Below are positions 1 through 64,000 of a stretch of 64,000 nt of DNA, in pieces. Position numbers and translations under genes: made by a program. The stretch is from an uncultured Clostridia bacterium (GTDB lineage: Bacteria > Bacillota > Clostridia > Christensenellales > Borkfalkiaceae), in contig CANQHV010000005.1 in assembly GCA_947624005.1 (NCBI GenBank), forward strand, positions 1 through 64,000, written 5' to 3'. How positions within the stretch are numbered: position 1 is the stretch's first letter; every line of letters starts with the position of its first letter. The notes below the pieces were generated by a model. It had not been told where the DNA came from, searched no databases, and saw only the letters and a list, made by a program, of their open reading frames with translations.

Positions 1-77
1 ACCCGCTCGGCGGCGACAAAAAATCAGGCATTTTGCTTACGCAAAATGCCTTTTAATGGAGCTGCTGAGCGGATTTG
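1..77. repeat. Direct repeat copy 1: duplicated tRNA-Thr 3' end plus terminator
   Basis: This 77-bp stretch is identical to 143-219 (offset 142 bp). It holds the last 18 nt of the neighbouring tRNA-Thr gene (60-77 on the plus strand, the T-arm and acceptor 3' side) and the tRNA's terminator hairpin (27-50). The identity ends abruptly inside the T-arm, at 77/78. No other part of a second tRNA is present. It may be a remnant of site-specific integration at the tRNA 3' end, a tandem-duplication scar, or an assembly-end artefact. Confidence 0.9.
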
Positions 78-142
78 TAAGGAGCAAAGCGACGGAATAG
101 CGATTGCTGACCGCAGGTCCAATCGCGTCACGTTATTTCATC

Positions 143-274
<132 letters not shown>

Positions 275-287
275 GACTTACTCAATC

Positions 288-316
288 ATTATATTTGAAT
301 TATCTTACAATGTCAA
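288..316 (-). promoter_or_regulatory. Sigma-A promoter of tRNA-Thr
   Basis: TTGACA (311-316), 17-bp spacer, TATAAT (288-293) on the minus strand, a perfect consensus placed just upstream of the tRNA 5' end. Confidence 0.9.
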
Positions 317-359
317 TTCATTTTTGGGCTTTTAGCCGAAAAATCGACGTAAAATTTAT

Positions 360-384
360 CGGCGTGCGCAGACTGCGCACGCCG
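360..384 (-). terminator. Hairpin downstream of the Cys-motif hypothetical gene
   Basis: An 11-bp stem CGGCGTGCGCA/TGCGCACGCCG with loop GAC lies 20 bp past the stop codon of the 404-868 gene. The U-run is weak (ATAAATTTT), so termination efficiency is uncertain. Confidence 0.6.
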
Positions 385-403
385 TAATTTTATCCTGTTT
401 AAA

Positions 404-868
404 TTAACGCTTTTTGCGCGCAATGGCAATGCGTATATACTTTTTCTCGGGTTGAGGTTGAGGTTCGGGTTCGACTGCGGGAACCTCTTCCGCGGGCGGT
501 TGCGCGGCAACCTCTTCGGCGGCGGGTTGCTCGTCAGTCGCCACGGGTTGTTTTTCTTCCGCTTCTTCCGCCGCTTCCGACTTTACCGTTTCAGGTTCGT
601 CGTCGGCGATAGCGATTTCGATTTTCATACCCTCGGCTTGCTTCATACGGATATACGATTGCGCGCACGGGCAATACAAGGTTTTTATGCACCCCTCGCA
701 GAAAGGCGCGTACACTCCGCACAAGTCGCGTTGTAAACGCTTGCTGTGTTGGAATTTATCCCTGTCTATTACTTCCTGAATAGCCTCGATATTCTTCTTT
801 TTAAGCGTCGTTGGCATCGACTGTAAAAGTTTTAAAGGAGCCTGAGAGTTCCAATCAACCGTTTTCAT
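404..868 (-). CDS. Hypothetical protein with a CxxxxxxxCxxC cluster and a Pro/Glu-rich tail
   Basis: A 154-residue protein that I do not recognise. The ATG at 868 is chosen because GGAGAAAGGA lies just upstream; a longer in-frame start would overlap the promoter -10. The first third is mixed helical and basic. A cysteine cluster follows (C-G-V-Y-A-P-F-C-E-G-C, then L-Y-C-P-C), suggesting a small zinc- or Fe-S-binding knuckle. The last third is low-complexity and acidic (Glu, Ala, Pro, Gln), ending in a strongly basic IRIAIARKKR. It has its own promoter and hairpin, so it is a single-gene unit between the tRNA and fruK. No signal peptide or membrane segment is visible. Confidence 0.7.
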   Translation of the reverse strand: MKTVDWNSQAPLKLLQSMPTTLKKKNIEAIQEVIDRDKFQHSKRLQRDLCGVYAPFCEGCIKTLYCPCAQSYIRMKQAEGMKIEIAIADDEPETVKSEAAEEAEEKQPVATDEQPAAEEVAAQPPAEEVPAVEPEPQPQPEKKYIRIAIARKKR

Positions 869-892
869 TCCTTTCTCCGTGATTTTTATTAG

Positions 893-921
893 ATTATACA
901 ATATTTTCAGACGTATTTCAA
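893..921 (-). promoter_or_regulatory. Promoter of the Cys-motif hypothetical gene
   Basis: TTGAAA (916-921), 17-bp spacer, TATAAT (893-898) on the minus strand. The -35 overlaps the last codons of the upstream kinase gene. Confidence 0.8.
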
Positions 922-1853
922 GCGTTTGACTTAATTTCTTCGACTTTAAGCGAGGAAAGAATTTCCTCGTACTTTTCCTTTAAAAAGGACGTGCTGTACG
1001 GCGAAGTTACCGCGGCTGTACCCGCCGCTACGCCGCAACGCAGAATTTCCTTTAAATCGCCGCCCTTTGTTAAAGCGTAGGTCGCGGCGGCGACCATACC
1101 GTCGCCCGCGCCCACAGTCGAGTTCATTGCAACGTTTATGCTTTTACAGTAATAACTCTTTTTGCCGTCGGTGATTATCGCGCCGTTTTTGCCCAGCGAC
1201 AAAAGCACGCGTTTTGCGCCGAGGTTTATAAGTTCGCGGCAAGCCGAAAGCATTTCGGCGCGCGTTCTGAACGAGCGGTTGAAAGTGCGTTCGAGTTCTT
1301 CTATGTTGGGCTTTACAAGGTCCACCCCGCATTTCAACGCTTCGAACAGTCTGTCGCCCTCGGTATCCACCACTTTAAGAACGCCCGACGGCACCGCCGA
1401 CAGCGCTTCGCGGTAATACGACGGTTGCATACCGCGCGCAAGACTTCCCGAAATCACGACAGCCTCGCTCGATTTTGCAAATTGCGAAATAAGTTCTATA
1501 AGCTCGCTTTGCTTTTCGGCGGAGAGTTCCTGACTTATATCGTCGATTTCGGTAAGCATACTTTTATTGTCGATAAACTTGTAATTTTCCCTTACTCTGC
1601 CGCTGCTCCATATAAATTTATAGGGTACGCCCTCGCGGTGAAGCTCCTGCTCGAATTGGTGACCGTTACCCTCGTACATAAACCCCGTCGCGAAAGCTTC
1701 GGCGTTCAATCTGCCCAGACCTATCGCGACGTTTATCGCTTTCCCCGTAAAAAATATTCTTTTATTTATTATCTTGTGCGACATACCCACGCTCAAAGAA
1801 TCAACTTCTATGTTGACGTCTATGCACGGGCTTAAACACACCGTTAAAATCAC
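918..1853 (-). CDS. fruK: 1-phosphofructokinase-type PfkB-family sugar kinase
   Basis: A 311-residue PfkB-family kinase, the usual length for 1-phosphofructokinase or tagatose-6-phosphate kinase. It probably phosphorylates a sugar phosphate (fructose-1-phosphate to fructose-1,6-bisphosphate) in the cytoplasm. The N-terminus MILTVCLSPCIDVNIEV is typical of the subfamily. The first signature is altered (TGKAINVA where GGKGINVA is usual), and the C-terminal signature reads TVGAGDGMVAA, keeping the catalytic Asp but with Gly where Ser is common. It uses a GTG start at 1853 behind AAGGTG. No PTS transporter or DeoR regulator is adjacent, so the substrate is inferred from family alone. Confidence 0.8.
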   Translation of the reverse strand: MILTVCLSPCIDVNIEVDSLSVGMSHKIINKRIFFTGKAINVAIGLGRLNAEAFATGFMYEGNGHQFEQELHREGVPYKFIWSSGRVRENYKFIDNKSMLTEIDDISQELSAEKQSELIELISQFAKSSEAVVISGSLARGMQPSYYREALSAVPSGVLKVVDTEGDRLFEALKCGVDLVKPNIEELERTFNRSFRTRAEMLSACRELINLGAKRVLLSLGKNGAIITDGKKSYYCKSINVAMNSTVGAGDGMVAAATYALTKGGDLKEILRCGVAAGTAAVTSPYSTSFLKEKYEEILSSLKVEEIKSNA

Positions 1854-1903
1854 AAAAACACCTTAAAAATTTATTGGTCCGTCAAAACTGCCGAAGCCGC
1901 AAA

Positions 1904-1924
1904 AAAGCCGCGGAGTGCGGCTTT
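1904..1924 (-). terminator. Terminator of pfkA
   Basis: Minus-strand stem AAAGCCGC/GCGGCTTT with loop ACTCC, followed by TTTTTT, 10 bp past the pfkA stop. Confidence 0.9.
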
Positions 1925-1934
1925 GTATGCGTTT

Positions 1935-2897
1935 TTACATCGAAATCATTTGAAGCGTTTCGTAAAGTTCGTAATTGAATTTCTTTTTCATACTTACGGC
2001 TTCGATGATATCCATATCTATAATTTCGTTTTTGCGGATACCGACTACTCTGTTGCCTATGCCGTCGTTCAGAAGACGAACCGCTTTATTTCCGAATTGG
2101 GCGGCAAGCATTCTGTCCGCCATCGAGGGCGAACCGCCGCGCTGAATATGTCCGATTGTGGTCGGGCGCACGGAATAAGTTGTAACCGATTGCAACTGTT
2201 TGGCAAAATCTTCCGCCGTGCAAACGCCCTCGGCAACCACTATTATATTCGAGTGTTTGCCGTTTGCGCGCGAACGGTTTATCTTCATTACTATATCGTC
2301 GAGGTCGAAAACGACTTCGGGAACGACTATGATTTCCGCGCCGCTCGCTATTCCCGCATACAGCGCGATATCGCCGCAACGTCTGCCCATAACTTCCACT
2401 ACCGAAATTCTTTCGTGCGAAGTCATAGTGTCGCGCAGTTTGTTTATAACGTCGATACAGGTATTGACCGCGGTGTCGAAGCCGAGGGTATAATCGGTAT
2501 ATTCAAGGTCGTTGTCAATGGTGCCGGGTATTCCTATGGTGGGAATGCCGTATTCTTCCGAAAGGCATTTCGCGCCGCGGAACGAACCGTCGCCGCCGAT
2601 AACGACAAGCCCTTCTATACCGCGCGTTTCAAGCGTTTTTACCGCCTTTTTCTGACCCTCTTTGGTAAGCATTTCAAGGCAACGCGCCGTTCTTAACTTG
2701 GTGCCGCCGCGCTGAACGATATCCGAAACCGAACGCATTTCCATCGGTATCATCTCGTCGTCGATAAGTCCCTGATAGCCGCGTTCGATGCCGTAAACTT
2801 CCATACCGAAATAAAGCGCGGTACGGACTACCGCCCTTATGCAGGCGTTCATACCGGGAGCGTCGCCGCCGCTTGTCAGCAAACCTATTCTTTTCAT
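1935..2897 (-). CDS. pfkA: ATP-dependent 6-phosphofructokinase
   Basis: A 320-residue protein of normal bacterial length. It phosphorylates fructose-6-phosphate to fructose-1,6-bisphosphate, the committing step of glycolysis. Visible motifs are the ATP loop LLTSGGDAPGMNACIR at the N-terminus, VIGGDGSFRGA, and the catalytic GIPGTIDNDLEYTDYTLGFDTA block (the Asp in TIDND is the base), then MGRRCGDIAL and a C-terminal LGHIQRGGSPSMADR-like region (here TIGHIQRGGSPSMADR). The start has a perfect GGAGGT. It sits downstream of dnaE as in many Firmicutes but has its own promoter and a strong terminator, so it can be expressed independently. Confidence 0.97.
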   Translation of the reverse strand: MKRIGLLTSGGDAPGMNACIRAVVRTALYFGMEVYGIERGYQGLIDDEMIPMEMRSVSDIVQRGGTKLRTARCLEMLTKEGQKKAVKTLETRGIEGLVVIGGDGSFRGAKCLSEEYGIPTIGIPGTIDNDLEYTDYTLGFDTAVNTCIDVINKLRDTMTSHERISVVEVMGRRCGDIALYAGIASGAEIIVVPEVVFDLDDIVMKINRSRANGKHSNIIVVAEGVCTAEDFAKQLQSVTTYSVRPTTIGHIQRGGSPSMADRMLAAQFGNKAVRLLNDGIGNRVVGIRKNEIIDMDIIEAVSMKKKFNYELYETLQMISM

Positions 2898-2979
2898 ATT
2901 TTACCTCCGTACCTGTCGTTTTTCCGCGCCGTTCAAGCGCCTTGCGCCCAGAAACGCGGAACCTTGCAATTCAGTTTAT

Positions 2980-3008
2980 ATTATAACAAACCGTACGCAA
3001 AAACACAA
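2980..3008 (-). promoter_or_regulatory. Probable pfkA promoter
   Basis: TTGTGT (3003-3008), 17-bp spacer, TATAAT (2980-2985) on the minus strand. The -10 is perfect and the -35 weak. It leaves a leader of about 75 nt before the GGAGGT and ATG. Confidence 0.6.
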
Positions 3009-3024
3009 CGATTTTTACAAACTT

Positions 3025-6000
3025 TTAAAATTTATCGATAAACTTGACGTCTTCCTGATTTATAAACGCGCTTAATTCGGCAAGCAGTCCGCGGCAATAA
3101 TTTACGCCCGTCGGCAATTTGTATTTTTTGCCGTTCCGCACGATTTTGCAAACCGTTTCGCCCTCGTAATTCGAAAGCATAGAAACAAGCTCGGAAAAAT
3201 CTTCGTCGGAAAGCGCGTCCGCTTTAAGCCAAAGCGTCGCAGGCTCGCGCCGTTCGGGCGCGGCGGGCGGCGCAAGTTCTTCAAGCGAAGTCACCTCGTC
3301 CACTATAACCGATACGCTTCCGTCTGTGCCGAGGTCGAGTTTTCCGCGTATTTTAACTATTCTGTCGGGCGCAAGCGCGGGCTTGTACTTTTCGAAAATG
3401 TTGGGAAAACATACGCAATCGACGCTTCCGTACACGTCTTCAAGCCCGATAAACGCCATTATCGAGCCGCGCTTCGTCGTCGTGCGGCGGTACGAACCTA
3501 TAATTCCCGCCATCACAACGCCCATACCGTCCTTTATCTGGTTGTACGTCCGCACCCCGTCCTCGTCCTCGGAATAATCGGTAAGGAGCGAACAGTCGAA
3601 ATTGCAATCGGGGAACGCGTGCATATATTTTTCGAACGGGTGTCCGCTTACGTATACCCCGAGCACTTCCTTTTCTTTCGCGAGTTTTTCGTTAAGTTCG
3701 AGTTCGGGAATGTCGGGATATACCACGTCGAGCCGCTCGTCCTCGATAATATCGCCGAAAAGCGACATCTGCGCGCTCGATTTTTGCTTGTTTATAGCCT
3801 TTGCGCGCGCGCACAGCGGCTCGTAAATCTGAGCAAGCTGCGACCGCTTTACGCCCATTTCGTCAAACGCGCCCGAATATATAAGCCCCTCTACAAGGCG
3901 GGAGTTCAGAACTCCGCTGCAACGGGATATAAAGTCGGAAAAATCTTTGAAATCGCCGTTTGCGTTTCTCTCGTCGATTATGCTGTCTATTACGCCTTGT
4001 CCCGCGCCTTTCAGGGCGGAAAGCCCGAAACGCACGCCGTCTTTTACTACGGTAAACGCGGTTTTCGATTTGTTTATATCGGGCGGGAACACGCGCATTC
4101 CCTTGTCTTTGAGGTATACGACGTACTTGGTAATTTCTTCGATTTTGTTAAGCCTGTTGTTTAAAAGCCCGCAAATAAATTCTTTGCAATAGTACTTTTT
4201 AAGCCACGCGGTCTGATAGGCGAGTGTCGCGTAAGCCGCGGCGTGCGACTTGTTGAACGCATAGGACGCAAACCCCTCCATATCGCCGAAAATCTTATTT
4301 GCAATCTGCGCCGAAATTCCGTTTTTGACGCAACCTGCGACGGGATTTCCGTTCTTTTCGTTTATCCCGCCGTTAATGAACTTTTCTTTCTGCGCCATAA
4401 GGGTCTTTTTGTCTTTTTTACCCATCGCGCGGCGCACGAGGTCCGCCTCGCCGAGCGAAAAGCCCGCAAGGTCCTGAAATATCTGCATTACCTGTTCCTG
4501 ATAAACGGGTATGCCGTATGTGACCTTTAAAATCTTTTCTTCCTGCGGGCAGTCGTAAGTAATAGCCTCTTCGCCGTGTTTGCGGCGGCAGAAAGAATCG
4601 ATAAACTTCATAGGACCGGGGCGGTAAAGCGAAACTCCCGCGATAAGGTCTTCGAGGCAGTCGGGTTTTAATGTGCGCATAAAGCGTTTCATACCCCCGG
4701 CTTCGAGTTGGAACACGCCGTCGGTGTCGCCCTCGGAGATAAGCGAGTACGCGCCGCTGTCGGTATAGCCTATTTCGTCGAAGTTTATCGCCTTTCCGTA
4801 CCCCTCGCGGATATAGTCCATACATTTTTTGATATCGGTCAGGGTAACAAGCGCCAGAAAGTCCATTTTTAACATTCCCAGCGATTCGACTTCCTTTGCG
4901 ACGAACTGCGTAGTTATATCTTCGCCGTTACGTGAAAGCGGAACGTTGTCGGCTATTCGCTTTTGGCAGATAACCACGCCCGCGGCGTGAATGCCCGTCT
5001 GGCGGGGCATACCCTCGATTTTGAGAGCCATATCTATAACTCGGCGCAACGTATCGTCCGTTTCGTACATTTCGCAGAACTCCGCGTTGCGCAAAGCCCT
5101 TATTTCGGCAAGCTTCGCTTCGAGTTCTTCTTTTTTTTCTTTGTCGCGTTCGCCGACGGGTTTATTTTCTTCCTCTTCGAGTTTTTTCTGCGCGGCGGGT
5201 ATCCTGCGCCCCAAAAGGTCGGAAATAGACGATTTTCCGTCCATTATTTTTGTAAGGCGGTCGGTTTCGGAATAGGGAACGCGCATTACTCTGCCGACGT
5301 CTTTTATAGAGTTTTTCGCCGCCATTGTGCCGAAAGTGACAATCTGGCATACGTTTTCGGGGTGATATTTGTCGCGGACATACTGTATGGTTTCCGCGCG
5401 CCTGTCCGTGCAGAAGTCGATATCGAAGTCGGGCATCGACACGCGCTCGGGGTTTAAAAAGCGTTCGAAAAGCAGGTCGTATTGCAAAGGCTCGACGTCA
5501 GTTATGCCTATCGCGTAAGCCACAATCGAACTTACGCCCGAGCCGCGCCCGGGACCGACGGGTATGCCGTGTTCTTTCGACCAATTGATAAAGTCCCATA
5601 CTACAAGATAATAATCCGCATAACCCATTCCGCAGATTATGCCGAGTTCGTATTCCGCCCTCGAAAGCTCGCGTTCGGAAAGATTGGGATAGCGGCGTTT
5701 AAGCCCCTCGTCCGTAAGCCGCCTTAAATACTGTTCGGCGGTGCTTCCGTCGGGCGTGGTATACATGGGAATAAGCGTGTCGTCCTTTACGGGCACGCCT
5801 TTCGGGGTAAGGTTGAACGCGGGTTCGGACACTTTGTCGGCTATAACGCGCGTATTTTTTATCGCCTGCGGCAAATTCGGGAACAGCGCCGCCATTTCGT
5901 CGCCCGTTTTGAAGTAAAATTCCCGAGTCTGGAACTTCATTCTTTTGGGGTCGTCGAGCTGTTTTTTCATCTGTATGCACATCAGAACGTCCTGCATTTC

Positions 6001-6630
6001 TGCGTCGGACTTGTCAAGATAATGCACGTCGTTTGTCGCGACGAGTTCCACGCCTATTTCTTCCGCAAGTTTTATAAGTCGGGGCAGAACGCGCTTTTCC
6101 TCTTCTATGCCGTGGTCCTGAATTTCGATATAAAAATCGTCTTTGAAAACGTCTTTAAGATACAGCGCGAGTTTTTTCGCGCCGTCGTAATCCTCTTCGA
6201 GAAGCCGCCTCGGAATCCCGCCCGCAAGGCATGCGGAAAGGCAGATAACCCCCTCGGAGTGTTCCTTTAAAACTTTGTAATCGATTTTGGGTTTATAGTA
6301 AAAGCCGTCCACGAAAGCCATTGAGTCGAGCTGAACAAGGTTTTTGTAACCCGCCTTGTTTTTCGCAAGCAGAATAAGATGCTCGGCGGACTGACTTACT
6401 TTTTCGTTCATATCTTTCGTGACGTAAAATTCGCAGCCGATTATGTATTTAAGCCCCGCCACCGTCGCTTTTTCGGCGAGTTGCAAGGTTCCGTACATAT
6501 TCCCGTGGTCGGTAATGCACACGGTGTCTATTCCGTTCGCCTTGCAGTGGGCGATTAAATTGTCAATCTTGCACGCCCCGTCCAAAAGCGAATATTCGGT
6601 GTGCAAATGCAGATGTATAAAATCGGTCAT
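3025..6630 (-). CDS. dnaE: DNA polymerase III subunit alpha
   Basis: A 1201-residue C-family replicative polymerase. The N-terminal PHP domain starts FIHLHLHTEYSLLDGACK. The palm carries the catalytic acidic motif PDFDIDFCTDRR, and the GPGRGSGVSS loop precedes it. The C-terminal third holds the helix-hairpin-helix and an OB fold. In Firmicutes DnaE is often the second polymerase beside PolC, extending primers on the lagging strand; whether PolC exists here cannot be seen. The gene starts 4 bp after whiA and ends upstream of pfkA. The Shine-Dalgarno is weak (AGGA), suggesting coupled translation with whiA. Confidence 0.97.
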   Translation of the reverse strand: MTDFIHLHLHTEYSLLDGACKIDNLIAHCKANGIDTVCITDHGNMYGTLQLAEKATVAGLKYIIGCEFYVTKDMNEKVSQSAEHLILLAKNKAGYKNLVQLDSMAFVDGFYYKPKIDYKVLKEHSEGVICLSACLAGGIPRRLLEEDYDGAKKLALYLKDVFKDDFYIEIQDHGIEEEKRVLPRLIKLAEEIGVELVATNDVHYLDKSDAEMQDVLMCIQMKKQLDDPKRMKFQTREFYFKTGDEMAALFPNLPQAIKNTRVIADKVSEPAFNLTPKGVPVKDDTLIPMYTTPDGSTAEQYLRRLTDEGLKRRYPNLSERELSRAEYELGIICGMGYADYYLVVWDFINWSKEHGIPVGPGRGSGVSSIVAYAIGITDVEPLQYDLLFERFLNPERVSMPDFDIDFCTDRRAETIQYVRDKYHPENVCQIVTFGTMAAKNSIKDVGRVMRVPYSETDRLTKIMDGKSSISDLLGRRIPAAQKKLEEEENKPVGERDKEKKEELEAKLAEIRALRNAEFCEMYETDDTLRRVIDMALKIEGMPRQTGIHAAGVVICQKRIADNVPLSRNGEDITTQFVAKEVESLGMLKMDFLALVTLTDIKKCMDYIREGYGKAINFDEIGYTDSGAYSLISEGDTDGVFQLEAGGMKRFMRTLKPDCLEDLIAGVSLYRPGPMKFIDSFCRRKHGEEAITYDCPQEEKILKVTYGIPVYQEQVMQIFQDLAGFSLGEADLVRRAMGKKDKKTLMAQKEKFINGGINEKNGNPVAGCVKNGISAQIANKIFGDMEGFASYAFNKSHAAAYATLAYQTAWLKKYYCKEFICGLLNNRLNKIEEITKYVVYLKDKGMRVFPPDINKSKTAFTVVKDGVRFGLSALKGAGQGVIDSIIDERNANGDFKDFSDFISRCSGVLNSRLVEGLIYSGAFDEMGVKRSQLAQIYEPLCARAKAINKQKSSAQMSLFGDIIEDERLDVVYPDIPELELNEKLAKEKEVLGVYVSGHPFEKYMHAFPDCNFDCSLLTDYSEDEDGVRTYNQIKDGMGVVMAGIIGSYRRTTTKRGSIMAFIGLEDVYGSVDCVCFPNIFEKYKPALAPDRIVKIRGKLDLGTDGSVSVIVDEVTSLEELAPPAAPERREPATLWLKADALSDEDFSELVSMLSNYEGETVCKIVRNGKKYKLPTGVNYCRGLLAELSAFINQEDVKFIDKF

Positions 6631-6634
6631 TTTT

Positions 6635-7585
6635 TTAATCCTGTAAAGTTTTTGCTATTTCCATAATGCGCCGCATACGGTGGTTCAGACAGCTTTTCGA
6701 GATATTGAGCCTGTCCGACAGTTCCTGCATAGACGCGTTTTTATCGGCAAGTCGGCACTCGGCTACGTCGAACAGACCTCTGTCAAGACTTTGAAGCCCG
6801 ACCGTCTGCGATATGATTTCGATGGCGCGGACCTGATTTACCGAAGCGGTAACGGTTTTGTCTATATTCGATACCGAGCAATTGTTCACTCTGTTCAGAT
6901 TATTGTTATTGTCCTTTAATTTTACGATTTTATTGAGCTTTTTCAGACTTTCGGGCACTGACATAATGTGCAAAAGGTCGGAAATGACTTCCTTGCTTTT
7001 GATATACACGACCGCCGCGTCTTTGCGCGAAACAAGCTTAGACAGAATATCGAACTCGCACAGCAGTTCGGAAAAGTCCGACGCGGTGATTTTATTCGAA
7101 AAGACCACCTCGAAGTGATAGCCCGTGCGGCTGTAACTGTCCTCGTCTGGCAAGGTGCAACTGCCGCCGCCCAAAAACGCGCCCCTTAAAAACGCCTTTT
7201 TACAGCACTTTTTCTGCAAAAGTTTGCCCGAAATGCCGAAATTGAGATATTTTCCGTCGTCGTCCTCGCCGACTATTCCGAGGCGGGTCAAAAGCTTGTC
7301 GCTCTTTTCGTTTACGCACGAAAAAACGTGCTTGTCCCTCCCCGACAGCAAGTCGTACTTCGACGACGAAGAGGTTGCCGAAATGCCGAAACTTTCGAAA
7401 ATTTCGGCAAAATACTCGGCGGTTTTATCGTTTTCGGTCACAAGTTCGAACCCGAAAAAGCCGTCGCGTACTATCACGCTGCCGCTCGTTCTGATAAACG
7501 CAGACAAAGCCGCGAGTTTACAGCATTCGTTTGCGGGCGGGCGCGAAGTTATTTCGTTTTTCAGTTCTTCGGTAAAGTTTTGCAT
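6635..7585 (-). CDS. whiA: WhiA-type DNA-binding regulator
   Basis: A 316-residue WhiA homologue, normal length. Family architecture is a degenerate LAGLIDADG homing-endonuclease-like N-terminal domain (FLRGAFLGGGSCTLPDEDSYSRTGYHFEV region) and a C-terminal helix-turn-helix (MQELSDRLNISKSCLNHRMRRI). WhiA is needed for sporulation in Streptomyces and influences cell division and chromosome segregation in Bacillus. The ATG overlaps the stop of the PHP gene (TAATG), showing translational coupling. In many Firmicutes whiA follows rapZ and yvcK; here it follows murB and a PHP enzyme, a rearranged form of that cluster. Confidence 0.95.
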   Translation of the reverse strand: MQNFTEELKNEITSRPPANECCKLAALSAFIRTSGSVIVRDGFFGFELVTENDKTAEYFAEIFESFGISATSSSSKYDLLSGRDKHVFSCVNEKSDKLLTRLGIVGEDDDGKYLNFGISGKLLQKKCCKKAFLRGAFLGGGSCTLPDEDSYSRTGYHFEVVFSNKITASDFSELLCEFDILSKLVSRKDAAVVYIKSKEVISDLLHIMSVPESLKKLNKIVKLKDNNNNLNRVNNCSVSNIDKTVTASVNQVRAIEIISQTVGLQSLDRGLFDVAECRLADKNASMQELSDRLNISKSCLNHRMRRIMEIAKTLQD

Positions 7586-8361
7586 TACAGATTTTTCAGT
7601 TTGTACTCCGCAAAACGGAATTTCGGCAGTCTGCCGTCGATATTTTCTATCTTTTCGAGAGGCACGTCAGCTTCGGCAAGCAGTTCTTCGGCAATTTTGG
7701 TATCGCCTACCCTGTCCGCGGAATGCGCGTCCGAGTCTATGACGAATTTTACGCCCGTTGAAGCCATCAGGTTAAGCTCTTCGGCTGAAATGTGCCGCTT
7801 TTTGGTATTGATTTCGATGTACGTTCCGTAGTCGGCGCAACACTTCGCCACCTCTTCGAGGTTGCAATAGCACTTGTAATTTATATGCGTAAGAATGTCT
7901 ATCGGGTTGTTTTTGATTGCGCTTATATACGCTTTCGTAGTATTGTCAACGACCTTTTGCGACGGTTTTTTGCCGAACTTGTACGCGGCGTAATTTTTCA
8001 TCATTATGTTATACATATCTTTGAAGCTTGCGTAATGCAGAACTTCGTGTATGCCCATAAGATAAATATCGAAAGCGGCAAGGTCGTCGGGCTTCATATC
8101 CGTGTCGCCGTCAAGCGAAATGAGATTGCTTTCCATTCCCATAAGCACTTTAACTCCCGTAAGCTTTTCCGCCTCGGTGCACTCGGCGCGAAGGTCGGGA
8201 AGTTTTTTGCGTTTAAGACCGAACAGCATATGGTTAAAACCGTGGTCGGTTACGGCAATTTGTTTAAGATTAAGCTTTTTTGCGGCGAGCGCGTTTTCAA
8301 GCACCGTGTTTTTTCCGTGAGAATAGGGCGTATGAGTATGATAATCTGCGGTTAATTCCAT
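7585..8361 (-). CDS. PHP-domain phosphoesterase
   Basis: A 258-residue stand-alone PHP-domain metalloenzyme. The metal-binding motifs are HTHTPYSHG at the N-terminus, AVTDHGF, the Glu of GMESNL, HINYKC and, near the end, DSDAHS. This set matches YcdX/histidinol-phosphatase-like phosphoesterases, which hydrolyse phosphate esters using a trinuclear metal centre. The true substrate is not identifiable; no his genes are nearby. It is packed between murB (stop and start directly abut) and whiA (1-bp overlap), so it is co-expressed with cell-wall and regulatory genes. Confidence 0.85.
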   Translation of the reverse strand: MELTADYHTHTPYSHGKNTVLENALAAKKLNLKQIAVTDHGFNHMLFGLKRKKLPDLRAECTEAEKLTGVKVLMGMESNLISLDGDTDMKPDDLAAFDIYLMGIHEVLHYASFKDMYNIMMKNYAAYKFGKKPSQKVVDNTTKAYISAIKNNPIDILTHINYKCYCNLEEVAKCCADYGTYIEINTKKRHISAEELNLMASTGVKFVIDSDAHSADRVGDTKIAEELLAEADVPLEKIENIDGRLPKFRFAEYKLKNL

Positions 8362-9270
8362 TTAAAAATCTCCTATGTACACGACCTCTTCTTCAAGCCG
8401 AACGTCGTATTTTTTATATACTTCGTCCTTGACAAAATCAATGAGTCTGCGTATATCCGACGACGACGCGCCGTTGTTCAGAATAAAATTGGCGTGCTTT
8501 CCGCTTACCTCCGCGCCGCCTATTTTAACGCCTTTAAGCCCCGCGCCGTCGATAAGTTTTCCCGCGCAAAAGCCGTCGGAATTTTTAAATACGCAACCGC
8601 AACTTTTGCCTTTCGGTTGGCGCGAGCGCGCGCGCAGAACAGCCTTTATTTTCTTACGCGTAACCGCCGCTTCTTGCGGGTGCAGATTAAGCAAAACACC
8701 CGAAATTACGCCTTTTATGTCACGCATAGTACTATATTTATTGCCAAAATTGCAATTTTTTGCGCTTAAAACGCGTAAATTGCCGTCATAAAACGAAACG
8801 GAAATTATATTTTCGGAAAACGTGTGCGAATGTGCTCCGCCGTTCATAAGGGCAAGCCCGCCTACCGTCGCGGGGATTCCCGCAAGGTATTCCACGCCGC
8901 CGAGAGAGTGCTGCATACAGTATTTCAAAAGGGTTGAAACGTTTACTCCCGCAAGCGCGTAAACTCCCCCGCCGCTTCGGGTAATCGACGTAAGTTTTTT
9001 TGTGCATATCACCGCGCCGCGAAAGCCCGAGTCGGAAGCGAGAACATTCGAACCGTTGCCGAGAATAACAAAGGGCTTGCCGCCCTTTTCTAGGCTGTCG
9101 TAAACGGTAAACAGCTCGCTTTCGGTCTTGGGAAAATAGGCGCATTCCGCGCTTCCGCCCAAACAATAAGTCGTGTGTTCAGAAAAGGTGAAATCCGTAG
9201 TTTTTTCTATATTTTCAAGCCCGTTATTCCCGACCATATTTATAATACCATTAATTGAGATTTTTTTCAA
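8362..9270 (-). CDS. murB: UDP-N-acetylenolpyruvoylglucosamine reductase
   Basis: A 302-residue type-II MurB that reduces UDP-GlcNAc-enolpyruvate to UDP-MurNAc with NADPH and FAD in peptidoglycan precursor synthesis. FAD-binding elements are FVILGNGSNVLASDSGFRGAV and VEYLAGIPATVGG; the later CGCVFKN and GAGLKG motifs fit the family, with Ser replaced by Cys in the GSxFKN position as in several Firmicutes. The start is unclear: a TTG at 9270 directly after the preceding TAA, or an ATG 11 codons later at 9237; neither has a good ribosome-binding site. It heads the murB-PHP-whiA-dnaE string. Confidence 0.93.
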   Translation of the reverse strand: MKKISINGIINMVGNNGLENIEKTTDFTFSEHTTYCLGGSAECAYFPKTESELFTVYDSLEKGGKPFVILGNGSNVLASDSGFRGAVICTKKLTSITRSGGGVYALAGVNVSTLLKYCMQHSLGGVEYLAGIPATVGGLALMNGGAHSHTFSENIISVSFYDGNLRVLSAKNCNFGNKYSTMRDIKGVISGVLLNLHPQEAAVTRKKIKAVLRARSRQPKGKSCGCVFKNSDGFCAGKLIDGAGLKGVKIGGAEVSGKHANFILNNGASSSDIRRLIDFVKDEVYKKYDVRLEEEVVYIGDF

Positions 9271-10221
9271 TTATTTGAGAAGATTTTTTATCGAATTTAA
9301 ATCGGCTGAATTTGCCGCCGAAATTATTTTATCGCGGGTCGCGTAACTTAACGGAAATTTCACTTCGTAGTCGTATGTAAGCCCCTCCATCAGGGCGAGC
9401 TTGCCCTCGTGCAGTTTTATGCCGTCGGACATAAGCCCCAATTTTTTTACGCCCTCGGGTTTTGCTTTGAGCGCGGCTATGAAGCCATCCGCCGCCGCGC
9501 GTTTTACGGGGTCGCCCGAGGTGACGGAAATTATCTGATATAAATCGTTGAACTGCGTTACGGGTAAAATTTCAAAGTCCGCGCCGCGCGTCGTCAGTCT
9601 GCTTATATCTCTTTGCGTGCCGAGAAGATACTTGTATTTCCCCCCGATAAGCTGAACGTATGCGCCTGTCGGCGGCAGTACGTCCGCGCCGTTTACACCG
9701 CAGAAAAGCGCGGCGACAGAGGACAAATTGTCTTTACCCGCGTTTATTACTGTATTTTCGGGCGAAATATCCGAAAAATCCGCCCCGTCAAGCGCAAGAA
9801 AGCAGTACCCGCCGTGGCACCAAATATAGGGCTTGCCGTCCTCTAAACAGCTTTCGAACCCGTAAGCGCCCGCTGGGTATGAAATCGCGTCGGGGATTAT
9901 CCCCTTTTCCAGATTTTCCCTCGCGGCTTCCGCCGTCACCGAAACAACCGTCACGTAAACGCGCGCGCTTTTCGAGTATTCCGCCGAAACCTCGGAAAGA
10001 TAGGTCGCGCGCGAGCCTTTGCCGCCCTCGAAACCGTCAATCTGCCAGACGGAAAGCGAAAGCATTTTGTTTTCACCCGCCGCGCTGTCCGTTTTTTTTG
10101 TTATAATTACCGAAAACGCCGCGATAATTACGCAAAATACGGCGACAAAAGGCAATAACCGCTTTAAAATACGCAGAATTCGCATATTATATTTTACACG
10201 CGAAAACGCCCGAAAATTCAT
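9271..10221 (-). CDS. Membrane-anchored solute-binding-protein-like protein
   Basis: A protein of up to 316 residues with a basic N-terminus and one hydrophobic segment (LLPFVAVFCVIIAAFSVIIT), probably an uncleaved anchor or a signal peptide without a lipobox. The exported part resembles an ABC-transporter solute-binding protein: LSVWQIDGFEGGKGSRATYL near the start and a C-terminal lobe with LTYDYEVKFPLSYAT. No permease or ATPase is nearby, so transport is unlikely to be its only role and it may be a sensor or orphan binding protein. The start is uncertain: ATG 10221 lies 2 nt from a 10-bp hairpin and lacks a Shine-Dalgarno; ATG 10185 keeps the membrane segment. Confidence 0.65.
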   Translation of the reverse strand: MNFRAFSRVKYNMRILRILKRLLPFVAVFCVIIAAFSVIITKKTDSAAGENKMLSLSVWQIDGFEGGKGSRATYLSEVSAEYSKSARVYVTVVSVTAEAARENLEKGIIPDAISYPAGAYGFESCLEDGKPYIWCHGGYCFLALDGADFSDISPENTVINAGKDNLSSVAALFCGVNGADVLPPTGAYVQLIGGKYKYLLGTQRDISRLTTRGADFEILPVTQFNDLYQIISVTSGDPVKRAAADGFIAALKAKPEGVKKLGLMSDGIKLHEGKLALMEGLTYDYEVKFPLSYATRDKIISAANSADLNSIKNLLK

Positions 10222-10223
10222 AA

Positions 10224-10251
10224 GGGAGTATTCAAATTAAAGAATACTCCC
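10224..10251. repeat. Hairpin immediately upstream of the solute-binding-like gene
   Basis: GGGAGTATTC/GAATACTCCC, 10-bp perfect stem with an 8-nt AT loop. On the minus strand it ends 2 nt before ATG 10221. It could be a terminator for the yebC unit (poor U-run) or block ribosome access to that ATG. Confidence 0.6.
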
Positions 10252-10306
10252 CCGCTCATTCAAAAAACATGCCGAACGGCAACGCCTTTTAAATAAGCTA
10301 TATAAA

Positions 10307-10320
10307 AAGCGTCGCCGCTT
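10307..10320 (-). terminator. Possible weak terminator after yebC
   Basis: Minus strand AAGCG, GCGA, CGCTT followed by TTTATATAG, 41 bp past the yebC stop. The stem is only 5 bp. Confidence 0.35.
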
Positions 10321-10360
10321 GTAATAATATTTTGCGTGCAAATTATTAAATTATTCGCGA

Positions 10361-11101
10361 TTACTCGTCTTCTTCGTCGTCGGGCAAATCCACGTTATGG
10401 TACACGTCCTGCACGTCGTCGAGTTCTTCAAGCCTTTCGAGCATCTTTTTGAAAGTCGCAAGCTTGTCGTCGTCCAGCATGATATAGTTCTGCGGCACCA
10501 TTTTTACCTCTGATTCGAGGAAATTAAGCCCCTTGCTTTCGAAATACTTATGCGCCGACGACCATTTTTCGGGCGCGGTGTATACTTCGTATACGTCGTC
10601 CTCGCTTATATAATCGTCCGCTTCGGCTTCGAGGCAGTACTCCATCATTGTGTCTTCGTCAAGCGCGACGGTGCGCTCGATTACTATTACGCCCTTGTCG
10701 TCGAACATATACGAAACGCAACCCGTGTTGCCCATCTGACCGCCGCATTTGCTCATCGTCGAACGGATATCTCCCGCGGTGCGGTTTACGTTGTCGGTAA
10801 GCGTTTTTATAATGACCGCCGAACCGCCCACGCCGTAACCTTCGTAAGTCAGCTCTTTATATTCCTTGTCGCCGAGTTCGCCCGCCGCCTTTGCGATAGA
10901 GCGTTTTATATTTTCGTTAGGCATATTCGCCGCTTTTGCCTTGGCAATGACGTCGGCGAGTTTCGAGTTGGTGTCGGGGTTGGGATTACCCTTTGCCGCA
11001 ACCGCAAGCTCGCGCCCTATTTTAGTGAATTTTGCGCCGCGGGCTGCGTCGGTTTTGCCCTTTTTTGCGGCTATATTGTGCCATTTGGAATGTCCAGACA
11101 T
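10361..11101 (-). CDS. yebC: YebC/PmpR-family protein (DUF28)
   Basis: A 246-residue YebC-family protein of normal length, opening MSGHSKWHNIAAKKGKTDAARG, the family hallmark, with the conserved GYGVGGSAVIIKTLTDNVNRT block. Members have been described as DNA-binding regulators and, more recently, as factors relieving ribosome stalling at proline-rich stretches; which applies here cannot be read from sequence. The C-terminus is very acidic (LPDDEEDE). The start has AAGGAG, and it begins 1 bp after the upstream methyltransferase gene, with which it forms an operon. Confidence 0.95.
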   Translation of the reverse strand: MSGHSKWHNIAAKKGKTDAARGAKFTKIGRELAVAAKGNPNPDTNSKLADVIAKAKAANMPNENIKRSIAKAAGELGDKEYKELTYEGYGVGGSAVIIKTLTDNVNRTAGDIRSTMSKCGGQMGNTGCVSYMFDDKGVIVIERTVALDEDTMMEYCLEAEADDYISEDDVYEVYTAPEKWSSAHKYFESKGLNFLESEVKMVPQNYIMLDDDKLATFKKMLERLEELDDVQDVYHNVDLPDDEEDE

Positions 11102-11102
11102 A

Positions 11103-11831
11103 TCAAATCTCCTTACTTTTTAAAGCGTACATAATAATTCCCGCCGAAACTGCGGCGTTCAAGCTTTCGCAGGTGGCGCGCATCGGAATTTTTACCGTAT
11201 AATCGGCGGCGCGCATAACTTCGCGCGAGATACCGTTGCCCTCGTTGCCTATACACAGGCAGAATTTTTCGGGCGGGGTAAAGCCGAAAACGTTTTCGCC
11301 GTCCATATCCGCCGCTATTTTTCTGACGCCGCCGAGAATTTTAAGCGTTTCTTCGCGCGTGCCGCGCATAATCTTGGTAAAAAACACCCCGCTCATACTT
11401 GCGCGCACCGCTTTGGGCGAAAACGGGTCGGCGCAGTCCGCCAGATAAATTTCGTCGTAACCCGCCGCGTTTGCCGTGCGTATGATTGTGCCTACGTTGC
11501 CCGCGTCCTGAAGCCCGTCCAAAAAAATACAGCTTTTTTCGGGCGGACGAAGCGACGTATCCGGCATAACCGCCGCCGCCATTACGCCCTGCGGCGTTTT
11601 TTCGGTCGAAATGCTTGCAAAAACCTGCTCGCTTACGACGGTCGCGCCCGCAAATTCGCCCTCGTAATCGGACGTGCAGACGATTTTAAGCAATTCCACG
11701 TTTGCCGCCGCCGCTTCGCGAACGCTTTTTTCTCCCTCGACGATATACGCCGAGTATTCGCGGCGGAACTTTTTGTCGGCAAGCGACGAAAAATACTTTA
11801 CAGTAGGGTTCTGCTTCGAAGTAATTACCAT
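11103..11831 (-). CDS. TrmH/SpoU-family RNA 2'-O-methyltransferase
   Basis: A 242-residue SPOUT methyltransferase using S-adenosylmethionine to methylate a ribose 2'-OH in rRNA or tRNA. The N-terminal part (TSKQNPTVKYFSSLADKKFRREYSA) is the substrate-binding L30e-like domain. The C-terminal knot shows the three SpoU motifs: LDGLQDAGNVGTIIRTA, CLCIGNEGNGIS, and IPMRATCESLNAAVSAGI. Length and layout fit YsgA/RlmB-like 23S rRNA enzymes. It is encoded between the rplT terminator and yebC. Exact target nucleotide unknown. Confidence 0.92.
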   Translation of the reverse strand: MVITSKQNPTVKYFSSLADKKFRREYSAYIVEGEKSVREAAAANVELLKIVCTSDYEGEFAGATVVSEQVFASISTEKTPQGVMAAAVMPDTSLRPPEKSCIFLDGLQDAGNVGTIIRTANAAGYDEIYLADCADPFSPKAVRASMSGVFFTKIMRGTREETLKILGGVRKIAADMDGENVFGFTPPEKFCLCIGNEGNGISREVMRAADYTVKIPMRATCESLNAAVSAGIIMYALKSKEI

Positions 11832-11842
11832 ACTTTCAAAAA

Positions 11843-11870
11843 AAATTAAGCCTTAAAAAAGGCTTAATTT
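11843..11870 (-). terminator. Terminator of the infC-rpmI-rplT operon
   Basis: Minus strand AAATTAAGCC, 8-nt T-rich loop, GGCTTAATTT, continuing into TTTTTT. It lies 6 bp past the rplT stop. Confidence 0.85.
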
Positions 11871-11875
11871 ACAAA

Positions 11876-12226
11876 TTATAAAGCTTGTTTCGCCTTTTCA
11901 GCCAACGCTCCGAACGCCTGCGCGTCGTTTACGGCAAGCTCGGCAAGCATCTTTCTGTTGAGTTCGACGCCCGCGTTTTTAAGTCCGTGCATAAATTTGG
12001 AATAGGAAAGTCCGTTAAGTCTTGCCGCGGCGTTAATGCGGGCAATCCAAAGACTGCGCATATCGCGCTTTCTCATTTTTCTGCCGATGAAAGCGTAGTT
12101 GAGCGACTTCATAACGGCTTGTCTTGCGATTCTGTAATTCTTCGATTTATAACCGCGATAACCTTTTGCAAGACGTAAAATCTTTCTGCGCTTCTTTAAA
12201 GCGTTGACGGTTCTTTTAATACGCAT
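11876..12226 (-). CDS. rplT: 50S ribosomal protein L20
   Basis: A 116-residue L20, highly basic ([19 protein letters not shown], then [20 protein letters not shown]). It binds 23S rRNA early in 50S assembly and, in Firmicutes, represses its own operon by binding the infC leader. Start has GGAGGT. It is the last gene of infC-rpmI-rplT, followed by a strong terminator. Confidence 0.98.
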
Positions 12227-12241
12227 TGTGTGCTACCTCCG

Positions 12242-12442
12242 TTAATCCTTATAAGGAATCATCGCTTTTACGTTGGATTCCTGCGTAGTGGAAACAAGCG
12301 TATTCTTACGCAAATTTCTCTTTCTTTTTCTGTTTTTAGTTTCTGCCTTGTGGTTTTTGCCGCCGTGCGGTCTTTTAACCTTGCCTGTCGCGGTCAGCCA
12401 GAAACGCTTTTTGCTGCCGCTGTGTGATTTCTGCTTGGGCAT
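12242..12442 (-). CDS. rpmI: 50S ribosomal protein L35
   Basis: A 66-residue L35 (MPKQKSHSGSKKRFWLTATG, then KVKRPHGGKNHKAETKNRKR), basic and of normal length. It lies between infC (27 bp upstream) and rplT (15 bp downstream), the conserved order of this operon. Confidence 0.98.
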   Translation of the reverse strand: MPKQKSHSGSKKRFWLTATGKVKRPHGGKNHKAETKNRKRKRNLRKNTLVSTTQESNVKAMIPYKD

Positions 12443-12469
12443 ATCCTATCCTCCATTAATTTTGCGATT

Positions 12470-12982
12470 TTATTTGGCGGGCGAAAGCATCATTATAATG
12501 TTTCTGCCCTCGGTAACGGGTTTTTTGTCCTGTACCGCCTTGCCTTCAAGACCTTCGAAAAAGTCTTGCATAACCTTTACTCCCTGATAAGCGCGGGCGT
12601 TTTCGCGACCTTTCATTCTTATCGAAACCTTTACTTTGTTGCCGGCTTCGAGGAATTTAAGGCACTGCTTGGTTTTGACTGCGATATCGCCGACGTCGAT
12701 TGTCATCGAAAGGCGTATTTCTTTCAACTCGATTATAGTCTGATTTTTGCGGTTTTCCTTGTCGCGTTTCGACTGCTCGTACTTGAACTTGGAATAATCC
12801 ATAATTTTGCATACGGGCGGATTTGCGTTAGGCGAGATTTTAACGAGATCGAGGTCCGCGTCGTAGGCGAGTCTTTGCGCTTCCTGCGAGCTGACCACGC
12901 CTATCATCGCGCCGTCTTCGCCAATCAATCTTACTTCCTTGTCGCGTATGGCTTCGTTTACCGAATATAAATCTTTTATAAT
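12470..12982 (-). CDS. infC: Translation initiation factor IF-3 with an AUU start codon
   Basis: A 170-residue IF-3 that prevents premature 50S joining and proofreads the start codon. The frame is open upstream of any ATG/GTG/TTG that gives a full-length protein; the only start giving the conserved N-terminus (IKDLYSVNEAIRDKEVRLIGEDGAMIG region) is ATT at 12980-12982, 4 nt after AGAGGTG. AUU is the known rare infC start codon, which IF-3 itself discriminates against, giving autoregulation. A start at TTG 12928 would remove 18 conserved residues. Leader 12983-13125 carries the L20-type control element. Confidence 0.95.
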   Translation of the reverse strand: MIKDLYSVNEAIRDKEVRLIGEDGAMIGVVSSQEAQRLAYDADLDLVKISPNANPPVCKIMDYSKFKYEQSKRDKENRKNQTIIELKEIRLSMTIDVGDIAVKTKQCLKFLEAGNKVKVSIRMKGRENARAYQGVKVMQDFFEGLEGKAVQDKKPVTEGRNIIMMLSPAK

Positions 12983-13125
12983 CTTACACCTCTTTGAAAA
13001 ATTCCGAAAAATATCGGGTTGCGCAATGCAACCCGATAAAATTACAAACCTGCGGTCTGTTTTTTACCATTATCTTGCCGGACAAAACGTTTGGACGGCG
13101 AAAGGGGTTGCCTTTGCTTTAACGA
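12983..13125 (-). promoter_or_regulatory. L20-type leader / attenuator of infC-rpmI-rplT
   Basis: The roughly 140-nt leader contains an ACAGACC...GGTTTGT hairpin around a GCA loop and then a terminator-like hairpin ATCGGGTTGC/GCAACCCGAT (13013-13037) followed by ATTTTT just before the ribosome-binding site. This is the arrangement of the Firmicutes L20 leader, in which excess L20 favours premature termination. Assignment to the known RNA family is by position and shape, not by covariance search. Confidence 0.7.
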
Positions 13126-13129
13126 TAAC

Positions 13130-13158
13130 ATTCTAACCCAAAATTACGGTTCTGTCAA
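13130..13158 (-). promoter_or_regulatory. Promoter of the infC operon
   Basis: TTGACA (13153-13158), 17-bp spacer, TAGAAT (13130-13135), minus strand. Confidence 0.85.
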
Positions 13159-13168
13159 CTTTTTTCAA

Positions 13169-15124
13169 TCAGAAAATAACCTTTTTTGCGTTTTCGTCGA
13201 CGATTTTTGCGATAAAAGCGTCTACGGGAACGGTTTCCTTTTCTTCCACGCCGCGCTTATTGACGTTTACGGAGTTTTCTTCCGCCTCTTTGTCGCCGAC
13301 GACAAGGACGTAAGGAATTTTCTCCATCTTCGCCTCGCGGATTTTATAGCCTATCTTTTCGTTGCGCTTGTCTACTTCGACGCGTATGCCGCGTTCGCGC
13401 AATCTGTCCGCGACCGAAAGCGCATAGTCGAGCGCGCGGTCGGTTATCGGCAGAATTTTAGCCTGCGTAGGGCACATCCAAAGCGGGAACGCGCCCGCAT
13501 ACTTTTCGATTAACAGCGCAAGCGTTCTTTCGTAACAGCCTATCGAACTGCGGTGAATGATGTATGGCGTGCGTTTTTCGCCGTCCGCGTCCACATACTG
13601 CATTTCGAAACTGTGACCCGCCGCAAAATCTATCTGAATGGTTATCAAAGTATCTTCTTTGCCGTAAACGTTGCGCGCCTGAACGTCGAGCTTCGGACCG
13701 TAGAAAGCCGCCTCGTCGTCCGCCTCGACATAATCGAGTTTCAAATCGTCGAGAATCTTCTTCATCATACTCTCGGTCGCGTTCCACGCCTCGTCGTCGT
13801 CGATATATTTATCGGACTTTGACGCGCCGCGCTTTGAAAAGCGGAAAGTTACGTCGTTTCTCATTCCGAGCGCGTCGAGTATGCCGTAAGATAAATCGAG
13901 GCAACGCTTGAACTCCTCTTCGACCTGCTCTTTGGTGCAGATTATATGACCGTCCGAAAGCGTAAACTGCCGCACGCGTATAAGCCCGTGCATTTCGCCC
14001 GAAGCCTCTTTTCTGAATTCGGTCGCCGTTTCCGAGTATCTGACGGGCAAATCGCGGTAGCTTTTAAGCCCGTTTTTGTATATCTGGTATTGGAACGGGC
14101 AGGTCATAGGGCGAAGCGCCATAACTTCTTCGCCGTCGGGGCTTTCGCCGTTTTCGTCCACGTCGCCGAGGATAAACATTTTATCGCGGTAGTGCGCCCA
14201 GTGTCCCGATATCTTGTATAAGTCGGACTTTGCCATAAGGGGCGTACGGGTAATCATAAACCCGCGCTTTTCCTCTTCGTCCTCTACAAAACGCGATAAA
14301 ATCTGTATGATTTTTGCCCCTTTGGGCATTAAAATGGGCAATCCCTGCCCAATAACGTCGCTTGTCATAAATATGCCGAGGTCGCGCCCGAGTTTGTTAT
14401 GGTCGCGTTTTTTCGCCTCTTCTACTGCGACAAGATATTCTTCGAGTTGCGATTTTTTCTCGAACGCCGTGCCGTATATTCTGGTAAGCATCTTGTTCTT
14501 TTCGTTTCCGCGCCAATATGCGCCCGTAAGCGAAGTGAGCTTGAACGCCTTGATTTTACCCGTGTTGGGCAGGTGAGGACCGCGGCAAAGGTCGGTAAAC
14601 GAACCCTGTTTATAGAACGAAATCACGGCGTCGGACGGAAGGTCGCGGATTAACTCGACCTTGTACTTTTCGTGGTATTTTTCCATAAGTTTTACAGCCT
14701 CTTCGCGGGGAAGTTCAAACCTTTCGATAGGCGTTTTCGAACTTATGATTTTTTCCATTTCGCGCTCGATTTTGGCAAAATCGTCCTGCGTTATCGGGGT
14801 ATTGAAGTCGATATCGTAGTAAAATCCGTTTTCTATGACGGGTCCTATTGCAAGCGAGCAAGTGGGGTAAATGTTTTTTACCGCCTGCGCAAGCACGTGC
14901 GCGCAGGTATGGCGGTAAACTTCCAAACCCTCTTTGTCTTTAAGCGTGACTATTTCGAGTTTGTCGCCGTCGGAAAGCTTTGCGCTTAAATCGACGAGCT
15001 TGCCGTTGATTTTTGCGGCGACTGCGCTGCGCGACAGCCCTTCGGATATCGCAAGGGCGGCGTCGGCGCACGTTGCGCCGCCGTCGAGATTGAGTTTTTC
15101 GCCGTTTTTAAGTAAAATTTCCAT
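13169..15124 (-). CDS. thrS: Threonyl-tRNA synthetase
   Basis: A 651-residue class II synthetase charging tRNA-Thr. Order: N-terminal TGS domain (MEILLKNGEKLNLDGGATCADA), editing domain with HTCAHVLAQAVK (the HxxxH zinc motif), then the catalytic core with motif 2 region LRPMTCPFQYQIYK and FRKEASGEMHGLIRVRQF, motif 3 GCYERTLALLIEKYAG, and the C-terminal anticodon-binding domain from about residue 545. The zinc-binding Cys of the core is in MTCPFQ. Upstream is a complete Thr T-box with specifier ACC, and the cognate tRNA-Thr(GGT) gene is in this window. Confidence 0.97.
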   Translation of the reverse strand: MEILLKNGEKLNLDGGATCADAALAISEGLSRSAVAAKINGKLVDLSAKLSDGDKLEIVTLKDKEGLEVYRHTCAHVLAQAVKNIYPTCSLAIGPVIENGFYYDIDFNTPITQDDFAKIEREMEKIISSKTPIERFELPREEAVKLMEKYHEKYKVELIRDLPSDAVISFYKQGSFTDLCRGPHLPNTGKIKAFKLTSLTGAYWRGNEKNKMLTRIYGTAFEKKSQLEEYLVAVEEAKKRDHNKLGRDLGIFMTSDVIGQGLPILMPKGAKIIQILSRFVEDEEEKRGFMITRTPLMAKSDLYKISGHWAHYRDKMFILGDVDENGESPDGEEVMALRPMTCPFQYQIYKNGLKSYRDLPVRYSETATEFRKEASGEMHGLIRVRQFTLSDGHIICTKEQVEEEFKRCLDLSYGILDALGMRNDVTFRFSKRGASKSDKYIDDDEAWNATESMMKKILDDLKLDYVEADDEAAFYGPKLDVQARNVYGKEDTLITIQIDFAAGHSFEMQYVDADGEKRTPYIIHRSSIGCYERTLALLIEKYAGAFPLWMCPTQAKILPITDRALDYALSVADRLRERGIRVEVDKRNEKIGYKIREAKMEKIPYVLVVGDKEAEENSVNVNKRGVEEKETVPVDAFIAKIVDENAKKVIF

Positions 15125-15131
15125 AATTTCT

Positions 15132-15337
15132 CCAAAAAAAAGCCTTAAACGATAAAAAATCGTTTAAGGACGCAAATTTTTTGCGCGGTTCCACCTTAAT
15201 TGCTTTAAAAAGCCGCTCTTTAAGTGCGCGCGTATTTTATAAAAGCGGTTTCCCTCTCCCCTCGGAATATGCGGCTCGCAGCGAACGCCGCACTCTCTGA
15301 AAGACCTCGGAAGGTACTTGTCTTTTTACGCGAGCAT
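15132..15337 (-). promoter_or_regulatory. T-box riboswitch for tRNA-Thr (thrS leader)
   Basis: The minus strand contains the T-box AAGGTGGAACCGCG (15184-15197), part of an antiterminator stem closing with GCGTCCTT, followed by a strong terminator, CCTTAAACGAT/ATCGTTTAAGG plus an unbroken T-run (15143-15169). The Stem I signature AGAGAG is at about 15294-15299. A likely specifier is ACC (15247-15249, followed by G) in GGGAAACCGC. The variable base of TGGAACC is A, which pairs with the U73 discriminator of the tRNA-Thr at 202-274. Uncharged tRNA-Thr should stabilise antitermination and raise ThrS. Confidence 0.92.
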
Positions 15338-15341
15338 TATC

Positions 15342-15370
15342 ATTTTATTACCTTTGAAGATTTTTGTCAA
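15342..15370 (-). promoter_or_regulatory. Promoter of the thrS T-box transcript
   Basis: TTGACA (15365-15370), 17-bp spacer, TAAAAT (15342-15347), minus strand; the start site falls just upstream of Stem I. Confidence 0.88.
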
Positions 15371-15401
15371 CAACTTTAAAAGCCTTTGCGGCTGAAAATA
15401 T

Positions 15402-15430
15402 TTGCTATTTGCGGCGTATTCGGTTATAAT
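15402..15430 (+). promoter_or_regulatory. Promoter of leuS
   Basis: TTGCTA (15402-15407), 17-bp spacer, TATAAT (15425-15430). It is divergent from the thrS promoter, 31 bp away. The leader is only about 25 nt and carries TAAGGA, so no T-box is present on leuS. Confidence 0.85.
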
Positions 15431-15460
15431 AATGTGGATTAAGAGTAAGGACGCTTTTTT

Positions 15461-17869
15461 ATGGCATACACGAATTTCAACGAAGTCGAAAAGAAATGGA
15501 TTAAATATTGGGAAGACCATAAAACTTTCCATACCGATTTAAACGATTTTTCCAAACCCAAATATTACGTTTTGGATATGTTCCCCTACCCCTCGGGCGC
15601 GGGTTTGCACGTCGGACACCCCGAAGGCTACACCGCCACCGATATACTCGCGAGAATGAAGCGGATGCAGGGCTTCAACGTTTTGCACCCGATAGGTTTT
15701 GACAGTTTCGGTCTGCCCGCCGAGCAATACGCCATAAATACGGGGCATAATCCCGAGGGCTTTACACAGCAGAATATCGCCACTTTTACCTCGCAACTTA
15801 AAATGCTTGGGCTTTCGTACGATTGGGACCAGACCGTTTCGACCTGCGACCCCTCTTACTACAAATGGACGCAGTGGATTTTCAAGCAGCTTTATAACGC
15901 GGGGCTGGCGCGCTATGTGGAAACGCCCGTAAATTGGTGCGAAGAACTCGGCACCGTGCTTGCCAACGACGAAATCATCGACGGCAAGTCCGAACGCGGC
16001 GGCTTCCCCGTTGTGCGCAAAAATATGAAGCAATGGGTCATCGACATAAACAAGTATGCCGAAAGACTTTTGGAAGGGCTTGACGAACTCGATTGGCCCG
16101 AAGCTTCGAAAACCGCGCAGAGAAATTGGATAGGCAAGTCCGTCGGCGCAAACGTGGATTTCAAAATAGACGGCTCCGACGAAAGTTTTACCGTCTTTAC
16201 CACCCGTTGCGACACGCTTTTCGGCGCGACTTACTGCGTGCTTGCCCCCGAGCATAAGCTCGTCGATAAAATTACTTCGCCCGCGCAGAAAGCCGAAGTC
16301 GAAACCTATAAAAAAATTTGCGCGTCGAAGTCCGACCTCGAACGCACCGAACTCAACAAGGAAAAAACAGGCGCGTTTACGGGCGCGTATGCAATAAACC
16401 CCGTCAACGGCAGAAAAATACCCGTTTGGATTTCGGACTACGTTTTAACATCTTACGGCACGGGCGCGATTATGGCGGTTCCCGCGCACGATACGCGCGA
16501 CTACGAATTTGCCAAAAAATTCGGTATTCCCATAATTCAGGTGCTCGAAGGCGGCGATATCGAAAAAGAAGCCTACACGCAAGACGGCACGCACATAAAT
16601 TCGGGATTTTTAAACGGGCTTAACAAGCAGGAAGCCATAGATAAAATGGCAAAATGGCTTGAAGAACATAATTGCGGCAAAAAAACCGTGACATATAAAC
16701 TGCGTGAATGGATTTTCGCCCGCCAGAGATATTGGGGCGAACCCCTCCCCGTCGTACACCTCGGAAACGGCGAGGTCGCGCTTACGGACGACAGCGAACT
16801 CCCCGTAATTCTCCCCGAAATGAGCGATTACAAGGCGCACGGCGGCAACGCGCCGCTTGAAAACGCGCCCGATTGGGTAAACGTCGAAATCAACGGAGTA
16901 AAGGGCAAGCGCGAAACGACGACTATGCCGGGCTCCGCAGGGTCGAGCTGGTACTTTTTACGCTATTGCGACCCCCACAACGACAAAGAGTTTGCGTCTT
17001 ACGACCTTTTGAAGCATTGGATGCCCGTAGACTTTTACCTCGGCGGCAAAGAACACCTTGTCGGACACCTTTTATACTCCCGCTTCTGGAATAATTTTCT
17101 GTACGACAAAGGGCTTGTGCCTTATAAAGAGCCGTTCAAAAAACTTTTCCATCAGGGAATGGTCCTCGGCGAGGACGGAAACAAAATGTCGAAGAGCCTC
17201 GGCAACGTCATTAACCCCAACGATATCGTACGCAACTACGGCGCGGACGTTTTGAGAATGTACGAAATGTTTATGGGGCCCGTCGCGGACACAAAACCTT
17301 GGAATACAGCGAATATCGAGGGCGTAAAGAAGTTTATCGACAGAATTTACCGCATTTACTGCGAAAGCGACAGCATTTCCGACGAGCCTAACCCGAACCT
17401 CGAAAAAATTTACAATCAGACTGTCAAAAAGGTCGGCGAGGACTATACGGCTATGAAGATTAACACCGCGATATCGCAGATGATGATTTTCGTCAACGCC
17501 GTGTATAAAGAGCTTTCGGACGGCAGAAAACTGCCGCGCGAATACGCCGAGGGCTTTATAAAACTGTTAAACCCCGTCATTCCGTTCCTTACCGAAGAAA
17601 TCTGGACGACGACGCTCGGGCATAAAGATACGATAGCGTACGAAAAATGGCCCGAATTTGACGAAACCAAGTGCGGCGAGGACGATTTCGAATATGCCGT
17701 GCAGGTAAACAGCAAAATTAAGGCGAAAATACGAATCCCCGCCGATATGCCTGCCGAAGAGATTGAAAAACTTGTAAAATCGTCGGCGGATATCGCCCCC
17801 CTTATCGAGGGCAAGACGATTAAAAAATTCATTCTTGTTCCGAAACGACTGATAAATATAATTGTCTGA
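15461..17869 (+). CDS. leuS: Leucyl-tRNA synthetase
   Basis: An 802-residue class Ia synthetase. The HIGH-equivalent is [20 protein letters not shown] near residue 40; the CP1 editing domain lies at about 220-390 ([19 protein letters not shown] is its Asp-containing hydrolytic motif); [12 protein letters not shown] at about residue 580 is the KMSKS loop; the C-terminal anticodon domain follows and ends in [31 protein letters not shown] precedes the ATG. It is the only plus-strand gene in the first half of the window and converges on the large surface-protein gene, sharing a palindromic terminator. Confidence 0.97.
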
Positions 17870-17882
17870 CAATAAAAAATGG

Positions 17883-17917
17883 GCGCGGCGCGCGGGCAAA
17901 TTGCCCGCGCGCCGCGC
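17883..17917. terminator. Bidirectional terminator between leuS and the MBG surface protein gene
   Basis: A 17-bp perfect inverted repeat, GCGCGGCGCGCGGGCAA/TTGCCCGCGCGCCGCGC around one base, with AAAAAAT on the left and TTTTT on the right. It serves leuS (+) and the surface-protein gene (-). Confidence 0.9.
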
Positions 17918-17953
17918 TTTTTGCGACACATTTTTTATACATTATTTATGCGT

Positions 17954-20900
17954 TTACTTCTTACCGTCGTCCACGTCGTCGTAGAAGCCGTCGTCGTCGG
18001 AGTTTATATCTCGGTAGATAATTTTCGGTTCTGCCTCGGCAGGGGCGGTTTGAGCCTCAACCTTATCCTCTTTCTCCTTTTTCTTTTTCATTACGACTAT
18101 CACGATTATAATCGCGGTAATAATCAACGCCGCGCCAACGCCCACGATAAGCCATACCCACCAAGGTATGCCGTCATTTTCGTCCGTCTGCGGCGACGGC
18201 TCGTCGGGTAACGGCGCGCTGACTACCACGGTGTTCGTCACCCTCTCTTCGTCGGCAAAACGGTAGTTCTTCGCGTTCGCGCCGACAAGCACGGCGGTAA
18301 CCTGATACTCGCCCTCGGCGGTTATGACCTGACTATGGTCCGACAGTTCGAAACGCACCTGCAATTCGTTCCAATCGTCCGCCACATTCGACATATCAAG
18401 CGACGCAAGCCCGTCCAAAGCTATCGTTTCGCCCGTAAAGGTATATTTGAGCTTTGACGAATCCCAATTCAGCGCAAGCTCCCTTTGCGTTATTTTCAGT
18501 TTGTCGAAGTTGGTATCGTCGTCGGGATTGTTGCCGCCCTCGCGGTAGATTACGGTATACACCGAATTTTCGTCAAGCTTAAAGTTGATATAATACTCGC
18601 CGCTGTCGCTGTACTTGCCGAACTCGTTAATTCTGCGACAGCCGAGGCTTACGCCCTGCGCAATCTCGTCGAAGAAAGTCTTGGTAAAGTCCACGCCGCC
18701 CTTCGTAACCGAAAGATACTGCGCGGGCATATCTTTTATATCTTCGAAAATTTCTTCGGGGTCGGGGGTTACGCCGTAAGGAATTTCGTACGCTTTTTTG
18801 AACACTACCTTTACGACCTCGGAATCCTTTGCCACCTCAACGCGCCATTCGCCGTCCAAATCTTCGTGGTTGGGCGCGACGATATGATAATATACTACGT
18901 ATTTTCCGACCTTTTTCACGTCCACGTTCAAAGGATAGTCGGGGTCGTCTATATCAAGCTCCGTTATGTCGATATAATCTTCCCCGCCCAAAGCAAATTC
19001 GGGGCGGGCGGGCTTTTCGCCGCCGTCGTAAGGCATGGGCAAAGTCGCGTAAATTGTGATATCCTGATCGGCGACCGTATCGAAGTTCGCGAATTTACCG
19101 TTCTTCTTCTTGCCGAGCGTGACCGCAAACGGCGCTTCGCCGCCGCCCGTAACCTCATCCTGTATAAAGCTGTTGCCGTTGTCGTTGAGTTCGACTATCT
19201 CGGCGGGCTTTATTTCGAACTTAAATTCAAGGTGGTCTTTCGGTCCCTCCGCCGTTTCGAACACGAGTTCTCGGTTCTTCGGGTATACCTTTACGGTGTA
19301 CTCGCCCGCGTCCGTCTGAACGTTCTCGTTCCCCTCAAAGTCCATAGTCAGCGGGTCGAAGCCCTCGGGCATATAGGTAAGTTCGTCGCCCGTGTATACG
19401 AAGTTATCCGCGTTCGGGTCCGCCGTCGGGGCGGTTATCGAATCGTTCGACACGGTGTATACGCCGTTCGTAAAGGTAACGGTGTAATTGCCGTAATCTC
19501 CGTTATCGGCGCAAAGTTCGTACTCGCCCACTTCAAGCGAGCTGTCAAGTGCGGTGCGCACGCCGTTGCTCTTTATATAGAACGTTATCAGCCCGTCGAA
19601 TACCGCCGTCGTATCGCCCGCCACAAGTCCGCCGTTTACGTCAGTAAGCGTGAAACTGCTCTGCGGCGCACTGCCGTGCGTGTGCCCGCCGTCGTTGATT
19701 TTCAGCGTTATCGGCTTCGGCGTAACCGTAAGCGTGCCGTCTTTAAACTCTATATTATAGTTGTCCGAAGTGTAGCCCTTGGGCGTGATTTTATAGCTGT
19801 TGCCGACGTTGCCGCCCTGCGCATAGTTAAAGTCATAGTCGAGCGTGCCCGAAAGGTTGCTTTCGCTTTCACCCTCGGCAAAACCGTCACACTCAACGCC
19901 CGCGCCCGCGGGTCCGTCGCCGTATGTTATAGTTTTATCCTTTGCCGTAACCGTCAGCGACTTTTTATTTATGGTTATGGTAAACTGCGTTTTGCCGTCG
20001 CCCGTCCACTGATACTCGTCCGTCTTTCTGATTGTAATATCAAGAGTATACGTGCCCGCGTTGGTCGCGGTAAATTCGCCCGTATTTTCGTTAAACTCCG
20101 CGCCCGCGGAAGCCGAGCCGCTCATTGTTTCTTTATCGAAACCCGAAAGCGTAAGCGTATGAACTTTGCCGTCGTAAGTTTCGTTCACGTCGTCGCCCGT
20201 AGGTTTTGCAAGTCCGCCTATACCTATGGTATACGTCGCTTCCGCGCCGTCCGCCATTACGTAGTTTTTGACGGTATCTTTCAGAATAACGGTTACCGTA
20301 TAGCTACCCTTGCCTTGCGGAAGACCGCCAATGCCGAGTTCGCCCTCGCCGTCAACCGCAAAACTCAAATCGTAGTCAACGCCCTTTGTAAGGCTGTCGC
20401 CGACTGCAAGCGTTTCGAAGTCAACGTCTATACCGTCGTGTTCTTCGCCCGTGTACTCGCCCGAAGAATTTTTAAGCGAAAACGTCAGCTCTTTCGGCGT
20501 TATAGTCAGATATTTGGTTACCGTGTCGGGCAAATCGTAATTATCGTTTTCGCCGCTGAAAGTTACGGTTACTTCATATTCGCCTACGTCTTGCGGCGCG
20601 GTTGCGCTGTCGTATACTGTGTCTGTGCCGCTTTTACCTTTATAAGCGTATGTCGGCACAATCCAATCGGGCAACCCCTCAATTTCGTGCGATATCTCTT
20701 CGCCCGTATACGACGTTTCGTAATCATTGTAGCCCGTTATAACATATTTTGCCTTTGCTACGGTATAAGTGCCGCTATACTCCGATATTTCGTAGTTGTC
20801 ATTGCCGCAAGTGGGAATTATGTTGTAAATGCCCGCGCCTAACGAAGAATCTATTGCAAGCTCGTTGCCCGTGTCGTCCGACTTCTTTACTTTATAAGTA

Positions 20901-23236
20901 AGGCTCAACTCGGTTTTAACGTCTGGCGCGGTTATAGCCGCACTGCCCCACCAATTGCCGCTACCGTCGCGCGAGGCTTCCGCCGTAATTGCCGCGGGCG
21001 TATTTCCGTATGTGTGCCCCGCGGACGACAATGTCAATTTGACTTTCCTCTTCTTGACCGTAACCGAGGGTCGCTGTGAATTTGCCGAATCTCCCCACTC
21101 AAACGTGATATAATTTTGCGAACCGTCCACTCCCGCTTCGCCTAAATATTTAACAAACAGATAGTAGGTTTTTCCCGCGGCAAGGCGCATATTTCCGCTG
21201 TCGTCAACTTTATATTCCTTGCCCGATACCGTATCCACGCTGTCACGGAAATAGAACTCGAAGTTACTTGAATTACGTATAAAGTCGGCAGTTCTGTCTT
21301 CCTTTATTTCAATTCCGTCCTCTCCCAAAACGACAATACCGTTTGTTTCGGGGATATCGCCTAAAATGGCGGTACGCAAAGCTGTTTGCGTGTGCGCTAT
21401 ATCGCCGTATTCTATTTCGGCGGAATGTTTTGAGGGATTTTTCAGCTTTATAGTCAGCTTTTCGCTGAAAATATGAACCGAATAAAAGTCGTACAGCGTT
21501 TCAAAGTTGTCGCCCGCTTCCGCCTTGAAATAAACGCAGTAGCCGCCCGGGTCAATTGCTTTGAAACTTGTGTCAGCGGCTGAATAATCTTTCCACTCGG
21601 TGCTGTGTTCGCCGTCTTTCAGGTCGTTAAGGAATTTTTGTATTTCGCTGTCGCTATGCTGGCTCTCTTCGTGAGTTGTTATGATATATTTTATCGTAAT
21701 ATCTCCCGCCGAAAGGCTCGGCTTGCCGACAAGCGACAACGGAAATTTTCCGTCGGTTATATCGGGTAGACATAAAGTCTGCGCGTGCGATTGGTCGGAG
21801 TGGTATGTAAACTCCTGCGACTGCGCAAACCCCGTTTTCCATTCTTCGCCTATTTTCGCCTTATTAATTTTAAAAGTGAATGTTACAGGGTCGTTGCCGC
21901 CCTCTTTCCAACCAGCCTCTGGCGGAGCAATCTCTACTTTATATTCTCCCGCATTAGTCGCAGTTATGGTATCGCTTTCGCCATTCCACCAACTTATATC
22001 GCTGCCTTGCGCAGTGTATGTTACGTCGCCAAAATCGGGTAGAGTAAAAGTCTGCTCCGTTCCGTTAAAATCAAATTCCTTTGTTAATTGGTCACCCGTA
22101 GGCTTTGTAGGTGAAATCCCGCTTGCCGCTCCCGCCGCAGCGGTCAAATTTAAGTGAAGCGCAGGACGTACTAGGTACGAATTAGCTACTGATTCGACCG
22201 AGGTAGACAGATAGAAAGCGCTACCGCCACTGCCAGTGTTTCCCGAACGGAGCCATGCATTAGATTCGTTCAAACGTTGTTCCGAGACCGTGTTCCAAAT
22301 ACCTACGCTATAATTATATCCGCCCGTTTCCGCCAATGAAGGCAACCATAAAAGGTCGTCTTTCCACGCCGTATAGCCCGTTTTTCCACGATAATAATAT
22401 GTTTGTCCTTTGTCATTAAAATTTGCTTGTACATCAGTTCCCCAAGCATCATTGTTTAAATCTAAATTATAATAACCCCCGGTTTCTTTCGAGCTTTGGC
22501 TGTACTGCCAATCTATATAACGAGGCGCGACAAGATAGTCTGCTATATCTTGCTCCCCGTCAGTACCCATTGTAAATTTTGCGTATGTATTGCTTGTTTT
22601 TTGACTTATCTCACTTTCAGTTTCTACCAATGTATCAATATCTTTCCAATATTTGCCGCCGTTGTTTAAAACTTGCGAACGAATATAACTTGTGCCATAC
22701 ATATTCGAGGGATATGTACCGTCGTTAGAATCATAGCTTTTGTTCCATTGCGCTTTATATTTGCCCTCATTAGGAACATGAGCAAGCCAAAGCGTTAAAA
22801 CAATATCGTTCCTTGCCGCCTTACCGAGATTTGGCGCAATGTCGTTTACACCCTCATAAGAATTGCTATCATCAGGTTCTGCATATTCGGTAGTTGCCTT
22901 TGAAATATAAACGGCAAGCCAATTCATACCGCCGAACTTTATTATTATTTTTTTACCTGCCACAGAGTTTGAAACGAGAGTATTATCGTCCACCGCCTTT
23001 TTAACTTCTTCGTATTTTGTAGCGCCGTCTACAAGCTGACCGTAAAGTGATATTAAATTTTCACCGTTAAAAGGTTTCTTGCCACCTTGCCAAATTTCAT
23101 TGACCGTTGCGGCGTGCTCTACATTATAAGCATAGACACTTTTAGTTTGCTTCGATAATAAAACCGCACTTATAAGGAGTGTTGCTATAAGTAACACTGT
23201 AAGTGCGGATATGAAAAACTTTTTTATTTGCGACAT
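17954..23236 (-). CDS. Very large MBG-repeat surface protein with C-terminal membrane anchor
   Basis: A 1760-residue exported protein. The start at 23236 follows AGAGGTG; upstream in-frame codons overlap the leader hairpin. A signal peptide (MSQIKKFFISALTVLLIATL) is followed by a roughly 250-residue domain resembling DUF6273 (ends AWLRSGNTGSGGSAFYLST, then SYLVRPALHLNL). The central roughly 1100 residues are many MBG/Ig-like repeats, each with cores such as ITYGDGPA, NDNYDL, GTYTVAKAKY, TNAGEYKVEI and YTGEEHDG. Near the end GIPWWVWLIVGVGAALIITA is a transmembrane anchor, followed by MKKKKEKEDK and a roughly 35-residue acidic tail with many Asp. No LPxTG motif is present. A role in adhesion or as a stalk is inferred only. 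It is preceded by a structured leader RNA with an intrinsic terminator. Confidence 0.88.
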   Translation of the reverse strand: MSQIKKFFISALTVLLIATLLISAVLLSKQTKSVYAYNVEHAATVNEIWQGGKKPFNGENLISLYGQLVDGATKYEEVKKAVDDNTLVSNSVAGKKIIIKFGGMNWLAVYISKATTEYAEPDDSNSYEGVNDIAPNLGKAARNDIVLTLWLAHVPNEGKYKAQWNKSYDSNDGTYPSNMYGTSYIRSQVLNNGGKYWKDIDTLVETESEISQKTSNTYAKFTMGTDGEQDIADYLVAPRYIDWQYSQSSKETGGYYNLDLNNDAWGTDVQANFNDKGQTYYYRGKTGYTAWKDDLLWLPSLAETGGYNYSVGIWNTVSEQRLNESNAWLRSGNTGSGGSAFYLSTSVESVANSYLVRPALHLNLTAAAGAASGISPTKPTGDQLTKEFDFNGTEQTFTLPDFGDVTYTAQGSDISWWNGESDTITATNAGEYKVEIAPPEAGWKEGGNDPVTFTFKINKAKIGEEWKTGFAQSQEFTYHSDQSHAQTLCLPDITDGKFPLSLVGKPSLSAGDITIKYIITTHEESQHSDSEIQKFLNDLKDGEHSTEWKDYSAADTSFKAIDPGGYCVYFKAEAGDNFETLYDFYSVHIFSEKLTIKLKNPSKHSAEIEYGDIAHTQTALRTAILGDIPETNGIVVLGEDGIEIKEDRTADFIRNSSNFEFYFRDSVDTVSGKEYKVDDSGNMRLAAGKTYYLFVKYLGEAGVDGSQNYITFEWGDSANSQRPSVTVKKRKVKLTLSSAGHTYGNTPAAITAEASRDGSGNWWGSAAITAPDVKTELSLTYKVKKSDDTGNELAIDSSLGAGIYNIIPTCGNDNYEISEYSGTYTVAKAKYVITGYNDYETSYTGEEISHEIEGLPDWIVPTYAYKGKSGTDTVYDSATAPQDVGEYEVTVTFSGENDNYDLPDTVTKYLTITPKELTFSLKNSSGEYTGEEHDGIDVDFETLAVGDSLTKGVDYDLSFAVDGEGELGIGGLPQGKGSYTVTVILKDTVKNYVMADGAEATYTIGIGGLAKPTGDDVNETYDGKVHTLTLSGFDKETMSGSASAGAEFNENTGEFTATNAGTYTLDITIRKTDEYQWTGDGKTQFTITINKKSLTVTAKDKTITYGDGPAGAGVECDGFAEGESESNLSGTLDYDFNYAQGGNVGNSYKITPKGYTSDNYNIEFKDGTLTVTPKPITLKINDGGHTHGSAPQSSFTLTDVNGGLVAGDTTAVFDGLITFYIKSNGVRTALDSSLEVGEYELCADNGDYGNYTVTFTNGVYTVSNDSITAPTADPNADNFVYTGDELTYMPEGFDPLTMDFEGNENVQTDAGEYTVKVYPKNRELVFETAEGPKDHLEFKFEIKPAEIVELNDNGNSFIQDEVTGGGEAPFAVTLGKKKNGKFANFDTVADQDITIYATLPMPYDGGEKPARPEFALGGEDYIDITELDIDDPDYPLNVDVKKVGKYVVYYHIVAPNHEDLDGEWRVEVAKDSEVVKVVFKKAYEIPYGVTPDPEEIFEDIKDMPAQYLSVTKGGVDFTKTFFDEIAQGVSLGCRRINEFGKYSDSGEYYINFKLDENSVYTVIYREGGNNPDDDTNFDKLKITQRELALNWDSSKLKYTFTGETIALDGLASLDMSNVADDWNELQVRFELSDHSQVITAEGEYQVTAVLVGANAKNYRFADEERVTNTVVVSAPLPDEPSPQTDENDGIPWWVWLIVGVGAALIITAIIIVIVVMKKKKEKEDKVEAQTAPAEAEPKIIYRDINSDDDGFYDDVDDGKK

Positions 23237-23252
23237 AGTGCACCTCTTCGGT

Positions 23253-23396
23253 AAAAAATAAGGTGTGCCGTAAGGCACACCTGCAAGTCTACCTTTTGGC
23301 ACTTGCTCAATCAATTTTACGCATCGCGAAAATTATACCAAAAAGGTTACACATTGCCGAAACGTGTAAACGATGCGCATATTAAATTGATTGAGC
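23253..23396 (-). ncRNA. Structured leader RNA A: pseudoknotted attenuator of the MBG gene
   Basis: Between promoter and gene lies a foldable leader. P1 is GCTCAATCAATTT (23384-23396) with AAATTGATTGAGC (23305-23317). P2 is CGCATCG (23371-23377) with CGATGCG (23320-23326). An apical hairpin P3 (TTACAC/GTGTAA) follows. The linker after P3, ACCTTTTTGG (23338-23347), can pair with CCAAAAGGT (23291-23299) beyond P1, forming a pseudoknot. A terminator (AGGTGTGCC/GGCACACCT, 23261-23282) with ATTTTTT ends the element before the ribosome-binding site. RNA B at 23477-23626 has the same architecture with different helix sequences. No known riboswitch consensus was recognised. Confidence 0.75.
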
Positions 23397-23402
23397 ATAG
23401 TC

Positions 23403-23431
23403 ATTATATGACATTTTTTAAAACTTGTCAA
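23403..23431 (-). promoter_or_regulatory. Promoter of leader RNA A and the MBG surface protein
   Basis: TTGACA (23426-23431), 17-bp spacer, TATAAT (23403-23408), minus strand: a perfect consensus. The start falls at the first base of P1. Confidence 0.9.
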
Positions 23432-23476
23432 TACCTACGTTTTGCAGAACGTCGGCTGAAACAAAGTTTTAACCAT

Positions 23477-23626
23477 AAAAAATAAGGTGTACTCCCGAAA
23501 GAGTACACCGCATGGTATCTCTTACGGTTACCACACCTCTAACTGATTCTTTACGAATTATGAAAAGAGATACACAATGCCAAGATTGTGCTTCGTAAAG
23601 AAAAATTATTCAGTTAGAAATGTGGT
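23477..23626 (-). ncRNA. Free-standing structured RNA B, homologous in architecture to leader A
   Basis: P1 pairs 23610-23626 with 23530-23546 (17 bp with mismatches); P2 is TCTTTACGAA/TTCGTAAAGA (23592-23601 with 23548-23557); P3 is CACAAT/ATTGTG (585-590 with 573-578 of the 23 kb block). The linker GTATCTCTT (23565-23573) pairs with AAGAGATAC (23515-23523) beyond P1. A terminator GGTGTACTC/GAGTACACC (23486-23509) with TTATTTTTT closes it. It has its own promoter and no ORF before the next promoter, so it should give a stable RNA of about 150 nt. The P1, P2, P3 and pseudoknot sequences all differ from A while pairing is kept. Confidence 0.75.
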
Positions 23627-23632
23627 AGCTAT

Positions 23633-23661
23633 ACTATACCATAAAGCGTTGAAAATGTCAA
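23633..23661 (-). promoter_or_regulatory. Promoter of RNA B
   Basis: TTGACA (23656-23661), 17-bp spacer, TATAGT (23633-23638), minus strand. The start falls at the base of P1. Confidence 0.88.
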
Positions 23662-23721
23662 CGGGTAATTTTTACGGCATAGAGCAAGCTTTTTTCAATT
23701 TAATGCCGCGCCGCCGTAAAG

Positions 23722-23737
23722 TGTTTTTATAAAAACA
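23722..23737. repeat. 16-bp perfect AT palindrome
   Basis: TGTTTTTATAAAAACA, perfectly self-complementary. First of a series of palindromes in the gene-free stretch 23.66-24.05 kb, where I see no supportable coding region. Confidence 0.8.
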
Positions 23738-23750
23738 TTTAGAGATGTTC

Positions 23751-23790
23751 GGTTGCTCCGTTGCAACGGAGCAACCGCCCGCGGGCGGTT
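23751..23790. repeat. Two overlapping perfect palindromes (26 and 18 bp)
   Basis: 23751-23776 is GGTTGCTCCGTTG and its exact inverse; 23773-23790 is AACCGCCCGCGGGCGGTT. They share AACC and cannot both be extruded at once. Confidence 0.9.
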
Positions 23791-23844
23791 CAATTAAGTA
23801 TTTGTTTCCACAATTTTACCATACATTGCGCAATGTTTCAATAC

Positions 23845-23888
23845 TTTTGCGAAAAATTTTCGAAATTTCGCGAAAATTTTTCGCAAAA
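23845..23888. repeat. 18-bp-arm inverted repeat
   Basis: Left arm TTTTGCGAAAAATTTTCG (23845-23862), 8-nt loop, exact inverse at 23871-23888. No U-run characteristic of one direction; no adjacent gene end. Confidence 0.85.
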
Positions 23889-23959
23889 TTTTATTCCTTT
23901 TATCAAATTTCCCCTTCACACTCCAAATTATACTTCTCCGCTTTGCGCGTATTCATTAT

Positions 23960-23989
23960 AGTATCGCGCGGCAGTTGCCGCGCGATACT
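23960..23989. repeat. 14-bp-arm GC inverted repeat
   Basis: AGTATCGCGCGGCA, GT, then the exact inverse. It is isolated from any gene end. Confidence 0.85.
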
Positions 23990-24003
23990 CCTTCCCCTAC
24001 GTG

Positions 24004-24033
24004 CCCGCCGCGCGTTTACCAACGCGCGGCGGG
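24004..24033. repeat. 13-bp-arm GC inverted repeat
   Basis: CCCGCCGCGCGTT, TACC, then the exact inverse, 23 bp upstream of the -35 of the antisense RNA promoter. Confidence 0.85.
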
Positions 24034-24055
24034 TGGGAATTTTTGTATCAAACAC

Positions 24056-24084
24056 TTGACAAATCAATAAAAACGTCGTAAAAT
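24056..24084 (+). promoter_or_regulatory. Promoter of the short antisense RNA
   Basis: TTGACA (24056-24061), 17-bp spacer, TAAAAT (24079-24084), plus strand. Confidence 0.85.
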
Positions 24085-24090
24085 AAAATC

Positions 24091-24182
24091 ACAACAAGGG
24101 CAAACCCTAAACGGTCAGCCCCGTGTCTTGGTTAAAAAATAACCGCCACAGTCAGCTAAACTTTTGGGCGGTTATTTTTTTA
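24091..24182 (+). ncRNA. Putative antisense RNA (antitoxin-like) converging on the 34-codon ORF
   Basis: A promoter and the terminator at 24134-24180 delimit a non-coding RNA of about 90 nt. It contains small hairpins (AGGG/CCCT, ACGG/CCGT). Its 3' half, about 50 nt, is exactly complementary to the 3' end of the convergent mRNA, including the last codons. This 3'-overlap geometry resembles TxpA/RatA and BsrG/SR4 type I toxin-antitoxin pairs. RNA existence is inferred from promoter and terminator only. Confidence 0.6.
24134..24180. terminator. Shared bidirectional terminator of the convergent small-RNA pair
   Basis: 14-bp stem AAAAAATAACCGCC/GGCGGTTATTTTTT with a 19-nt loop. It gives a U-run on both strands, ending the antisense RNA (+) and the 34-codon mRNA (-). 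Confidence 0.88.
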
Positions 24183-24276
24183 TTGTCAAAAAGATTTTAT
24201 CTTTTGTAACGCGGACGGAGGCTATGTATCCTTTATCGAGCAAGCTCAATAAAAAGAGTATAAGCTGTGTCCTCAT
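24172..24276 (-). CDS. 34-residue peptide with hydrophobic N-terminus (type I toxin-like)
   Basis: A 34-codon ORF beginning MRTQLILFLLSLLDKGYIAS and ending in a basic KDKIFLTIKK tail. Support for reality: a perfect promoter (24342-24370), a strong GGGGGTG 7 nt before the ATG, and a stop inside the terminator stem. A hydrophobic segment of about 9 residues (LILFLLSLL) followed by charged residues is shorter than the membrane span of known TxpA/BsrG toxins, so membrane action is uncertain. I do not recognise the family. The convergent antisense RNA overlaps its 3' end, which suggests toxin-antitoxin or other RNA-level control. Confidence 0.6.
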   Translation of the reverse strand: MRTQLILFLLSLLDKGYIASVRVTKDKIFLTIKK

Positions 24277-24341
24277 AAAATTTCACCCCCTTTACGGGGC
24301 GTGATTAACCGCCTTCGGGAAACCCTTGTTGCTTACCTTAT

Positions 24342-24370
24342 ATTATAATTATTATGTCGAATATTGTCAA
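24342..24370 (-). promoter_or_regulatory. Promoter of the 34-codon gene
   Basis: TTGACA (24365-24370), 17-bp spacer, TATAAT (24342-24347), minus strand, perfect consensus. The leader is about 60 nt. Confidence 0.9.
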
Positions 24371-24374
24371 GTAC

Positions 24375-24413
24375 ATATCCCACTCCGCCCCGATACGGGA
24401 CGGAGTGGGATAT
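24375..24413. repeat. 13-bp-arm inverted repeat next to the small-gene promoter
   Basis: ATATCCCACTCCG and its exact inverse around CCCCGATACGGGA, which itself folds. It lies 5 bp upstream of the -35. Confidence 0.85.
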
Positions 24414-24420
24414 AAAAAAT

Positions 24421-24459
24421 GTGCTTGCGCCCGCGGTTGAAAACCGCGGGCGCAAGCAC
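24421..24459 (-). terminator. 18-bp perfect hairpin with U-run
   Basis: GTGCTTGCGCCCGCGGTT, GAA, exact inverse. On the minus strand it is followed by ATTTTTTATA, so it can act as a terminator, though no gene ends immediately before it except acpP, which already has one. Confidence 0.7.
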
Positions 24460-24475
24460 TCAACCGTAACCTACT

Positions 24476-24510
24476 CCTCGCGGCGCGGGAAAGTTTCCCG
24501 CGCCGCGAGG
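24476..24510. repeat. 17-bp-arm GC palindrome
   Basis: CCTCGCGGCGCGGGAAA, one base, exact inverse. It lies in the acpP-distal gene-free stretch, with T-rich sequence on the plus-strand side. Confidence 0.85.
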
Positions 24511-24559
24511 GGAATTGGTAATTTTTATTGTTTTTGATTTTTTTGGGGAGGGAAGAAAA

Positions 24560-24594
24560 GCGCGGCGAACGCAATTTTATTGCGTTCGCCGCGC
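24560..24594 (-). terminator. Terminator of acpP
   Basis: Minus-strand GCGCGGCGAACGCAA, TAAAA, TTGCGTTCGCCGCGC followed by TTTTCTTCC, 59 bp past the acpP stop. 15-bp perfect stem. Confidence 0.8.
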
Positions 24595-24653
24595 GATGTT
24601 TTTAATGAAATCAAAATTTTAGAACGAACTCGCCGTCGGGGGGTGGTATACAA

Positions 24654-24875
24654 TCAAAGGCTTTCGAGCATTGCGACGACGTCGCCGACAGTTTTGAGGT
24701 CGGCAACCTTTTCTTCGGGAATGGTTTTGCCCGTTTCGTCTTCGAGAGCCATTAAAAGCTCTACCACGTCGAGGGAATCTGCGCCGAGGTCTTCGACAAT
24801 GTTGCTTTCGGGTTTTATCTCGCTTTCGTCAACGCCGAGCTGTTCGGCAAGTATTTTAGCAATTTTTTCAATCAT
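24654..24875 (-). CDS. acpP: Acyl carrier protein
   Basis: A 73-residue ACP carrying growing acyl chains in fatty-acid synthesis. The phosphopantetheine site is [17 protein letters not shown] with the modified Ser in DSL. It is acidic and of normal length; AAGGAGAAC precedes the ATG. Unusually it is alone: no plsX, fabD or fabG is adjacent. It has its own promoter (24907-24935) and a terminator. Confidence 0.97.
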
Positions 24876-24906
24876 TTTTCGTTCTCCTTGTACATTTACC
24901 TTATAA

Positions 24907-24935
24907 AGTTTACATTAACACAGTTAAAATGTCAA
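24907..24935 (-). promoter_or_regulatory. Promoter of acpP
   Basis: TTGACA (24930-24935), 17-bp spacer, TAAACT (24907-24912), minus strand. Confidence 0.8.
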
Positions 24936-24948
24936 GTTATTGACAAGA

Positions 24949-27096
24949 TTAAGCTTGCTTTTTTACTTTCTTTATCGAAAGCCCTATTCTCTGCTTCTTT
25001 TTGTCGAGCGTGATAATAACGGCTTTTACGGGGTCGCCTACCTTTAACACGTCGGACGGGTGGCGGATAAATCTGTCGGTAATTTCGGAAATATGCACAA
25101 GCCCGTCCTGATGGACGCCGATATCTATAAACGCGCCGAAGTCGGTTACGTTGCGGACGACGCCCTCCACTTCCATACCGACGGACAGGTCGTCGATGCT
25201 TAAAATATCCTTGCGGAGTTTACGCGCGGGTATGCTGTCGCGTATGTCGCGACCCGGTTTTATAAGTTCGGCAATTATATCGTTCATCGTTGATTTATCG
25301 AGTTCGGAGTATGCCGCCGCCTTATCTTCGCCGAAAGCCTTGACTTTTGCGGGGAGTTCGGCAAGCTTGCCCGCCCGAACGTCCGCTTCGGTATATCCGA
25401 AAAGCGCCAGAAGTTTTTCGGCTTTTTTATACGATTCGGGGTGAACGGCGGTATTATCCATAATATTAACGCCGTCGGGAATGCGCAAAAAGCCCGCACA
25501 CTGCTCGTACGCCTTTTCGCCGAGTTTTGAAACTTTCAAAAGCTGACTGCGCGCGGTGAATTTGCCGTTTTGCTCGCGGTAGGCGACGATATTTTTCGCA
25601 ACGCCCGCATTAAGTCCCGCGACGTACTTCAAAAGCGATACGCTTGCGGTATTCAGGTCAACGCCGACGCTGTTCACGCAGTCTTCGAGCACGCCTTCGA
25701 GTACGCTGTCGAGGCGTTTTTTCTCCATATCGTGCTGATATTGCCCCACGCCTATCGACTTGGGGTCGATTTTTATAAGTTCGGCGAGCGGGTCTTGAAG
25801 TCGGCGAGCAATGGAAATTGCCGAACGGAGAGTCAAATCGTAATCGGGAAATTCTTCGACGGCGAGCGGGCTTGCCGAATAAACGCTTGCGCCCGCCTCG
25901 GATACGACCGCGTACGAAACGTCCGCGTCAAGTTCTTTTAAAAGGTCGGCGACGAAAATTTCGGTTTCTTTGCTCGCCGTGCCGTTGCCTATCGAAATTA
26001 CGTTTACGCCGTATTTATATATAAGGTCTTTGACAATCTTTTTACTGCCCTCGATATCGTTTTTGGGCGGAACGGGGTAGATTACGGAAGTTGCAAGCAC
26101 TTTGCCCGTTTCGTCAACGACCGCGACTTTACAGCCCGTGCGGTATCCGGGGTCAAGCCCGAGGGTGATTTTGCCCTTTACGGGGGGCTGTAAAAGCAGA
26201 GGGCGAAGGTTGACTTCGAACATTTTTATCGCCTGCTCGCTCGCCTTGTCGGTGAGTATCGCGCGCACTTCGCGCTCGATAGACGGTTCGATAAGTCTGT
26301 CGTACCCGTCGTCCGCCGCCTCTTCGATAAGTTTTGCGCAGTCGCCTTTCGAATGTACGAATTTTGCAACGCAAACGCGTTTTGCAAGGTCGGGGTCGAG
26401 GTAGATTTTAACCTTTAAACACTCCTCTTTTTCGCCCCTGTTGACGGCGAGTATCCTGTGATTTTTTATTTCGGACACAAGTTCGGAATAGTCGGCGTAC
26501 ATGGCGTATGTGCCCTTTTCGTCGTCCTTTACCATTTTAACCTGCATTTCGCCGTGGTTTTCCATAAGCGAACGCAGTTTTTTGCGCAATTCGGCGTTAT
26601 CGGAAATGTATTCGGCGATAATGTCTTTCGCTCCCGCAATGGCGTCGGCTACGGTGGGAACTTCTTCCGTTATGTATTTTTCGGCTTGCTTATAAGGGTC
26701 GCCGTCCTGCGCCAAAATAAAGTCGGCGAGAGGCTGTAACCCTTTCGCGATTGCGACCGAGGCGCGCGTCTTTTTCTTCTGTTTGAAAGGACGGTAGATA
26801 TCTTCCACTTCGGTCATTGTCTGCGCCGCGTCGAGCGCCGACTGTATTTCGTCGGTCATTTTTTCCTGCTCGCATATCGCCGCGCTTACTTCGCCCTTGC
26901 GCTTTTCGAGGTTTTTAAGGTATTCGTACCTGTCGTTCAACTTGCGCAGAACCTGGTCGTCGATGGCTCCCGTCATCTCTTTGCGGTAACGGGCGATAAA
27001 GGGAATCGTGTTGCCCTCGTCCAAAAGGGTCAGAACGTTTTTGACGTGGTCGGGGCGGAGATTGAATTCCTCGGTGAGTTTTGCTGAAATATCCAT
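24949..27096 (-). CDS. tex: Tex-family S1 RNA-binding transcription accessory protein
   Basis: A 715-residue Tex/YqgF-fold protein of usual length. Order: N-terminal helical region (NVLTLLDEGNTIPFIARYRKEMTGA), YqgF RNase H-like core (ITLGLDPGYRTGCKVAVVDETG), a ComEA-like helix-hairpin-helix region (CVNSVGVDLNTASVSLLKYVAGL), and a C-terminal S1 domain (GMEVEGVVRNVTDFGAFIDIGVHQDGLVH). Tex binds nucleic acid and is linked to transcription and RNA turnover. Its start overlaps the alkD stop by one base, so it ends the long co-directional run starting near mutS2. Confidence 0.96.
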   Translation of the reverse strand: MDISAKLTEEFNLRPDHVKNVLTLLDEGNTIPFIARYRKEMTGAIDDQVLRKLNDRYEYLKNLEKRKGEVSAAICEQEKMTDEIQSALDAAQTMTEVEDIYRPFKQKKKTRASVAIAKGLQPLADFILAQDGDPYKQAEKYITEEVPTVADAIAGAKDIIAEYISDNAELRKKLRSLMENHGEMQVKMVKDDEKGTYAMYADYSELVSEIKNHRILAVNRGEKEECLKVKIYLDPDLAKRVCVAKFVHSKGDCAKLIEEAADDGYDRLIEPSIEREVRAILTDKASEQAIKMFEVNLRPLLLQPPVKGKITLGLDPGYRTGCKVAVVDETGKVLATSVIYPVPPKNDIEGSKKIVKDLIYKYGVNVISIGNGTASKETEIFVADLLKELDADVSYAVVSEAGASVYSASPLAVEEFPDYDLTLRSAISIARRLQDPLAELIKIDPKSIGVGQYQHDMEKKRLDSVLEGVLEDCVNSVGVDLNTASVSLLKYVAGLNAGVAKNIVAYREQNGKFTARSQLLKVSKLGEKAYEQCAGFLRIPDGVNIMDNTAVHPESYKKAEKLLALFGYTEADVRAGKLAELPAKVKAFGEDKAAAYSELDKSTMNDIIAELIKPGRDIRDSIPARKLRKDILSIDDLSVGMEVEGVVRNVTDFGAFIDIGVHQDGLVHISEITDRFIRHPSDVLKVGDPVKAVIITLDKKKQRIGLSIKKVKKQA

Positions 27097-27764
27097 TATC
27101 TTTTAATACCTTTCAAATAGTTTTTTCTGTCGTTTGAAAGTCTGAAACTTTCGCACGCTTTCCTTATAGCCAAATTGTGAGTTCTTTTATCGAGGCTGTG
27201 GTCCAAAAGAAAACTTTTGCCCGCGTCGTAATATTTTACAAGCGTTTCGGCGATAAGCCACGCCGCCGCCGTCGAAGCGTAATAACAACTTGTATCGCAA
27301 CGCTCGACTATAGAGAAAACAGTTTCGAGATATTCGCTTTCGACATAAAAATGAAGAAGCGTCGTAAGCGCGAACCGTATGTGAAATTCCTTGTCGCTTG
27401 CGGCGTATTTGCGAATGAACGGCAGAAAATCCGCCTTATTGTCCGCAATGCAGGCAGGCGTAAAGCAATCGCACGTCGCCCAATTGTCTATAAGCGGCAC
27501 AAGCTTGTCCACTACGTCCGTAAACTTTCCGTACGGAAGGCGCGAGGCGGCGCAGAGTTTTATAAACGTGACCTCGTAAAATTCGTCGGGATATGCAAGC
27601 AGTTCGTCAAACCGCCCGTCGTATTTTGCGGCGATTTTGCGCAAAGTCGGCACTTTTACGCCGATTACGTTTATACTGTCGTTTTTAAGAAGTTTTTTTT
27701 GGAAGTCGCGGTATTTTTCGTCGCGCACGCTATACAGTCCGTTTAAAAACTCGCGATAAGACAT
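27096..27764 (-). CDS. AlkD-like DNA alkylation repair glycosylase
   Basis: A 222-residue all-helical HEAT-like protein of the AlkD family, which excises 3- and 7-alkylated purines without base flipping. Visible hallmarks are VIGVKVPTLRKIAAKY at the N-terminus, the WATCDCFTPACI segment and the later ASTAAAWLIAETLVKYYD and HNLAIRKACESFRL. The start has AAAGGAGTG and overlaps the preceding glycosylase gene by 35 bp, so the two repair enzymes are translated together. Confidence 0.88.
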   Translation of the reverse strand: MSYREFLNGLYSVRDEKYRDFQKKLLKNDSINVIGVKVPTLRKIAAKYDGRFDELLAYPDEFYEVTFIKLCAASRLPYGKFTDVVDKLVPLIDNWATCDCFTPACIADNKADFLPFIRKYAASDKEFHIRFALTTLLHFYVESEYLETVFSIVERCDTSCYYASTAAAWLIAETLVKYYDAGKSFLLDHSLDKRTHNLAIRKACESFRLSNDRKNYLKGIKR

Positions 27765-28215
27765 TGTGCCACTCCTTTTCGGAATATCTCGGGTTGCGCG
27801 GGCTTGTAGACGGCAGTTTTATGTAGGGAATTTTTATGCCCGCGTTGTGCTTTACGAACAGGTCGTAAGCCGTGCCACCGTTCAATATTATAAACCCGAC
27901 CGCGCTGTTTTGCAAAAGTTTTTCAACGTCCGCGACTATTGTATTTTTAATGGTTTCGTCGCGCGAGCCGATAATTTCGCACTCGCAAACAACGTCCCAA
28001 AGCGCGATTTTGCGGCGGGTTAAAAATTGCTTTTTGTCCTCTACCGAAGCGGGGATATCTTCCCCGAAAAAGCGGGCGAGCATTCCCCAGAACGCATTGC
28101 GAGGGTTGCCGTAGTAAAAGTTAATCTTGCGGCTTTTTACCGACGGGAAACTGCCCAGAATAAGAAGTTCGCTGTCGGCGTTTATAAACGGCGGAAATCC
28201 CGAAACGGTCGTCAT
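27730..28215 (-). CDS. DNA-deoxyinosine glycosylase (UDG superfamily, HDG-type)
   Basis: A 161-residue member of the uracil-DNA glycosylase superfamily. The first motif is LILGSFPSVKSRKINFYYGN, typical of hypoxanthine-DNA glycosylases (family 6), followed by PRNAFWGML, and the C-terminal substrate loop is LPSTSPRNPRYSEKEWHNVL. It would remove hypoxanthine arising from adenine deamination. It overlaps the M16 peptidase gene by an ATGA and the AlkD gene downstream. Confidence 0.85.
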   Translation of the reverse strand: MTTVSGFPPFINADSELLILGSFPSVKSRKINFYYGNPRNAFWGMLARFFGEDIPASVEDKKQFLTRRKIALWDVVCECEIIGSRDETIKNTIVADVEKLLQNSAVGFIILNGGTAYDLFVKHNAGIKIPYIKLPSTSPRNPRYSEKEWHNVLSRVFKRTV

Positions 28216-29444
28216 TGTATGGGCTTGTCCACGCCGCCGACGACAGCCGTCGCCGCCGCGCCCTTGAAATTGACGTCTACGGCGGACATTACGTCGTCGA
28301 AACTTACCGAAGATATAATTTTAACCCGCTCTTCGAAGTCGTAAATTTTGCCGCTGTACAAAAGCTCTTTGCCGTATAAAAGCATTTGCGAGCCAGTGTT
28401 TTCCTGCGCGAAAACAGCCGAAGCGAGAAGTTGTTCGCGCCCGCGCAGAAATTCGTCTTTCGACATATCTTTTTTTGTGAATTTGTCTATACAATCGCAG
28501 ATGGCGTCTACGCTTTGCATATATTTTTCCGAGTTTACGCCCGCGTAAATCGCAAGCATTCCCGTTTCGGCGTAACACGAAACGAACGAATACACGGTAT
28601 AGGCAAGTCCCATTTTTTCGCGCACGGTCTGGAAAAGACGCGACGACATACTGCCGCCGAAAACCGAGTTCATTATTGTGGTTGCGTCGTAAAGCGGGTC
28701 GTATCTTTTCACAGACGGAAAGGCAAGCCCTATATGGACCTGCTCGATATCTTTGGTTTTAAAAAGTTTTTGCGATTTGTATTCGGGCGCAACCTCGAAT
28801 TTTTTGCCCGTTTTAGCGGGAAGCGAGGAAAAATAGCGTTCGACAAGGTCGTCCGCAAGCGCGACGTCGATATTGCCCGCCATCGCAATTACTATATTAT
28901 CGGCGGTATAGCGTTCGGACATATACTCGTCAACCGCCTCTTTGGTAAAGCCCTCGACGTTTTTGCGCGGTCCCAGAATGTTTCTGCCGTAACCGCCGCG
29001 CCCGAAACAGGCTTCGGACAAAAGGTCGAGGCACAAATCGTCGGGCGTATCTTCGTTCATATTTATTTCTTCGATAATTACGCCCTTCTCCCTTACCATT
29101 TCGTCCTCGGGGAAAGTGCTGTTTAAAAACAGGTCGGAAAGTATTTCGAACGCCTCCGCCGCATGCGTAGTGGTGGATTTGCAGTAATAACAGGTGTTAT
29201 CCTTTGCCGTAAAAGCGTTGACCTGCGCACCTATTGCGTCCATTTCGTCCGAAATCGCGCAAGCGGAACGCTTTTTCGTGCCCTTGAAAAGCATATGCTC
29301 GATAAAGTGCGAAATCCCGTCCTGCCGTTCGGTTTCCGCCGCCGCGCCCGTATGCACGATTATGCCCATCGAAACGGACATAAGCCCCGACATTTGCTTG
29401 ACGATTAATCTGATACCGTTTTTCAATTGTTTAAAGTGTACCAT
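28212..29444 (-). CDS. M16-family zinc metallopeptidase
   Basis: A 410-residue insulinase-like peptidase, single M16 module pair. The inverted zinc motif HFIEHMLFKGT is at about residue 46-56, with the downstream third ligand Glu in the VIIEEINMNED region. No signal peptide is present, so it is cytoplasmic. Related Bacillus proteins (YmxG/MlpA) are encoded close to polysaccharide deacetylase and dUTPase genes; here too the deacetylase is immediately upstream with a TAATG overlap. Confidence 0.93.
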   Translation of the reverse strand: MVHFKQLKNGIRLIVKQMSGLMSVSMGIIVHTGAAAETERQDGISHFIEHMLFKGTKKRSACAISDEMDAIGAQVNAFTAKDNTCYYCKSTTTHAAEAFEILSDLFLNSTFPEDEMVREKGVIIEEINMNEDTPDDLCLDLLSEACFGRGGYGRNILGPRKNVEGFTKEAVDEYMSERYTADNIVIAMAGNIDVALADDLVERYFSSLPAKTGKKFEVAPEYKSQKLFKTKDIEQVHIGLAFPSVKRYDPLYDATTIMNSVFGGSMSSRLFQTVREKMGLAYTVYSFVSCYAETGMLAIYAGVNSEKYMQSVDAICDCIDKFTKKDMSKDEFLRGREQLLASAVFAQENTGSQMLLYGKELLYSGKIYDFEERVKIISSVSFDDVMSAVDVNFKGAAATAVVGGVDKPIQ

Positions 29445-30145
29445 TATTCTCCTATATTCTGTGTGACCGTGACGGTCGAAAGACCGTTGTCGCTTATGTA
29501 TTTGAGTATTTCGGGCAGAGCCGACACCGTAACGTCCTTGGGGTGCATAAGTACGAAGTCGCCCCCTTTAAGCCCCTTGGTCGCGCGGTTTATAATAAGA
29601 TTTTTATCGCTGTCGCGCCAATCTATCGTATCCCTCGTCCACATTATAACACGCAGGTCGAGTTGAGCGCAAGCGGTAAGCGTGGCTTCGGAAAAAGAAC
29701 CCGACGGCGGGGCGAATAATTTTATCTGCGTATTGCAAATCATATTCACAAGTTTTACGGCGGGCAGAATTTCTTCCATATTCTGTTTATGGTTGAGTTT
29801 TGCGTGGTCTTTATGAAAATATCCGTGACTTGCGACCTCGTGCCCGCGCGTGAAAATTTCGCGCACGCAGTCAACGTTATCGTCCGCCCAGCTCCCGCCT
29901 ATAAAAAACGTGCCCTTTGCGCCGTTTTCGTCGAGAATGTCCAAAATTTTGCGCACGTTTTCCGCATTTTCGTAAATATTGAACATAAGGCTTACGCCGT
30001 TTTCGGAATTGCCGCTGTAAAAAACGCGGTCGTCCTCGCCCGATACCGCAACGGCGTTGCCGCCCCAGAACCCGACAAGCGATACGGCAAGTACCACTAT
30101 TATAAGCGCCGCGTTAATGGCGACGGCTGCAATTTTTCTTTTCAA
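29444..30145 (-). CDS. Polysaccharide deacetylase-fold protein with degenerate catalytic motif 1
   Basis: A 233-residue NodB-fold protein with an N-terminal membrane anchor or signal (IAAVAINAALIIVVLAVSLV). Canonical family-4 motif 1 (TFDDGP, supplying the catalytic base and a metal ligand) reads LMFNIYENAEN here, lacking both Asp. Motif 2 keeps both His (ASHGYFHKDH). Motif 3 is APPSGSF, lacking the Arg of RPPYG. It therefore belongs to the atypical sporulation-associated branch and may not deacetylate. The start is TTG (30143-30145) behind GGGGTAA. It overlaps the M16 gene. Confidence 0.8.
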   Translation of the reverse strand: MKRKIAAVAINAALIIVVLAVSLVGFWGGNAVAVSGEDDRVFYSGNSENGVSLMFNIYENAENVRKILDILDENGAKGTFFIGGSWADDNVDCVREIFTRGHEVASHGYFHKDHAKLNHKQNMEEILPAVKLVNMICNTQIKLFAPPSGSFSEATLTACAQLDLRVIMWTRDTIDWRDSDKNLIINRATKGLKGGDFVLMHPKDVTVSALPEILKYISDNGLSTVTVTQNIGE

Positions 30146-30205
30146 TAGTTTACCCCTAAAACAAAATACTATTTATATAATATTAATCTTCGGGGCGCAT
30201 ATAGA

Positions 30206-32563
30206 CTATTTAAGACGTATAAAAGTTACTCCCTGTTCGCCCTCGCCGTACTTGCCCGCGCGGAAGCTTTCGACGTTTTTATGGCGCAAAAGGTGCTGTC
30301 TGATTGCGTTTTTCAGTTTGCCCGTGCCCACGCCGTGTATAACCTTGATTTCTTCGAGGTTGTCGGTTACGGCGCGGTCGATAAAGTTGTCTACTTCGTA
30401 TATCGCCTCGGGAACGGTCATACCGAGGACGTTTATTTCAAGCAAAGGCGCGTCTTTGGGCAGTTTTTTGACGAATTTAACCTTTTTTTCTACCTTTTCG
30501 GGTTCGCCCGTTATCATAAGGTCGGAAAGCTTACAGTGCATTTTTATGCTTCCGCACGTAACTTCCGCCTCGTCTTTGCCTTTATAGTACGAGGTTACTA
30601 TGCCTTTCGATTGAGTTTTTTTGACGTAGACGGACAGCCCGACTTTAAGCGTATCGGCTGTCGCGGGCAAATACGAGGTTGACCTTTTTGCGCCCTGCTC
30701 TTCGTCGAACACCGCGTCGTCTATCTTATTTTTAAGGGTGCGGGCGCGTATAAGGTCGGCTTCGGTCACCTCTTCCTTTCGGAATATATCTTCCATTTCG
30801 CCGAGAAGTTCCTCGGCGCGGGCGGCGCGTTGAGCGACTATGCGGCGGCTTTCAAGGCGGGCGTTTCTGTTTAGCTTTTCGCGCTCGGCGCCGAGAGCGG
30901 CAATTTGCGCGTCAACCTCTTTAAGCTTTTCGCTCCACTCTTTTTGCGCCGCTTCCGCCTCGCGCAGTTTTTCATCAGCGGCGACCCTGCTTTCTTCGGC
31001 GCGGCGGACTACGTTTTCAAGCTTGCGGGCGTCGTCGGAAAGATATCCCGTAGCGTCGGCAAGCATATCTTCGTCCATACCGAGCCGACGGGCAATCAAA
31101 AGCGCGTTGCTCGCGCCCGGCATACCTATTTTTATACTGTACAGCGGCTTTAACGTCGCCGAATCGAACTCCATACTTGCGTTTTCCATACCTTTGACGG
31201 TATAGGCAAACTCTTTTAAAGGCGTAAAATGCGTAGTGACTATGCCGCGCGCGCCGCAATCTATAAGCCGCTTGACGACCGCTTTCGCAATAGCCTGCCC
31301 CTCGTCGGGGTTTGTGCCGCCGCCCAGCTCGTCAATCAGAACAAGGCTTTTGCCGTCGGCTTCGCGGCAAATCGAAATCACGTTGGTTATGTGCGACGAA
31401 AAGGTCGAAAGGCTTTCCTCTATGCTTTGGCTGTCGCCGACGTCGCAGAAAACGTTTGAAAATACCGAAAGGCGCGTGCCGTCCGCGGCGGGCACGAACA
31501 AGCCGCACGCCGCCATAAGGCAGAACAGCCCGCACATTTTAAGCGTAACCGTCTTGCCGCCCGTATTCGCGCCCGAAAGCAACAGAAAATTATAGTCCTT
31601 TCCGAGTTCGATTGTGACGGGCACGACGGTATTTTTGTCGATTAACGGGTGTCTGCCCTTGATTATCGAAATTTCGCCGCGCGCGTTTACTTCGGGGCAT
31701 ACGCATTTAAGCCCGTAGGCGTACTCGGCGCGGGCAAGGCAGGCGTCGATTTCAAAAAGCGCCTCTTCGTCCGCAATAAGTCGCGGCGCAAGCGCGCCGA
31801 CGCGGGCGGAAAGCGATTTTAAAATGCGTTCTTCCTCTTCGCGTTCGTCGCAGGTCAACGCCATAAGTTCGTTATTGAGTTCGAGGACGTATTCGGGTTC
31901 GATAAAAAAGGTTGCGCCCGTCTGCGAACGGTCGTGAACAAGCCCGCGAACGCGGTTTTTATGCTCCGCCTTTACGGGAATGACGTATCTGTCGTTGCGG
32001 ATTGTAACTATGGAATCCTGCAAATATTCCGCGTTTTTGCCCGTGATATATTCGGAAAGTTTTGCCCGTATTCTTTCGTTGAGCGAGCGGATTTTAAGGC
32101 GTACGGTATAAAGCGCGTCGCTTGCGGTATCTGCAAGCGCGTCGTCTGAAAGGATTTTTTCGGTAATATCCTCTTCGAGGGCGGAGTCGAAATACAGACG
32201 GTCGGAAAGGCGGCGCATATTGACGATATCTTCGCCCGTTCCGGAAATGCTTACGAACGCCGAACGCGCCGAGCGCATAAGCGCGCATACTTTTAAAAGT
32301 TCGCCGCACGAAAGCGCCGACCCCTTTTCCGCGCGTTTCAAAAGCCCCGTCACGTCGTCGAAATATTCGATTTTACCTATGCCGTACGAAAACAGCAAAA
32401 CGTCGCACTCGGCGGTTGTTTTAAGCCGCTCGCGAACCTCGGCGAGGTCGTCGGACGGCGCAACCGAGCGCAAGACGTCGCCGCCGCGCGAGGTTACGCA
32501 ATATTTCGCCGCGGCGGAAAGTATTTTATTCAGTTCGAGGCGTTCCAAACTTTTAGCGTCCAT
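30206..32563 (-). CDS. mutS2: MutS2 (RqcU) ATPase/Smr endonuclease
   Basis: A 785-residue MutS2. It lacks the mismatch-recognition domains of MutS. The ATPase has the Walker A LLLSGANTGGKTVTLKM at about residue 330, Walker B LVLIDELGGGTNPDEG and a C-terminal Smr nuclease domain (EINVLGMTVPEAIYEVDNFI, then HGVGTGKLKNAIRQHL). A coiled coil lies between. MutS2 has been linked to suppression of recombination and to rescue of collided ribosomes. It stands between the U32 peptidase and the deacetylase, codirectional. Confidence 0.97.
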   Translation of the reverse strand: MDAKSLERLELNKILSAAAKYCVTSRGGDVLRSVAPSDDLAEVRERLKTTAECDVLLFSYGIGKIEYFDDVTGLLKRAEKGSALSCGELLKVCALMRSARSAFVSISGTGEDIVNMRRLSDRLYFDSALEEDITEKILSDDALADTASDALYTVRLKIRSLNERIRAKLSEYITGKNAEYLQDSIVTIRNDRYVIPVKAEHKNRVRGLVHDRSQTGATFFIEPEYVLELNNELMALTCDEREEEERILKSLSARVGALAPRLIADEEALFEIDACLARAEYAYGLKCVCPEVNARGEISIIKGRHPLIDKNTVVPVTIELGKDYNFLLLSGANTGGKTVTLKMCGLFCLMAACGLFVPAADGTRLSVFSNVFCDVGDSQSIEESLSTFSSHITNVISICREADGKSLVLIDELGGGTNPDEGQAIAKAVVKRLIDCGARGIVTTHFTPLKEFAYTVKGMENASMEFDSATLKPLYSIKIGMPGASNALLIARRLGMDEDMLADATGYLSDDARKLENVVRRAEESRVAADEKLREAEAAQKEWSEKLKEVDAQIAALGAEREKLNRNARLESRRIVAQRAARAEELLGEMEDIFRKEEVTEADLIRARTLKNKIDDAVFDEEQGAKRSTSYLPATADTLKVGLSVYVKKTQSKGIVTSYYKGKDEAEVTCGSIKMHCKLSDLMITGEPEKVEKKVKFVKKLPKDAPLLEINVLGMTVPEAIYEVDNFIDRAVTDNLEEIKVIHGVGTGKLKNAIRQHLLRHKNVESFRAGKYGEGEQGVTFIRLK

Positions 32564-32569
32564 ATAAAC

Positions 32570-34732
32570 CTACAAGACCTTTGCGGAGGAATGTCCGCGG
32601 GTATAATTTCCGAAAAGGCGCGAAAGCTTCCCCTCTTTAAATGCGGCAAGCGTTTGTTTCGAATCCGACAGCGTGCAGTCTATCAGTGCGCCCGCGGAAA
32701 CGTCGGTGACAAGATTCGCGCAGTTGTATAATTCGAAGCGGCATTGCGACGTTGTATAGCGGCGAAGAGGAAATTTTCTGCCGTTTTCGTCCGTAAGCGC
32801 GTACCTTTCCCGCTTATCGCAGTTTTTGCAATCGCGGCAGAACGGGCAGTATATAAGGTCCATCACTTTTATATCGCCCGCGGCGAGATAAAAAGCGTTT
32901 TCGCAACCGAGCGCTTCCGCTTCTTTTACCGTAAGTTCTTTTGAAAGCGCGGCGTAGGTTGCGCCGAGTTCCGCAAGCGCGACTGAATTGGTCAGATTAA
33001 ACCCCGTTCCCGCAAACAGCCGCTTGCCCCACTCTTTCGCAAGTTGCGCGCCGAAATATCCGTCGGCGTAAATGCCGTCGAAATTTTCGGCGATTTTTTT
33101 AAGCGTTTCGACCTCGTCGCCGCTTAAATACGGCGGCAGATACAAAAATTTTTCGCCTTTAAACCCCTCTGTCGCCGTTTTTACGTCGCAGTCGAAAGAA
33201 GAAAGTTTTAAAATGCCTATATCCGCTTCAAGCCCTGAAAGATTGCAAGCGATTACCGCGATTTTCGGGTTTAAACCGCGTTTTATCTGCGGAAAAGGCG
33301 CGATTTCGTCGTAATTTTGCGCGGGCGCGGAAAAGCTGTTATACAGTTTTGCATACGCTTCGCGGCGCAGAGAATTGAGCGCGGCGGCGGTTATAAACGC
33401 GCCGTCAGTTTCGATTTGTCCGAAAATCGGCGCGAAAGGATAGATATCGGTCTTTGAAAAGCTTTTTTTAACGTCTTCTTTTGTTACGGCGCGGTTTTCG
33501 GCGGCGGGCAAAACCTCGCCCTCGACCGTAAGACCGTTTACGCAGACCCGCGCGCGTTCGCCCGCGGCAAGACGTGCGGAAATTTTTACGGGCAGCAGAC
33601 GTTCGCGCTTTAACAAAAGGTCGTTTAACGACGCGTCGGTGGTTATGAAAACCTTATCGCCGTTTTTCAGGCGTTCGCGCGAAGAAATCACAAGCGCAGA
33701 GCGCGATTGTTCCGCAAACCGAGCCGAAGCCGCCTCTTTGCCGTCGCGCAGAATCTTGAAACAGTCGCCCTCGGTAAACGTTTCGCCTGCCTTTACGGTA
33801 TATTTCCCGTTTTCGACCTTGACTACGCCCACATATTCGCCGATATGTCCCTGCACCGAGGAAGAAATTAACCTTTTATCTTGTCCGAACGCAAGTCCCG
33901 TTGTGTAGTTGCCGCGGTTGTAAGCGCGCTTTAAATTGCTTAAATCGGACGGCGAACCGTTGCCGCACAGCAAATTTTTATAGTAACAGACTGCGGCGGC
34001 GACGTATTCTGGGCGGCGCATTCTTCCCTCTATTTTAAAGGACGATACGCCCGCCTGCACAAGCGATTTTATGTTTTCGCCTACCGAAAGGTCCGCAAGC
34101 GAAAGCGCGTAACGCATTTCTTCGAAGCCGTTTCTGTCCAAAGAATACTTTTTGCGGCAGGGTTGCTTGCATTTTCCGCGGTTGCCGCTGTTGCAACCCG
34201 CGAACGACGAAAGATAGCACTGTCCCGAAAAAGAACTGCAAAGCGCGCCCTGAATAAAGCACTCGCTTTCGATTATCGCGGAAATTTTTTCTATGTCGCG
34301 AAGCGTGGTTTCCCGCGCGAGAATTACTCTGTCGAAGCCGAAGTCTTTTGCAAGCCGCGCGGAATATTCGTTGCAAACGCCCGCCTGCGTGGAAAGGTGC
34401 AGTCGTATTTTCGGGTAAGCTTTTTTAATGAATTTGCCTAAATACGCGTCCTGCAAAATCACTGCGTCCGCGCCGCTTTTCCACGCGTTCAGAAGGTCCG
34501 AAAAAAAGCGCGACAGCTCGTCCTCTTTCACCAGCGTGTTCATAGCTACGTATACCTTTACGCCGAACGCGTGCGCATACGACGCGATATATTTGAAACC
34601 GCTTGCGGAAAAGTTTTCCGCCGCCGAGCGCGCGCTGAAATCGGACAGTCCCAGATAGATTGCGTCCGCACCCGAATTTATTGCCGAAATTGCGGCCTGT
34701 TTACTCCCCGCGGGGGCTAATATTTCAGACAT
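32570..34732 (-). CDS. U32-family peptidase / RNA-modification-type protein
   Basis: A 720-residue long-form U32 protein. The N-terminal barrel starts MSEILAPAGSKQAAISAINS. The conserved Fe-S/Cys region is CSSFSGQCYLSSFAGCNSGN followed by GKCKQPCRKKY, with more Cys near the C-terminus (CPFCRDCKNCDKR). U32 members with this Cys set act in tRNA or rRNA hydroxylation (TrhP, RlhA) rather than simple collagenolysis; which one applies is not decidable here. The ATG at 34732 is preferred over an in-frame TTG four codons earlier. It overlaps the stop of the HAD phosphatase by a few bases. Confidence 0.9.
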   Translation of the reverse strand: MSEILAPAGSKQAAISAINSGADAIYLGLSDFSARSAAENFSASGFKYIASYAHAFGVKVYVAMNTLVKEDELSRFFSDLLNAWKSGADAVILQDAYLGKFIKKAYPKIRLHLSTQAGVCNEYSARLAKDFGFDRVILARETTLRDIEKISAIIESECFIQGALCSSFSGQCYLSSFAGCNSGNRGKCKQPCRKKYSLDRNGFEEMRYALSLADLSVGENIKSLVQAGVSSFKIEGRMRRPEYVAAAVCYYKNLLCGNGSPSDLSNLKRAYNRGNYTTGLAFGQDKRLISSSVQGHIGEYVGVVKVENGKYTVKAGETFTEGDCFKILRDGKEAASARFAEQSRSALVISSRERLKNGDKVFITTDASLNDLLLKRERLLPVKISARLAAGERARVCVNGLTVEGEVLPAAENRAVTKEDVKKSFSKTDIYPFAPIFGQIETDGAFITAAALNSLRREAYAKLYNSFSAPAQNYDEIAPFPQIKRGLNPKIAVIACNLSGLEADIGILKLSSFDCDVKTATEGFKGEKFLYLPPYLSGDEVETLKKIAENFDGIYADGYFGAQLAKEWGKRLFAGTGFNLTNSVALAELGATYAALSKELTVKEAEALGCENAFYLAAGDIKVMDLIYCPFCRDCKNCDKRERYALTDENGRKFPLRRYTTSQCRFELYNCANLVTDVSAGALIDCTLSDSKQTLAAFKEGKLSRLFGNYTRGHSSAKVL

Positions 34733-34736
34733 AGTA

Positions 34737-35561
34737 CTATACAAAACCGAATTTTTCTATTATTTGCGCCAAAGCGCCCTCGTTATTGGTCACAGAAACG
34801 AAGTCTGCCGCCGCTTTCAGCTCGGGTACGGCGTTGCCCACAGCCACCCCCGTTTTAGCCGCTTTTATCATACTTATATCGTTTAAATTGTCGCCGACAG
34901 CCACTGTTTTTTCAAGCGGCACGCCGTAGTGCTTCGCCAAAAATTCAAGCGCCGACCCCTTGTTGTCGGCTTTGGGCGAAACCTCTACAAGCACGTCCGC
35001 CGAGCAAGTTACGTCGTATTTTCCGCCGAGTTTTTCATTGAGTTTTTCATACAGATTTTTGCGCTCGCGCGGGGAAACGAGGCTTGCCGTTTTCTGACAG
35101 AACAAGTCGTTTTTATATACGAATTCGGACAGCGGCGAAAGAACGCACTCCGCCTCTACCTTGGTTATGTCTTCGTACAGTTTAAGGTATTTGTTGTTTC
35201 TCGGTATATTGGTATACAGCCTTTCGTCGGCGTAGACGTTTATGTAGGCGTTAAGCTGTTCGAGCGCAAGGCAGATTTCGCGCGCCTCGGCGGCGGTAAA
35301 CCCGCCTTTTTTTATAAGTTGTCCGCTTTCGATATCGGCTATTACCGTTCCCTGATACGCCACCACTACGCCTTTTAAGCCGAGCGAACGCACCTCGGGC
35401 AATATCGAGCGGAGCATACGCCCCGTGCATACGGCAAAGATACCGCCCGCCGCGACGTACTCCGAGATGGCGCGTTTTACGTTTTCGGGTACGGTATGTT
35501 CGTCGGTTGTAAGCGTCGAGTCAAAATCGGAAACTATAAGCCCGCAGTTGATTTTTTTCAT
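34737..35561 (-). CDS. Cof-type HAD-superfamily phosphatase
   Basis: A 274-residue HAD-IIB hydrolase. Motif I is LIVSDFDSTLTTDEH (DxD nucleophile with Ser replacing the usual Gly), motif II is AVCTGRM, and the C-terminal motif III/IV is EVSPKADNKGSALEFL with AVGDNLNDISMIKAA. It dephosphorylates small sugar or cofactor phosphates; substrate unknown. Its ATGA start overlaps the uvrC stop. Confidence 0.92.
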   Translation of the reverse strand: MKKINCGLIVSDFDSTLTTDEHTVPENVKRAISEYVAAGGIFAVCTGRMLRSILPEVRSLGLKGVVVAYQGTVIADIESGQLIKKGGFTAAEAREICLALEQLNAYINVYADERLYTNIPRNNKYLKLYEDITKVEAECVLSPLSEFVYKNDLFCQKTASLVSPRERKNLYEKLNEKLGGKYDVTCSADVLVEVSPKADNKGSALEFLAKHYGVPLEKTVAVGDNLNDISMIKAAKTGVAVGNAVPELKAAADFVSVTNNEGALAQIIEKFGFV

Positions 35562-37369
35562 AATTCGTCTTCAAAGTAACGTTTGATTTTTTCGGCAAGC
35601 GCGGGGCTTATTCCCTCTATGCTCCGCAAATCCTCTTCCGAAGCGTTCATAATTCTGTCTATGGTTCCGAACCTTTCCAAAAGCCGCGCGCGTTTTTGCT
35701 TGCCTATCCCAGGGATTTCGCACAGTACGCTGCTTAAATTGCGCTTTGAATGCAGGTTTCTGAAATAAGTTATCGCAAAACGGTGCGCTTCGTCGCGTAT
35801 GCGCTGTAACATTTTAAGCGAATAGTCGCGGCGGGGAATTTTTATGCTTTCGCGCGAAGCAAGCGTAAACACCTCTTCCTCGCGTTTCGCAAGGGAAATA
35901 AGGTCGATTCCCGTAACGCCCATATTTTTGAAAATTTCGTCCACGGCGGCGAGCTGACCTTTGCCGCCGTCGATTATGATAAGGTCGGGGCGGGCGAACT
36001 TTTCCTCTTCCTCGGTGCCGAGTTTGGAAAGGCGGCGGGTTAAAACTTCTTGCAGGGAAGCAAAATCGTTCGCGCCCTCCACCGTTTTTATTTTAAAGCG
36101 GCGGTAACTGCTTCTGTCCGCCTCGCCGTCGATAAATACAACCATAGACCCCACTTTGTCCACGCCGCTGATATTCGAAATATCGTAGCACTCCATACGC
36201 CGAGGGTAACGCGACAGGTTTAAAACGGATTGAAGCTTACGGCAGGCGTTTATTGTCATATCGTCTTTATGCTTGATTTTATCAACCGATTTTTCGAGAT
36301 ATTCGTCCGCGTTCTGGCGCGCCATATCAAGCAGTTTTGTCTTTACGCCCTGCTTCGGAACAGTTATTTCAACCGATTTTTCGAACTTTTCTTTGAAATA
36401 ATCGGTCAGAAGTTCTTTTTCGCAGTACTCTGCGCAGATAATTTCGGCGGGCAATTCGTGGTTTGCATAATATTGTATTATAAAACTTGTAAGCGCTTCG
36501 CCGTCGGTCATATTCGCGCCCTCAATAGCATAGCTTGCGCCGCCCTGCATTACGCCTTTTCGGGTGACAAGCACGTTTACGGCGGCGTAAAGACCGTTGG
36601 AAACATAGTAAATAACGTCGGCGTCAACGTATCTGTTGAGCGAAGTTATACGCTTTGCTTCGAGTTTTGAAAGCATTGCAAGTTTGTTTTTATAGTCGAG
36701 GGCAAGTTCGAAATTTTCGCCCTCGGCGGCGGACAGCATTTTTTCGGTGAGAATTTTCTGCGCGTCCTTATAGTCGCCGTCAAGAAAGGCAAGCGCTTTT
36801 TTTACCTGCTCGGCGTACTCTTCTTTTGTAACTTTATGCGCGCAAGGCGCGGTACAGCGTTTGATATGATAATTAAGACATTCGCGTTTGGGCGCGGAAT
36901 TTATTTGGGTTCGGCAGAGGCGAACGCAATAAGAAAGTTGAAGAACGTCGAGAATGTCCGAACAGTTTATCCCGCCCATAAAGGGTCCGAAATACCTTGC
37001 GCCGTCCTTTTTTATTCTGCGCGTAACCGAAAAATTCGGAAATTCTTCGCGCATATTCGCCTTTATATACGGGTAAGTTTTATCGTCCTTTAATAAAATG
37101 TTGTACTTGGGCTTGTACTTTTTGATAAGATTGTTTTCAAGCGCGAGCGCGTCTATTTCCGAAGCGGTTATAATATAGTTGAAATCAGCGATATTTTCAA
37201 CCATTTTACGCACTTTTTCGGGCTTTTCGGAGTTATGGAAATATTGGCGCACACGATTTTTGAGAATGCGCGCCTTTCCGACGTAAATAACCGAGCCGTA
37301 CTTGTCGAGCATAATGTAAACGCCCGGGTCGTCGGGTAAAAGTTGTAATTTTTCTTTTATAACGTCCAT
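35558..37369 (-). CDS. uvrC: UvrABC excinuclease subunit C
   Basis: A 603-residue UvrC making the 3' and 5' incisions in nucleotide excision repair. N-terminal GIY-YIG-type nuclease: DDPGVYIMLDKYGSVIYVGK; the UVR motif lies near residue 210; RNase H-like C-terminal nuclease with CYDISNISG and DLIIIDGGKGQL; then tandem helix-hairpin-helix (LCEIPGIGKQKRARLLERFG). The start at 37369 is chosen because the promoter -10 (37383-37388) lies 14 bp upstream; an ATG 32 codons earlier would be upstream of it. Leader is only about 10 nt, so translation may be nearly leaderless. Confidence 0.96.
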   Translation of the reverse strand: MDVIKEKLQLLPDDPGVYIMLDKYGSVIYVGKARILKNRVRQYFHNSEKPEKVRKMVENIADFNYIITASEIDALALENNLIKKYKPKYNILLKDDKTYPYIKANMREEFPNFSVTRRIKKDGARYFGPFMGGINCSDILDVLQLSYCVRLCRTQINSAPKRECLNYHIKRCTAPCAHKVTKEEYAEQVKKALAFLDGDYKDAQKILTEKMLSAAEGENFELALDYKNKLAMLSKLEAKRITSLNRYVDADVIYYVSNGLYAAVNVLVTRKGVMQGGASYAIEGANMTDGEALTSFIIQYYANHELPAEIICAEYCEKELLTDYFKEKFEKSVEITVPKQGVKTKLLDMARQNADEYLEKSVDKIKHKDDMTINACRKLQSVLNLSRYPRRMECYDISNISGVDKVGSMVVFIDGEADRSSYRRFKIKTVEGANDFASLQEVLTRRLSKLGTEEEEKFARPDLIIIDGGKGQLAAVDEIFKNMGVTGIDLISLAKREEEVFTLASRESIKIPRRDYSLKMLQRIRDEAHRFAITYFRNLHSKRNLSSVLCEIPGIGKQKRARLLERFGTIDRIMNASEEDLRSIEGISPALAEKIKRYFEDEL

Positions 37370-37382
37370 AACCGCTTTTAAT

Positions 37383-37411
37383 ATTATACCACCGTTGCAA
37401 AGAATTTGCAA
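37383..37411 (-). promoter_or_regulatory. Promoter of uvrC
   Basis: TTGCAA (37406-37411), 17-bp spacer, TATAAT (37383-37388), minus strand. No LexA-type palindrome is seen here. Confidence 0.85.
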
Positions 37412-37424
37412 TGCGTTGCGTGAA

Positions 37425-37450
37425 AAAAGGCTTGCCGAAGCAAGCCTTTT
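37425..37450 (-). terminator. Terminator of the pectate lyase gene
   Basis: Minus strand AAAAGGCTTGC, TTCG, GCAAGCCTTTT followed by TTCACG. It lies 77 bp past the pectate lyase stop. Confidence 0.88.
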
Positions 37451-37527
37451 ACGGTATATTTGCATTTTACCCGTCTGCGCGTGCTTATCGGGCGCGGCTT
37501 ACGGGCTTTCGGAAACCGCATACGGTT

Positions 37528-39918
37528 TTACGAAACCTTATTTTTATGCACGCCCGCAAGGGTAGGTATTAAGGTTGGAAGGTCTGCCGCTTCGTGCATT
37601 ACCGTTACGTCGGATTTGCCGTTTTTATAATAGAACAGCGAACTATTTGTATCGAAGTTCTGACCGAACAGGCAATCGCCATGAGTAACGTTTTTGTACT
37701 CTGAAACGGCAGCTAACGACTCCGTTCTGCTTGTGACAACTTTAATAAAGTTTTCCCTAACCGCCCAACTTTGAGTTATACTGAAATTTTGGGAAGTCAA
37801 TTGTTTTGATTCACTGCCTTTTTTAATATAACAATTATACAGCTTTGCATAGCCCGCCTTTTTAGAACTACTTAAATCTTTCTCACTGTAACAATCGATT
37901 ATATTTGCAGAACTTTTTCCCGAAAGGTCAAAATAGCAGTTTTCGGCAAACACAAACGCCGTGGCGCGGACAGATATAAAGTAACTCGTCTTTGAACCGG
38001 CTTTGTAGTAATTATTATACATATGCATATTAGCCTGCCTGCCGAGCGGTAAACGGCTCCACGCCCCGTCATAATAGTTGTGGTGGAAAGTTAAATTTGC
38101 GGTTTTATCGCTGTCGGAACCGCCGACAAGTCCTGTTTTATGATTGTTGTAATAATGATTATAAGATATAGTTACGTTTGCAACTCCTTTAAAGTCTGTT
38201 GACCCGTCGCCGTCGTGCTTATCCTGCTCGTTACAAACGTCCCAATAATTTATTCCTTCAAGGAAAGTATTATGGTGAACCCAAATATTATGCGACGGGA
38301 ATTCCGAAACCTTTGTCTTGCTCTTGTCGCCTTGAAAACTGCAAGCGTCTTCAGTATAGTCGTCAAAAGTAAGATTTCGCACCTCTATCGAACTACACTT
38401 ATCCCATGTGAAGCCCCATTGGAAAATACGCGCGTCGGTACCAATACCCTCAACGGTGACGTCTTCTGCGTTCGATATGTCGCACATATTCCAATAAGAA
38501 TCAAATTCATCCTTGCTTGTATTATAACTCATGTAACTTGTAAGACCGTTTATTTCGGAATATACGGAAGTATCAAGATCATTATACACGTCTTTCAATT
38601 CGCTTTGATTCCACTTTTTTTGAGAAATTACATTACCGTTCTTTCCCACCACTTTATCAGGCGTAATTTTGGTTGTCCCATACTTTTCTTTATAATCCAT
38701 ATCAGAATCATCTTTCCAAGTTGCAGAACCTACCGTACCTATTATGCGCACAATCACAAGGTTGGGAGAGTTTTCAAGAAGTTGGGCAACGCTGGTTCCT
38801 TTTCCGTCAACGTTGTTTTTATTCGATTCGGTGACGTAATATATTTTTGCGCCGTCTTTGGGCGTGCCGTCGTTTTTATAAGCCCCGATTCCGTCGGTAA
38901 ACTTAAATTCTTTATTACTTCCCGAATAATTGAAATGCGCGTAGCCCGAACGGTCGTATTTCGTAACGGTTACGGCAGTAGCGGTCGCGGTTTTGTCGTT
39001 GCCCGTTACGGTGATATCGTAAGTGCCCGCGCTTATGCCTACGATATCCGCGCGCATACCGTCGCCGCTTTCACGTATAAGCTCGCGGTCAATCTGCTTT
39101 CCGCTACCCGAGCCGCCGCTTATTTTATACGTTACCGTATAATCGGAAGCGTCAAGCCCGTCAAGGGCGGAAAATTCGATATACGCCCCCTCTTCGTAAC
39201 CGCCTTTATCGGTTATAGTTATGTTGGAGGGATCGACTGAAATATTGTGTTCAACCCAATGCGCGTAAAGCGTTTTATCGGCGGTAATCACGGTATTGAA
39301 ATCGAACTTGCTTCCGCCCGTTGCCGCCGTATACCAATCGTCGAAAGTATATGATTTTTGGGCGGTCGGGGTGCGCGTAGGCGCGGTCGGCTTGCTGACC
39401 TTACCCGCATTATTTGTTTTTGCCGTCGTCGCAGCAGGCGCGCCGTCGTAATTATAATCGAATGTTACGGTATAGGTTACGGTAGGATTGTCTTCAGACG
39501 TTTTATCCGTCCAATGCGCGTAAAGAGTCAAATCGGCGGTAATCACGGTATTGAAATCGAATAATTCGCCGCCTTTGACTTTTGTATACCACCCGTCGAA
39601 TATCTTACCGTTTTTTTCGGGTTGCGTAGGGTCCGCGGGTTTTGCGACTTTACCGTCCGCGCCCGTCTTAACGGAAACCGATTTGCCTCCGCTGAAATTT
39701 TCGTTGAAAGTTACGGTATAAGAAACGGCGGGTTGATTTTCGCCCCCGTTGCCCGTATCTCCGCTATCGCCGTCGCCGTCCGCGTCAGAGCCGCCCTGTT
39801 CTATTGGCGGAGGCGTAGCGCCGCCTTTGTCGTCTTCGCCGCCTCCGACGCTGCATGCAGCCGCCGTCATCATTGACGCCGCAAGAAGTATCGAAACTAT
39901 AATTTTGCCGATTTTCAT
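37528..39918 (-). CDS. Secreted pectate lyase (PL1-type) lipoprotein with two InlB-type repeats
   Basis: A 796-residue exported protein. The N-terminus (MKIGKIIVSILLAASMMTAA, then AC) is a lipoprotein signal with C22 as candidate lipid anchor. A Gly/Asp/Gly-rich linker follows, then two Listeria-Bacteroides repeats ending FDGWYTKVKGGELFDFNTVI and FDDWYTAATGGSKFDFNTVI, each closing LTLYAHW-type. The catalytic half is a right-handed beta-helix with PL1 hallmarks: IWVHHNTF, DGDGSTDFKGVANVTISYN and WSRLPLGR. It should cleave polygalacturonate by beta-elimination. Start chosen at the ATG 12 codons inside a longer frame. No pectin-uptake genes are adjacent. Confidence 0.9.
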   Translation of the reverse strand: MKIGKIIVSILLAASMMTAAACSVGGGEDDKGGATPPPIEQGGSDADGDGDSGDTGNGGENQPAVSYTVTFNENFSGGKSVSVKTGADGKVAKPADPTQPEKNGKIFDGWYTKVKGGELFDFNTVITADLTLYAHWTDKTSEDNPTVTYTVTFDYNYDGAPAATTAKTNNAGKVSKPTAPTRTPTAQKSYTFDDWYTAATGGSKFDFNTVITADKTLYAHWVEHNISVDPSNITITDKGGYEEGAYIEFSALDGLDASDYTVTYKISGGSGSGKQIDRELIRESGDGMRADIVGISAGTYDITVTGNDKTATATAVTVTKYDRSGYAHFNYSGSNKEFKFTDGIGAYKNDGTPKDGAKIYYVTESNKNNVDGKGTSVAQLLENSPNLVIVRIIGTVGSATWKDDSDMDYKEKYGTTKITPDKVVGKNGNVISQKKWNQSELKDVYNDLDTSVYSEINGLTSYMSYNTSKDEFDSYWNMCDISNAEDVTVEGIGTDARIFQWGFTWDKCSSIEVRNLTFDDYTEDACSFQGDKSKTKVSEFPSHNIWVHHNTFLEGINYWDVCNEQDKHDGDGSTDFKGVANVTISYNHYYNNHKTGLVGGSDSDKTANLTFHHNYYDGAWSRLPLGRQANMHMYNNYYKAGSKTSYFISVRATAFVFAENCYFDLSGKSSANIIDCYSEKDLSSSKKAGYAKLYNCYIKKGSESKQLTSQNFSITQSWAVRENFIKVVTSRTESLAAVSEYKNVTHGDCLFGQNFDTNSSLFYYKNGKSDVTVMHEAADLPTLIPTLAGVHKNKVS

Positions 39919-39944
39919 TTCCGTTATCCCCGATATTTTTAAAT

Positions 39945-39973
39945 AGTTTAACACAAAGCCCGAAAAAATTCAA
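39945..39973 (-). promoter_or_regulatory. Promoter of the pectate lyase gene
   Basis: TTGAAT (39968-39973), 17-bp spacer, TAAACT (39945-39950), minus strand. Confidence 0.75.
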
Positions 39974-39997
39974 CTGCATATGCAAAAAATTACGCAA

Positions 39998-40025
39998 AAA
40001 AAAGGCGGCTTTTTGCCGCCTTTTT
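39998..40025 (-). terminator. Terminator of arsR
   Basis: Minus strand AAAAAGGCGGC, AAAAA, GCCGCCTTTTTTTT, 12 bp past the arsR stop. Confidence 0.9.
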
Positions 40026-40037
40026 ATTTATTCGCGT

Positions 40038-40376
40038 TTATTGTCCGAGAAATTCGACGCCTTTAAGCATAACGTCGTTTACCGTATCGTTTACAAGGCT
40101 GTAAAAGATAATTTTGCCGTGGCGTTCGCTTTTTACTATGCCGAGATTTTTCAGAAGGCGAAGTTGGTGCGAAACCGTCGTCTGATTGATTTCGAGTACG
40201 CGCGAAAGATCGGTTACGCACATTTCGGAAATCGCAAGCGCGGAAAGCATTCTTACTCGCGTCGGGTCAGCGAAAATCGAAAAAAAGCAAACTATACTGT
40301 CAAGCACGTCGCCCTCGGGAACGTATTCGCGGACGAGGTCTTTTGTTCGTCTGTCAAGCAACATCATATCCTGCAT
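40038..40376 (-). CDS. ArsR-family winged-helix repressor
   Basis: A 112-residue ArsR/SmtB-type regulator. The winged helix contains FSIFADPTRVRMLSALAISE, then VTDLSRVLEINQTTVSHQLRLLKNLGIVKS. The metal motif of ArsR/CadC proteins (ELCVCDL) is reduced to EMCVTDL, one Cys, so the sensed signal is unclear. The ATG at 40376 fits AGGAGG with a 5-nt gap; a GTG two codons earlier would lie in the ribosome-binding site. It lies downstream of copA but has its own promoter with a possible operator. Confidence 0.92.
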   Translation of the reverse strand: MQDMMLLDRRTKDLVREYVPEGDVLDSIVCFFSIFADPTRVRMLSALAISEMCVTDLSRVLEINQTTVSHQLRLLKNLGIVKSERHGKIIFYSLVNDTVNDVMLKGVEFLGQ

Positions 40377-40392
40377 AGGCACCTCCTGATTA

Positions 40393-40422
40393 ATTATAGG
40401 GGAAAATATGCTGATATGTCAA
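40393..40422 (-). promoter_or_regulatory. Promoter of arsR with overlapping partial palindrome
   Basis: TTGACA (40417-40422), 18-bp spacer, TATAAT (40393-40398), minus strand. CTGAT and ATCAG flank the -35 (40411-40415 and 40424-40428), a possible autoregulatory operator. Confidence 0.75.
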
Positions 40423-40487
40423 AATCAGGCAGACGAAATATTTTGTCACAAAAATCCTTTTTTGCGATTAATTTGACGGCTTTTATA

Positions 40488-40703
40488 TTACTTGACTTCT
40501 ATCGAAGTGACCTTGTAGCCCGCGTCGGTTACAAGCGCTGTGATTTCAGCGTCGTCTACCTCTTCGCGGCTGCGGATTACGGCTATATTCTTTTTGAGCT
40601 TTACGTCCGCCGAAACTACGTTTTTTGCGGTGGAAAGTTTATCTTCCACACGTTTTGCGCAATGGTCGCAACACATTCCCTCGATATGAACTATCTTTTT
40701 CAT
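40488..40703 (-). CDS. Possible internally initiated CopZ-like copper chaperone (in frame within copA)
   Basis: Inside copA, an in-frame ATG (40701-40703) is preceded at 7 nt by GGAGATG. It would yield a 71-residue HMA protein (MKKIVHIEGMCCDHCAKRVE onward), the size of a free CopZ, identical to the ATPase C-terminus. An AT-rich linker (YKNKKFIIGDDF) separates it from the last transmembrane helix. This could be a fused copZ or a dual-product gene. Independent initiation is inferred from the Shine-Dalgarno only. Confidence 0.5.
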   Translation of the reverse strand: MKKIVHIEGMCCDHCAKRVEDKLSTAKNVVSADVKLKKNIAVIRSREEVDDAEITALVTDAGYKVTSIEVK

Positions 40704-42953
40704 AAAATCATCTCCGATTATAAATTTTTTATTTTTATACAGCAATAATCTTAAAGCGTTGCATACGACAAACAGCGAACTGCAACTCATACACAGCGCC
40801 GCCCACATAGGGTTGAACGAAAACCCGAGCGACGAAAACGCGCCCGCCGCAACGGGTATCATAATCACGTTGTAAATAAACGCCCAGAAAAGGTTTTGTT
40901 TTACGTTGCGCATAGTCGCGCGGCTTAAATCGAACACGGTGTCGAGTGCGCGCAAATCTTCGCTTACCAGCACAACGCCAGCGGAATCTATCGCGACGTC
41001 CGTACCGCTGCCCATTGCAATGCCGACGTCCGCCTCTTTCAATGCGGGCGAATCGTTTATGCCGTCGCCCACCATTGCCACGACGCCGCCGACTTTTCTG
41101 ACGTTTTTAACGGCGTTGAGTTTATCTTCGGGCATAACTTCGGCTACGTATTCGTCTATGCCCACCTTTGCGGCGACCGCCGCGGCGGTCTTTTCGCCGT
41201 CGCCCGTAAGCATCGCAAGCCGCATACCGCGGTTTTTAAGAAGTTTTACGGCTTCCGCACTTGTCGCTTTCACGGTGTCGGCAACGGCTATAAGCGCAAG
41301 AACCTTTTTATCGTCGGAAAGATAAATTACCGTCTTTCCCTGCCCCGAAAGTTCTTCGGCGGGCTTGACGGCGGGTTTTAAATTTATGCCGTCCATAAGT
41401 TTTGCGTTGCCGAGGCGATAGGTTTTGCCGTTGTATTTCGCCCTCGCGCCCAGACCTACGCAATATTCGAAGTCCGAAACTTCGGCTCCGTCGGGCGCAT
41501 AATCGGTCACGCACTTCGCAAGCGGGTGGTTGGAATTTTTTTCGACGCCGCCGGCGATAAAAAGCGCGTCTTTTTCGGATATTCCGAAGGTTATCACGTC
41601 GGTTACGCGGGGCTTGCCCTCGGTTATAGTCGCGGTTTTGTCGAGTAACACCGCGTTGATTGTACAAAGTTTTTGCAGACTTTCGGCGTCCTTATACAAA
41701 ACGCCGAGCGAGGCGGCTTTACCCGTCGCGGTCATTATCGCCACGGGCGTAGCAAGCCCGAGCGCGCAAGGGCAGGAAACGACAAGCACCGAAATTGCGT
41801 ACGTCACGCAGTGGTCGGGGTTGAAACCGCCGTCGATTACAAGCCATATTACAAAAGTAAACAGCGCGACAGCCGTAACCGCAGGCACGAAAACGCCCGC
41901 TACTTTATCGGCGAATTTCTGAATAGGCGCTTTACTTGCGCCAGCTTCGCGCACCATATTGATAATTTTGGAAAGCGTCGTTTCCGCGCCTACTTTTTCG
42001 GCGCGCATTTTTATAAGCCCGCTTTTTACAATCGCCGCGCTTGTTACCGCGTCCCCCGCCGAAACTTCGACAGGCAGGCTTTCGCCCGTAATTGCGCATT
42101 TATCGACAAACGAACTGCCCTCGGTTACCGTTCCGTCCACGGGGATATATTCCCCTTGTTTAACGACTACTGTATCGCCGACTTTTACGTCTTTTACCGA
42201 AACCGTGCGCGTTTCGCCGTTTATCTCTATCGTCACCTCGTCGGGGGCAAGCTTCAAAAGCTTTTCTATTTCGCCGCCCGTCCGCTTTTTCGACTTTTCT
42301 TCAAGCCATTTGCCGACGGTGACAAGGGTCAGAATCGTCGCCGCAGACTCGTAATGAAGTTGCATATGCATTTCGATAAAGTCCGCGTTACCCGTGGACT
42401 TACCGACAAACACAAGAACGGTGAGAACAACGGAATATATAAACGAAACTCCCGCGCCGAGGGCGACGAGGGTATCCATATTTGGCACGCGTTTGAAAAG
42501 CGCGACCGCTCCGTTTTTGAAAAAGGCGAAGTTTACTGCGATTATCGCGACGGTCAGAACAGCCTGATAAAGGGAAAACCACTGCTGATAACCCTTTGCG
42601 GGGTCGATGAAAAACGGCAACGGAAAGTTCACCATATGCCCCATCGAAACATATAAAAGCGGCGCGAGAACGCATACCGAAATTATAAACCTTATAAAAA
42701 GCTTTCTGTCGTGAGGAACTTCCTTTTGCCGAGGCTCTTCACCCTCGCGGTAAATCCCGTACCCCAAAGATTTGACGGCGGAAAAAATCACGTCCTCGGA
42801 AACCGCTGTTTCGTCAAACTCCACCTTCATACTCTTCGCCATAAGGCTTACTTCTGCAATTTTTACGCCGTCAAGTTTTGACACCGCGCGCTCGATGCCC
42901 GACGAACACGCCGAACAGGTCATTCCCGTCACGGTGTAGCGATTTACCGTCAT
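40488..42953 (-). CDS. copA: Copper-exporting P1B-type ATPase with fused C-terminal HMA domain
   Basis: An 821-residue heavy-metal ATPase. N-terminal HMA has GMTCSACSSG (CxxC at residues 13/16). The ion motif in the sixth helix is VVSCPCALGLATP, TGES (CAITGESLPVEV) is the phosphatase loop, and NSNHPLAK and GDGINDSPALK are nucleotide-domain motifs. The phosphorylation site reads LLDKTATITEGK: the near-invariant DKTGT has Ala for Gly; catalytic Asp at about 438. A second HMA (GMCCDHCAKRV) is fused at the C-terminus from about residue 751, where an internal ribosome-binding site occurs. AGAGGCGGAA precedes the ATG. It is followed by arsR. Confidence 0.95.
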   Translation of the reverse strand: MTVNRYTVTGMTCSACSSGIERAVSKLDGVKIAEVSLMAKSMKVEFDETAVSEDVIFSAVKSLGYGIYREGEEPRQKEVPHDRKLFIRFIISVCVLAPLLYVSMGHMVNFPLPFFIDPAKGYQQWFSLYQAVLTVAIIAVNFAFFKNGAVALFKRVPNMDTLVALGAGVSFIYSVVLTVLVFVGKSTGNADFIEMHMQLHYESAATILTLVTVGKWLEEKSKKRTGGEIEKLLKLAPDEVTIEINGETRTVSVKDVKVGDTVVVKQGEYIPVDGTVTEGSSFVDKCAITGESLPVEVSAGDAVTSAAIVKSGLIKMRAEKVGAETTLSKIINMVREAGASKAPIQKFADKVAGVFVPAVTAVALFTFVIWLVIDGGFNPDHCVTYAISVLVVSCPCALGLATPVAIMTATGKAASLGVLYKDAESLQKLCTINAVLLDKTATITEGKPRVTDVITFGISEKDALFIAGGVEKNSNHPLAKCVTDYAPDGAEVSDFEYCVGLGARAKYNGKTYRLGNAKLMDGINLKPAVKPAEELSGQGKTVIYLSDDKKVLALIAVADTVKATSAEAVKLLKNRGMRLAMLTGDGEKTAAAVAAKVGIDEYVAEVMPEDKLNAVKNVRKVGGVVAMVGDGINDSPALKEADVGIAMGSGTDVAIDSAGVVLVSEDLRALDTVFDLSRATMRNVKQNLFWAFIYNVIMIPVAAGAFSSLGFSFNPMWAALCMSCSSLFVVCNALRLLLYKNKKFIIGDDFMKKIVHIEGMCCDHCAKRVEDKLSTAKNVVSADVKLKKNIAVIRSREEVDDAEITALVTDAGYKVTSIEVK

Positions 42954-42978
42954 TTCCGCCTCTCTGTTTACGAAAACA

Positions 42979-43007
42979 ATTATACGGCTTAATTCCTATT
43001 TTGTCAA
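42979..43007 (-). promoter_or_regulatory. Promoter of copA embedded in an 18-bp inverted repeat
   Basis: TTGACA (43002-43007), 17-bp spacer, TATAAT (42979-42984), minus strand, perfect. The spacer is one arm of the palindrome 42982-43024, so a dimeric repressor could cover it. Confidence 0.85.
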
Positions 43008-43024
43008 TAGGAATTAAGCCGTAT
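42982..43024. repeat. 18-bp-arm inverted repeat between trpA and copA
   Basis: ATACGGCTTAATTCCTAT (42982-42999), 7-nt loop, exact inverse (43007-43024). It can serve as trp operon terminator (weak U-run) and as a copA operator, since the copA -35 and spacer lie inside it. Confidence 0.9.
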
Positions 43025-43063
43025 TTGCAATTTGGCTTTCCGCCTTTTGTCGCGTACCGCGGC

Positions 43064-43843
43064 TTAAATTTCAGAATTTGCGGCTTTTTTCATCGCGCTT
43101 ACGAAGTCGCGGACATAAGGCACGCAGTCTTTTCCGTATTTTGCGATAATTTTTACTATTGCCGAGCCGACGATTACGCCGTCGGAAATCTTCGCCATAT
43201 CCCGCGCCTGTTCGGGGGTGGAAATGCCGAAGCCTATCGCGCAAGGCACGTCTTTTACCTTTTTGATTTCGGCTATAAGCTTGCCGACCTCGTTTGAAAG
43301 TTCGGCGCGTTCGCCCGTTACGCCGAGCGACGATACGCAGTAGACAAAGCCCTCCGCCTCGTTGCCTATTCGCGCGGCGCGTTCGTTGGAAGTGGGCGCG
43401 ATAAGCGAAATAAGACTTATGCCGTGTTTTTTGCAGCAGACGTCGAATTCGTCCTTTTCTTCGAAGGGCACGTCGGGAAGAATGAGCGCGTCCATTTCAA
43501 GCTCCGCCATTTTTCTGACGAAATTATCTATCCCGCGCGAGAAAACGACGTTGGCGTAGGTCATAAACGCAAGCGGGATATCGCAGTTTTTGCGCACGCG
43601 CGCGACCATTGCGAACACGTCGTCGGTAGTAACTCCGCCCGACAGCGCGCGCTCGTTAGCCGCCATTATCACGGGTCCCTCCGCCGTAGGGTCGGAAAAC
43701 GGTATGCCGAGTTCGATTAGGTCCGCGCCCGCCGCCGCCATTTCGTATATAAGCTTTTCGCTTGTCGCTATATCGGGGTCGCCGCAGGTTATAAAGGGTA
43801 TAAACGCCTTGCCGCGTTCAAACGCTTTTTGTACTTTATTCAT
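43064..43843 (-). CDS. trpA: Tryptophan synthase alpha chain
   Basis: A 259-residue TrpA making indole from indole-3-glycerol phosphate. Features: [20 protein letters not shown], the catalytic Glu in [16 protein letters not shown], and the phosphate loop with [13 protein letters not shown]. The ATG at 43843 with GGGGAGGAAC is preferred over an upstream in-frame start. It overlaps trpB by 8 bp, the usual TrpAB coupling. Last gene of the trp operon; the palindrome at 42982-43024 follows. Confidence 0.97.
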
Positions 43844-45020
43844 ACAGTTCCTCCCCGCGGTATCTTGCAATCGCCGCGCAATCCTTGTCGCCTCTGCCCG
43901 AAATATTTATTACTATTATGTCGTCCTTTTTCATAGCAGGCGCGATTTTCATTGCGTGCGCCACGGCGTGCGCGCTTTCGATTGCGGGAATCACGCCCTC
44001 GGTTTTTGAAAGGTATTCGAAAGCGTTTACCGCCTCGTCGTCGGTTACGGGCACATACTCCGCCCTGCCGCTGTCGTAAAGCGCGGCGTGTTCGGGACCT
44101 ATACCCGGGTAATCAAGACCCGCCGAAATGGAATACACGGGCGCAATCTGCCCGAACTCGTCCTGACAGAAATACGACTTCATACCGTGGAAAATGCCGA
44201 GTTTGCCCGTGGCGATTGTCGCCGCCGTTTCTTTGGTGTTTACACCTCTGCCCGCCGCTTCGCAACCTATAAGGCGAACGGATTTGTCGTTTATAAAGTT
44301 ATAGAAAGCGCCCATAGCGTTCGAGCCGCCGCCTACGCAAGCGAGAACCGCCGTCGGAAGCCTGCCCTCCTTTTCCATAAGCTGTTGCTTTATCTCTTTG
44401 GAAATAACCGCCTGAAAATCGCGGACTATCGTCGGGAAGGGATGCGGTCCCATAACCGACCCCAAAACATAGTGCGTATCGGCTATGCGCCTCGTCCATT
44501 CGCGCATAGTTTCCGACACGGCGTCTTTCAAAGTCGCGGTGCCGCTTGTCACAGGGTGTACTTTCGCGCCGAGCAAACGCATTTTATAAACGTTCAACGC
44601 CTGCCTTTCGCAATCGACCTTGCCCATAAAAATTTCGCACTCCATTCCGAAAAGAGCGGCGGCGGTTGCGGTCGCAACGCCGTGCTGACCCGCGCCCGTT
44701 TCGGCTATGACCCGCGTTTTGCCCATCTTTTTCGCAAGAAGCGTCTGACCCAAAACGTTGTTGATTTTATGCGCGCCCGTATGGTTCAGGTCTTCGCGTT
44801 TGAGATAAATTTTCGCGCCGCCGAGTTCACGCGTCATCTTTTCGGCGTAATAAAGCCGCGACGGTCTGCCCGCGTAATCGTTTAAAATACGCGTAAGTTC
44901 CGCCTGAAAATCGGGGTCGTCTTTATATTTCGTATACGCCTCGTCGAGTTCGGTGACGGCTTTCATCAACGTTTCGGGCACATATTGCCCGCCGTGTATG
45001 CCGAATCTGCCTTTTTGCAT
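43836..45020 (-). CDS. trpB: Tryptophan synthase beta chain
   Basis: A 394-residue PLP enzyme condensing indole and serine. The PLP Lys is in [15 protein letters not shown], and the [15 protein letters not shown] and [10 protein letters not shown] motifs bind phosphate. Start at 45020 follows GGGGAGGTTG; the extended frame overlaps trpF and is unlikely. It begins 1 bp after trpF. Confidence 0.97.
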
Positions 45021-45021
45021 T

Positions 45022-45633
45022 TCAACCTCCCCGCGCCGCCCTAACGGCACGCTTGATTTTATCGTAATCTTTTATTTTGTCCGTTTCGACGCCCGAGGAA
45101 ATATCCACCGCGTACGGCGAAAACCGCGCTATATTCGCGCCGATATTTTCGGGCGTAAGTCCGCCCGCGAGAAAAAACGGACGGTTGATTTTTTCTATAA
45201 TGCCGTCGTCGGCAAGTCTGCCGCCGCCCCTGCCGCCGTCGTACATAACGTAATCGGCGGAACAGCTTTCGATAGCCTTTGCGGTAACGCCGCTTTCGCC
45301 GCCGACAAACGCCTTGATTATCGCGCTGTTTTTACCCGTCAACGCACGCAAAACGGCAATATATTCTTCACTTTCGTCGCCGTGGAGTTGCGCCACGGAT
45401 ATAACGCCCTCGTTTAAAAGCCGCGCCACCGTTTCAACGGGTTCGTTTACGAAAACGCCGACGGCTGTGATATGCGGCGAAAGGTCGGCGCGGAGTTGTT
45501 TCAAGCGCGCCTCGGTAAGGCTTCGGTGACTTTTGGGGTAGTTTATTACAAACCCCGCGAAATCGGGTTTGACTTCGTTTACGTAGTTGATATCTTCTTC
45601 GCGGAACAGCCCGCAAATTTTTATTTTAGCCAT
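45022..45633 (-). CDS. trpF: Phosphoribosylanthranilate isomerase
   Basis: A 203-residue TrpF barrel, [18 protein letters not shown] with the catalytic Cys in KICGL and the Asp in [10 protein letters not shown] near the end. Usual length. It is not fused to trpC, the common Firmicutes state, and overlaps trpC by 8 bp. Confidence 0.96.
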
Positions 45634-46405
45634 ACTTCGCTTCCCGTATAAACTTTCCGCGGTCGACCGAGCGCATAAGAGCCTCGCCGCACAAAACCGC
45701 GTCTGCGCCGATTTTGAAAAGTTCCGCGATGTCCGCAGGCGTTTTTACGCCGCTTTCCGCAACGAACAGCGCTTCGGCGGGAATTTTTAAGGCGAGATTT
45801 TTACTGTTCGAAAAATCAACCGAAAAGTCCTTTAAATTTCTGTTGTTTACGCCGATAAGGCGCGCACCGCACTTCGCCGCAAGGTCGATTTGCTTTTCGT
45901 CGTGAGTTTCTACAAGGGCGGAAATTCCCAAAACCGAGCATATATCTTGATATTTTTCGATTTTTTCGCCCAAAATTGATACTATTAAAAGCACGCAGTC
46001 CGCGCCGAGCAATTTAGCCTCGTAAAGCTGATATTCGTCAACGGTAAAGTCCTTTCTGATAATCGGAATTTTTACTTTTTTGCGAATATCCGACAAGATT
46101 TTGTCGCTTCCCAAAAACCATTTTGGTTCGGTCAGAACAGAAAGACAATCCGCGCCCGAACGTTCGTAATCTTCCGCAATAGCGGTTGGGTGAAAGTCGG
46201 GGCAAATCATACCTTTCGAGGGCGATGCGCGCTTGACTTCGCATATCATCGCTTTTTTTGCGCGCCTTATGGCGTTTTCAAAAGCAAAATCGCCCCTCGG
46301 AAGATTCAACGCAAGCCTTTTGATTTCGGCAAGCGGCGTCTTTTTTTTGTTTTCGGCTACGCGGAACGCCGCGTATTCCGAAATTTCGGTTACAATATCT
46401 TTCAT
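45626..46405 (-). CDS. trpC: Indole-3-glycerol phosphate synthase
   Basis: A 259-residue IGPS. Motifs: CEVKRASPSKGMICPDFHP with the catalytic Lys, LGSDKILSDIRKKVKIPIIRKDF, and GVNNRNLKDFSVD. AESGVKTPADI is the phosphate site. It overlaps trpD (ATGA-type 4 bp) upstream and trpF downstream. Confidence 0.97.
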   Translation of the reverse strand: MKDIVTEISEYAAFRVAENKKKTPLAEIKRLALNLPRGDFAFENAIRRAKKAMICEVKRASPSKGMICPDFHPTAIAEDYERSGADCLSVLTEPKWFLGSDKILSDIRKKVKIPIIRKDFTVDEYQLYEAKLLGADCVLLIVSILGEKIEKYQDICSVLGISALVETHDEKQIDLAAKCGARLIGVNNRNLKDFSVDFSNSKNLALKIPAEALFVAESGVKTPADIAELFKIGADAVLCGEALMRSVDRGKFIREAKYG

Positions 46406-47409
46406 ATCGAATTGGAAACTTTGATATATTCTTCGAGTTTTTTAAGCGCGGAGCCGTCGTCTATTGTTTTTCCGACTTTCTCCATAGCCTCGGCGACCGT
46501 TATACCGCGATACACGGACAGCGCGTAAGAAGCGTTGAGCAAAACGGCGTTGCGGCGCGTGCCTTTTTCGCCCGAAAGAACGGCGCGGGTTATCTTTGCG
46601 TTTTCGTCGGGAGTGCCGCCTATAAGCTCGCTCTTTTTGCCGAGCGTTAAGCCCATTTTATCGGGATATATGGTCAGATTTTCGAATTTGCCGCCGTCGA
46701 ACCTGCACGCGAACGTGGGCGCTGACGGCGAAATTTCGTCAAGACCGTCCGTGCCGTAGAACACCATTCCCCTTTCTACGCCGAGGCGCGAAAGCACGTG
46801 CGCCATAGGCTCGACAAGTTCCGAAGAATATACGCCCATAAGCTGATATCTTATTTTAGCGGGGTTTGCAAGCGGTCCCAGAATATTGAATACGGTGTGT
46901 ATGGGCAACGATTTTCTGACGGGCGCGACGTACTTCATCGCCGCGTGATATTTCTGGGCAAACAGAAAACATATTCCCACTTTTTCCAAAAGTTCGGCGG
47001 ATTTTTCGGGCGATAAGTTAATGTTTACGCCCAACGCTTCGAGCACGTCCGCCGCGCCGCATTTTGAAGTCGCCGCTCTGTTGCCGTGCTTTGCGACTTT
47101 TACGCCGAGCGAAGCGAGAACAATCGCGCTTGTGGTGGAAATATTGAACGAATCGGACTTGTCGCCTCCCGTTCCGACTATTTCGAGGGCGCAAATTTCC
47201 GAGGGCAGGCGGGTCGCGTGGTCGCGCATAGCCTTTGCCGAGCCGACTATTTCGTCTACCGTTTCTCCTTTTATCGAAAGCGCGGTAAGGTACGCCGCCG
47301 TCTTGATTTCGGTCGTTTCGCCGTTCATAATCTCGTTCATTACCGCTTCGGCGCACTCGAAACTTAAATTCTGCTTTAACGAAAGTTGCATTATCGCGTT
47401 GTCAATCAT
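46402..47409 (-). CDS. trpD: Anthranilate phosphoribosyltransferase
   Basis: A 335-residue TrpD with the PRPP loop VGTGGDKSDSFNISTTSA, KHGNRAATSKCGAADVLEALG and the GPLANPAKIRYQLMGVYS segment. It begins 2 bp after trpG and is separate from it, so anthranilate synthase amidotransferase activity is provided by TrpG. Confidence 0.97.
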   Translation of the reverse strand: MIDNAIMQLSLKQNLSFECAEAVMNEIMNGETTEIKTAAYLTALSIKGETVDEIVGSAKAMRDHATRLPSEICALEIVGTGGDKSDSFNISTTSAIVLASLGVKVAKHGNRAATSKCGAADVLEALGVNINLSPEKSAELLEKVGICFLFAQKYHAAMKYVAPVRKSLPIHTVFNILGPLANPAKIRYQLMGVYSSELVEPMAHVLSRLGVERGMVFYGTDGLDEISPSAPTFACRFDGGKFENLTIYPDKMGLTLGKKSELIGGTPDENAKITRAVLSGEKGTRRNAVLLNASYALSVYRGITVAEAMEKVGKTIDDGSALKKLEEYIKVSNSI

Positions 47410-47411
47410 AT

Positions 47412-47984
47412 TTATAACTCCTTTAATTTAAGAAAATTGTTTAAAATTATCTTACCGCCGTCGGTAAGTATGGATTCGGGGTGGAATTGAAGCCCGTAAA
47501 TGTGCGCGTCTTTATGCTTTACCGCCATTATCTCGCCGTCGTCCGCCACCGCAAGCGTTTTAAGACACGCGGGAAGTTTATCGGGCGCGGCGGCAAGCGA
47601 ATGATAGCGCGCCACTTTAAGCATTTCGGGAAGTCCCGCAAAAATGCCCTCGGGTTTTATTCTTATTACGGACGATTTGCCGTGCATAAGTTTTTTAGCG
47701 TAAGTTATCTCGCCGCCGTACGCCTCGCATATCGCCTGATGCCCGAGGCACACGCCCAAAACGGGTATTTTACCCTTTGCGGCGACGGCGAGAGCTTCGC
47801 ATATGCCCGCGTTTTCGGGTCTGCCCGGTCCCGGGGAAAGAATTACGTGCGAGGGGCGCAGCGAAAGCACCTCGTCAACGGTAGCCCCGTCGTTGCGTAT
47901 TACTTTTACGTCGGGATTTATTTCGCCGACGAATTGATAGAGGTTATACGAAAAGCTGTCGTAATTATCTACGATTAAAATCAT
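47412..47984 (-). CDS. trpG: Anthranilate synthase glutamine amidotransferase component
   Basis: A 190-residue class I amidotransferase, MILIVDNYDSFSYNLYQFVG, nucleophile Cys in VLGVCLGHQAICEAYGG and the catalytic His/Glu in LQFHPESILT. It could double as PabA for folate. It starts inside the trpE stop (ATGA overlap). Confidence 0.95.
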   Translation of the reverse strand: MILIVDNYDSFSYNLYQFVGEINPDVKVIRNDGATVDEVLSLRPSHVILSPGPGRPENAGICEALAVAAKGKIPVLGVCLGHQAICEAYGGEITYAKKLMHGKSSVIRIKPEGIFAGLPEMLKVARYHSLAAAPDKLPACLKTLAVADDGEIMAVKHKDAHIYGLQFHPESILTDGGKIILNNFLKLKEL

Positions 47985-49444
47985 TTTGCCGCCTCGCTTT
48001 CAAGCACGCGAACAACGGCTTTCGCCTTGTTGCAGCTTTCCATATATTCGTTTTCGGGTATCGAATCGGCTACCACTCCGCCGCCCGAACGGACAAAGAC
48101 TTTGCCGTTCTTTTTATACGCAAGGCGAATCGAGATGCACGTATCCATATCGCCGTTGAAACTCAAATACCCGATTGCGCCGCCGTATATGCCGCGCTTG
48201 TTGTTTTCGAGTTCGTTTATAATCTCGCAGGCGCGAATTTTCGGCGCGCCCGAAAGCGTGCCCGCGGGAAGTACGGCGTCGATAGCGTCGAGGGCGTCTT
48301 TGTCCGCCCTGATTTTGCCCGCGACGGTAGAACCGATATGCATAATGCAGGAATATCTTTCGATATTCATATATTTTTCGACGCGGACGGTGCCGAATTC
48401 GCACACCTTGCCCAAATCGTTTCTGCCCAAATCGACAAGCATATTATGTTCGGCAAGTTCCTTTTCGTCGGCGAGCAATTCGCGTTCGAGGGCTTTATCC
48501 TCTTCGTCCGTCCTGCCCCTCGGGCGTGAACCCGCAAGCGGGTAAGTCGTGAGTTTGTCGCCTACGAGTTTTACCAAAGTTTCGGGCGAAGCGCCCGCGA
48601 TTTCCACGTCGCTCCCCGCAAAATAGAACATATACGGCGAGGGATTGGAAACTTTCAGGTCTTTATAGACGTTCATAAGGCTGCCTTCGTACTTCGCCGC
48701 CCACCTGTTGGAGGGTACGCATTGGAAGATATCGCCTTCGAAAACGTACTTCTTCGCGCGCTCGACCATATTGCAGTACTCTTCCTTGCTGAAAAGCGGT
48801 TTAAGCGGTTCCGAAAGTTTGCCGCAAGGTTCGCAAGGGGCGTTTACCGAACAGATTTCAGCCATAGTGCCGAGTTCGAACGACGCGCGGCTTATTTCGC
48901 GTTTCAAGTCGCAGTCGAGCTTGATATTCACTATGTAATATATCTCGCCGAGCGCATTGTCGAGGGCGATTACGTTGTAAAACAGCATCAAATCGACGTC
49001 GTTGAACCCCTCTTCGTCGAGTGCGTCGAGTTTGAGCGACGGTTCGGAAAACGTGATAAAGTCGTACGAAAAATAACCCACAAGCCCGCCCGTAAACGGA
49101 GGAAGCCCCTCTATTTTCGGGCTTTTGTTGTCCGCAATCGCCTTGCGTATATATTCGTGCGGCTTCTCGGCGGGGATTTCGAGCTTTATCCCCTCGTTTA
49201 CGGTGACTTTGCCGTTGCGGTAAGTGAGTTCGAGTTTAGGCTCGTAGCCCAAAAACGTATACCTGCCCGTATTCTTTTTGTCGTCCGCGGATTCGAGAAT
49301 GAAAACGTGCGCGGAAACGCTTTTAAGCGCAGACAAAATACGTTCCGACGAAAATTCAAGTTTTTCTTTGCGGACTACGGGGTAGGTTTTATAGCCCAAA
49401 TCCCTGTATTTTTCCGCTTCTTTGAGTTGTTCAGAAAAATCCAT
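47981..49444 (-). CDS. trpE: Anthranilate synthase component I
   Basis: A 487-residue chorismate-utilising enzyme. The C-terminal catalytic half includes GDIFQCVPSNRWAAKYEG, LAGSRPRGRTDEEDKALERE, LSGAPKIRACEIINELE and GGAIGYLSFNGDMDTCISIR. The N-terminal half holds the LLES-type Trp feedback site, here VFILESADDKKNTGRYTFLG. ATAGGAGC precedes the ATG. It heads trpEGDCFBA under a Trp T-box. Confidence 0.97.
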   Translation of the reverse strand: MDFSEQLKEAEKYRDLGYKTYPVVRKEKLEFSSERILSALKSVSAHVFILESADDKKNTGRYTFLGYEPKLELTYRNGKVTVNEGIKLEIPAEKPHEYIRKAIADNKSPKIEGLPPFTGGLVGYFSYDFITFSEPSLKLDALDEEGFNDVDLMLFYNVIALDNALGEIYYIVNIKLDCDLKREISRASFELGTMAEICSVNAPCEPCGKLSEPLKPLFSKEEYCNMVERAKKYVFEGDIFQCVPSNRWAAKYEGSLMNVYKDLKVSNPSPYMFYFAGSDVEIAGASPETLVKLVGDKLTTYPLAGSRPRGRTDEEDKALERELLADEKELAEHNMLVDLGRNDLGKVCEFGTVRVEKYMNIERYSCIMHIGSTVAGKIRADKDALDAIDAVLPAGTLSGAPKIRACEIINELENNKRGIYGGAIGYLSFNGDMDTCISIRLAYKKNGKVFVRSGGGVVADSIPENEYMESCNKAKAVVRVLESEAAK

Positions 49445-49474
49445 ATTGCTCCTATCGAACTTACGGCTGAAACA

Positions 49475-49716
49475 AGAAAAGCCCTTGACTTAAAAAAGTC
49501 AAGGGCGAAATTATCCGCTGTGCCACCTTGTTTCGAGCGTAAAGCTCCTTTTAAAGAATCCGACAATTCCCGCGCAAGTTACGTTTGCGCAATACGTCGA
49601 TACATTTAATATCGCCCTCGGCAGTCCATATTGTTCGGCTCCGAACGCCCGACTTCCATCGACGCGGGCTCTCTTTGGAACGGTTTGACCGATTTTTTTC
49701 TGCCTCAACGGTTTAC
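49475..49716 (-). promoter_or_regulatory. T-box riboswitch for tRNA-Trp (trp operon leader)
   Basis: Minus strand shows AAGGTGGCACAGC (49517-49529), then a terminator GCCCTTGACTT/AAGTCAAGGGC (49481-49506) with TTTTCTT. A UGG specifier (49626-49628) sits in AATATGGACTGC and is followed by A, the expected purine. Stem I signature AAGAGAG is at about 49670. The variable base of TGGCAC is C, fitting a G73 discriminator as in bacterial tRNA-Trp. Uncharged tRNA-Trp should turn the operon on. Confidence 0.93.
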
Positions 49717-49722
49717 AGACTT

Positions 49723-49751
49723 AATATATCACTAAAAATTTGTTTTGTCAA
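49723..49751 (-). promoter_or_regulatory. Promoter of the trp operon
   Basis: TTGACA (49746-49751), 17-bp spacer, TATATT (49723-49728), minus strand. Confidence 0.88.
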
Positions 49752-49765
49752 TCGTTTTTTTGTAA

Positions 49766-49797
49766 AAAGCCGCCGCAACCTAAGTTGCGACGGCTTT
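49766..49797 (-). terminator. Terminator of yceD-rpmF
   Basis: Minus strand AAAGCCG, mismatch, CGCAAC, TTAG, GTTGCG, mismatch, CGGCTTTTTAC, 4 bp past the rpmF stop. Confidence 0.85.
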
Positions 49798-49800
49798 GAA

Positions 49801-49989
49801 TTAATTTTTCTTCTCTTCTTTGGAAACGACTTCCACTTTATCGTAGTAGCCGCAGTTTCCGCAAACCCTGTGCGCCTGCATAAGCGAATGACAATGCGGG
49901 CACTCTACAAGCGTAGGTTCTGCCGCCTTGTAATTTGCAAACCTCTTATTGGTTCTGCTCTTGGACTGTTTTCTCTTGGGTACTGCCAT
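49801..49989 (-). CDS. rpmF: 50S ribosomal protein L32
   Basis: A 62-residue L32 starting MAVPKRKQSKSRTNKRFANY and containing the zinc ribbon CPHCHSLMQAHRVCGNCGYY (C-x2-C and C-x2-C). AGAGGTG precedes the ATG. It pairs with yceD upstream, the conserved arrangement. Confidence 0.98.
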   Translation of the reverse strand: MAVPKRKQSKSRTNKRFANYKAAEPTLVECPHCHSLMQAHRVCGNCGYYDKVEVVSKEEKKN

Positions 49990-50008
49990 ACTTTACACCT
50001 CTTTTTAG

Positions 50009-50407
50009 TTATTTAACGTCAATACCCGCGCAGCCCTCTTTGCAGAGTAGCACACTCGGCTGACTGATAAGAATTGCATCTTTTACGGCGGGTTCAAGGT
50101 CGATGGAAATTCCGTCGTATCGATAGTCGTCGCCGTCGCGCCCCGTAACGTACAGCACGTCGGACGTATATGTTATTTCCTTTTCCGCGGGTTCGAGGCA
50201 GTACGAACACTGCCCTTTGAGTTTATACCCCACGGTCATGGTTACTTCCACATCGCCGTCGTCGAAAATTTCGTAACTGCCCGAAACTTTGATATCGGTC
50301 AGTTCCGCCAAAGGCACAAGACACAGATTTTCCGCGGGAGTATAACCGAAATTAAACTCGCCTGCGTATTTCTTTTGCGCATTTAACTTTCTGACTTCTA
50401 TTTTCAT
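50009..50407 (-). CDS. yceD: YceD/DUF177 protein
   Basis: A 132-residue DUF177 protein, with CSYCLEPAEKEITYTSDVLY at its centre and CKEGCAGI near the end (two Cys pairs). The family accompanies rpmF and, in E. coli and plants, is linked to 23S rRNA processing. The ribosome-binding site is weak, but the promoter is 18 bp upstream, giving a very short leader. Confidence 0.88.
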   Translation of the reverse strand: MKIEVRKLNAQKKYAGEFNFGYTPAENLCLVPLAELTDIKVSGSYEIFDDGDVEVTMTVGYKLKGQCSYCLEPAEKEITYTSDVLYVTGRDGDDYRYDGISIDLEPAVKDAILISQPSVLLCKEGCAGIDVK

Positions 50408-50425
50408 GGCTTGACTGACTATAAG

Positions 50426-50454
50426 ATTATAGTATAAGGGCGCGGCTTTGTCAA
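50426..50454 (-). promoter_or_regulatory. Promoter of yceD-rpmF
   Basis: TTGACA (50449-50454), 17-bp spacer, TATAAT (50426-50431), minus strand, perfect. Confidence 0.9.
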
Positions 50455-50482
50455 CTTATTTGCTATGCGCAAACCTAAAATT

Positions 50483-51679
50483 TTATAAAAGTTCCGCCGT
50501 TTCTCTTGCGATTACAAGCTCTTCGTTGGTGGGGATAACAAGCACTTTGACGCGCGAATCTTTTGCGGAAATTTCGTGTATCGTGCCGTCGTTTTTAGCC
50601 TCGTTTGCCGCCTTGTCGAGCTTAACGCCCAAAAATTCAAGTCCTTCGAGTACGCCCGCGCGCACGACAGGCGTATTTTCGCCTATGCCCGCGGTGAACA
50701 CTATGCAGTCCAGACCGCCCATAGCCGCGGCGTACGAACCTATAAACTTTTTGGTTTGATATTCGAACATATCAAGCGCGAGCGCGCAACGTTTGTTGCC
50801 CTGCTGCGCCCCCGCGATAAGGTCGCGGAAGTCGCTCGAAACGCCCGAAATACCTGCAACGCCGCACTTTTTGTTGAGATAGGTTATAACGTCCGCGTGC
50901 GAAAGTCCTTTCTTTCTTGCGAGAAATTCGACCGCCGACGGGTCCATATCGCCCGAACGCGTTCCCATAAGCACGCCTGCAAGGGGCGTAAAGCCCATCG
51001 AAGTATCAACGCACTTGCCGCCGTCTACTGCGGAAATGGACGAACCGTTGCCGAGGTGGCAGGTTACGATTTTAAGGTCTTTGGGAGCCTTTTTGAGGTA
51101 TTTCGCCGCCTCCTGCGAAACGAATTTATGGCTGGTGCCGTGGAAGCCGTACTTTCTTACGCCGTAGTCTTTGTAATCTTCGTAAGCAACACCGTAGAGG
51201 TACGCCTTTTCGGGCATCGTGGAATGGAACGATGTATCGAAAACAAGCGCCATCGGAGTATTGGGCATAACTTCGAGGCACGCCTTTACTCCCGTTACCG
51301 CGGGAGGATTGTGCAGGGGCGCAAGTTCGAAAGTCTTTTCTTCGAGAGTTTTTATAACTTCGGGAGTTACAAGGGTGGTTTTGTTGAAAAATTCGCCGCT
51401 TGCGACCATTCTGTGACCGACAGCGCCTATTTCTTCCATAGATTTGATTACGCCGACTTCCTTGTCGCGGAGAGCGTGCAGAACAAGCTCGATTGCGACT
51501 TTATGGTTGGGCATATCCTGTTCGAAAACCTTTTCTTTGCCGTTGCCTTTCGCCTTTAAAAGCGAGCCTGCGATACCTATTCTTTCGCAGCCGCCCTTTG
51601 CGATGACTTTTTCGGTTTCCATATCTATAAGCTGATATTTAAGGGAAGAACTTCCCGCATTTACGACCAAAACTTTCAT
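50483..51679 (-). CDS. ackA: Acetate kinase
   Basis: A 398-residue ASKHA kinase converting acetyl phosphate plus ADP to acetate plus ATP. N-terminal MKVLVVNAGSSSLKYQLIDM binds phosphate; ALVFDTSFHSTMPEKAYLYG, GFHGTSHKFVSQEAA and CHLGNGSSISAVDGGKCVDT are family signatures, and VFTAGIGENTPVVR is the adenosine site. It follows pta by 10 bp with AGAGGTG. Confidence 0.98.
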   Translation of the reverse strand: MKVLVVNAGSSSLKYQLIDMETEKVIAKGGCERIGIAGSLLKAKGNGKEKVFEQDMPNHKVAIELVLHALRDKEVGVIKSMEEIGAVGHRMVASGEFFNKTTLVTPEVIKTLEEKTFELAPLHNPPAVTGVKACLEVMPNTPMALVFDTSFHSTMPEKAYLYGVAYEDYKDYGVRKYGFHGTSHKFVSQEAAKYLKKAPKDLKIVTCHLGNGSSISAVDGGKCVDTSMGFTPLAGVLMGTRSGDMDPSAVEFLARKKGLSHADVITYLNKKCGVAGISGVSSDFRDLIAGAQQGNKRCALALDMFEYQTKKFIGSYAAAMGGLDCIVFTAGIGENTPVVRAGVLEGLEFLGVKLDKAANEAKNDGTIHEISAKDSRVKVLVIPTNEELVIARETAELL

Positions 51680-51689
51680 TTTACACCTC

Positions 51690-52694
51690 TTATTCGGCTT
51701 GAAGCGCGGTAACGGCTACCGTCGCAACTATATCTTCTACGTTACAGCCGCGCGAAAGGTCGTTCAACGGCTTTGCAAAGCCCTGACATACGGGTCCGAT
51801 TGCCATATAACCGCCGAATCTCTGCGCGATTTTATAGCCGATATTGCCCGCGTTGATATTGGGGAATACGAATACGTTTGCGCAACCCGCAACCTTGGAA
51901 CCGGGCGCTTTAAGTTTTCCGACTTCGGGAGCTACCGCGGCGTCGAATTGGAACTCGCCGTCGAGAGCGAGGTCGGGAGCCGCCGCTTTTGCGATTTCAA
52001 CCGCCTGCTGTACCTTGGGTACGGTCTGATAGAACTTGTCGTCGTTGCCGCTTCCCTTTGTCGAGAACGAAAGCATCGCAACTCTCGGTTCGATACCCGC
52101 GATAGACTTCGCGGTTTTTGCGGAAGTTATCGCAATGTCGGCAAGCTGTTCGGCCGTGGGTTCGATATTTATCGCGCAATCCGCAAATACGGCGACGCCG
52201 TCGGGATTGTACGGATTTTTATTGTCGGGAGCAATCATAATGAAACAGCTGGAAACGGTTTTGATTCCGGGAGCCGTTTTTACTACCTGCAAACCGGGAC
52301 GCAAAGTGTTGGCTGTGGAATGGCAAGCGCCCGAAACATAGCCGTCTACGTCGCCCGCTTTAAGCATAAGCGCGCCGAAAATGGTTCTGTCTTTAGCCTG
52401 TTCTTTGGCTTGCTCTTCGGTCATACCCTTTGCCTTTCTCGCTTCGTAGAGTATAGCCGCATATTCAGCGGTTTTTGCGCTTGTAAGCGGGTCGATAAGC
52501 GTAACGCCCGTCAAATCCACTTCGGGAGCAACCTTTTTGCACTCCGCCTCGTTGCCTATAAGCACGATTTTGGCGATGCCCTCTTTCGTGATACGCGCCG
52601 CCGCTTCGATTACGCGCTTGTCCTCTCCCTCGCAAAGAACGATTGTCTTTTTGCGAGCCGCCGCTTTTGCCTTGATTTGGTCAAGTAATGACAT
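51690..52694 (-). CDS. pta: Phosphate acetyltransferase
   Basis: A 334-residue short-form Pta converting acetyl-CoA and phosphate to acetyl phosphate. Motifs include RKKTIVLCEGEDKRVIEAA, GDVDGYVSGACHSTANTLRP, FADCAINIEPTAEQLADIA and the C-terminal NVFVFPNINAGNIGYKIAQR. AAGGAGAAATG precedes the ATG. With ackA it makes acetate and ATP; tmcAL, which also uses acetate, diverges upstream. Confidence 0.98.
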   Translation of the reverse strand: MSLLDQIKAKAAARKKTIVLCEGEDKRVIEAAARITKEGIAKIVLIGNEAECKKVAPEVDLTGVTLIDPLTSAKTAEYAAILYEARKAKGMTEEQAKEQAKDRTIFGALMLKAGDVDGYVSGACHSTANTLRPGLQVVKTAPGIKTVSSCFIMIAPDNKNPYNPDGVAVFADCAINIEPTAEQLADIAITSAKTAKSIAGIEPRVAMLSFSTKGSGNDDKFYQTVPKVQQAVEIAKAAAPDLALDGEFQFDAAVAPEVGKLKAPGSKVAGCANVFVFPNINAGNIGYKIAQRFGGYMAIGPVCQGFAKPLNDLSRGCNVEDIVATVAVTALQAE

Positions 52695-52772
52695 ATCATT
52701 TCTCCTTAAAACACTTTATTTATCCGAAAAATTGGTGTATAATGCCTTTAACGGACTAATTTTTACCTTATT

Positions 52773-52801
52773 ATTATATAATAATATTTCGCGATTGTAA
52801 A
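52773..52801 (-). promoter_or_regulatory. Promoter of pta-ackA
   Basis: TTTACA (52796-52801), 17-bp spacer, TATAAT (52773-52778), minus strand. A matching plus-strand promoter for tmcAL was not clear. Confidence 0.82.
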
Positions 52802-52808
52802 GTTTTAA

Positions 52809-53924
52809 ATGAAAATTTGTGCAATAATTTGTGAATTTAATCCCTTTCATAACGGACACGCTTACCTTTTGGAGAACGCGCGCAGACTTTCGGGGTGCGA
52901 CGCGCTTGTCTGCGTTATGAGCGGCTCGTTTACCCAACGCGGAGAATTAGCGGTTTTGGACAAATTTATCCGCGCAAAACACGCGGTTTTAAGCGGCGCG
53001 GACGTTGTTTTGGAGCTTCCCGCAAACTTTGCGGTTGCGCCCGCGGAAATTTTTGCGAAAGGCGCGGTGAAAATATGTCGGGCAATCGGCGCCGAAAAAA
53101 TAGCTTTCGGGAGCGAAAGCGGAAACAAAGAAGCGCTTTGCGGCGCGGCACAATTGCTTATTTCCGAAAGCGACTGCTTCAAGGCGGCGTTGGCGCGCAG
53201 ACTAGACGGGGGCAAAAGTTATATCCAAAGCTACTTTGCCGCCTTTTCGGAGTGCGGAGGCGACGGAAATCTGCTTAAAAAGCCCAACGACATACTCGCG
53301 CTCGAATACATTAAAGCGGTTTTGCGCGAAAACGCGAATATCGGAATACTGCCCGTCAAAAGGGTAGGCGCGGAATTTTCGGACGGCGAGCTGAAAGATA
53401 ACTTTTCGTCCGCGGGCGCAATAAGAAACAACCTTTCTTCGGAGCTTGTAAAGTCGAACGTGCCCGACTTCGTTTACGGCGACCTCGCCGCTTGCGATAC
53501 GCAAAAAGCGGAAGAAAATTTCCGTATTCTGGCGGCATACGCCGCTATGAACGCCCAAACCGTCGACTTAAAACGGATATACGGTTGCGGCGAGGGGCTT
53601 GAAAACAAAATAAAAAGCCTTGCCGCGGGCGGGTATTGCGAAACCGTGTCGGGCTGCACCTCGCGCAGGTATTCTTCGTCGAGAATTAAAAGGATTCTGT
53701 GCGCAAATCTTTTGGGGCTTTATTCGGACGAAACGGCGGAAATGTTGAAAAAGCCGCCCGTAAAACTGCTTGCGGTTAAAAAGAGTTCGGCGGACAATAT
53801 ACTCCCCGCGCTTTCGCCCGCGCTTACCGAAAGCGACGAAAATACGGCAAGGGCTTATAAGGTCTGGAATTTTTTGCACTCGGAAGTAAAAAAGAGCGGT
53901 TACGACAAGACAATTTACGTCTGA
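52809..53924 (+). CDS. tmcAL: tRNA(Met) cytidine acetate ligase
   Basis: A 371-residue TmcAL (YlbM) protein. The nucleotidyltransferase signature ICEFNPFHNGHAYLLENARR is at the N-terminus, and LSGADVVLELPANFAVAPAE, AFGSESG, ILALEYIKAV and SAGAIRNNL follow. It activates acetate with ATP to acetylate C34 of elongator tRNA-Met. Its place beside pta-ackA matches the use of acetate. Leader is AT-rich and short, and no clear Shine-Dalgarno precedes the ATG at 52809. Confidence 0.94.
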   Translation: MKICAIICEFNPFHNGHAYLLENARRLSGCDALVCVMSGSFTQRGELAVLDKFIRAKHAVLSGADVVLELPANFAVAPAEIFAKGAVKICRAIGAEKIAFGSESGNKEALCGAAQLLISESDCFKAALARRLDGGKSYIQSYFAAFSECGGDGNLLKKPNDILALEYIKAVLRENANIGILPVKRVGAEFSDGELKDNFSSAGAIRNNLSSELVKSNVPDFVYGDLAACDTQKAEENFRILAAYAAMNAQTVDLKRIYGCGEGLENKIKSLAAGGYCETVSGCTSRRYSSSRIKRILCANLLGLYSDETAEMLKKPPVKLLAVKKSSADNILPALSPALTESDENTARAYKVWNFLHSEVKKSGYDKTIYV

Positions 53925-53955
53925 AACCGCTTTGTTTATTGATTTTTGAAACGGG

Positions 53956-53986
53956 AAGCGCCGCAGCGGACTACGCTGCGGCGCTT
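53956..53986. terminator. Bidirectional terminator between tmcAL and the RNase P RNA
   Basis: AAGCGCCGCAGCG, GACTA, CGCTGCGGCGCTT (13-bp perfect stem). It lies between convergent tmcAL (+) and rnpB (-); the U-runs are weak. Confidence 0.75.
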
Positions 53987-53998
53987 ATAAAATAATAT

Positions 53999-54347
53999 GA
54001 GTTTATCCGTAAGCCGAGTTCTGTCGTGTGCGGTCATCTATCTACCCTTGCCGTCGCCGGCAAGTTCAAGCGATATTGACGGATAAAAGCGGACGGGCAG
54101 CCCTCCGCATCAAAGCGAGCCTTTATCCCAATCTTGCATCGGGTGGGGTTTAACTGGCTCGCCGCGTTACCGCGGCGACGGTGAGCTCTTGCCTCGCCAT
54201 TCCACCCTTACAGCTTGCGCTGCGGTATATTTCTGTTCACTTTCCTTGAAGTCGCCTCCTCCTGCCGTTAACAGGCACCCTTGCCCTGTGATGCTCGGAC
54301 TTTCCTCACGCGGCTTTCGCCGCCCGCGACCGCATGGATAACTCAAA
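53999..54347 (-). ncRNA. rnpB: RNase P RNA, bacterial type A-like
   Basis: The minus strand holds the conserved 5' GAGGAAAGTCCGAGC region, ACAGGGCAAGGGTGCC, ACAGAAATATACCGC, GGTAAGGG-type CTGTAAGGGTGGAATGGCGA, and the closing ATAGATGACCGCA and 3' GAACTCGGCTTACGGATAAA, which pairs back to the 5' end. It is about 350 nt, as expected for the catalytic subunit that matures tRNA 5' ends. Boundaries are estimated from pairing and from the promoter. Confidence 0.95.
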
Positions 54348-54355
54348 TCATACGT

Positions 54356-54385
54356 ATTTTAGCACACCGCCGCCCGCTTTTTCAA
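54356..54385 (-). promoter_or_regulatory. Promoter of rnpB
   Basis: TTGAAA (54380-54385), 18-bp spacer, TAAAAT (54356-54361), minus strand. Confidence 0.75.
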
Positions 54386-54403
54386 GTATTTTTAATTTAA
54401 ATA

Positions 54404-54432
54404 TTGATTTTTGGCGTTTTTTATATTAGAAT
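54404..54432 (+). promoter_or_regulatory. Promoter of pyk
   Basis: TTGATT (54404-54409), 17-bp spacer, TAGAAT (54427-54432), plus strand; AAAGGAG and ATG follow closely. Confidence 0.8.
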
Positions 54433-54455
54433 GGTTATATAAAGGAGTTATTTAA

Positions 54456-55874
54456 ATGAAAAAGACCAAAATCATCTGTACGCTCGGTCCTGCTACGGAC
54501 AACGAAATTATTCTGTCGGACCTTATCGACGCGGGAATGAACGTGGCAAGACTTAATTTCTCGCACGGAACGCACGAACAGCACGCCGAAAAAATCGCCA
54601 TGATTAAGCGCGTTCGAGAGAGAAAAAAGGTAGCTTTGCCCATTCTTCTCGACACAAAGGGTCCGGAATTCAGAATAAAGACGTTTGCGGAAGGTAAAAT
54701 TACGCTTAAAGACGGCGACCCGTTTATCTTCACCACCGACGACATAATCGGCGACAAAACGCGCGTTTCGGTATCTTTTAAAGAAATGAACGCCCAGATG
54801 CTACCCGGCGATAAAATACTTTTAAACAACGGGCTTATGGTGTTCGAAGTCGTCAAAGTCGAAGGTCCCGACGTCGTGTGCAAAACCGTTATCGGCGGCG
54901 AGCTTTCGGACAGAAAAAGTATGTTCTTCCCCGACAAAGCGCTTGAAATGGTTTACCTTTCCGAACAGGATAAGGCGGACATAAAGTTCGGCGTAGAACA
55001 GGGCGTCGATTTTATAGCGTGTTCGTTCGTGTCAAAGGCGCAGGACGTCGTTGACGTGAGAAATTGGCTGAAAATGTGCGGCTCGCCCGAAAAAGAAATC
55101 GAGATAATCGCGAAAATAGAAAGCCGCGCGGGCGTAAACAATCTGGAAGAAATTCTTTCGGTTGCGGACGGAATAATGGTTGCGCGCGGCGATTTGGGCG
55201 TGGAAGTGCCGTTTGAGGAACTCCCCTCCATTCAGAAAAAAATCATAAACGCCTGCCGAGTCCGCGGCAAACGTTCGATTACGGCGACCGAAATGTTGGA
55301 GTCAATGATAAAACAGCCCCGCCCCACCCGTGCCGAAATTTCCGACGTCGCGAACGCCGTGTACGACGGTTCGTCGGCAATTATGCTTTCGGGCGAAACG
55401 GCGGCGGGCGCGTATCCCGTGGAAGCGGTTAAGGCAATGGCGAGAATCGCAAAACAAGCCGAAGCGAACACGCAGTACATAGCGCACATCGACGACAGCG
55501 AGTATCATATAAAAAATCTTTCGGAAGCGCTTTCGCATTCGGCGTGCACGCTTGCGCAGGATATAGGCGCAAAGGTTATAGTCGTCTGCACAAGAACGGG
55601 CGGCACGGCGAGAACGGTTTCGCGCTTCCGCCCTATGATAGATATAATAGGTATGACGACGGACGAGCGCGCATACAGAAAGCTTGCGTTAAGCTGGGGC
55701 GTTATACCCGTAATGAGCGAGGAATTTTATTCGGTTGACGTACTCTTCCATTACGCAAAACGCGCCGCGCTCGATTCGGGGCTTGTGGAAAAGGGCGACA
55801 AAATAGTGCTTACGGGCGGTACGCCGAACGGAAAAAGCGGCAACTCGAACCTTATCAACGTCGAAACGGTCTGA
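54456..55874 (+). CDS. pyk: Pyruvate kinase
   Basis: A 472-residue PK, the short form with no C-terminal PEP-utiliser extension found in Bacillus PykA. It makes ATP and pyruvate from PEP. Motifs: TKIICTLGPATDNEIILSDL, NVARLNFSHGTHEQHAEKI, LDTKGPEFRIKTF (Glu where Ile is usual), IIAKIESRAGVNNLEEIL and MVARGDLGVEVPFEELPSIQ, then TATEMLESMIKQPRPTRAEI. Its own promoter drives it as a single gene. Confidence 0.97.
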   Translation: MKKTKIICTLGPATDNEIILSDLIDAGMNVARLNFSHGTHEQHAEKIAMIKRVRERKKVALPILLDTKGPEFRIKTFAEGKITLKDGDPFIFTTDDIIGDKTRVSVSFKEMNAQMLPGDKILLNNGLMVFEVVKVEGPDVVCKTVIGGELSDRKSMFFPDKALEMVYLSEQDKADIKFGVEQGVDFIACSFVSKAQDVVDVRNWLKMCGSPEKEIEIIAKIESRAGVNNLEEILSVADGIMVARGDLGVEVPFEELPSIQKKIINACRVRGKRSITATEMLESMIKQPRPTRAEISDVANAVYDGSSAIMLSGETAAGAYPVEAVKAMARIAKQAEANTQYIAHIDDSEYHIKNLSEALSHSACTLAQDIGAKVIVVCTRTGGTARTVSRFRPMIDIIGMTTDERAYRKLALSWGVIPVMSEEFYSVDVLFHYAKRAALDSGLVEKGDKIVLTGGTPNGKSGNSNLINVETV

Positions 55875-55889
55875 TAAATTCCGACGGCA

Positions 55890-55904
55890 AAACCGTTTCG
55901 GTTT
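55890..55904 (+). terminator. Probable pyk terminator
   Basis: AAACCG, TTT, CGGTTT followed by GACTTTTTATT, 15 bp past the pyk stop; stem only 6 bp. Confidence 0.6.
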
Positions 55905-55970
55905 GACTTTTTATTAAAGCCGCGGCTTTAAACGCCGTTGATTCAAAAAGTTACAATAAAATACGGAATA

Positions 55971-56002
55971 CCCCCGCCCGCGGCGTTTGCCGCGGGCGGG
56001 GG
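55971..56002. repeat. 14-bp-arm GC palindrome in the pyk downstream region
   Basis: CCCCCGCCCGCGGC, GTTT, exact inverse, extended by a G-run. No gene ends here; it is one of the long palindromes of the same style as those in the 23.7-24.6 kb region. Confidence 0.85.
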
Positions 56003-56150
56003 GGGGTTATGATAGGGCGGTTTTTGGGCGAGGTTTGCACGCGAAAGTTTACGGGAGGCGGTTTATAGACGGCTGTCTGCGTGCAATAGCTTGTGGGCGC
56101 GGCTTGTATATCGGAAAGCGTTTACGGGCGGGTGCGGACAGCGTATAAAG

Positions 56151-56185
56151 TTAAGAAGGCGGCGAAAAAATTCGCCGCCTCTTAA
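56151..56185 (-). terminator. Hairpin at the 3' end of the FAD-dehydrogenase gene
   Basis: TTAAG, bulge, AGGCGGCGAA, AAAA, TTCGCCGCCT, CTTAA: a 15-bp stem with one bulge 82 bp past the stop of the 56267-57796 gene. Between 56010 and 56150 I see only G-rich sequence with a TTGCACGC...GCGTGCAA pair (56035-56042, 56079-56086), and no ORF. Confidence 0.55.
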
Positions 56186-56266
56186 TTAGAGAGAATATGA
56201 AAAAAGTCGTATAATCGTATGATTCGGTATGATTGTACAGCTTTTTTGTGTGAATTGTATGAAAAT

Positions 56267-57796
56267 TTAATGATTTTTATATTTTCCGTAAATTTTTTCC
56301 GCGGTTTTCAATCCGTCGGCGGCGGAGCTTGTAATACCGCCCGAGTATCCCGCGCCCTCGCCGCAGGGGTAAAGCCCCTCGCAGGAAACGCTTTGACCGT
56401 CGTCGCCGCGCACTATTCTGACGGGCGACGAAAAGCGCGTTTCCACGCCCGTCAAAACCGCGTCGGGGCAGTCGAAACCTTTAAGCCGTCTGCCCATATC
56501 GGGTATAGCCGCGCGCAACGCTTCGCACGTTATTGCAGGCAACACCTCGTCAAGGGGCGCGAAACTGACGCCCGCCGCGTACGAAGGTTCGACCTCGCCG
56601 AAACGGTCGGAAACTCTGCCGCTTGCAAAATCGCCGTAAAGCTGGACGGGCGCGCGGAAATCAAAACCGCCGACGGTATACGCCAGACGTTCTATCTTAC
56701 GCTGAAACTCCATACCGTCAAACAAGCCCGAACCGAAATCTTCCGCCTTTGTCTGAACCATAAGCGCGGCGTTGGAATTGCGTTCGGCGCGGGCATAATC
56801 TGACATACCGTTTACCACCACCCCGCCGTTTTCGCTCGCCGCGGGTATTACCATTCCGCCGGGGCACATGCAAAACGTAAAAACCGTGCGTTCGTGCGCG
56901 TGAGATACGAGTTTATAGTCGGCGGTGGGAAGATTTTTGTAATTTTTACCGTACTGCGCCAGACCTATTTGCGAGGCGAGGTGTTCTATTCTGACCCCGA
57001 CCGCAAAATCGCGGCGTTCCATATGCACGCCGCTACCGTCGAGAAGTCGGAACGTGTCGCGAGCTGAATGACCTATCGCAAGCACGGCGCAATCGAATTT
57101 TTCTTCGCTTTCGGCGCCCGTGCGGACGTTTTTTATTTTTATGGCGGAAAGTCTGCCGTCCTTAACCGAAAAACCGTCGAAAAGGCTGTTAAAGCGGTAT
57201 TCCCCGCCTTTTTCTTCGATATATGTCCGAATATTTTTAAGTACCGACTTTAATTTATCGCTCCCTATATGCGGTTTGGAGAGATATTCCACCTCTTCGG
57301 GCGCGCCGAAACGGGCGAATATGCGCAGAACGTCGCGGTTTAAACCGTCGTGGGTCTGCGTGTTAAGTTTGCCGTCGGAAAACGCGCCCGCGCCGCCCTC
57401 GCCGAATTGGACGTTGGAATTTTCGTCCAAAACGCGCGACGAAAAGAATTTTTGAGTGGTCGCCGCCCTTTCGTCCACGCTTTCGCCGCGTTCGAAGATA
57501 ATCGGAGATATACCGCGCGCGACAAGTCCGAGCGCGCAGAAAAGCCCCGCGGGTCCGCTGCCTATGACCGCGACGCGGGGCGGGTTTAAAAGCTTTTCGA
57601 CAACCCGCTTTTCAACGGCGGGCTTGTCCGAAAATTCGACGGCGTATACCCAGAAAATATTGTTTTTATCGCGCGCGTCGAGAGATTTTTTGAGTATTCT
57701 GAAATATCTTACTTCGCCGCCGAGCCTTTTTCGGGCGATTTTCAAAAGCTCGGTTTCGGACGAAAAAATACTTAATTTTATGTTGTCGAGCCGCAT
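56267..57796 (-). CDS. FAD-dependent dehydrogenase (COG2509-type)
   Basis: A 509-residue flavoprotein. VAVIGSGPAGLFCALGLVARGI is the FAD-binding Rossmann loop at about residue 80, preceded by an extra N-terminal domain (MRLDNIKLSIFSSETELLKI) typical of the family. GKLNTQTHDG, GYFDCAVLAIGHSARDTF-like VLAIGHSARDTFRLL and the C-terminal YPCGEGAGYSGGITSSAADGL are family features. Function unknown. ATG at 57796 overlaps the upstream flavoprotein gene by 19 bp, so the pair is coupled. Confidence 0.85.
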   Translation of the reverse strand: MRLDNIKLSIFSSETELLKIARKRLGGEVRYFRILKKSLDARDKNNIFWVYAVEFSDKPAVEKRVVEKLLNPPRVAVIGSGPAGLFCALGLVARGISPIIFERGESVDERAATTQKFFSSRVLDENSNVQFGEGGAGAFSDGKLNTQTHDGLNRDVLRIFARFGAPEEVEYLSKPHIGSDKLKSVLKNIRTYIEEKGGEYRFNSLFDGFSVKDGRLSAIKIKNVRTGAESEEKFDCAVLAIGHSARDTFRLLDGSGVHMERRDFAVGVRIEHLASQIGLAQYGKNYKNLPTADYKLVSHAHERTVFTFCMCPGGMVIPAASENGGVVVNGMSDYARAERNSNAALMVQTKAEDFGSGLFDGMEFQRKIERLAYTVGGFDFRAPVQLYGDFASGRVSDRFGEVEPSYAAGVSFAPLDEVLPAITCEALRAAIPDMGRRLKGFDCPDAVLTGVETRFSSPVRIVRGDDGQSVSCEGLYPCGEGAGYSGGITSSAADGLKTAEKIYGKYKNH

Positions 57797-58959
57797 TTTT
57801 TGAGAATGGATTCCGCCGCCGCCACGCCGCTTGCAAACGCCCAATTCAGGTTGTAGCCGCCGCAGTCGCCGTCAACGTCGAGAATTTCGCCCGCAAAATA
57901 GAGGTTTTTGCAGAGCTTGCTTTCAAGCCCGTCGGAAATGTCGCGCATATCCACGCCGCCCTGCGTGACCTGCGCGTAATCGAAGCCGAGCGTACCCGTG
58001 ACTTCGAGAGTGAAATTTTTTAAAAGCCCGACTGTTTTTGTTACGTCGCCGCCCGTGCGGGCGATTATAGAACGGGCAATCGAATTGTGCACTATGCCCG
58101 TAAGCAAATCGCGCGTTTCGACTCCCGCCGCCTTGCGGCTTTCAAGCGTTTTTAAAAGGACTTCCGCCGAAACGTCGGGCAAAAATCCGAGTTTAAGCGT
58201 GCCGCCCGAGGCGCAGAGCGCGCTCGAAACATAAAAAACAGCGCTCCCCGAAACGCCGTAATCGGTAAAAATCACGTCGCCTCTGCACGCCTTTACGATT
58301 TTGCCGCCCGTTTGCGCCGCGACGTCGCACTCCGCGCGCAGACCTTTGAACGTCTTTATGTGTTCGGTGTTTGTTTTAAGCTGTACGATGGCGGGGTAAA
58401 GCGGCGTTATTTTATGCCCGAAGTTTTCGGCGAGCTTGTACGCCGAACCGTCCGTTTTGTACTGTTTCTGAACTTTTCCGCCCGCCGCAAGCACTACAAA
58501 ATCCGCCGAAAAACTTCTGTCGCCGCAGTCGACAACAAAGCCTTTTGAGATATTTTCGACGCGTGCCGAACAGACTTCCACTTTACGCGCAGTAAGTTTG
58601 CGCAGTAAAATATCCACGAGCGCGGAAGCCTGCAAGCCCGCGGGATACCCCCTTTTCGTCTTTTCGTCGATTTTGTATATAATCGGTCCGAAAAGATAGT
58701 CGCATAACGCCTGCGCGGGTCTGCCGTCGGGGCAGGCAATAGCCGCAATCAGCTTTTTATTGCCGCCGCGGTAATGTTCGGGCGAGTTATCCGTGTTAAA
58801 GATATTGCCCTGTCCGTTGCCCGTTGCGGCAAGCTTTCTGCCGACGCGTTCAGCCGCCTCTATGACCAAAATTTTAAGATTGCGGTTTTCGGAAAGCCTC
58901 ACGGCGCAGGCAAGCCCCGCCGCGCCGCCGCCCACAATCGCAACGTCGAATTTCTGCAT
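57778..58959 (-). CDS. HI0933/BaiN-family NAD(P)/FAD-dependent oxidoreductase
   Basis: A 393-residue flavoprotein. FAD loop VAIVGGGAAGLACAVRLSEN at the N-terminus, RVGRKLAATGNGQGNIFNTD, VLAAGGKVQKQYKTDGSAY and the C-terminal CKNLYFAGEILDVDGDCGGYNLNWAFASG are diagnostic. In gut Clostridia BaiN reduces bile-acid intermediates, but most family members have no known substrate, so this should not be called bile-acid reductase. Promoter at 58966-58994. Confidence 0.9.
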   Translation of the reverse strand: MQKFDVAIVGGGAAGLACAVRLSENRNLKILVIEAAERVGRKLAATGNGQGNIFNTDNSPEHYRGGNKKLIAAIACPDGRPAQALCDYLFGPIIYKIDEKTKRGYPAGLQASALVDILLRKLTARKVEVCSARVENISKGFVVDCGDRSFSADFVVLAAGGKVQKQYKTDGSAYKLAENFGHKITPLYPAIVQLKTNTEHIKTFKGLRAECDVAAQTGGKIVKACRGDVIFTDYGVSGSAVFYVSSALCASGGTLKLGFLPDVSAEVLLKTLESRKAAGVETRDLLTGIVHNSIARSIIARTGGDVTKTVGLLKNFTLEVTGTLGFDYAQVTQGGVDMRDISDGLESKLCKNLYFAGEILDVDGDCGGYNLNWAFASGVAAAESILKKCGSTT

Positions 58960-58965
58960 AATTCA

Positions 58966-58994
58966 ATTGTACATAAAAGGCGGAATTATGTCAA
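58966..58994 (-). promoter_or_regulatory. Promoter of the flavoprotein pair
   Basis: TTGACA (58989-58994), 17-bp spacer, TACAAT (58966-58971), minus strand; the -35 overlaps the stop of the ferritin-like gene. The -10 is only 7 bp from the ATG, so the mRNA is probably leaderless. Confidence 0.8.
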
Positions 58995-59500
58995 CTTTTA
59001 AGGCGCGTCAAAATTTCTTCAAGCGTTTTAAGGTGCAGTCGTTCGTCCTCGGCAATGCGCGAAATTATGTCCTTTACCTGCTCGTTTTTAAGACGGGCGC
59101 ACATTCGCATATAGCCGTCGAGCGCGCGACGTTCGCCGAAGATATCGTCCTCTATCATATTTTTAAGATTACGCGAATACGCGACGTATTTTGCCGAGTA
59201 AAAATTGAACGCAGACGGCGGGCACTGCGTGTAGACGGGCGACGCGCCGAGAGCGGTTATCGTTTCGCCTAAAAGTTTAAGGTGCAGCATTTCGCTTATG
59301 GCGATTCTTTCCAAAGTCTGCGCGACTTCGTAATTCTTTTTGCTTAAAAAATGGAAATAGTGATAAAAATATTGCAGAATTGCGTTCAGTTCGCCCGTTG
59401 ACGAAGCGTATGCGGGCGAGATGATTCTTAAAGAATAGGCGTCGGGCGCAAGCCCCTCGGTTGTGGGAAAAGGACTGTCAACTGTCAAAGGTTTTGCCAT
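58991..59500 (-). CDS. Ferritin-like di-iron domain protein
   Basis: A 169-residue four-helix-bundle protein. Possible metal-site residues are visible in the pattern Glu (TGELNAIL), EMLHLK (ExxH), then a second half with FGERRALDGY and EDERLHLK (ExxH): two ExxH pairs as in rubrerythrin or bacterioferritin-type iron proteins. No rubredoxin CxxC is present. It may handle iron or peroxide. Start at 59500 is chosen over longer frames; no Shine-Dalgarno is seen and TTGGCA...TACATT lies just upstream, so it may be leaderless. Confidence 0.75.
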   Translation of the reverse strand: MAKPLTVDSPFPTTEGLAPDAYSLRIISPAYASSTGELNAILQYFYHYFHFLSKKNYEVAQTLERIAISEMLHLKLLGETITALGASPVYTQCPPSAFNFYSAKYVAYSRNLKNMIEDDIFGERRALDGYMRMCARLKNEQVKDIISRIAEDERLHLKTLEEILTRLKS

Positions 59501-59595
59501 ATGATTAATGTATTCAACAGCCGAAAATTTTGCCAATCGCGCAAAATTTAAGCGATTATGCGTCGCATAGTACTTTGTAAATACCCAAAAATGCA

Positions 59596-59623
59596 AAAAA
59601 GCGGCGTATTTTTGCCGCTTTTT
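59596..59623 (-). terminator. Terminator of uvrA
   Basis: Minus strand AAAAAGCGGC, loop, GCCGCTTTTTTGC. It lies 38 bp past the uvrA stop and upstream of the ferritin-like gene. Confidence 0.85.
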
Positions 59624-59660
59624 GACTTTACGCTTATTGTAATGCGCTTTTGTCGGTTTT

Positions 59661-62480
59661 TTATTTTCCGAGTATTTCTTTTAAAAATTCGCCCGTATAA
59701 CTTGCGGGATTATGCGCGACTTCTTCGGGAGTTCCGCAAGCGACCAATGTGCCGCCTCTGTCGCCGCCCTCGGGTCCGAGGTCTATAATATAGTCGGCGC
59801 ATTTTATTACGTCGAGATTGTGTTCGATTACAAGAACGGTGTTCCCACCCTCGCGAAGGCGCAATAAAATTTTTATAAGTTTATCGACGTCGTAGGACGA
59901 AAGCCCCGTTGTAGGCTCGTCGAGAATATAGAAAGTTTTGCCCGTACTCCTCTTCGAAAGCTCGGTCGCAAGTTTTACGCGCTGGGCTTCGCCGCCAGAA
60001 AGCGTAGTCGCCGCCTGACCCAATTTTATATACCCCAGCCCCACGTCAGTAAGCGTTTGCAACTTATTGTGAATACTTGAAACGGGCTTGAAAAATTCGG
60101 TCGCTTCCTCTATTGTCATATCGAGGACGTCGGAAATATTTTTGCCTTTATAGCGTACTTCGAGCGTTTCGCGGTTATAGCGTTTCCCGCCGCAGACTTC
60201 GCAGGGAACGTAGATATCCGGCAAGAAGTGCATTTCAATCTGAATTATGCCGTCGCCCTGACAGTGTTCGCATCTGCCACCCGCGACGTTGAACGAAAAT
60301 CTGCCGCTTTTATAGCCCCTCTCCTTTGCGTCGGGAGTTGCGGCGAACAGGTCGCGAATCATCGTAAATACGCCCGTATAGGTCGCGGGATTACTGCGCG
60401 GCGTTCTGCCTATGGGCTGTTGGTCGATGGCTATAACTTTATCGAAGTATTCAAGCCCCTCGAAACGTTCCGCCTTGCCCAAAAGTCTGCGCGCGCCGTT
60501 CAGATTGTTTTCGAGATAAGGATTTATTATCTCGTTCACAAGGCTCGACTTGCCGCTGCCCGAAACGCCCGTAACTGCTGTTATCAGACCCGCGGGAACG
60601 GCGACGTCGATATTTTTAAGGTTATTCTGACGGCAACCGAATACTTTAAGCCACCTGCCGTCGGGTTTTTTGCGAAGTTCGGGCGTTTCTATTTTACGCC
60701 GACCCGCAAGGTAATCTCCCGTTATCGAGCGCGGCTCGTTCATAATGTCCTGCACGGAGCCGCACGCCACCACCTCTCCGCCGTGTACGCCCGCTTTGGG
60801 TCCGATATCGACGATATAGTCGGCGGCGCGCATTGTATCCTCGTCGTGTTCGACGACGATAAGCGTATTGCCGAGGTCGCGGAGCTTCATAAGCGAGTTC
60901 AGAAGCTTTCTGTTATCGCGTTGGTGCAGACCTATCGACGGTTCGTCGAGAATGTATAAAACGCCCGAAAGCGCGCTTCCCATCTGCGTTGCAAGGCGTA
61001 TACGCTGACTTTCGCCGCCCGAAAGGGTAGCCGCCGACCGCGCGAGCGTAAGATAACCGAGCCCGACGTTTTTCAGAAAGCTTAAACGGGAATTTATTTC
61101 CTTTATTATGCTGTCGGCAATCAAGCGTTCGGTTTTGCCGAAAAACGAAAAATCGGTAAAGTCGGCAAGTTCGTCCACCGACATTTCACATACTTCCATT
61201 ATGTTTTTACCGCCGACGGTGACTGCAAGCGCCTCTTTTTTAAGTCTTTTGCCGCGGCAGACAGGGCAATCAGAGGTGCGCATATAGCGTTCGATATCCC
61301 ACTTTACGCTGTCGGACGAAGTTGTGTTATAGCGGCGTTGCAGATTGGTTACAAACCCCTCCCACGCGGTTTTGTAACTGCCCGTAAAACGGTATGCGTT
61401 GTATTGCAGGTCGATTTTTTCGCCGCCGTTGCCGTACATAAGCATATCGTAAACGCCCGCGGGCAAATCCTTGACGGGCACGTCAAGCGAAAACCCGTAG
61501 ACTTTCGCAAGCGAGTTAAGATACATTTGCGTGATTGCCGAACTGTCGAGATTCCAACCGCTTATCCTTATCGCGCCCTCGCGCAAGGTTTTGGTCTTGT
61601 CGGGGCAGATAAGGTCGGGGTCAACGAGCTGACGGAAACCGAGTCCCGAACATTCGGGACACGCGCCCCACGGCGTGTTGAACGAAAACAGCCGAGGTTC
61701 GATTTCCTCGATGGAAACGCCGCAGTCGGGGCAGGCGTAGTTGGAAGAATACAGCTCTTCCTTGTCGTCGCATTCGACGATTACCAGCCCCTCGGCAAGT
61801 TTCAAAGCCGCTTCGAGGCTGTCGGTTAGGCGTTTGAGTACGCCGTCTTTGACTACAAGGCGGTCGATTATTACCGAAATATTGTGGCGCAGGTTTTTTT
61901 CGAGGGCAATCTGTTCTTGCAAATCGTACACCGAACCGTCGATTTTCACGCGGGCGTAACCGCTTTTTTTGTAACCCGCAAGTTCCTTTTCGTACGCACC
62001 CTTTTTGCCGCGGACGACGGGCGCTTCGACCATTATTTTGCTGCCCTCGGGCAAAAGCATAACGCGGTCGGCGATTTCGTCCACCGATTGTCTGCGTATT
62101 TCTCTGCCGCAGTTGGGGCAGTGCGGAATACCGACGCGGGCAAACAGAAGTCGGAAATAGTCGTAGATTTCGGTTACCGTGCCCACCGTCGAGCGCGGAT
62201 TGTGCGAAGTTGTTTTCTGGTCTATCGAAATGGCGGGCGAAAGTCCGTCTATCGATTCGACGTCGGGCTTTTCCATCTGCCCGAGGAACTGCCTCGCGTA
62301 CGAAGAAAGGCTTTCGATATATCTCCTTTGCCCCTCGGCAAAAATGGTGTCGAACGCAAGCGTGGATTTGCCGCTGCCCGAAAGCCCCGTAAACACTGTA
62401 AGCGTGTTGCGGGGTATGTGAACGTCTATATTTTTAAGGTTGTTTTCTTTCGCGCCTTTAACGAAAATTTCTTCTTTCAT
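59661..62480 (-). CDS. uvrA: UvrABC excinuclease subunit A
   Basis: A 939-residue damage sensor with two ABC-type ATPase modules. First Walker A LTVFTGLSGSGKSTLAFDTI, second ITAVTGVSGSGKSSLVNEII. Zinc modules: CPDCGVSIEE...CPECSGLG and C-terminal CEHCQGDGIIQIEMHF...CEVCGGKRYN. Signatures LSGGESQRIRLATQ and LSGGEAQRVKLATE. It is encoded directly behind uvrB, 1-bp overlap. Confidence 0.98.
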   Translation of the reverse strand: MKEEIFVKGAKENNLKNIDVHIPRNTLTVFTGLSGSGKSTLAFDTIFAEGQRRYIESLSSYARQFLGQMEKPDVESIDGLSPAISIDQKTTSHNPRSTVGTVTEIYDYFRLLFARVGIPHCPNCGREIRRQSVDEIADRVMLLPEGSKIMVEAPVVRGKKGAYEKELAGYKKSGYARVKIDGSVYDLQEQIALEKNLRHNISVIIDRLVVKDGVLKRLTDSLEAALKLAEGLVIVECDDKEELYSSNYACPDCGVSIEEIEPRLFSFNTPWGACPECSGLGFRQLVDPDLICPDKTKTLREGAIRISGWNLDSSAITQMYLNSLAKVYGFSLDVPVKDLPAGVYDMLMYGNGGEKIDLQYNAYRFTGSYKTAWEGFVTNLQRRYNTTSSDSVKWDIERYMRTSDCPVCRGKRLKKEALAVTVGGKNIMEVCEMSVDELADFTDFSFFGKTERLIADSIIKEINSRLSFLKNVGLGYLTLARSAATLSGGESQRIRLATQMGSALSGVLYILDEPSIGLHQRDNRKLLNSLMKLRDLGNTLIVVEHDEDTMRAADYIVDIGPKAGVHGGEVVACGSVQDIMNEPRSITGDYLAGRRKIETPELRKKPDGRWLKVFGCRQNNLKNIDVAVPAGLITAVTGVSGSGKSSLVNEIINPYLENNLNGARRLLGKAERFEGLEYFDKVIAIDQQPIGRTPRSNPATYTGVFTMIRDLFAATPDAKERGYKSGRFSFNVAGGRCEHCQGDGIIQIEMHFLPDIYVPCEVCGGKRYNRETLEVRYKGKNISDVLDMTIEEATEFFKPVSSIHNKLQTLTDVGLGYIKLGQAATTLSGGEAQRVKLATELSKRSTGKTFYILDEPTTGLSSYDVDKLIKILLRLREGGNTVLVIEHNLDVIKCADYIIDLGPEGGDRGGTLVACGTPEEVAHNPASYTGEFLKEILGK

Positions 62481-64000
62481 TATCTTTGTTTGCTTTTAAG
62501 TAATTTCTTTTTGAGTTCGCTTATCGTATCGCGTATTTCTATCGCGCGCTCGAAGTCGAGTTGCGCCGAGGCGACCTTCATAAGCGCTTTCAGTTTTTCT
62601 ATTTCCGCGGGGATATCGGCAAGCTTGATATCCTGCATTTCTTTCTTTTTGCCCGTTATGCCTATCGTATTTCTGACTTCTTTTATAATGGTTTTGGGGA
62701 TTATGCCGTGTTCTTCGTTGTATTTTTTCTGAATTTCGCGGCGGCGGTTGGTTTCGCCTATGGCGCGCTTCATACTGCCCGTCATCTCGTCCGCATACAT
62801 TATAACCCTGCCGTCGGCGTTTCTCGCCGCCCTGCCTATCGTCTGGACAAGCGAAGTTTCGCTTCGTAAAAACCCCTCTTTGTCGGCGTCGAGAATTGCG
62901 ACAAGCTTAACTTCGGGCAAGTCAAGCCCCTCGCGCAATAAGTTTATACCGCAAAGAACGTCAAATTCGCCGCTCCTTAACCCGTTTATTATGTCTATTC
63001 TTTCGAGCGCGTCGATTTCGCTGTGCATATAACGCACTTTAAGCCCGTTTTCTTTGAAGTAATCGGTAAGACTTTCGGCAAGCTTTTTGGTCATAGTGGT
63101 TACGAGTACCCTGCCGCTTTCCGCAACCGTTTTTTTGATTTCGGCGTACAAATCGTCTATCTGCCCCTTTGTCGGACGCACCTCGACGGGCGGGTCCAAA
63201 AGACCCGTGGGGCGTATGAGCTGTTCGACGATATTTCCCGCCTGACCGAGTTCGTACGGGGCGGGCGTAGCCGAAACGCATATAAGTTGAGGCACGCGCG
63301 CGTCAAATTCTTCGAACGTAAGCGGGCGGTTGTCGTACGCTGATTTAAGGCGGAAACCGTAGTTTACAAGGTTTTCTTTGCGCGAACGGTCGCCGTGATA
63401 CATTGCGCCTATCTGAGGAATCGTCATATGACTTTCGTCTATAAAAACGAGGAATTTACCCGCGGGAAAATAATCGAGCAGCGTAAACGACGGCTCGCCC
63501 GGGCTTCTGCCGTCGAAGTAACGGCTGTAATTTTCCACGCCCGAACAATAGCCTATCTCGCGCATCATTTCTATGTCGTAGGTGGTGCGCTGTTGCAGTC
63601 TTTCGGCTTCGAGCAGTTTTCCGTCGTCGCGGAAAGCCTTGACCTCTTCCTGCATATCGCGCTCAATCATAGCGAGCGCGGACTGCATTTTGTCGCTTCC
63701 GACGGCGTATTGGCTGGCGGGGAAAATCAGGACGTGTTTAAGTTCGGAAACGATATTGCCCGTAAGCGCGTCAACTTCGCATATTCTGTCGATTTCGTCG
63801 CCGAAAAAATCGACGCGGACGGCGATTTCGGAGTTGGAAGCGGGAAAAATTTCAACCGCGTCGCCGCGCACGCGGAACGACGAACGCTGGAAGTCGATAT
63901 CGCGCCTTACGTACTGAATTTCGACAAGGCGGCGAATCAATACGTCGCGCTCCATCTCCGTTCCGGGGCGCAGAGAAATCGCCAGACGGAAATATTCTTC
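62480..64000 (-). CDS. uvrB: UvrABC excinuclease subunit B (5' part beyond the window)
   Basis: The C-terminal 506 codons of UvrB; the frame stays open to 64000, so roughly the first 150 residues lie outside. Helicase motifs visible: [29 protein letters not shown]-type [51 protein letters not shown] and [20 protein letters not shown]. The C-terminal UVR domain is [20 protein letters not shown]. It loads onto damage with UvrA and recruits UvrC. No LexA box can be checked as the promoter is outside. Confidence 0.97.

Follow-up and report, generated by a model that had tools for sequence, protein, structure and literature searches.

Elements A and B, two tandem RNAs encoded on the minus strand of the 64,000-nt stretch of DNA analysed here (the window), are probably cis-acting, orphan riboswitch-like transcription attenuators that a ligand would turn OFF; we put the probability of this reading at roughly 0.6. 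The attenuator part is well supported, and putative ligand sensing is its most likely purpose. If the reading is true, a widespread orphan regulatory RNA of the Clostridia, present in at least 75 of 391 genomes of the class, is missing from Rfam 15. It would offer a handle on surface-protein control in uncultured gut bacteria and, through its ligand, could lead to a new intracellular signal.

Layout and fold of elements A and B

Read 5' to 3' on the minus strand, element B comes first, then element A, and then the ATG (23236) of a gene for a 1760-aa surface protein. The features are as follows, with the evidence in brackets.

23633..23661, minus: promoter of element B (TTGACA, 17-nt spacer, TG ahead of the -10, TATAGT; 6 nt from the -10 end to P1)
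23477..23626, minus: element B, whole RNA, predicted +1 at 23626 (covariance models R1, 148 bits, and R2, 107 bits)
23610..23625, minus: B P1 5' strand, partner 23531-23546 (sequence, fold, covariation at the P1 base)
23531..23546, minus: B P1 3' strand (sequence, fold, covariation)
23592..23601, minus: B P2 5' strand, partner 23548-23557 (sequence, fold)
23548..23557, minus: B P2 3' strand (sequence, fold)
23573..23590, minus: B P3 hairpin, CACAAT-CTTGGC-ATTGTG (sequence, fold)
23565..23573, minus: B pseudoknot 5' strand, GTATCTCTT (sequence, covariation, partner permutation)
23515..23523, minus: B pseudoknot 3' strand, AAGAGATAC, also the inner antiterminator strand (sequence, partner swaps, covariation)
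23495..23527, minus: B antiterminator hairpin, 23514-23527 with 23495-23509 (RNAfold, partner-swap tests)
23477..23509, minus: B intrinsic terminator, hairpin 23486-23509 and T-tract (promoter and terminator scan)
23403..23431, minus: promoter of element A, TTGACA-17-TATAAT (6 nt from the -10 end to P1)
23253..23396, minus: element A, whole RNA, predicted +1 at 23396 (R1, 78 bits; R2, 92 bits)
23384..23396, minus: A P1 5' strand, partner 23305-23317 (sequence, fold, covariation)
23305..23317, minus: A P1 3' strand (sequence, fold, covariation)
23370..23379, minus: A P2 5' strand, partner 23318-23327 (sequence, fold)
23318..23327, minus: A P2 3' strand (sequence, fold)
23347..23369, minus: A P3 hairpin, loop with GGCA (sequence, fold)
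23338..23347, minus: A pseudoknot 5' strand, ACCTTTTTGG (sequence, partner swaps)
23291..23299, minus: A pseudoknot 3' strand, CCAAAAGGT (sequence, partner swaps)
23265..23302, minus: A antiterminator, GTGCC/GGCAC and AAGGTAGAC/GTGTGCCTT (sequence, partner swaps)
23252..23282, minus: A intrinsic terminator, hairpin 23261-23282 and T-tract (promoter and terminator scan)
17954..23236, minus: gene 3' of A, 1760-aa secreted MBG-domain surface protein (ATG 16 nt past the element)

P1, P2 and P3 of both elements fold computationally as an earlier note on this DNA had claimed, with minimum-free-energy z-scores of -8.2 for A and -7.9 for B and none of 200 shuffles as good. The plus-strand z-scores are nearly equal (-6.6 and -7.8), as expected of inverted repeats. 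Because both strands fold similarly, the strand call rests on the promoters, the terminators and the gene. The note had described both sigma-A promoters as perfect, which is right for A (12/12) and not for B (11/12, TATAGT). The 9-bp pseudoknots that it proposed are present in both elements, ACCTTTTTGG/CCAAAAGGT with one bulged T in A and GTATCTCTT/AAGAGATAC in B, as are intrinsic terminators with TTATTTTTT ends; the 1760-aa gene does follow A, and no gene lies between B and A's promoter. Complementarity is kept through differing helix sequences, as the note held, but A and B are not wholly unlike, since GGCA(A/T)TGTGTA in P3 and an AATA junction occur in both. Three findings go beyond that note: the antiterminator, the fixed distance from promoter to P1, and eight more strong copies elsewhere in the genome.

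By eye, the DNA 5' of B (23627-23780), hairpin CGGTTGCTCCGTTGCAACGGAGCAACCG included, is near-identical to that upstream of the copy at 3772 on contig C11 of the same genome; as the flanks of B recur there, an intergenic cassette was duplicated. We considered and rejected a mobile element or DNA-level repeat: duplicated cassettes are seen, yet the helices vary while their pairing stays, which points to a function at the level of RNA.

A family of elements in the Clostridia

A blastn search of the stretch against its own 1.22-Mb genome gave clear copies on six further contigs. Covariance model R1, built from 15 elements, finds ten matches in this genome at E ≤4.4e-12 (A and B included) and one weak antisense match; R2, built from 18 divergent elements with P1 as sole structure, recovers these ten and the antisense match together with two further weak matches (E 3.4e-4 and 0.005). 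Of the other eight strong copies, six precede a gene for a lipoprotein or secreted surface protein, one precedes a gene for a zinc-ribbon membrane protein, and the last (contig C13, 20224) belongs to a tandem as its free-standing member. Copies on contigs C8, C1 and C12 (L012:270-536, L013:7949-8170 and L014 near 7522-7780) carry between P1 and P2 an insert with hairpins of its own.

A pattern taken from the conserved 3' region and containing some of the pseudoknot strand occurs in 30 GTDB genome stretches, all titled as Clostridia MAGs. R2 finds the element in at least 67 of 93 genomes of the genus (E 0.01), in at least 80 of 297 genomes and 34 of 125 genera of the order (E 0.001), and in at least 75 of 391 genomes and 47 of 222 genera of the class (E 0.001). 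These counts of copies and genomes are lower bounds, since searches of more than 40 genomes scored no more than the 7 to 47 top candidates of each genome; up to at least 12 matches occur in one genome. Among 398 genomes of the phylum, scored on the best candidates per genome, R2 (E 0.001) and R3 (1e-4) find the genome of the window alone. This sample also serves as a false-positive control, and it included class genomes without a match (at least 14 of the 20 others listed).

The set used below comprises 197 unique elements from 200 entries. Two weak matches, L242 and L182 (+ strand), were dropped from one list of 106 matches; from another of 105 we dropped copies (L085, L089, L092, L032, L038 and both of L079), L082 and two antisense matches, and L016 was added. 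Outside the set stand L024, L028, L073, L076, L090, L105, L138, L140-L144, the viral loci and L081, a match of R1 but not of R2. At L018, L023, L024 and L027, from three MAGs, a common sequence that starts (A/T)CCACGTCATCTGA and continues into a hairpin lies 3' of the element. Five same-strand tandem pairs, with gaps of 64-315 nt, occur among the 197 elements, so the two tandem RNAs of the earlier note are a special case.

The earlier note had recognised no known class here, and Rfam 15 bears this out: no family reached threshold over A or B in a search of the whole window, nor over an element at 45 loci searched at E 1 (20, 20 and 5, including the A locus and viral contigs), where only tRNAs beside elements passed. 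A known Rfam class was thus rejected as an identity for the element. A 601-nt stretch searched at E 10 gave only seven chance-level matches, all well under their thresholds (microRNA, snoRNA and one Bacteroides sRNA family). The window's sole Rfam matches at threshold are RNase P class A (53994-54345) and a tRNA (202-274). We found no description of the RNA class in the literature, the supplementary motif lists of PMC11109978, PMC8632094 and PMC8040213 aside, and it is apparently undescribed so far.

A convincing same-strand gene start (by a simple score) lies within 160 nt downstream of 167 of the 197 elements; the 30 that lack one include B. By a simple rule, 72 of the 167 downstream proteins have a lipobox and a hydrophobic N-terminus, and 114 a strongly hydrophobic N-terminus. 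A Pfam run on 134 of them (50-620 aa) identified 31 with BspA-type LRR_5, ten with Zn_Ribbon_1 and five with Listeria-Bacteroides repeats. Upon inspection, the downstream genes in the genus of the window mostly encode lipoproteins, surface proteins and zinc-ribbon proteins, with exceptions, and many of those in more distant lineages encode small proteins of unassigned function. Across the downstream genes we identified no common pathway hinting at a ligand. Eight downstream proteins run through PADLOC yielded only weak matches (best E 1.6e-4). A type III toxin-antitoxin RNA (ToxI) consists of short pseudoknot repeats in tandem ahead of a ToxN-like toxin; the units here are about 150 nt long with promoters of their own, and ToxN is absent from the 25 commonest of the 75 Pfam families among the 134 proteins.

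The elements also occur on viral contigs. A pattern scan of IMG/VR returned 17 stretches; R3 scores an element at ≥92 bits in 14 of these, of which five have identical scores and near-identical sequences. By ORF listing, a gene start lies within 60 nt of the element in eight of the 14, the genes including those for a DUF6591 lipoprotein and a PASTA-domain protein; in the remaining six the sequence has a start codon after the element, but no ORF is listed at that point. Among the neighbouring genes are members of phage exonuclease and polymerase-like families. Under the IMG convention, contig numbers not starting with 33000 presumably denote isolate genomes, in which case cultured hosts would exist. 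Blastn against INPHARED phages and PLSDB plasmids gave no matches or chance-level ones. A few genes after the element, one viral contig (L254:5510-8233) encodes a 908-aa protein that matches PHROG 4291 (labelled RNA-dependent RNA polymerase) at 1355 bits, and proteins resembling it are among those listed for most of the remaining viral contigs.

Pairing partners and promoter geometry

Comparison of homologues revealed the covariation that the earlier note had read from A and B: P1 and the pseudoknot keep their pairing through sequence change. In a MAFFT alignment of 18 divergent sequences (A5), 89.6% of the cells of the P1 base and pseudoknot are paired, versus 80.5% upon column shuffling and 31-54% with the strands slid. 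All seven counted P1 pairs are altered on both sides, with 94.4% of cells paired (locus L079, one base out of register in A5, shows no P1 pair), as are four of the nine pseudoknot pairs. One of five covariation measures on A5, further pair types, was matched by 20 of 500 shuffles, and RNAalifold on A5 recovered P1 and no other helix.

Since A, L064 and L080 pair at just six of the nine pseudoknot columns of A5, which for A is a register effect, the pseudoknot was tested without an alignment. The segment that follows the P1 3' strand pairs with its own interior at a mean of -14.7 kcal/mol, versus -11.6 with other interiors (sd 0.18), in 186 of the 197 elements, the other 11 being left out because this strand was not located or the interior was short. 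In the 115 of these 186 that lack GTATCTC the values are -14.6 and -10.7 (sd 0.25), and none of 2000 permutations was as low. The signal is less clear in a hand-picked set (23 usable; L077 has no linker, and L081 was excluded as degenerate), where 301 of 20,000 permutations were as good, because GTATCTC is nearly invariant there. Pairing is poor in the pseudoknots of L079 and L080, which 171 and 112 of 200 shuffles equal. Outside the genus, many members have a longer pseudoknot helix, for example TAAAAACGTACTCTC/GAGAAGTGCGTTTTT in L145, that includes the 3' side of P3; strand exchange between P3 and the pseudoknot is therefore probable. Unpaired nucleotides of the junction and P3 loop are conserved, a conservation biased to the starting set because R1 and R2 were built from elements found by similarity.

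The same switch segment is complementary to the 5' arm of the terminator. In B the antiterminator pairs CCG-AAGAG-AUACC with GGUGU-CUCUU-CGG; in A, GUGCC and AAGGUAGAC pair with GUGUGCCUU and GGCAC; and a copy on contig C12 has CCUUU/AAAGG in place of CCG/CGG. Over all 197 elements the own antiterminator duplex averages -16.9 kcal/mol, versus -10.8 with terminators permuted (sd 0.21; lowest of 2000, -11.6), and it reaches -10 kcal/mol or lower in 196. For 24 chosen divergent elements the values are -15.9 and -11.2, with none of 20,000 permutations as good. The own terminator outpairs 95% of the others in only 115 of the 197, many of which are near-identical. None of 23 foreign terminators pairs better with A's strand (own duplex -14.6 kcal/mol); five of 23 foreign strands pair better with A's terminator, eight of 200 shuffles reach A's duplex energy, and 63 of 200 match the antiterminator of L070. 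By computation, the switch strand thus pairs specifically both with P3 and the linker and with the terminator 5' arm, as an expression platform does, and the two pairings are mutually exclusive.

RNAfold energies average -15.3 for the antiterminator and -14.6 for the terminator, with a gap of at most 2 kcal/mol in 83 of the 197 elements, a near-balance as in a switch. In A the terminator is the stronger (-16.1 versus -10.5), and in B the two are level (-15.7 and, for the antiterminator, -16.0). As the antiterminator is the more stable in 112 of 197 elements and the terminator is the stronger in A, a 'default ON' is not uniform.

A further helix spans the terminator: the spacer before it pairs with bases just 5' of the ribosome-binding site, for example CCGTGCGGT/ACCGCACGG and GCAGGGCG/CGCCCTGC. 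In the 167 gene-linked elements this helix averages -6.3 versus -4.5 permuted (sd 0.17), with 65 at -6 or lower; in the 30 others it averages -3.7 versus -3.2 (sd 0.34), with seven at -6 or lower. Its 3' half is made past the terminator, so it can act on read-through mRNA alone, where it may shield the leader or keep the U-tract off the ribosome-binding site.

A sigma-A-type promoter scoring at least 9/12 precedes 160 of 195 elements (3.8% of mononucleotide shuffles); two of the 197 had too little upstream DNA, and a long insertion misplacing the model start was counted as a miss. Exactly 6 nt separate the -10 end from P1 in 147 of the 160. Among 159 elements with the -10 in place, the -35 TTG is conserved at 99, 95 and 90%, the TG at -15/-14 at 97 and 96%, and P1 always opens with a purine (G in 102, A in 57). 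The promoter lies outside the covariance models and is therefore independent evidence that the element starts are right and that the RNA begins with P1, the first nucleotide of which is the predicted +1. This near-invariant distance is an unusual architecture, and it raises the question of why the start nucleotide must sit in a helix.

Proposed mechanism and alternatives

We propose that a strong extended -10 sigma-A promoter would start the RNA at nucleotide 1 of P1, which would close the 5' end in a helix. P1, P2 and P3 with the conserved junction and loop nucleotides may form the receptor domain, and the segment directly after the P1 3' strand the switch strand. In the OFF state this strand would pair with P3 and the linker (the pseudoknot), leaving the terminator 5' arm free, so that the terminator folds and transcription stops. 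In the ON state it would pair with the terminator 5' arm and loop as the antiterminator, essentially complete before the terminator 3' arm is transcribed, and polymerase would read into the gene. We infer that a small-molecule signal stabilises the pseudoknot and so turns OFF surface proteins, lipoproteins and viral accessory genes. In the tandem, transcripts from the upstream promoter would meet two gates and those from the gene-proximal promoter one. The pseudoknots of A and B differ and their P3-loop bases are common, so both may answer one signal. A broader and tentative reading, which we rate as slightly less likely than not, is that of a new riboswitch of the whole class: its aptamer would begin at the start nucleotide, a common signal other than c-di-GMP would gate the surface proteome of gut Clostridia and the accessory genes of their phages, the switch helix would partly exchange with P3, and a second helix would close over the terminator after read-through.

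The attenuator could also work as proposed but with an RNA-binding protein or a factor associated with RNA polymerase, in place of a small molecule, stabilising the pseudoknot or antiterminator. A diffuse regulon of unrelated accessory and surface genes, viral contigs included, would suit this, as could the fixed +1/P1 geometry for an initiating or early-elongating polymerase. We consider it unlikely, though not negligibly so: the pseudoknot sequence is wholly different in A and B and varies widely over the class with pairing kept, and a protein would therefore need to recognise either shape or the small number of conserved loop bases. That there is no sensor at all, the element being a terminator of fixed ratio, conserved for folding alone, that would set expression or create leaky, insulated units, is distinctly unlikely. 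The close energies of antiterminator and terminator and the strong, near-invariant promoters agree with it, but the conserved unpaired nucleotides of the junction and P3 loop exceed what a partial terminator needs, and two mutually exclusive helices are preserved in many copies.

The earlier note had named a riboswitch, an attenuator or a trans-acting pair; the gene linkage of 167 of 197 elements and the conserved antiterminator speak for the first two, and we found no support for the last. A terminated RNA of about 150 nt, acting in trans as a stable small RNA with the downstream genes secondary, would explain why both predicted ends lie in helices and why 30 of 197 elements, B included, lack a convincing gene. 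It is nonetheless improbable, given the same-strand gene start within 160 nt of all the others, a terminator-bridging spacer helix whose specificity is clear in gene-linked members and slight in the 30, and an antiterminator with no evident purpose in a trans-acting RNA. To a leader-peptide (ribosome-stalling) attenuator or a T-box we give almost no credence. Both share the mutually exclusive terminator and antiterminator, and two sub-threshold Phe_leader matches overlie elements (L130 at 32.9 and L142 at 29.1 bits; threshold 55). However, uORFs with a ribosome site are not enriched and indeed rarer than in shuffles (12 of 197 versus 22.5), the T-box model has no match in the window stretch (E up to 10) or at 40 loci (E up to 1), and amino-acid genes are absent from the 25 commonest of the 75 downstream Pfam families.

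Our preferred reading, the ligand-responsive attenuator, invites comparison with known switches. The c-di-GMP riboswitches (GEMM-I and c-di-GMP-II) occur in multiple copies, attenuate surface-type genes and are also found on mobile DNA. The A/B family resembles them in the multi-copy attenuation of surface-type genes and differs in its fold and in a start site fixed to P1. In the preQ1-I, ZTP and fluoride switches, a pseudoknot strand by the expression platform competes with the antiterminator or terminator, as the adjoining strand does here; unlike in those switches, its partner lies in P3 and the linker within a long, variable P1-P2 arm, and the helices are free in sequence. Tandem riboswitches (reviewed in PMC9481103) likewise place two switches in series ahead of one gene; here, by contrast, A and B each have their own promoter and terminator, and their pseudoknot sequences differ.

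Models of c-di-GMP and ydaO-type c-di-AMP riboswitches gave no match in the window, the stretch or the 45 loci. GGDEF (PF00990, E 1e-5) was identified in 15 of 25 chosen carrier genomes, with two matches in the genome of the window, and was not found in the other ten, nine of which are 94-99% complete. This makes c-di-GMP unlikely, and we disfavour it as the common ligand. A DAC protein is encoded in all 25 carriers; being so widespread, it neither supports nor excludes c-di-AMP.

Elsewhere in the window, a perfect minus-strand promoter (24370-24342) lies ahead of a 34-codon hydrophobic ORF (ATG 24276, by eye) and a terminator-like hairpin, and a convergent plus-strand promoter (24056-24084) faces the 3' end of this ORF. 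From its sequence, the region 24056-24370 looks like a type I toxin-antitoxin pair.
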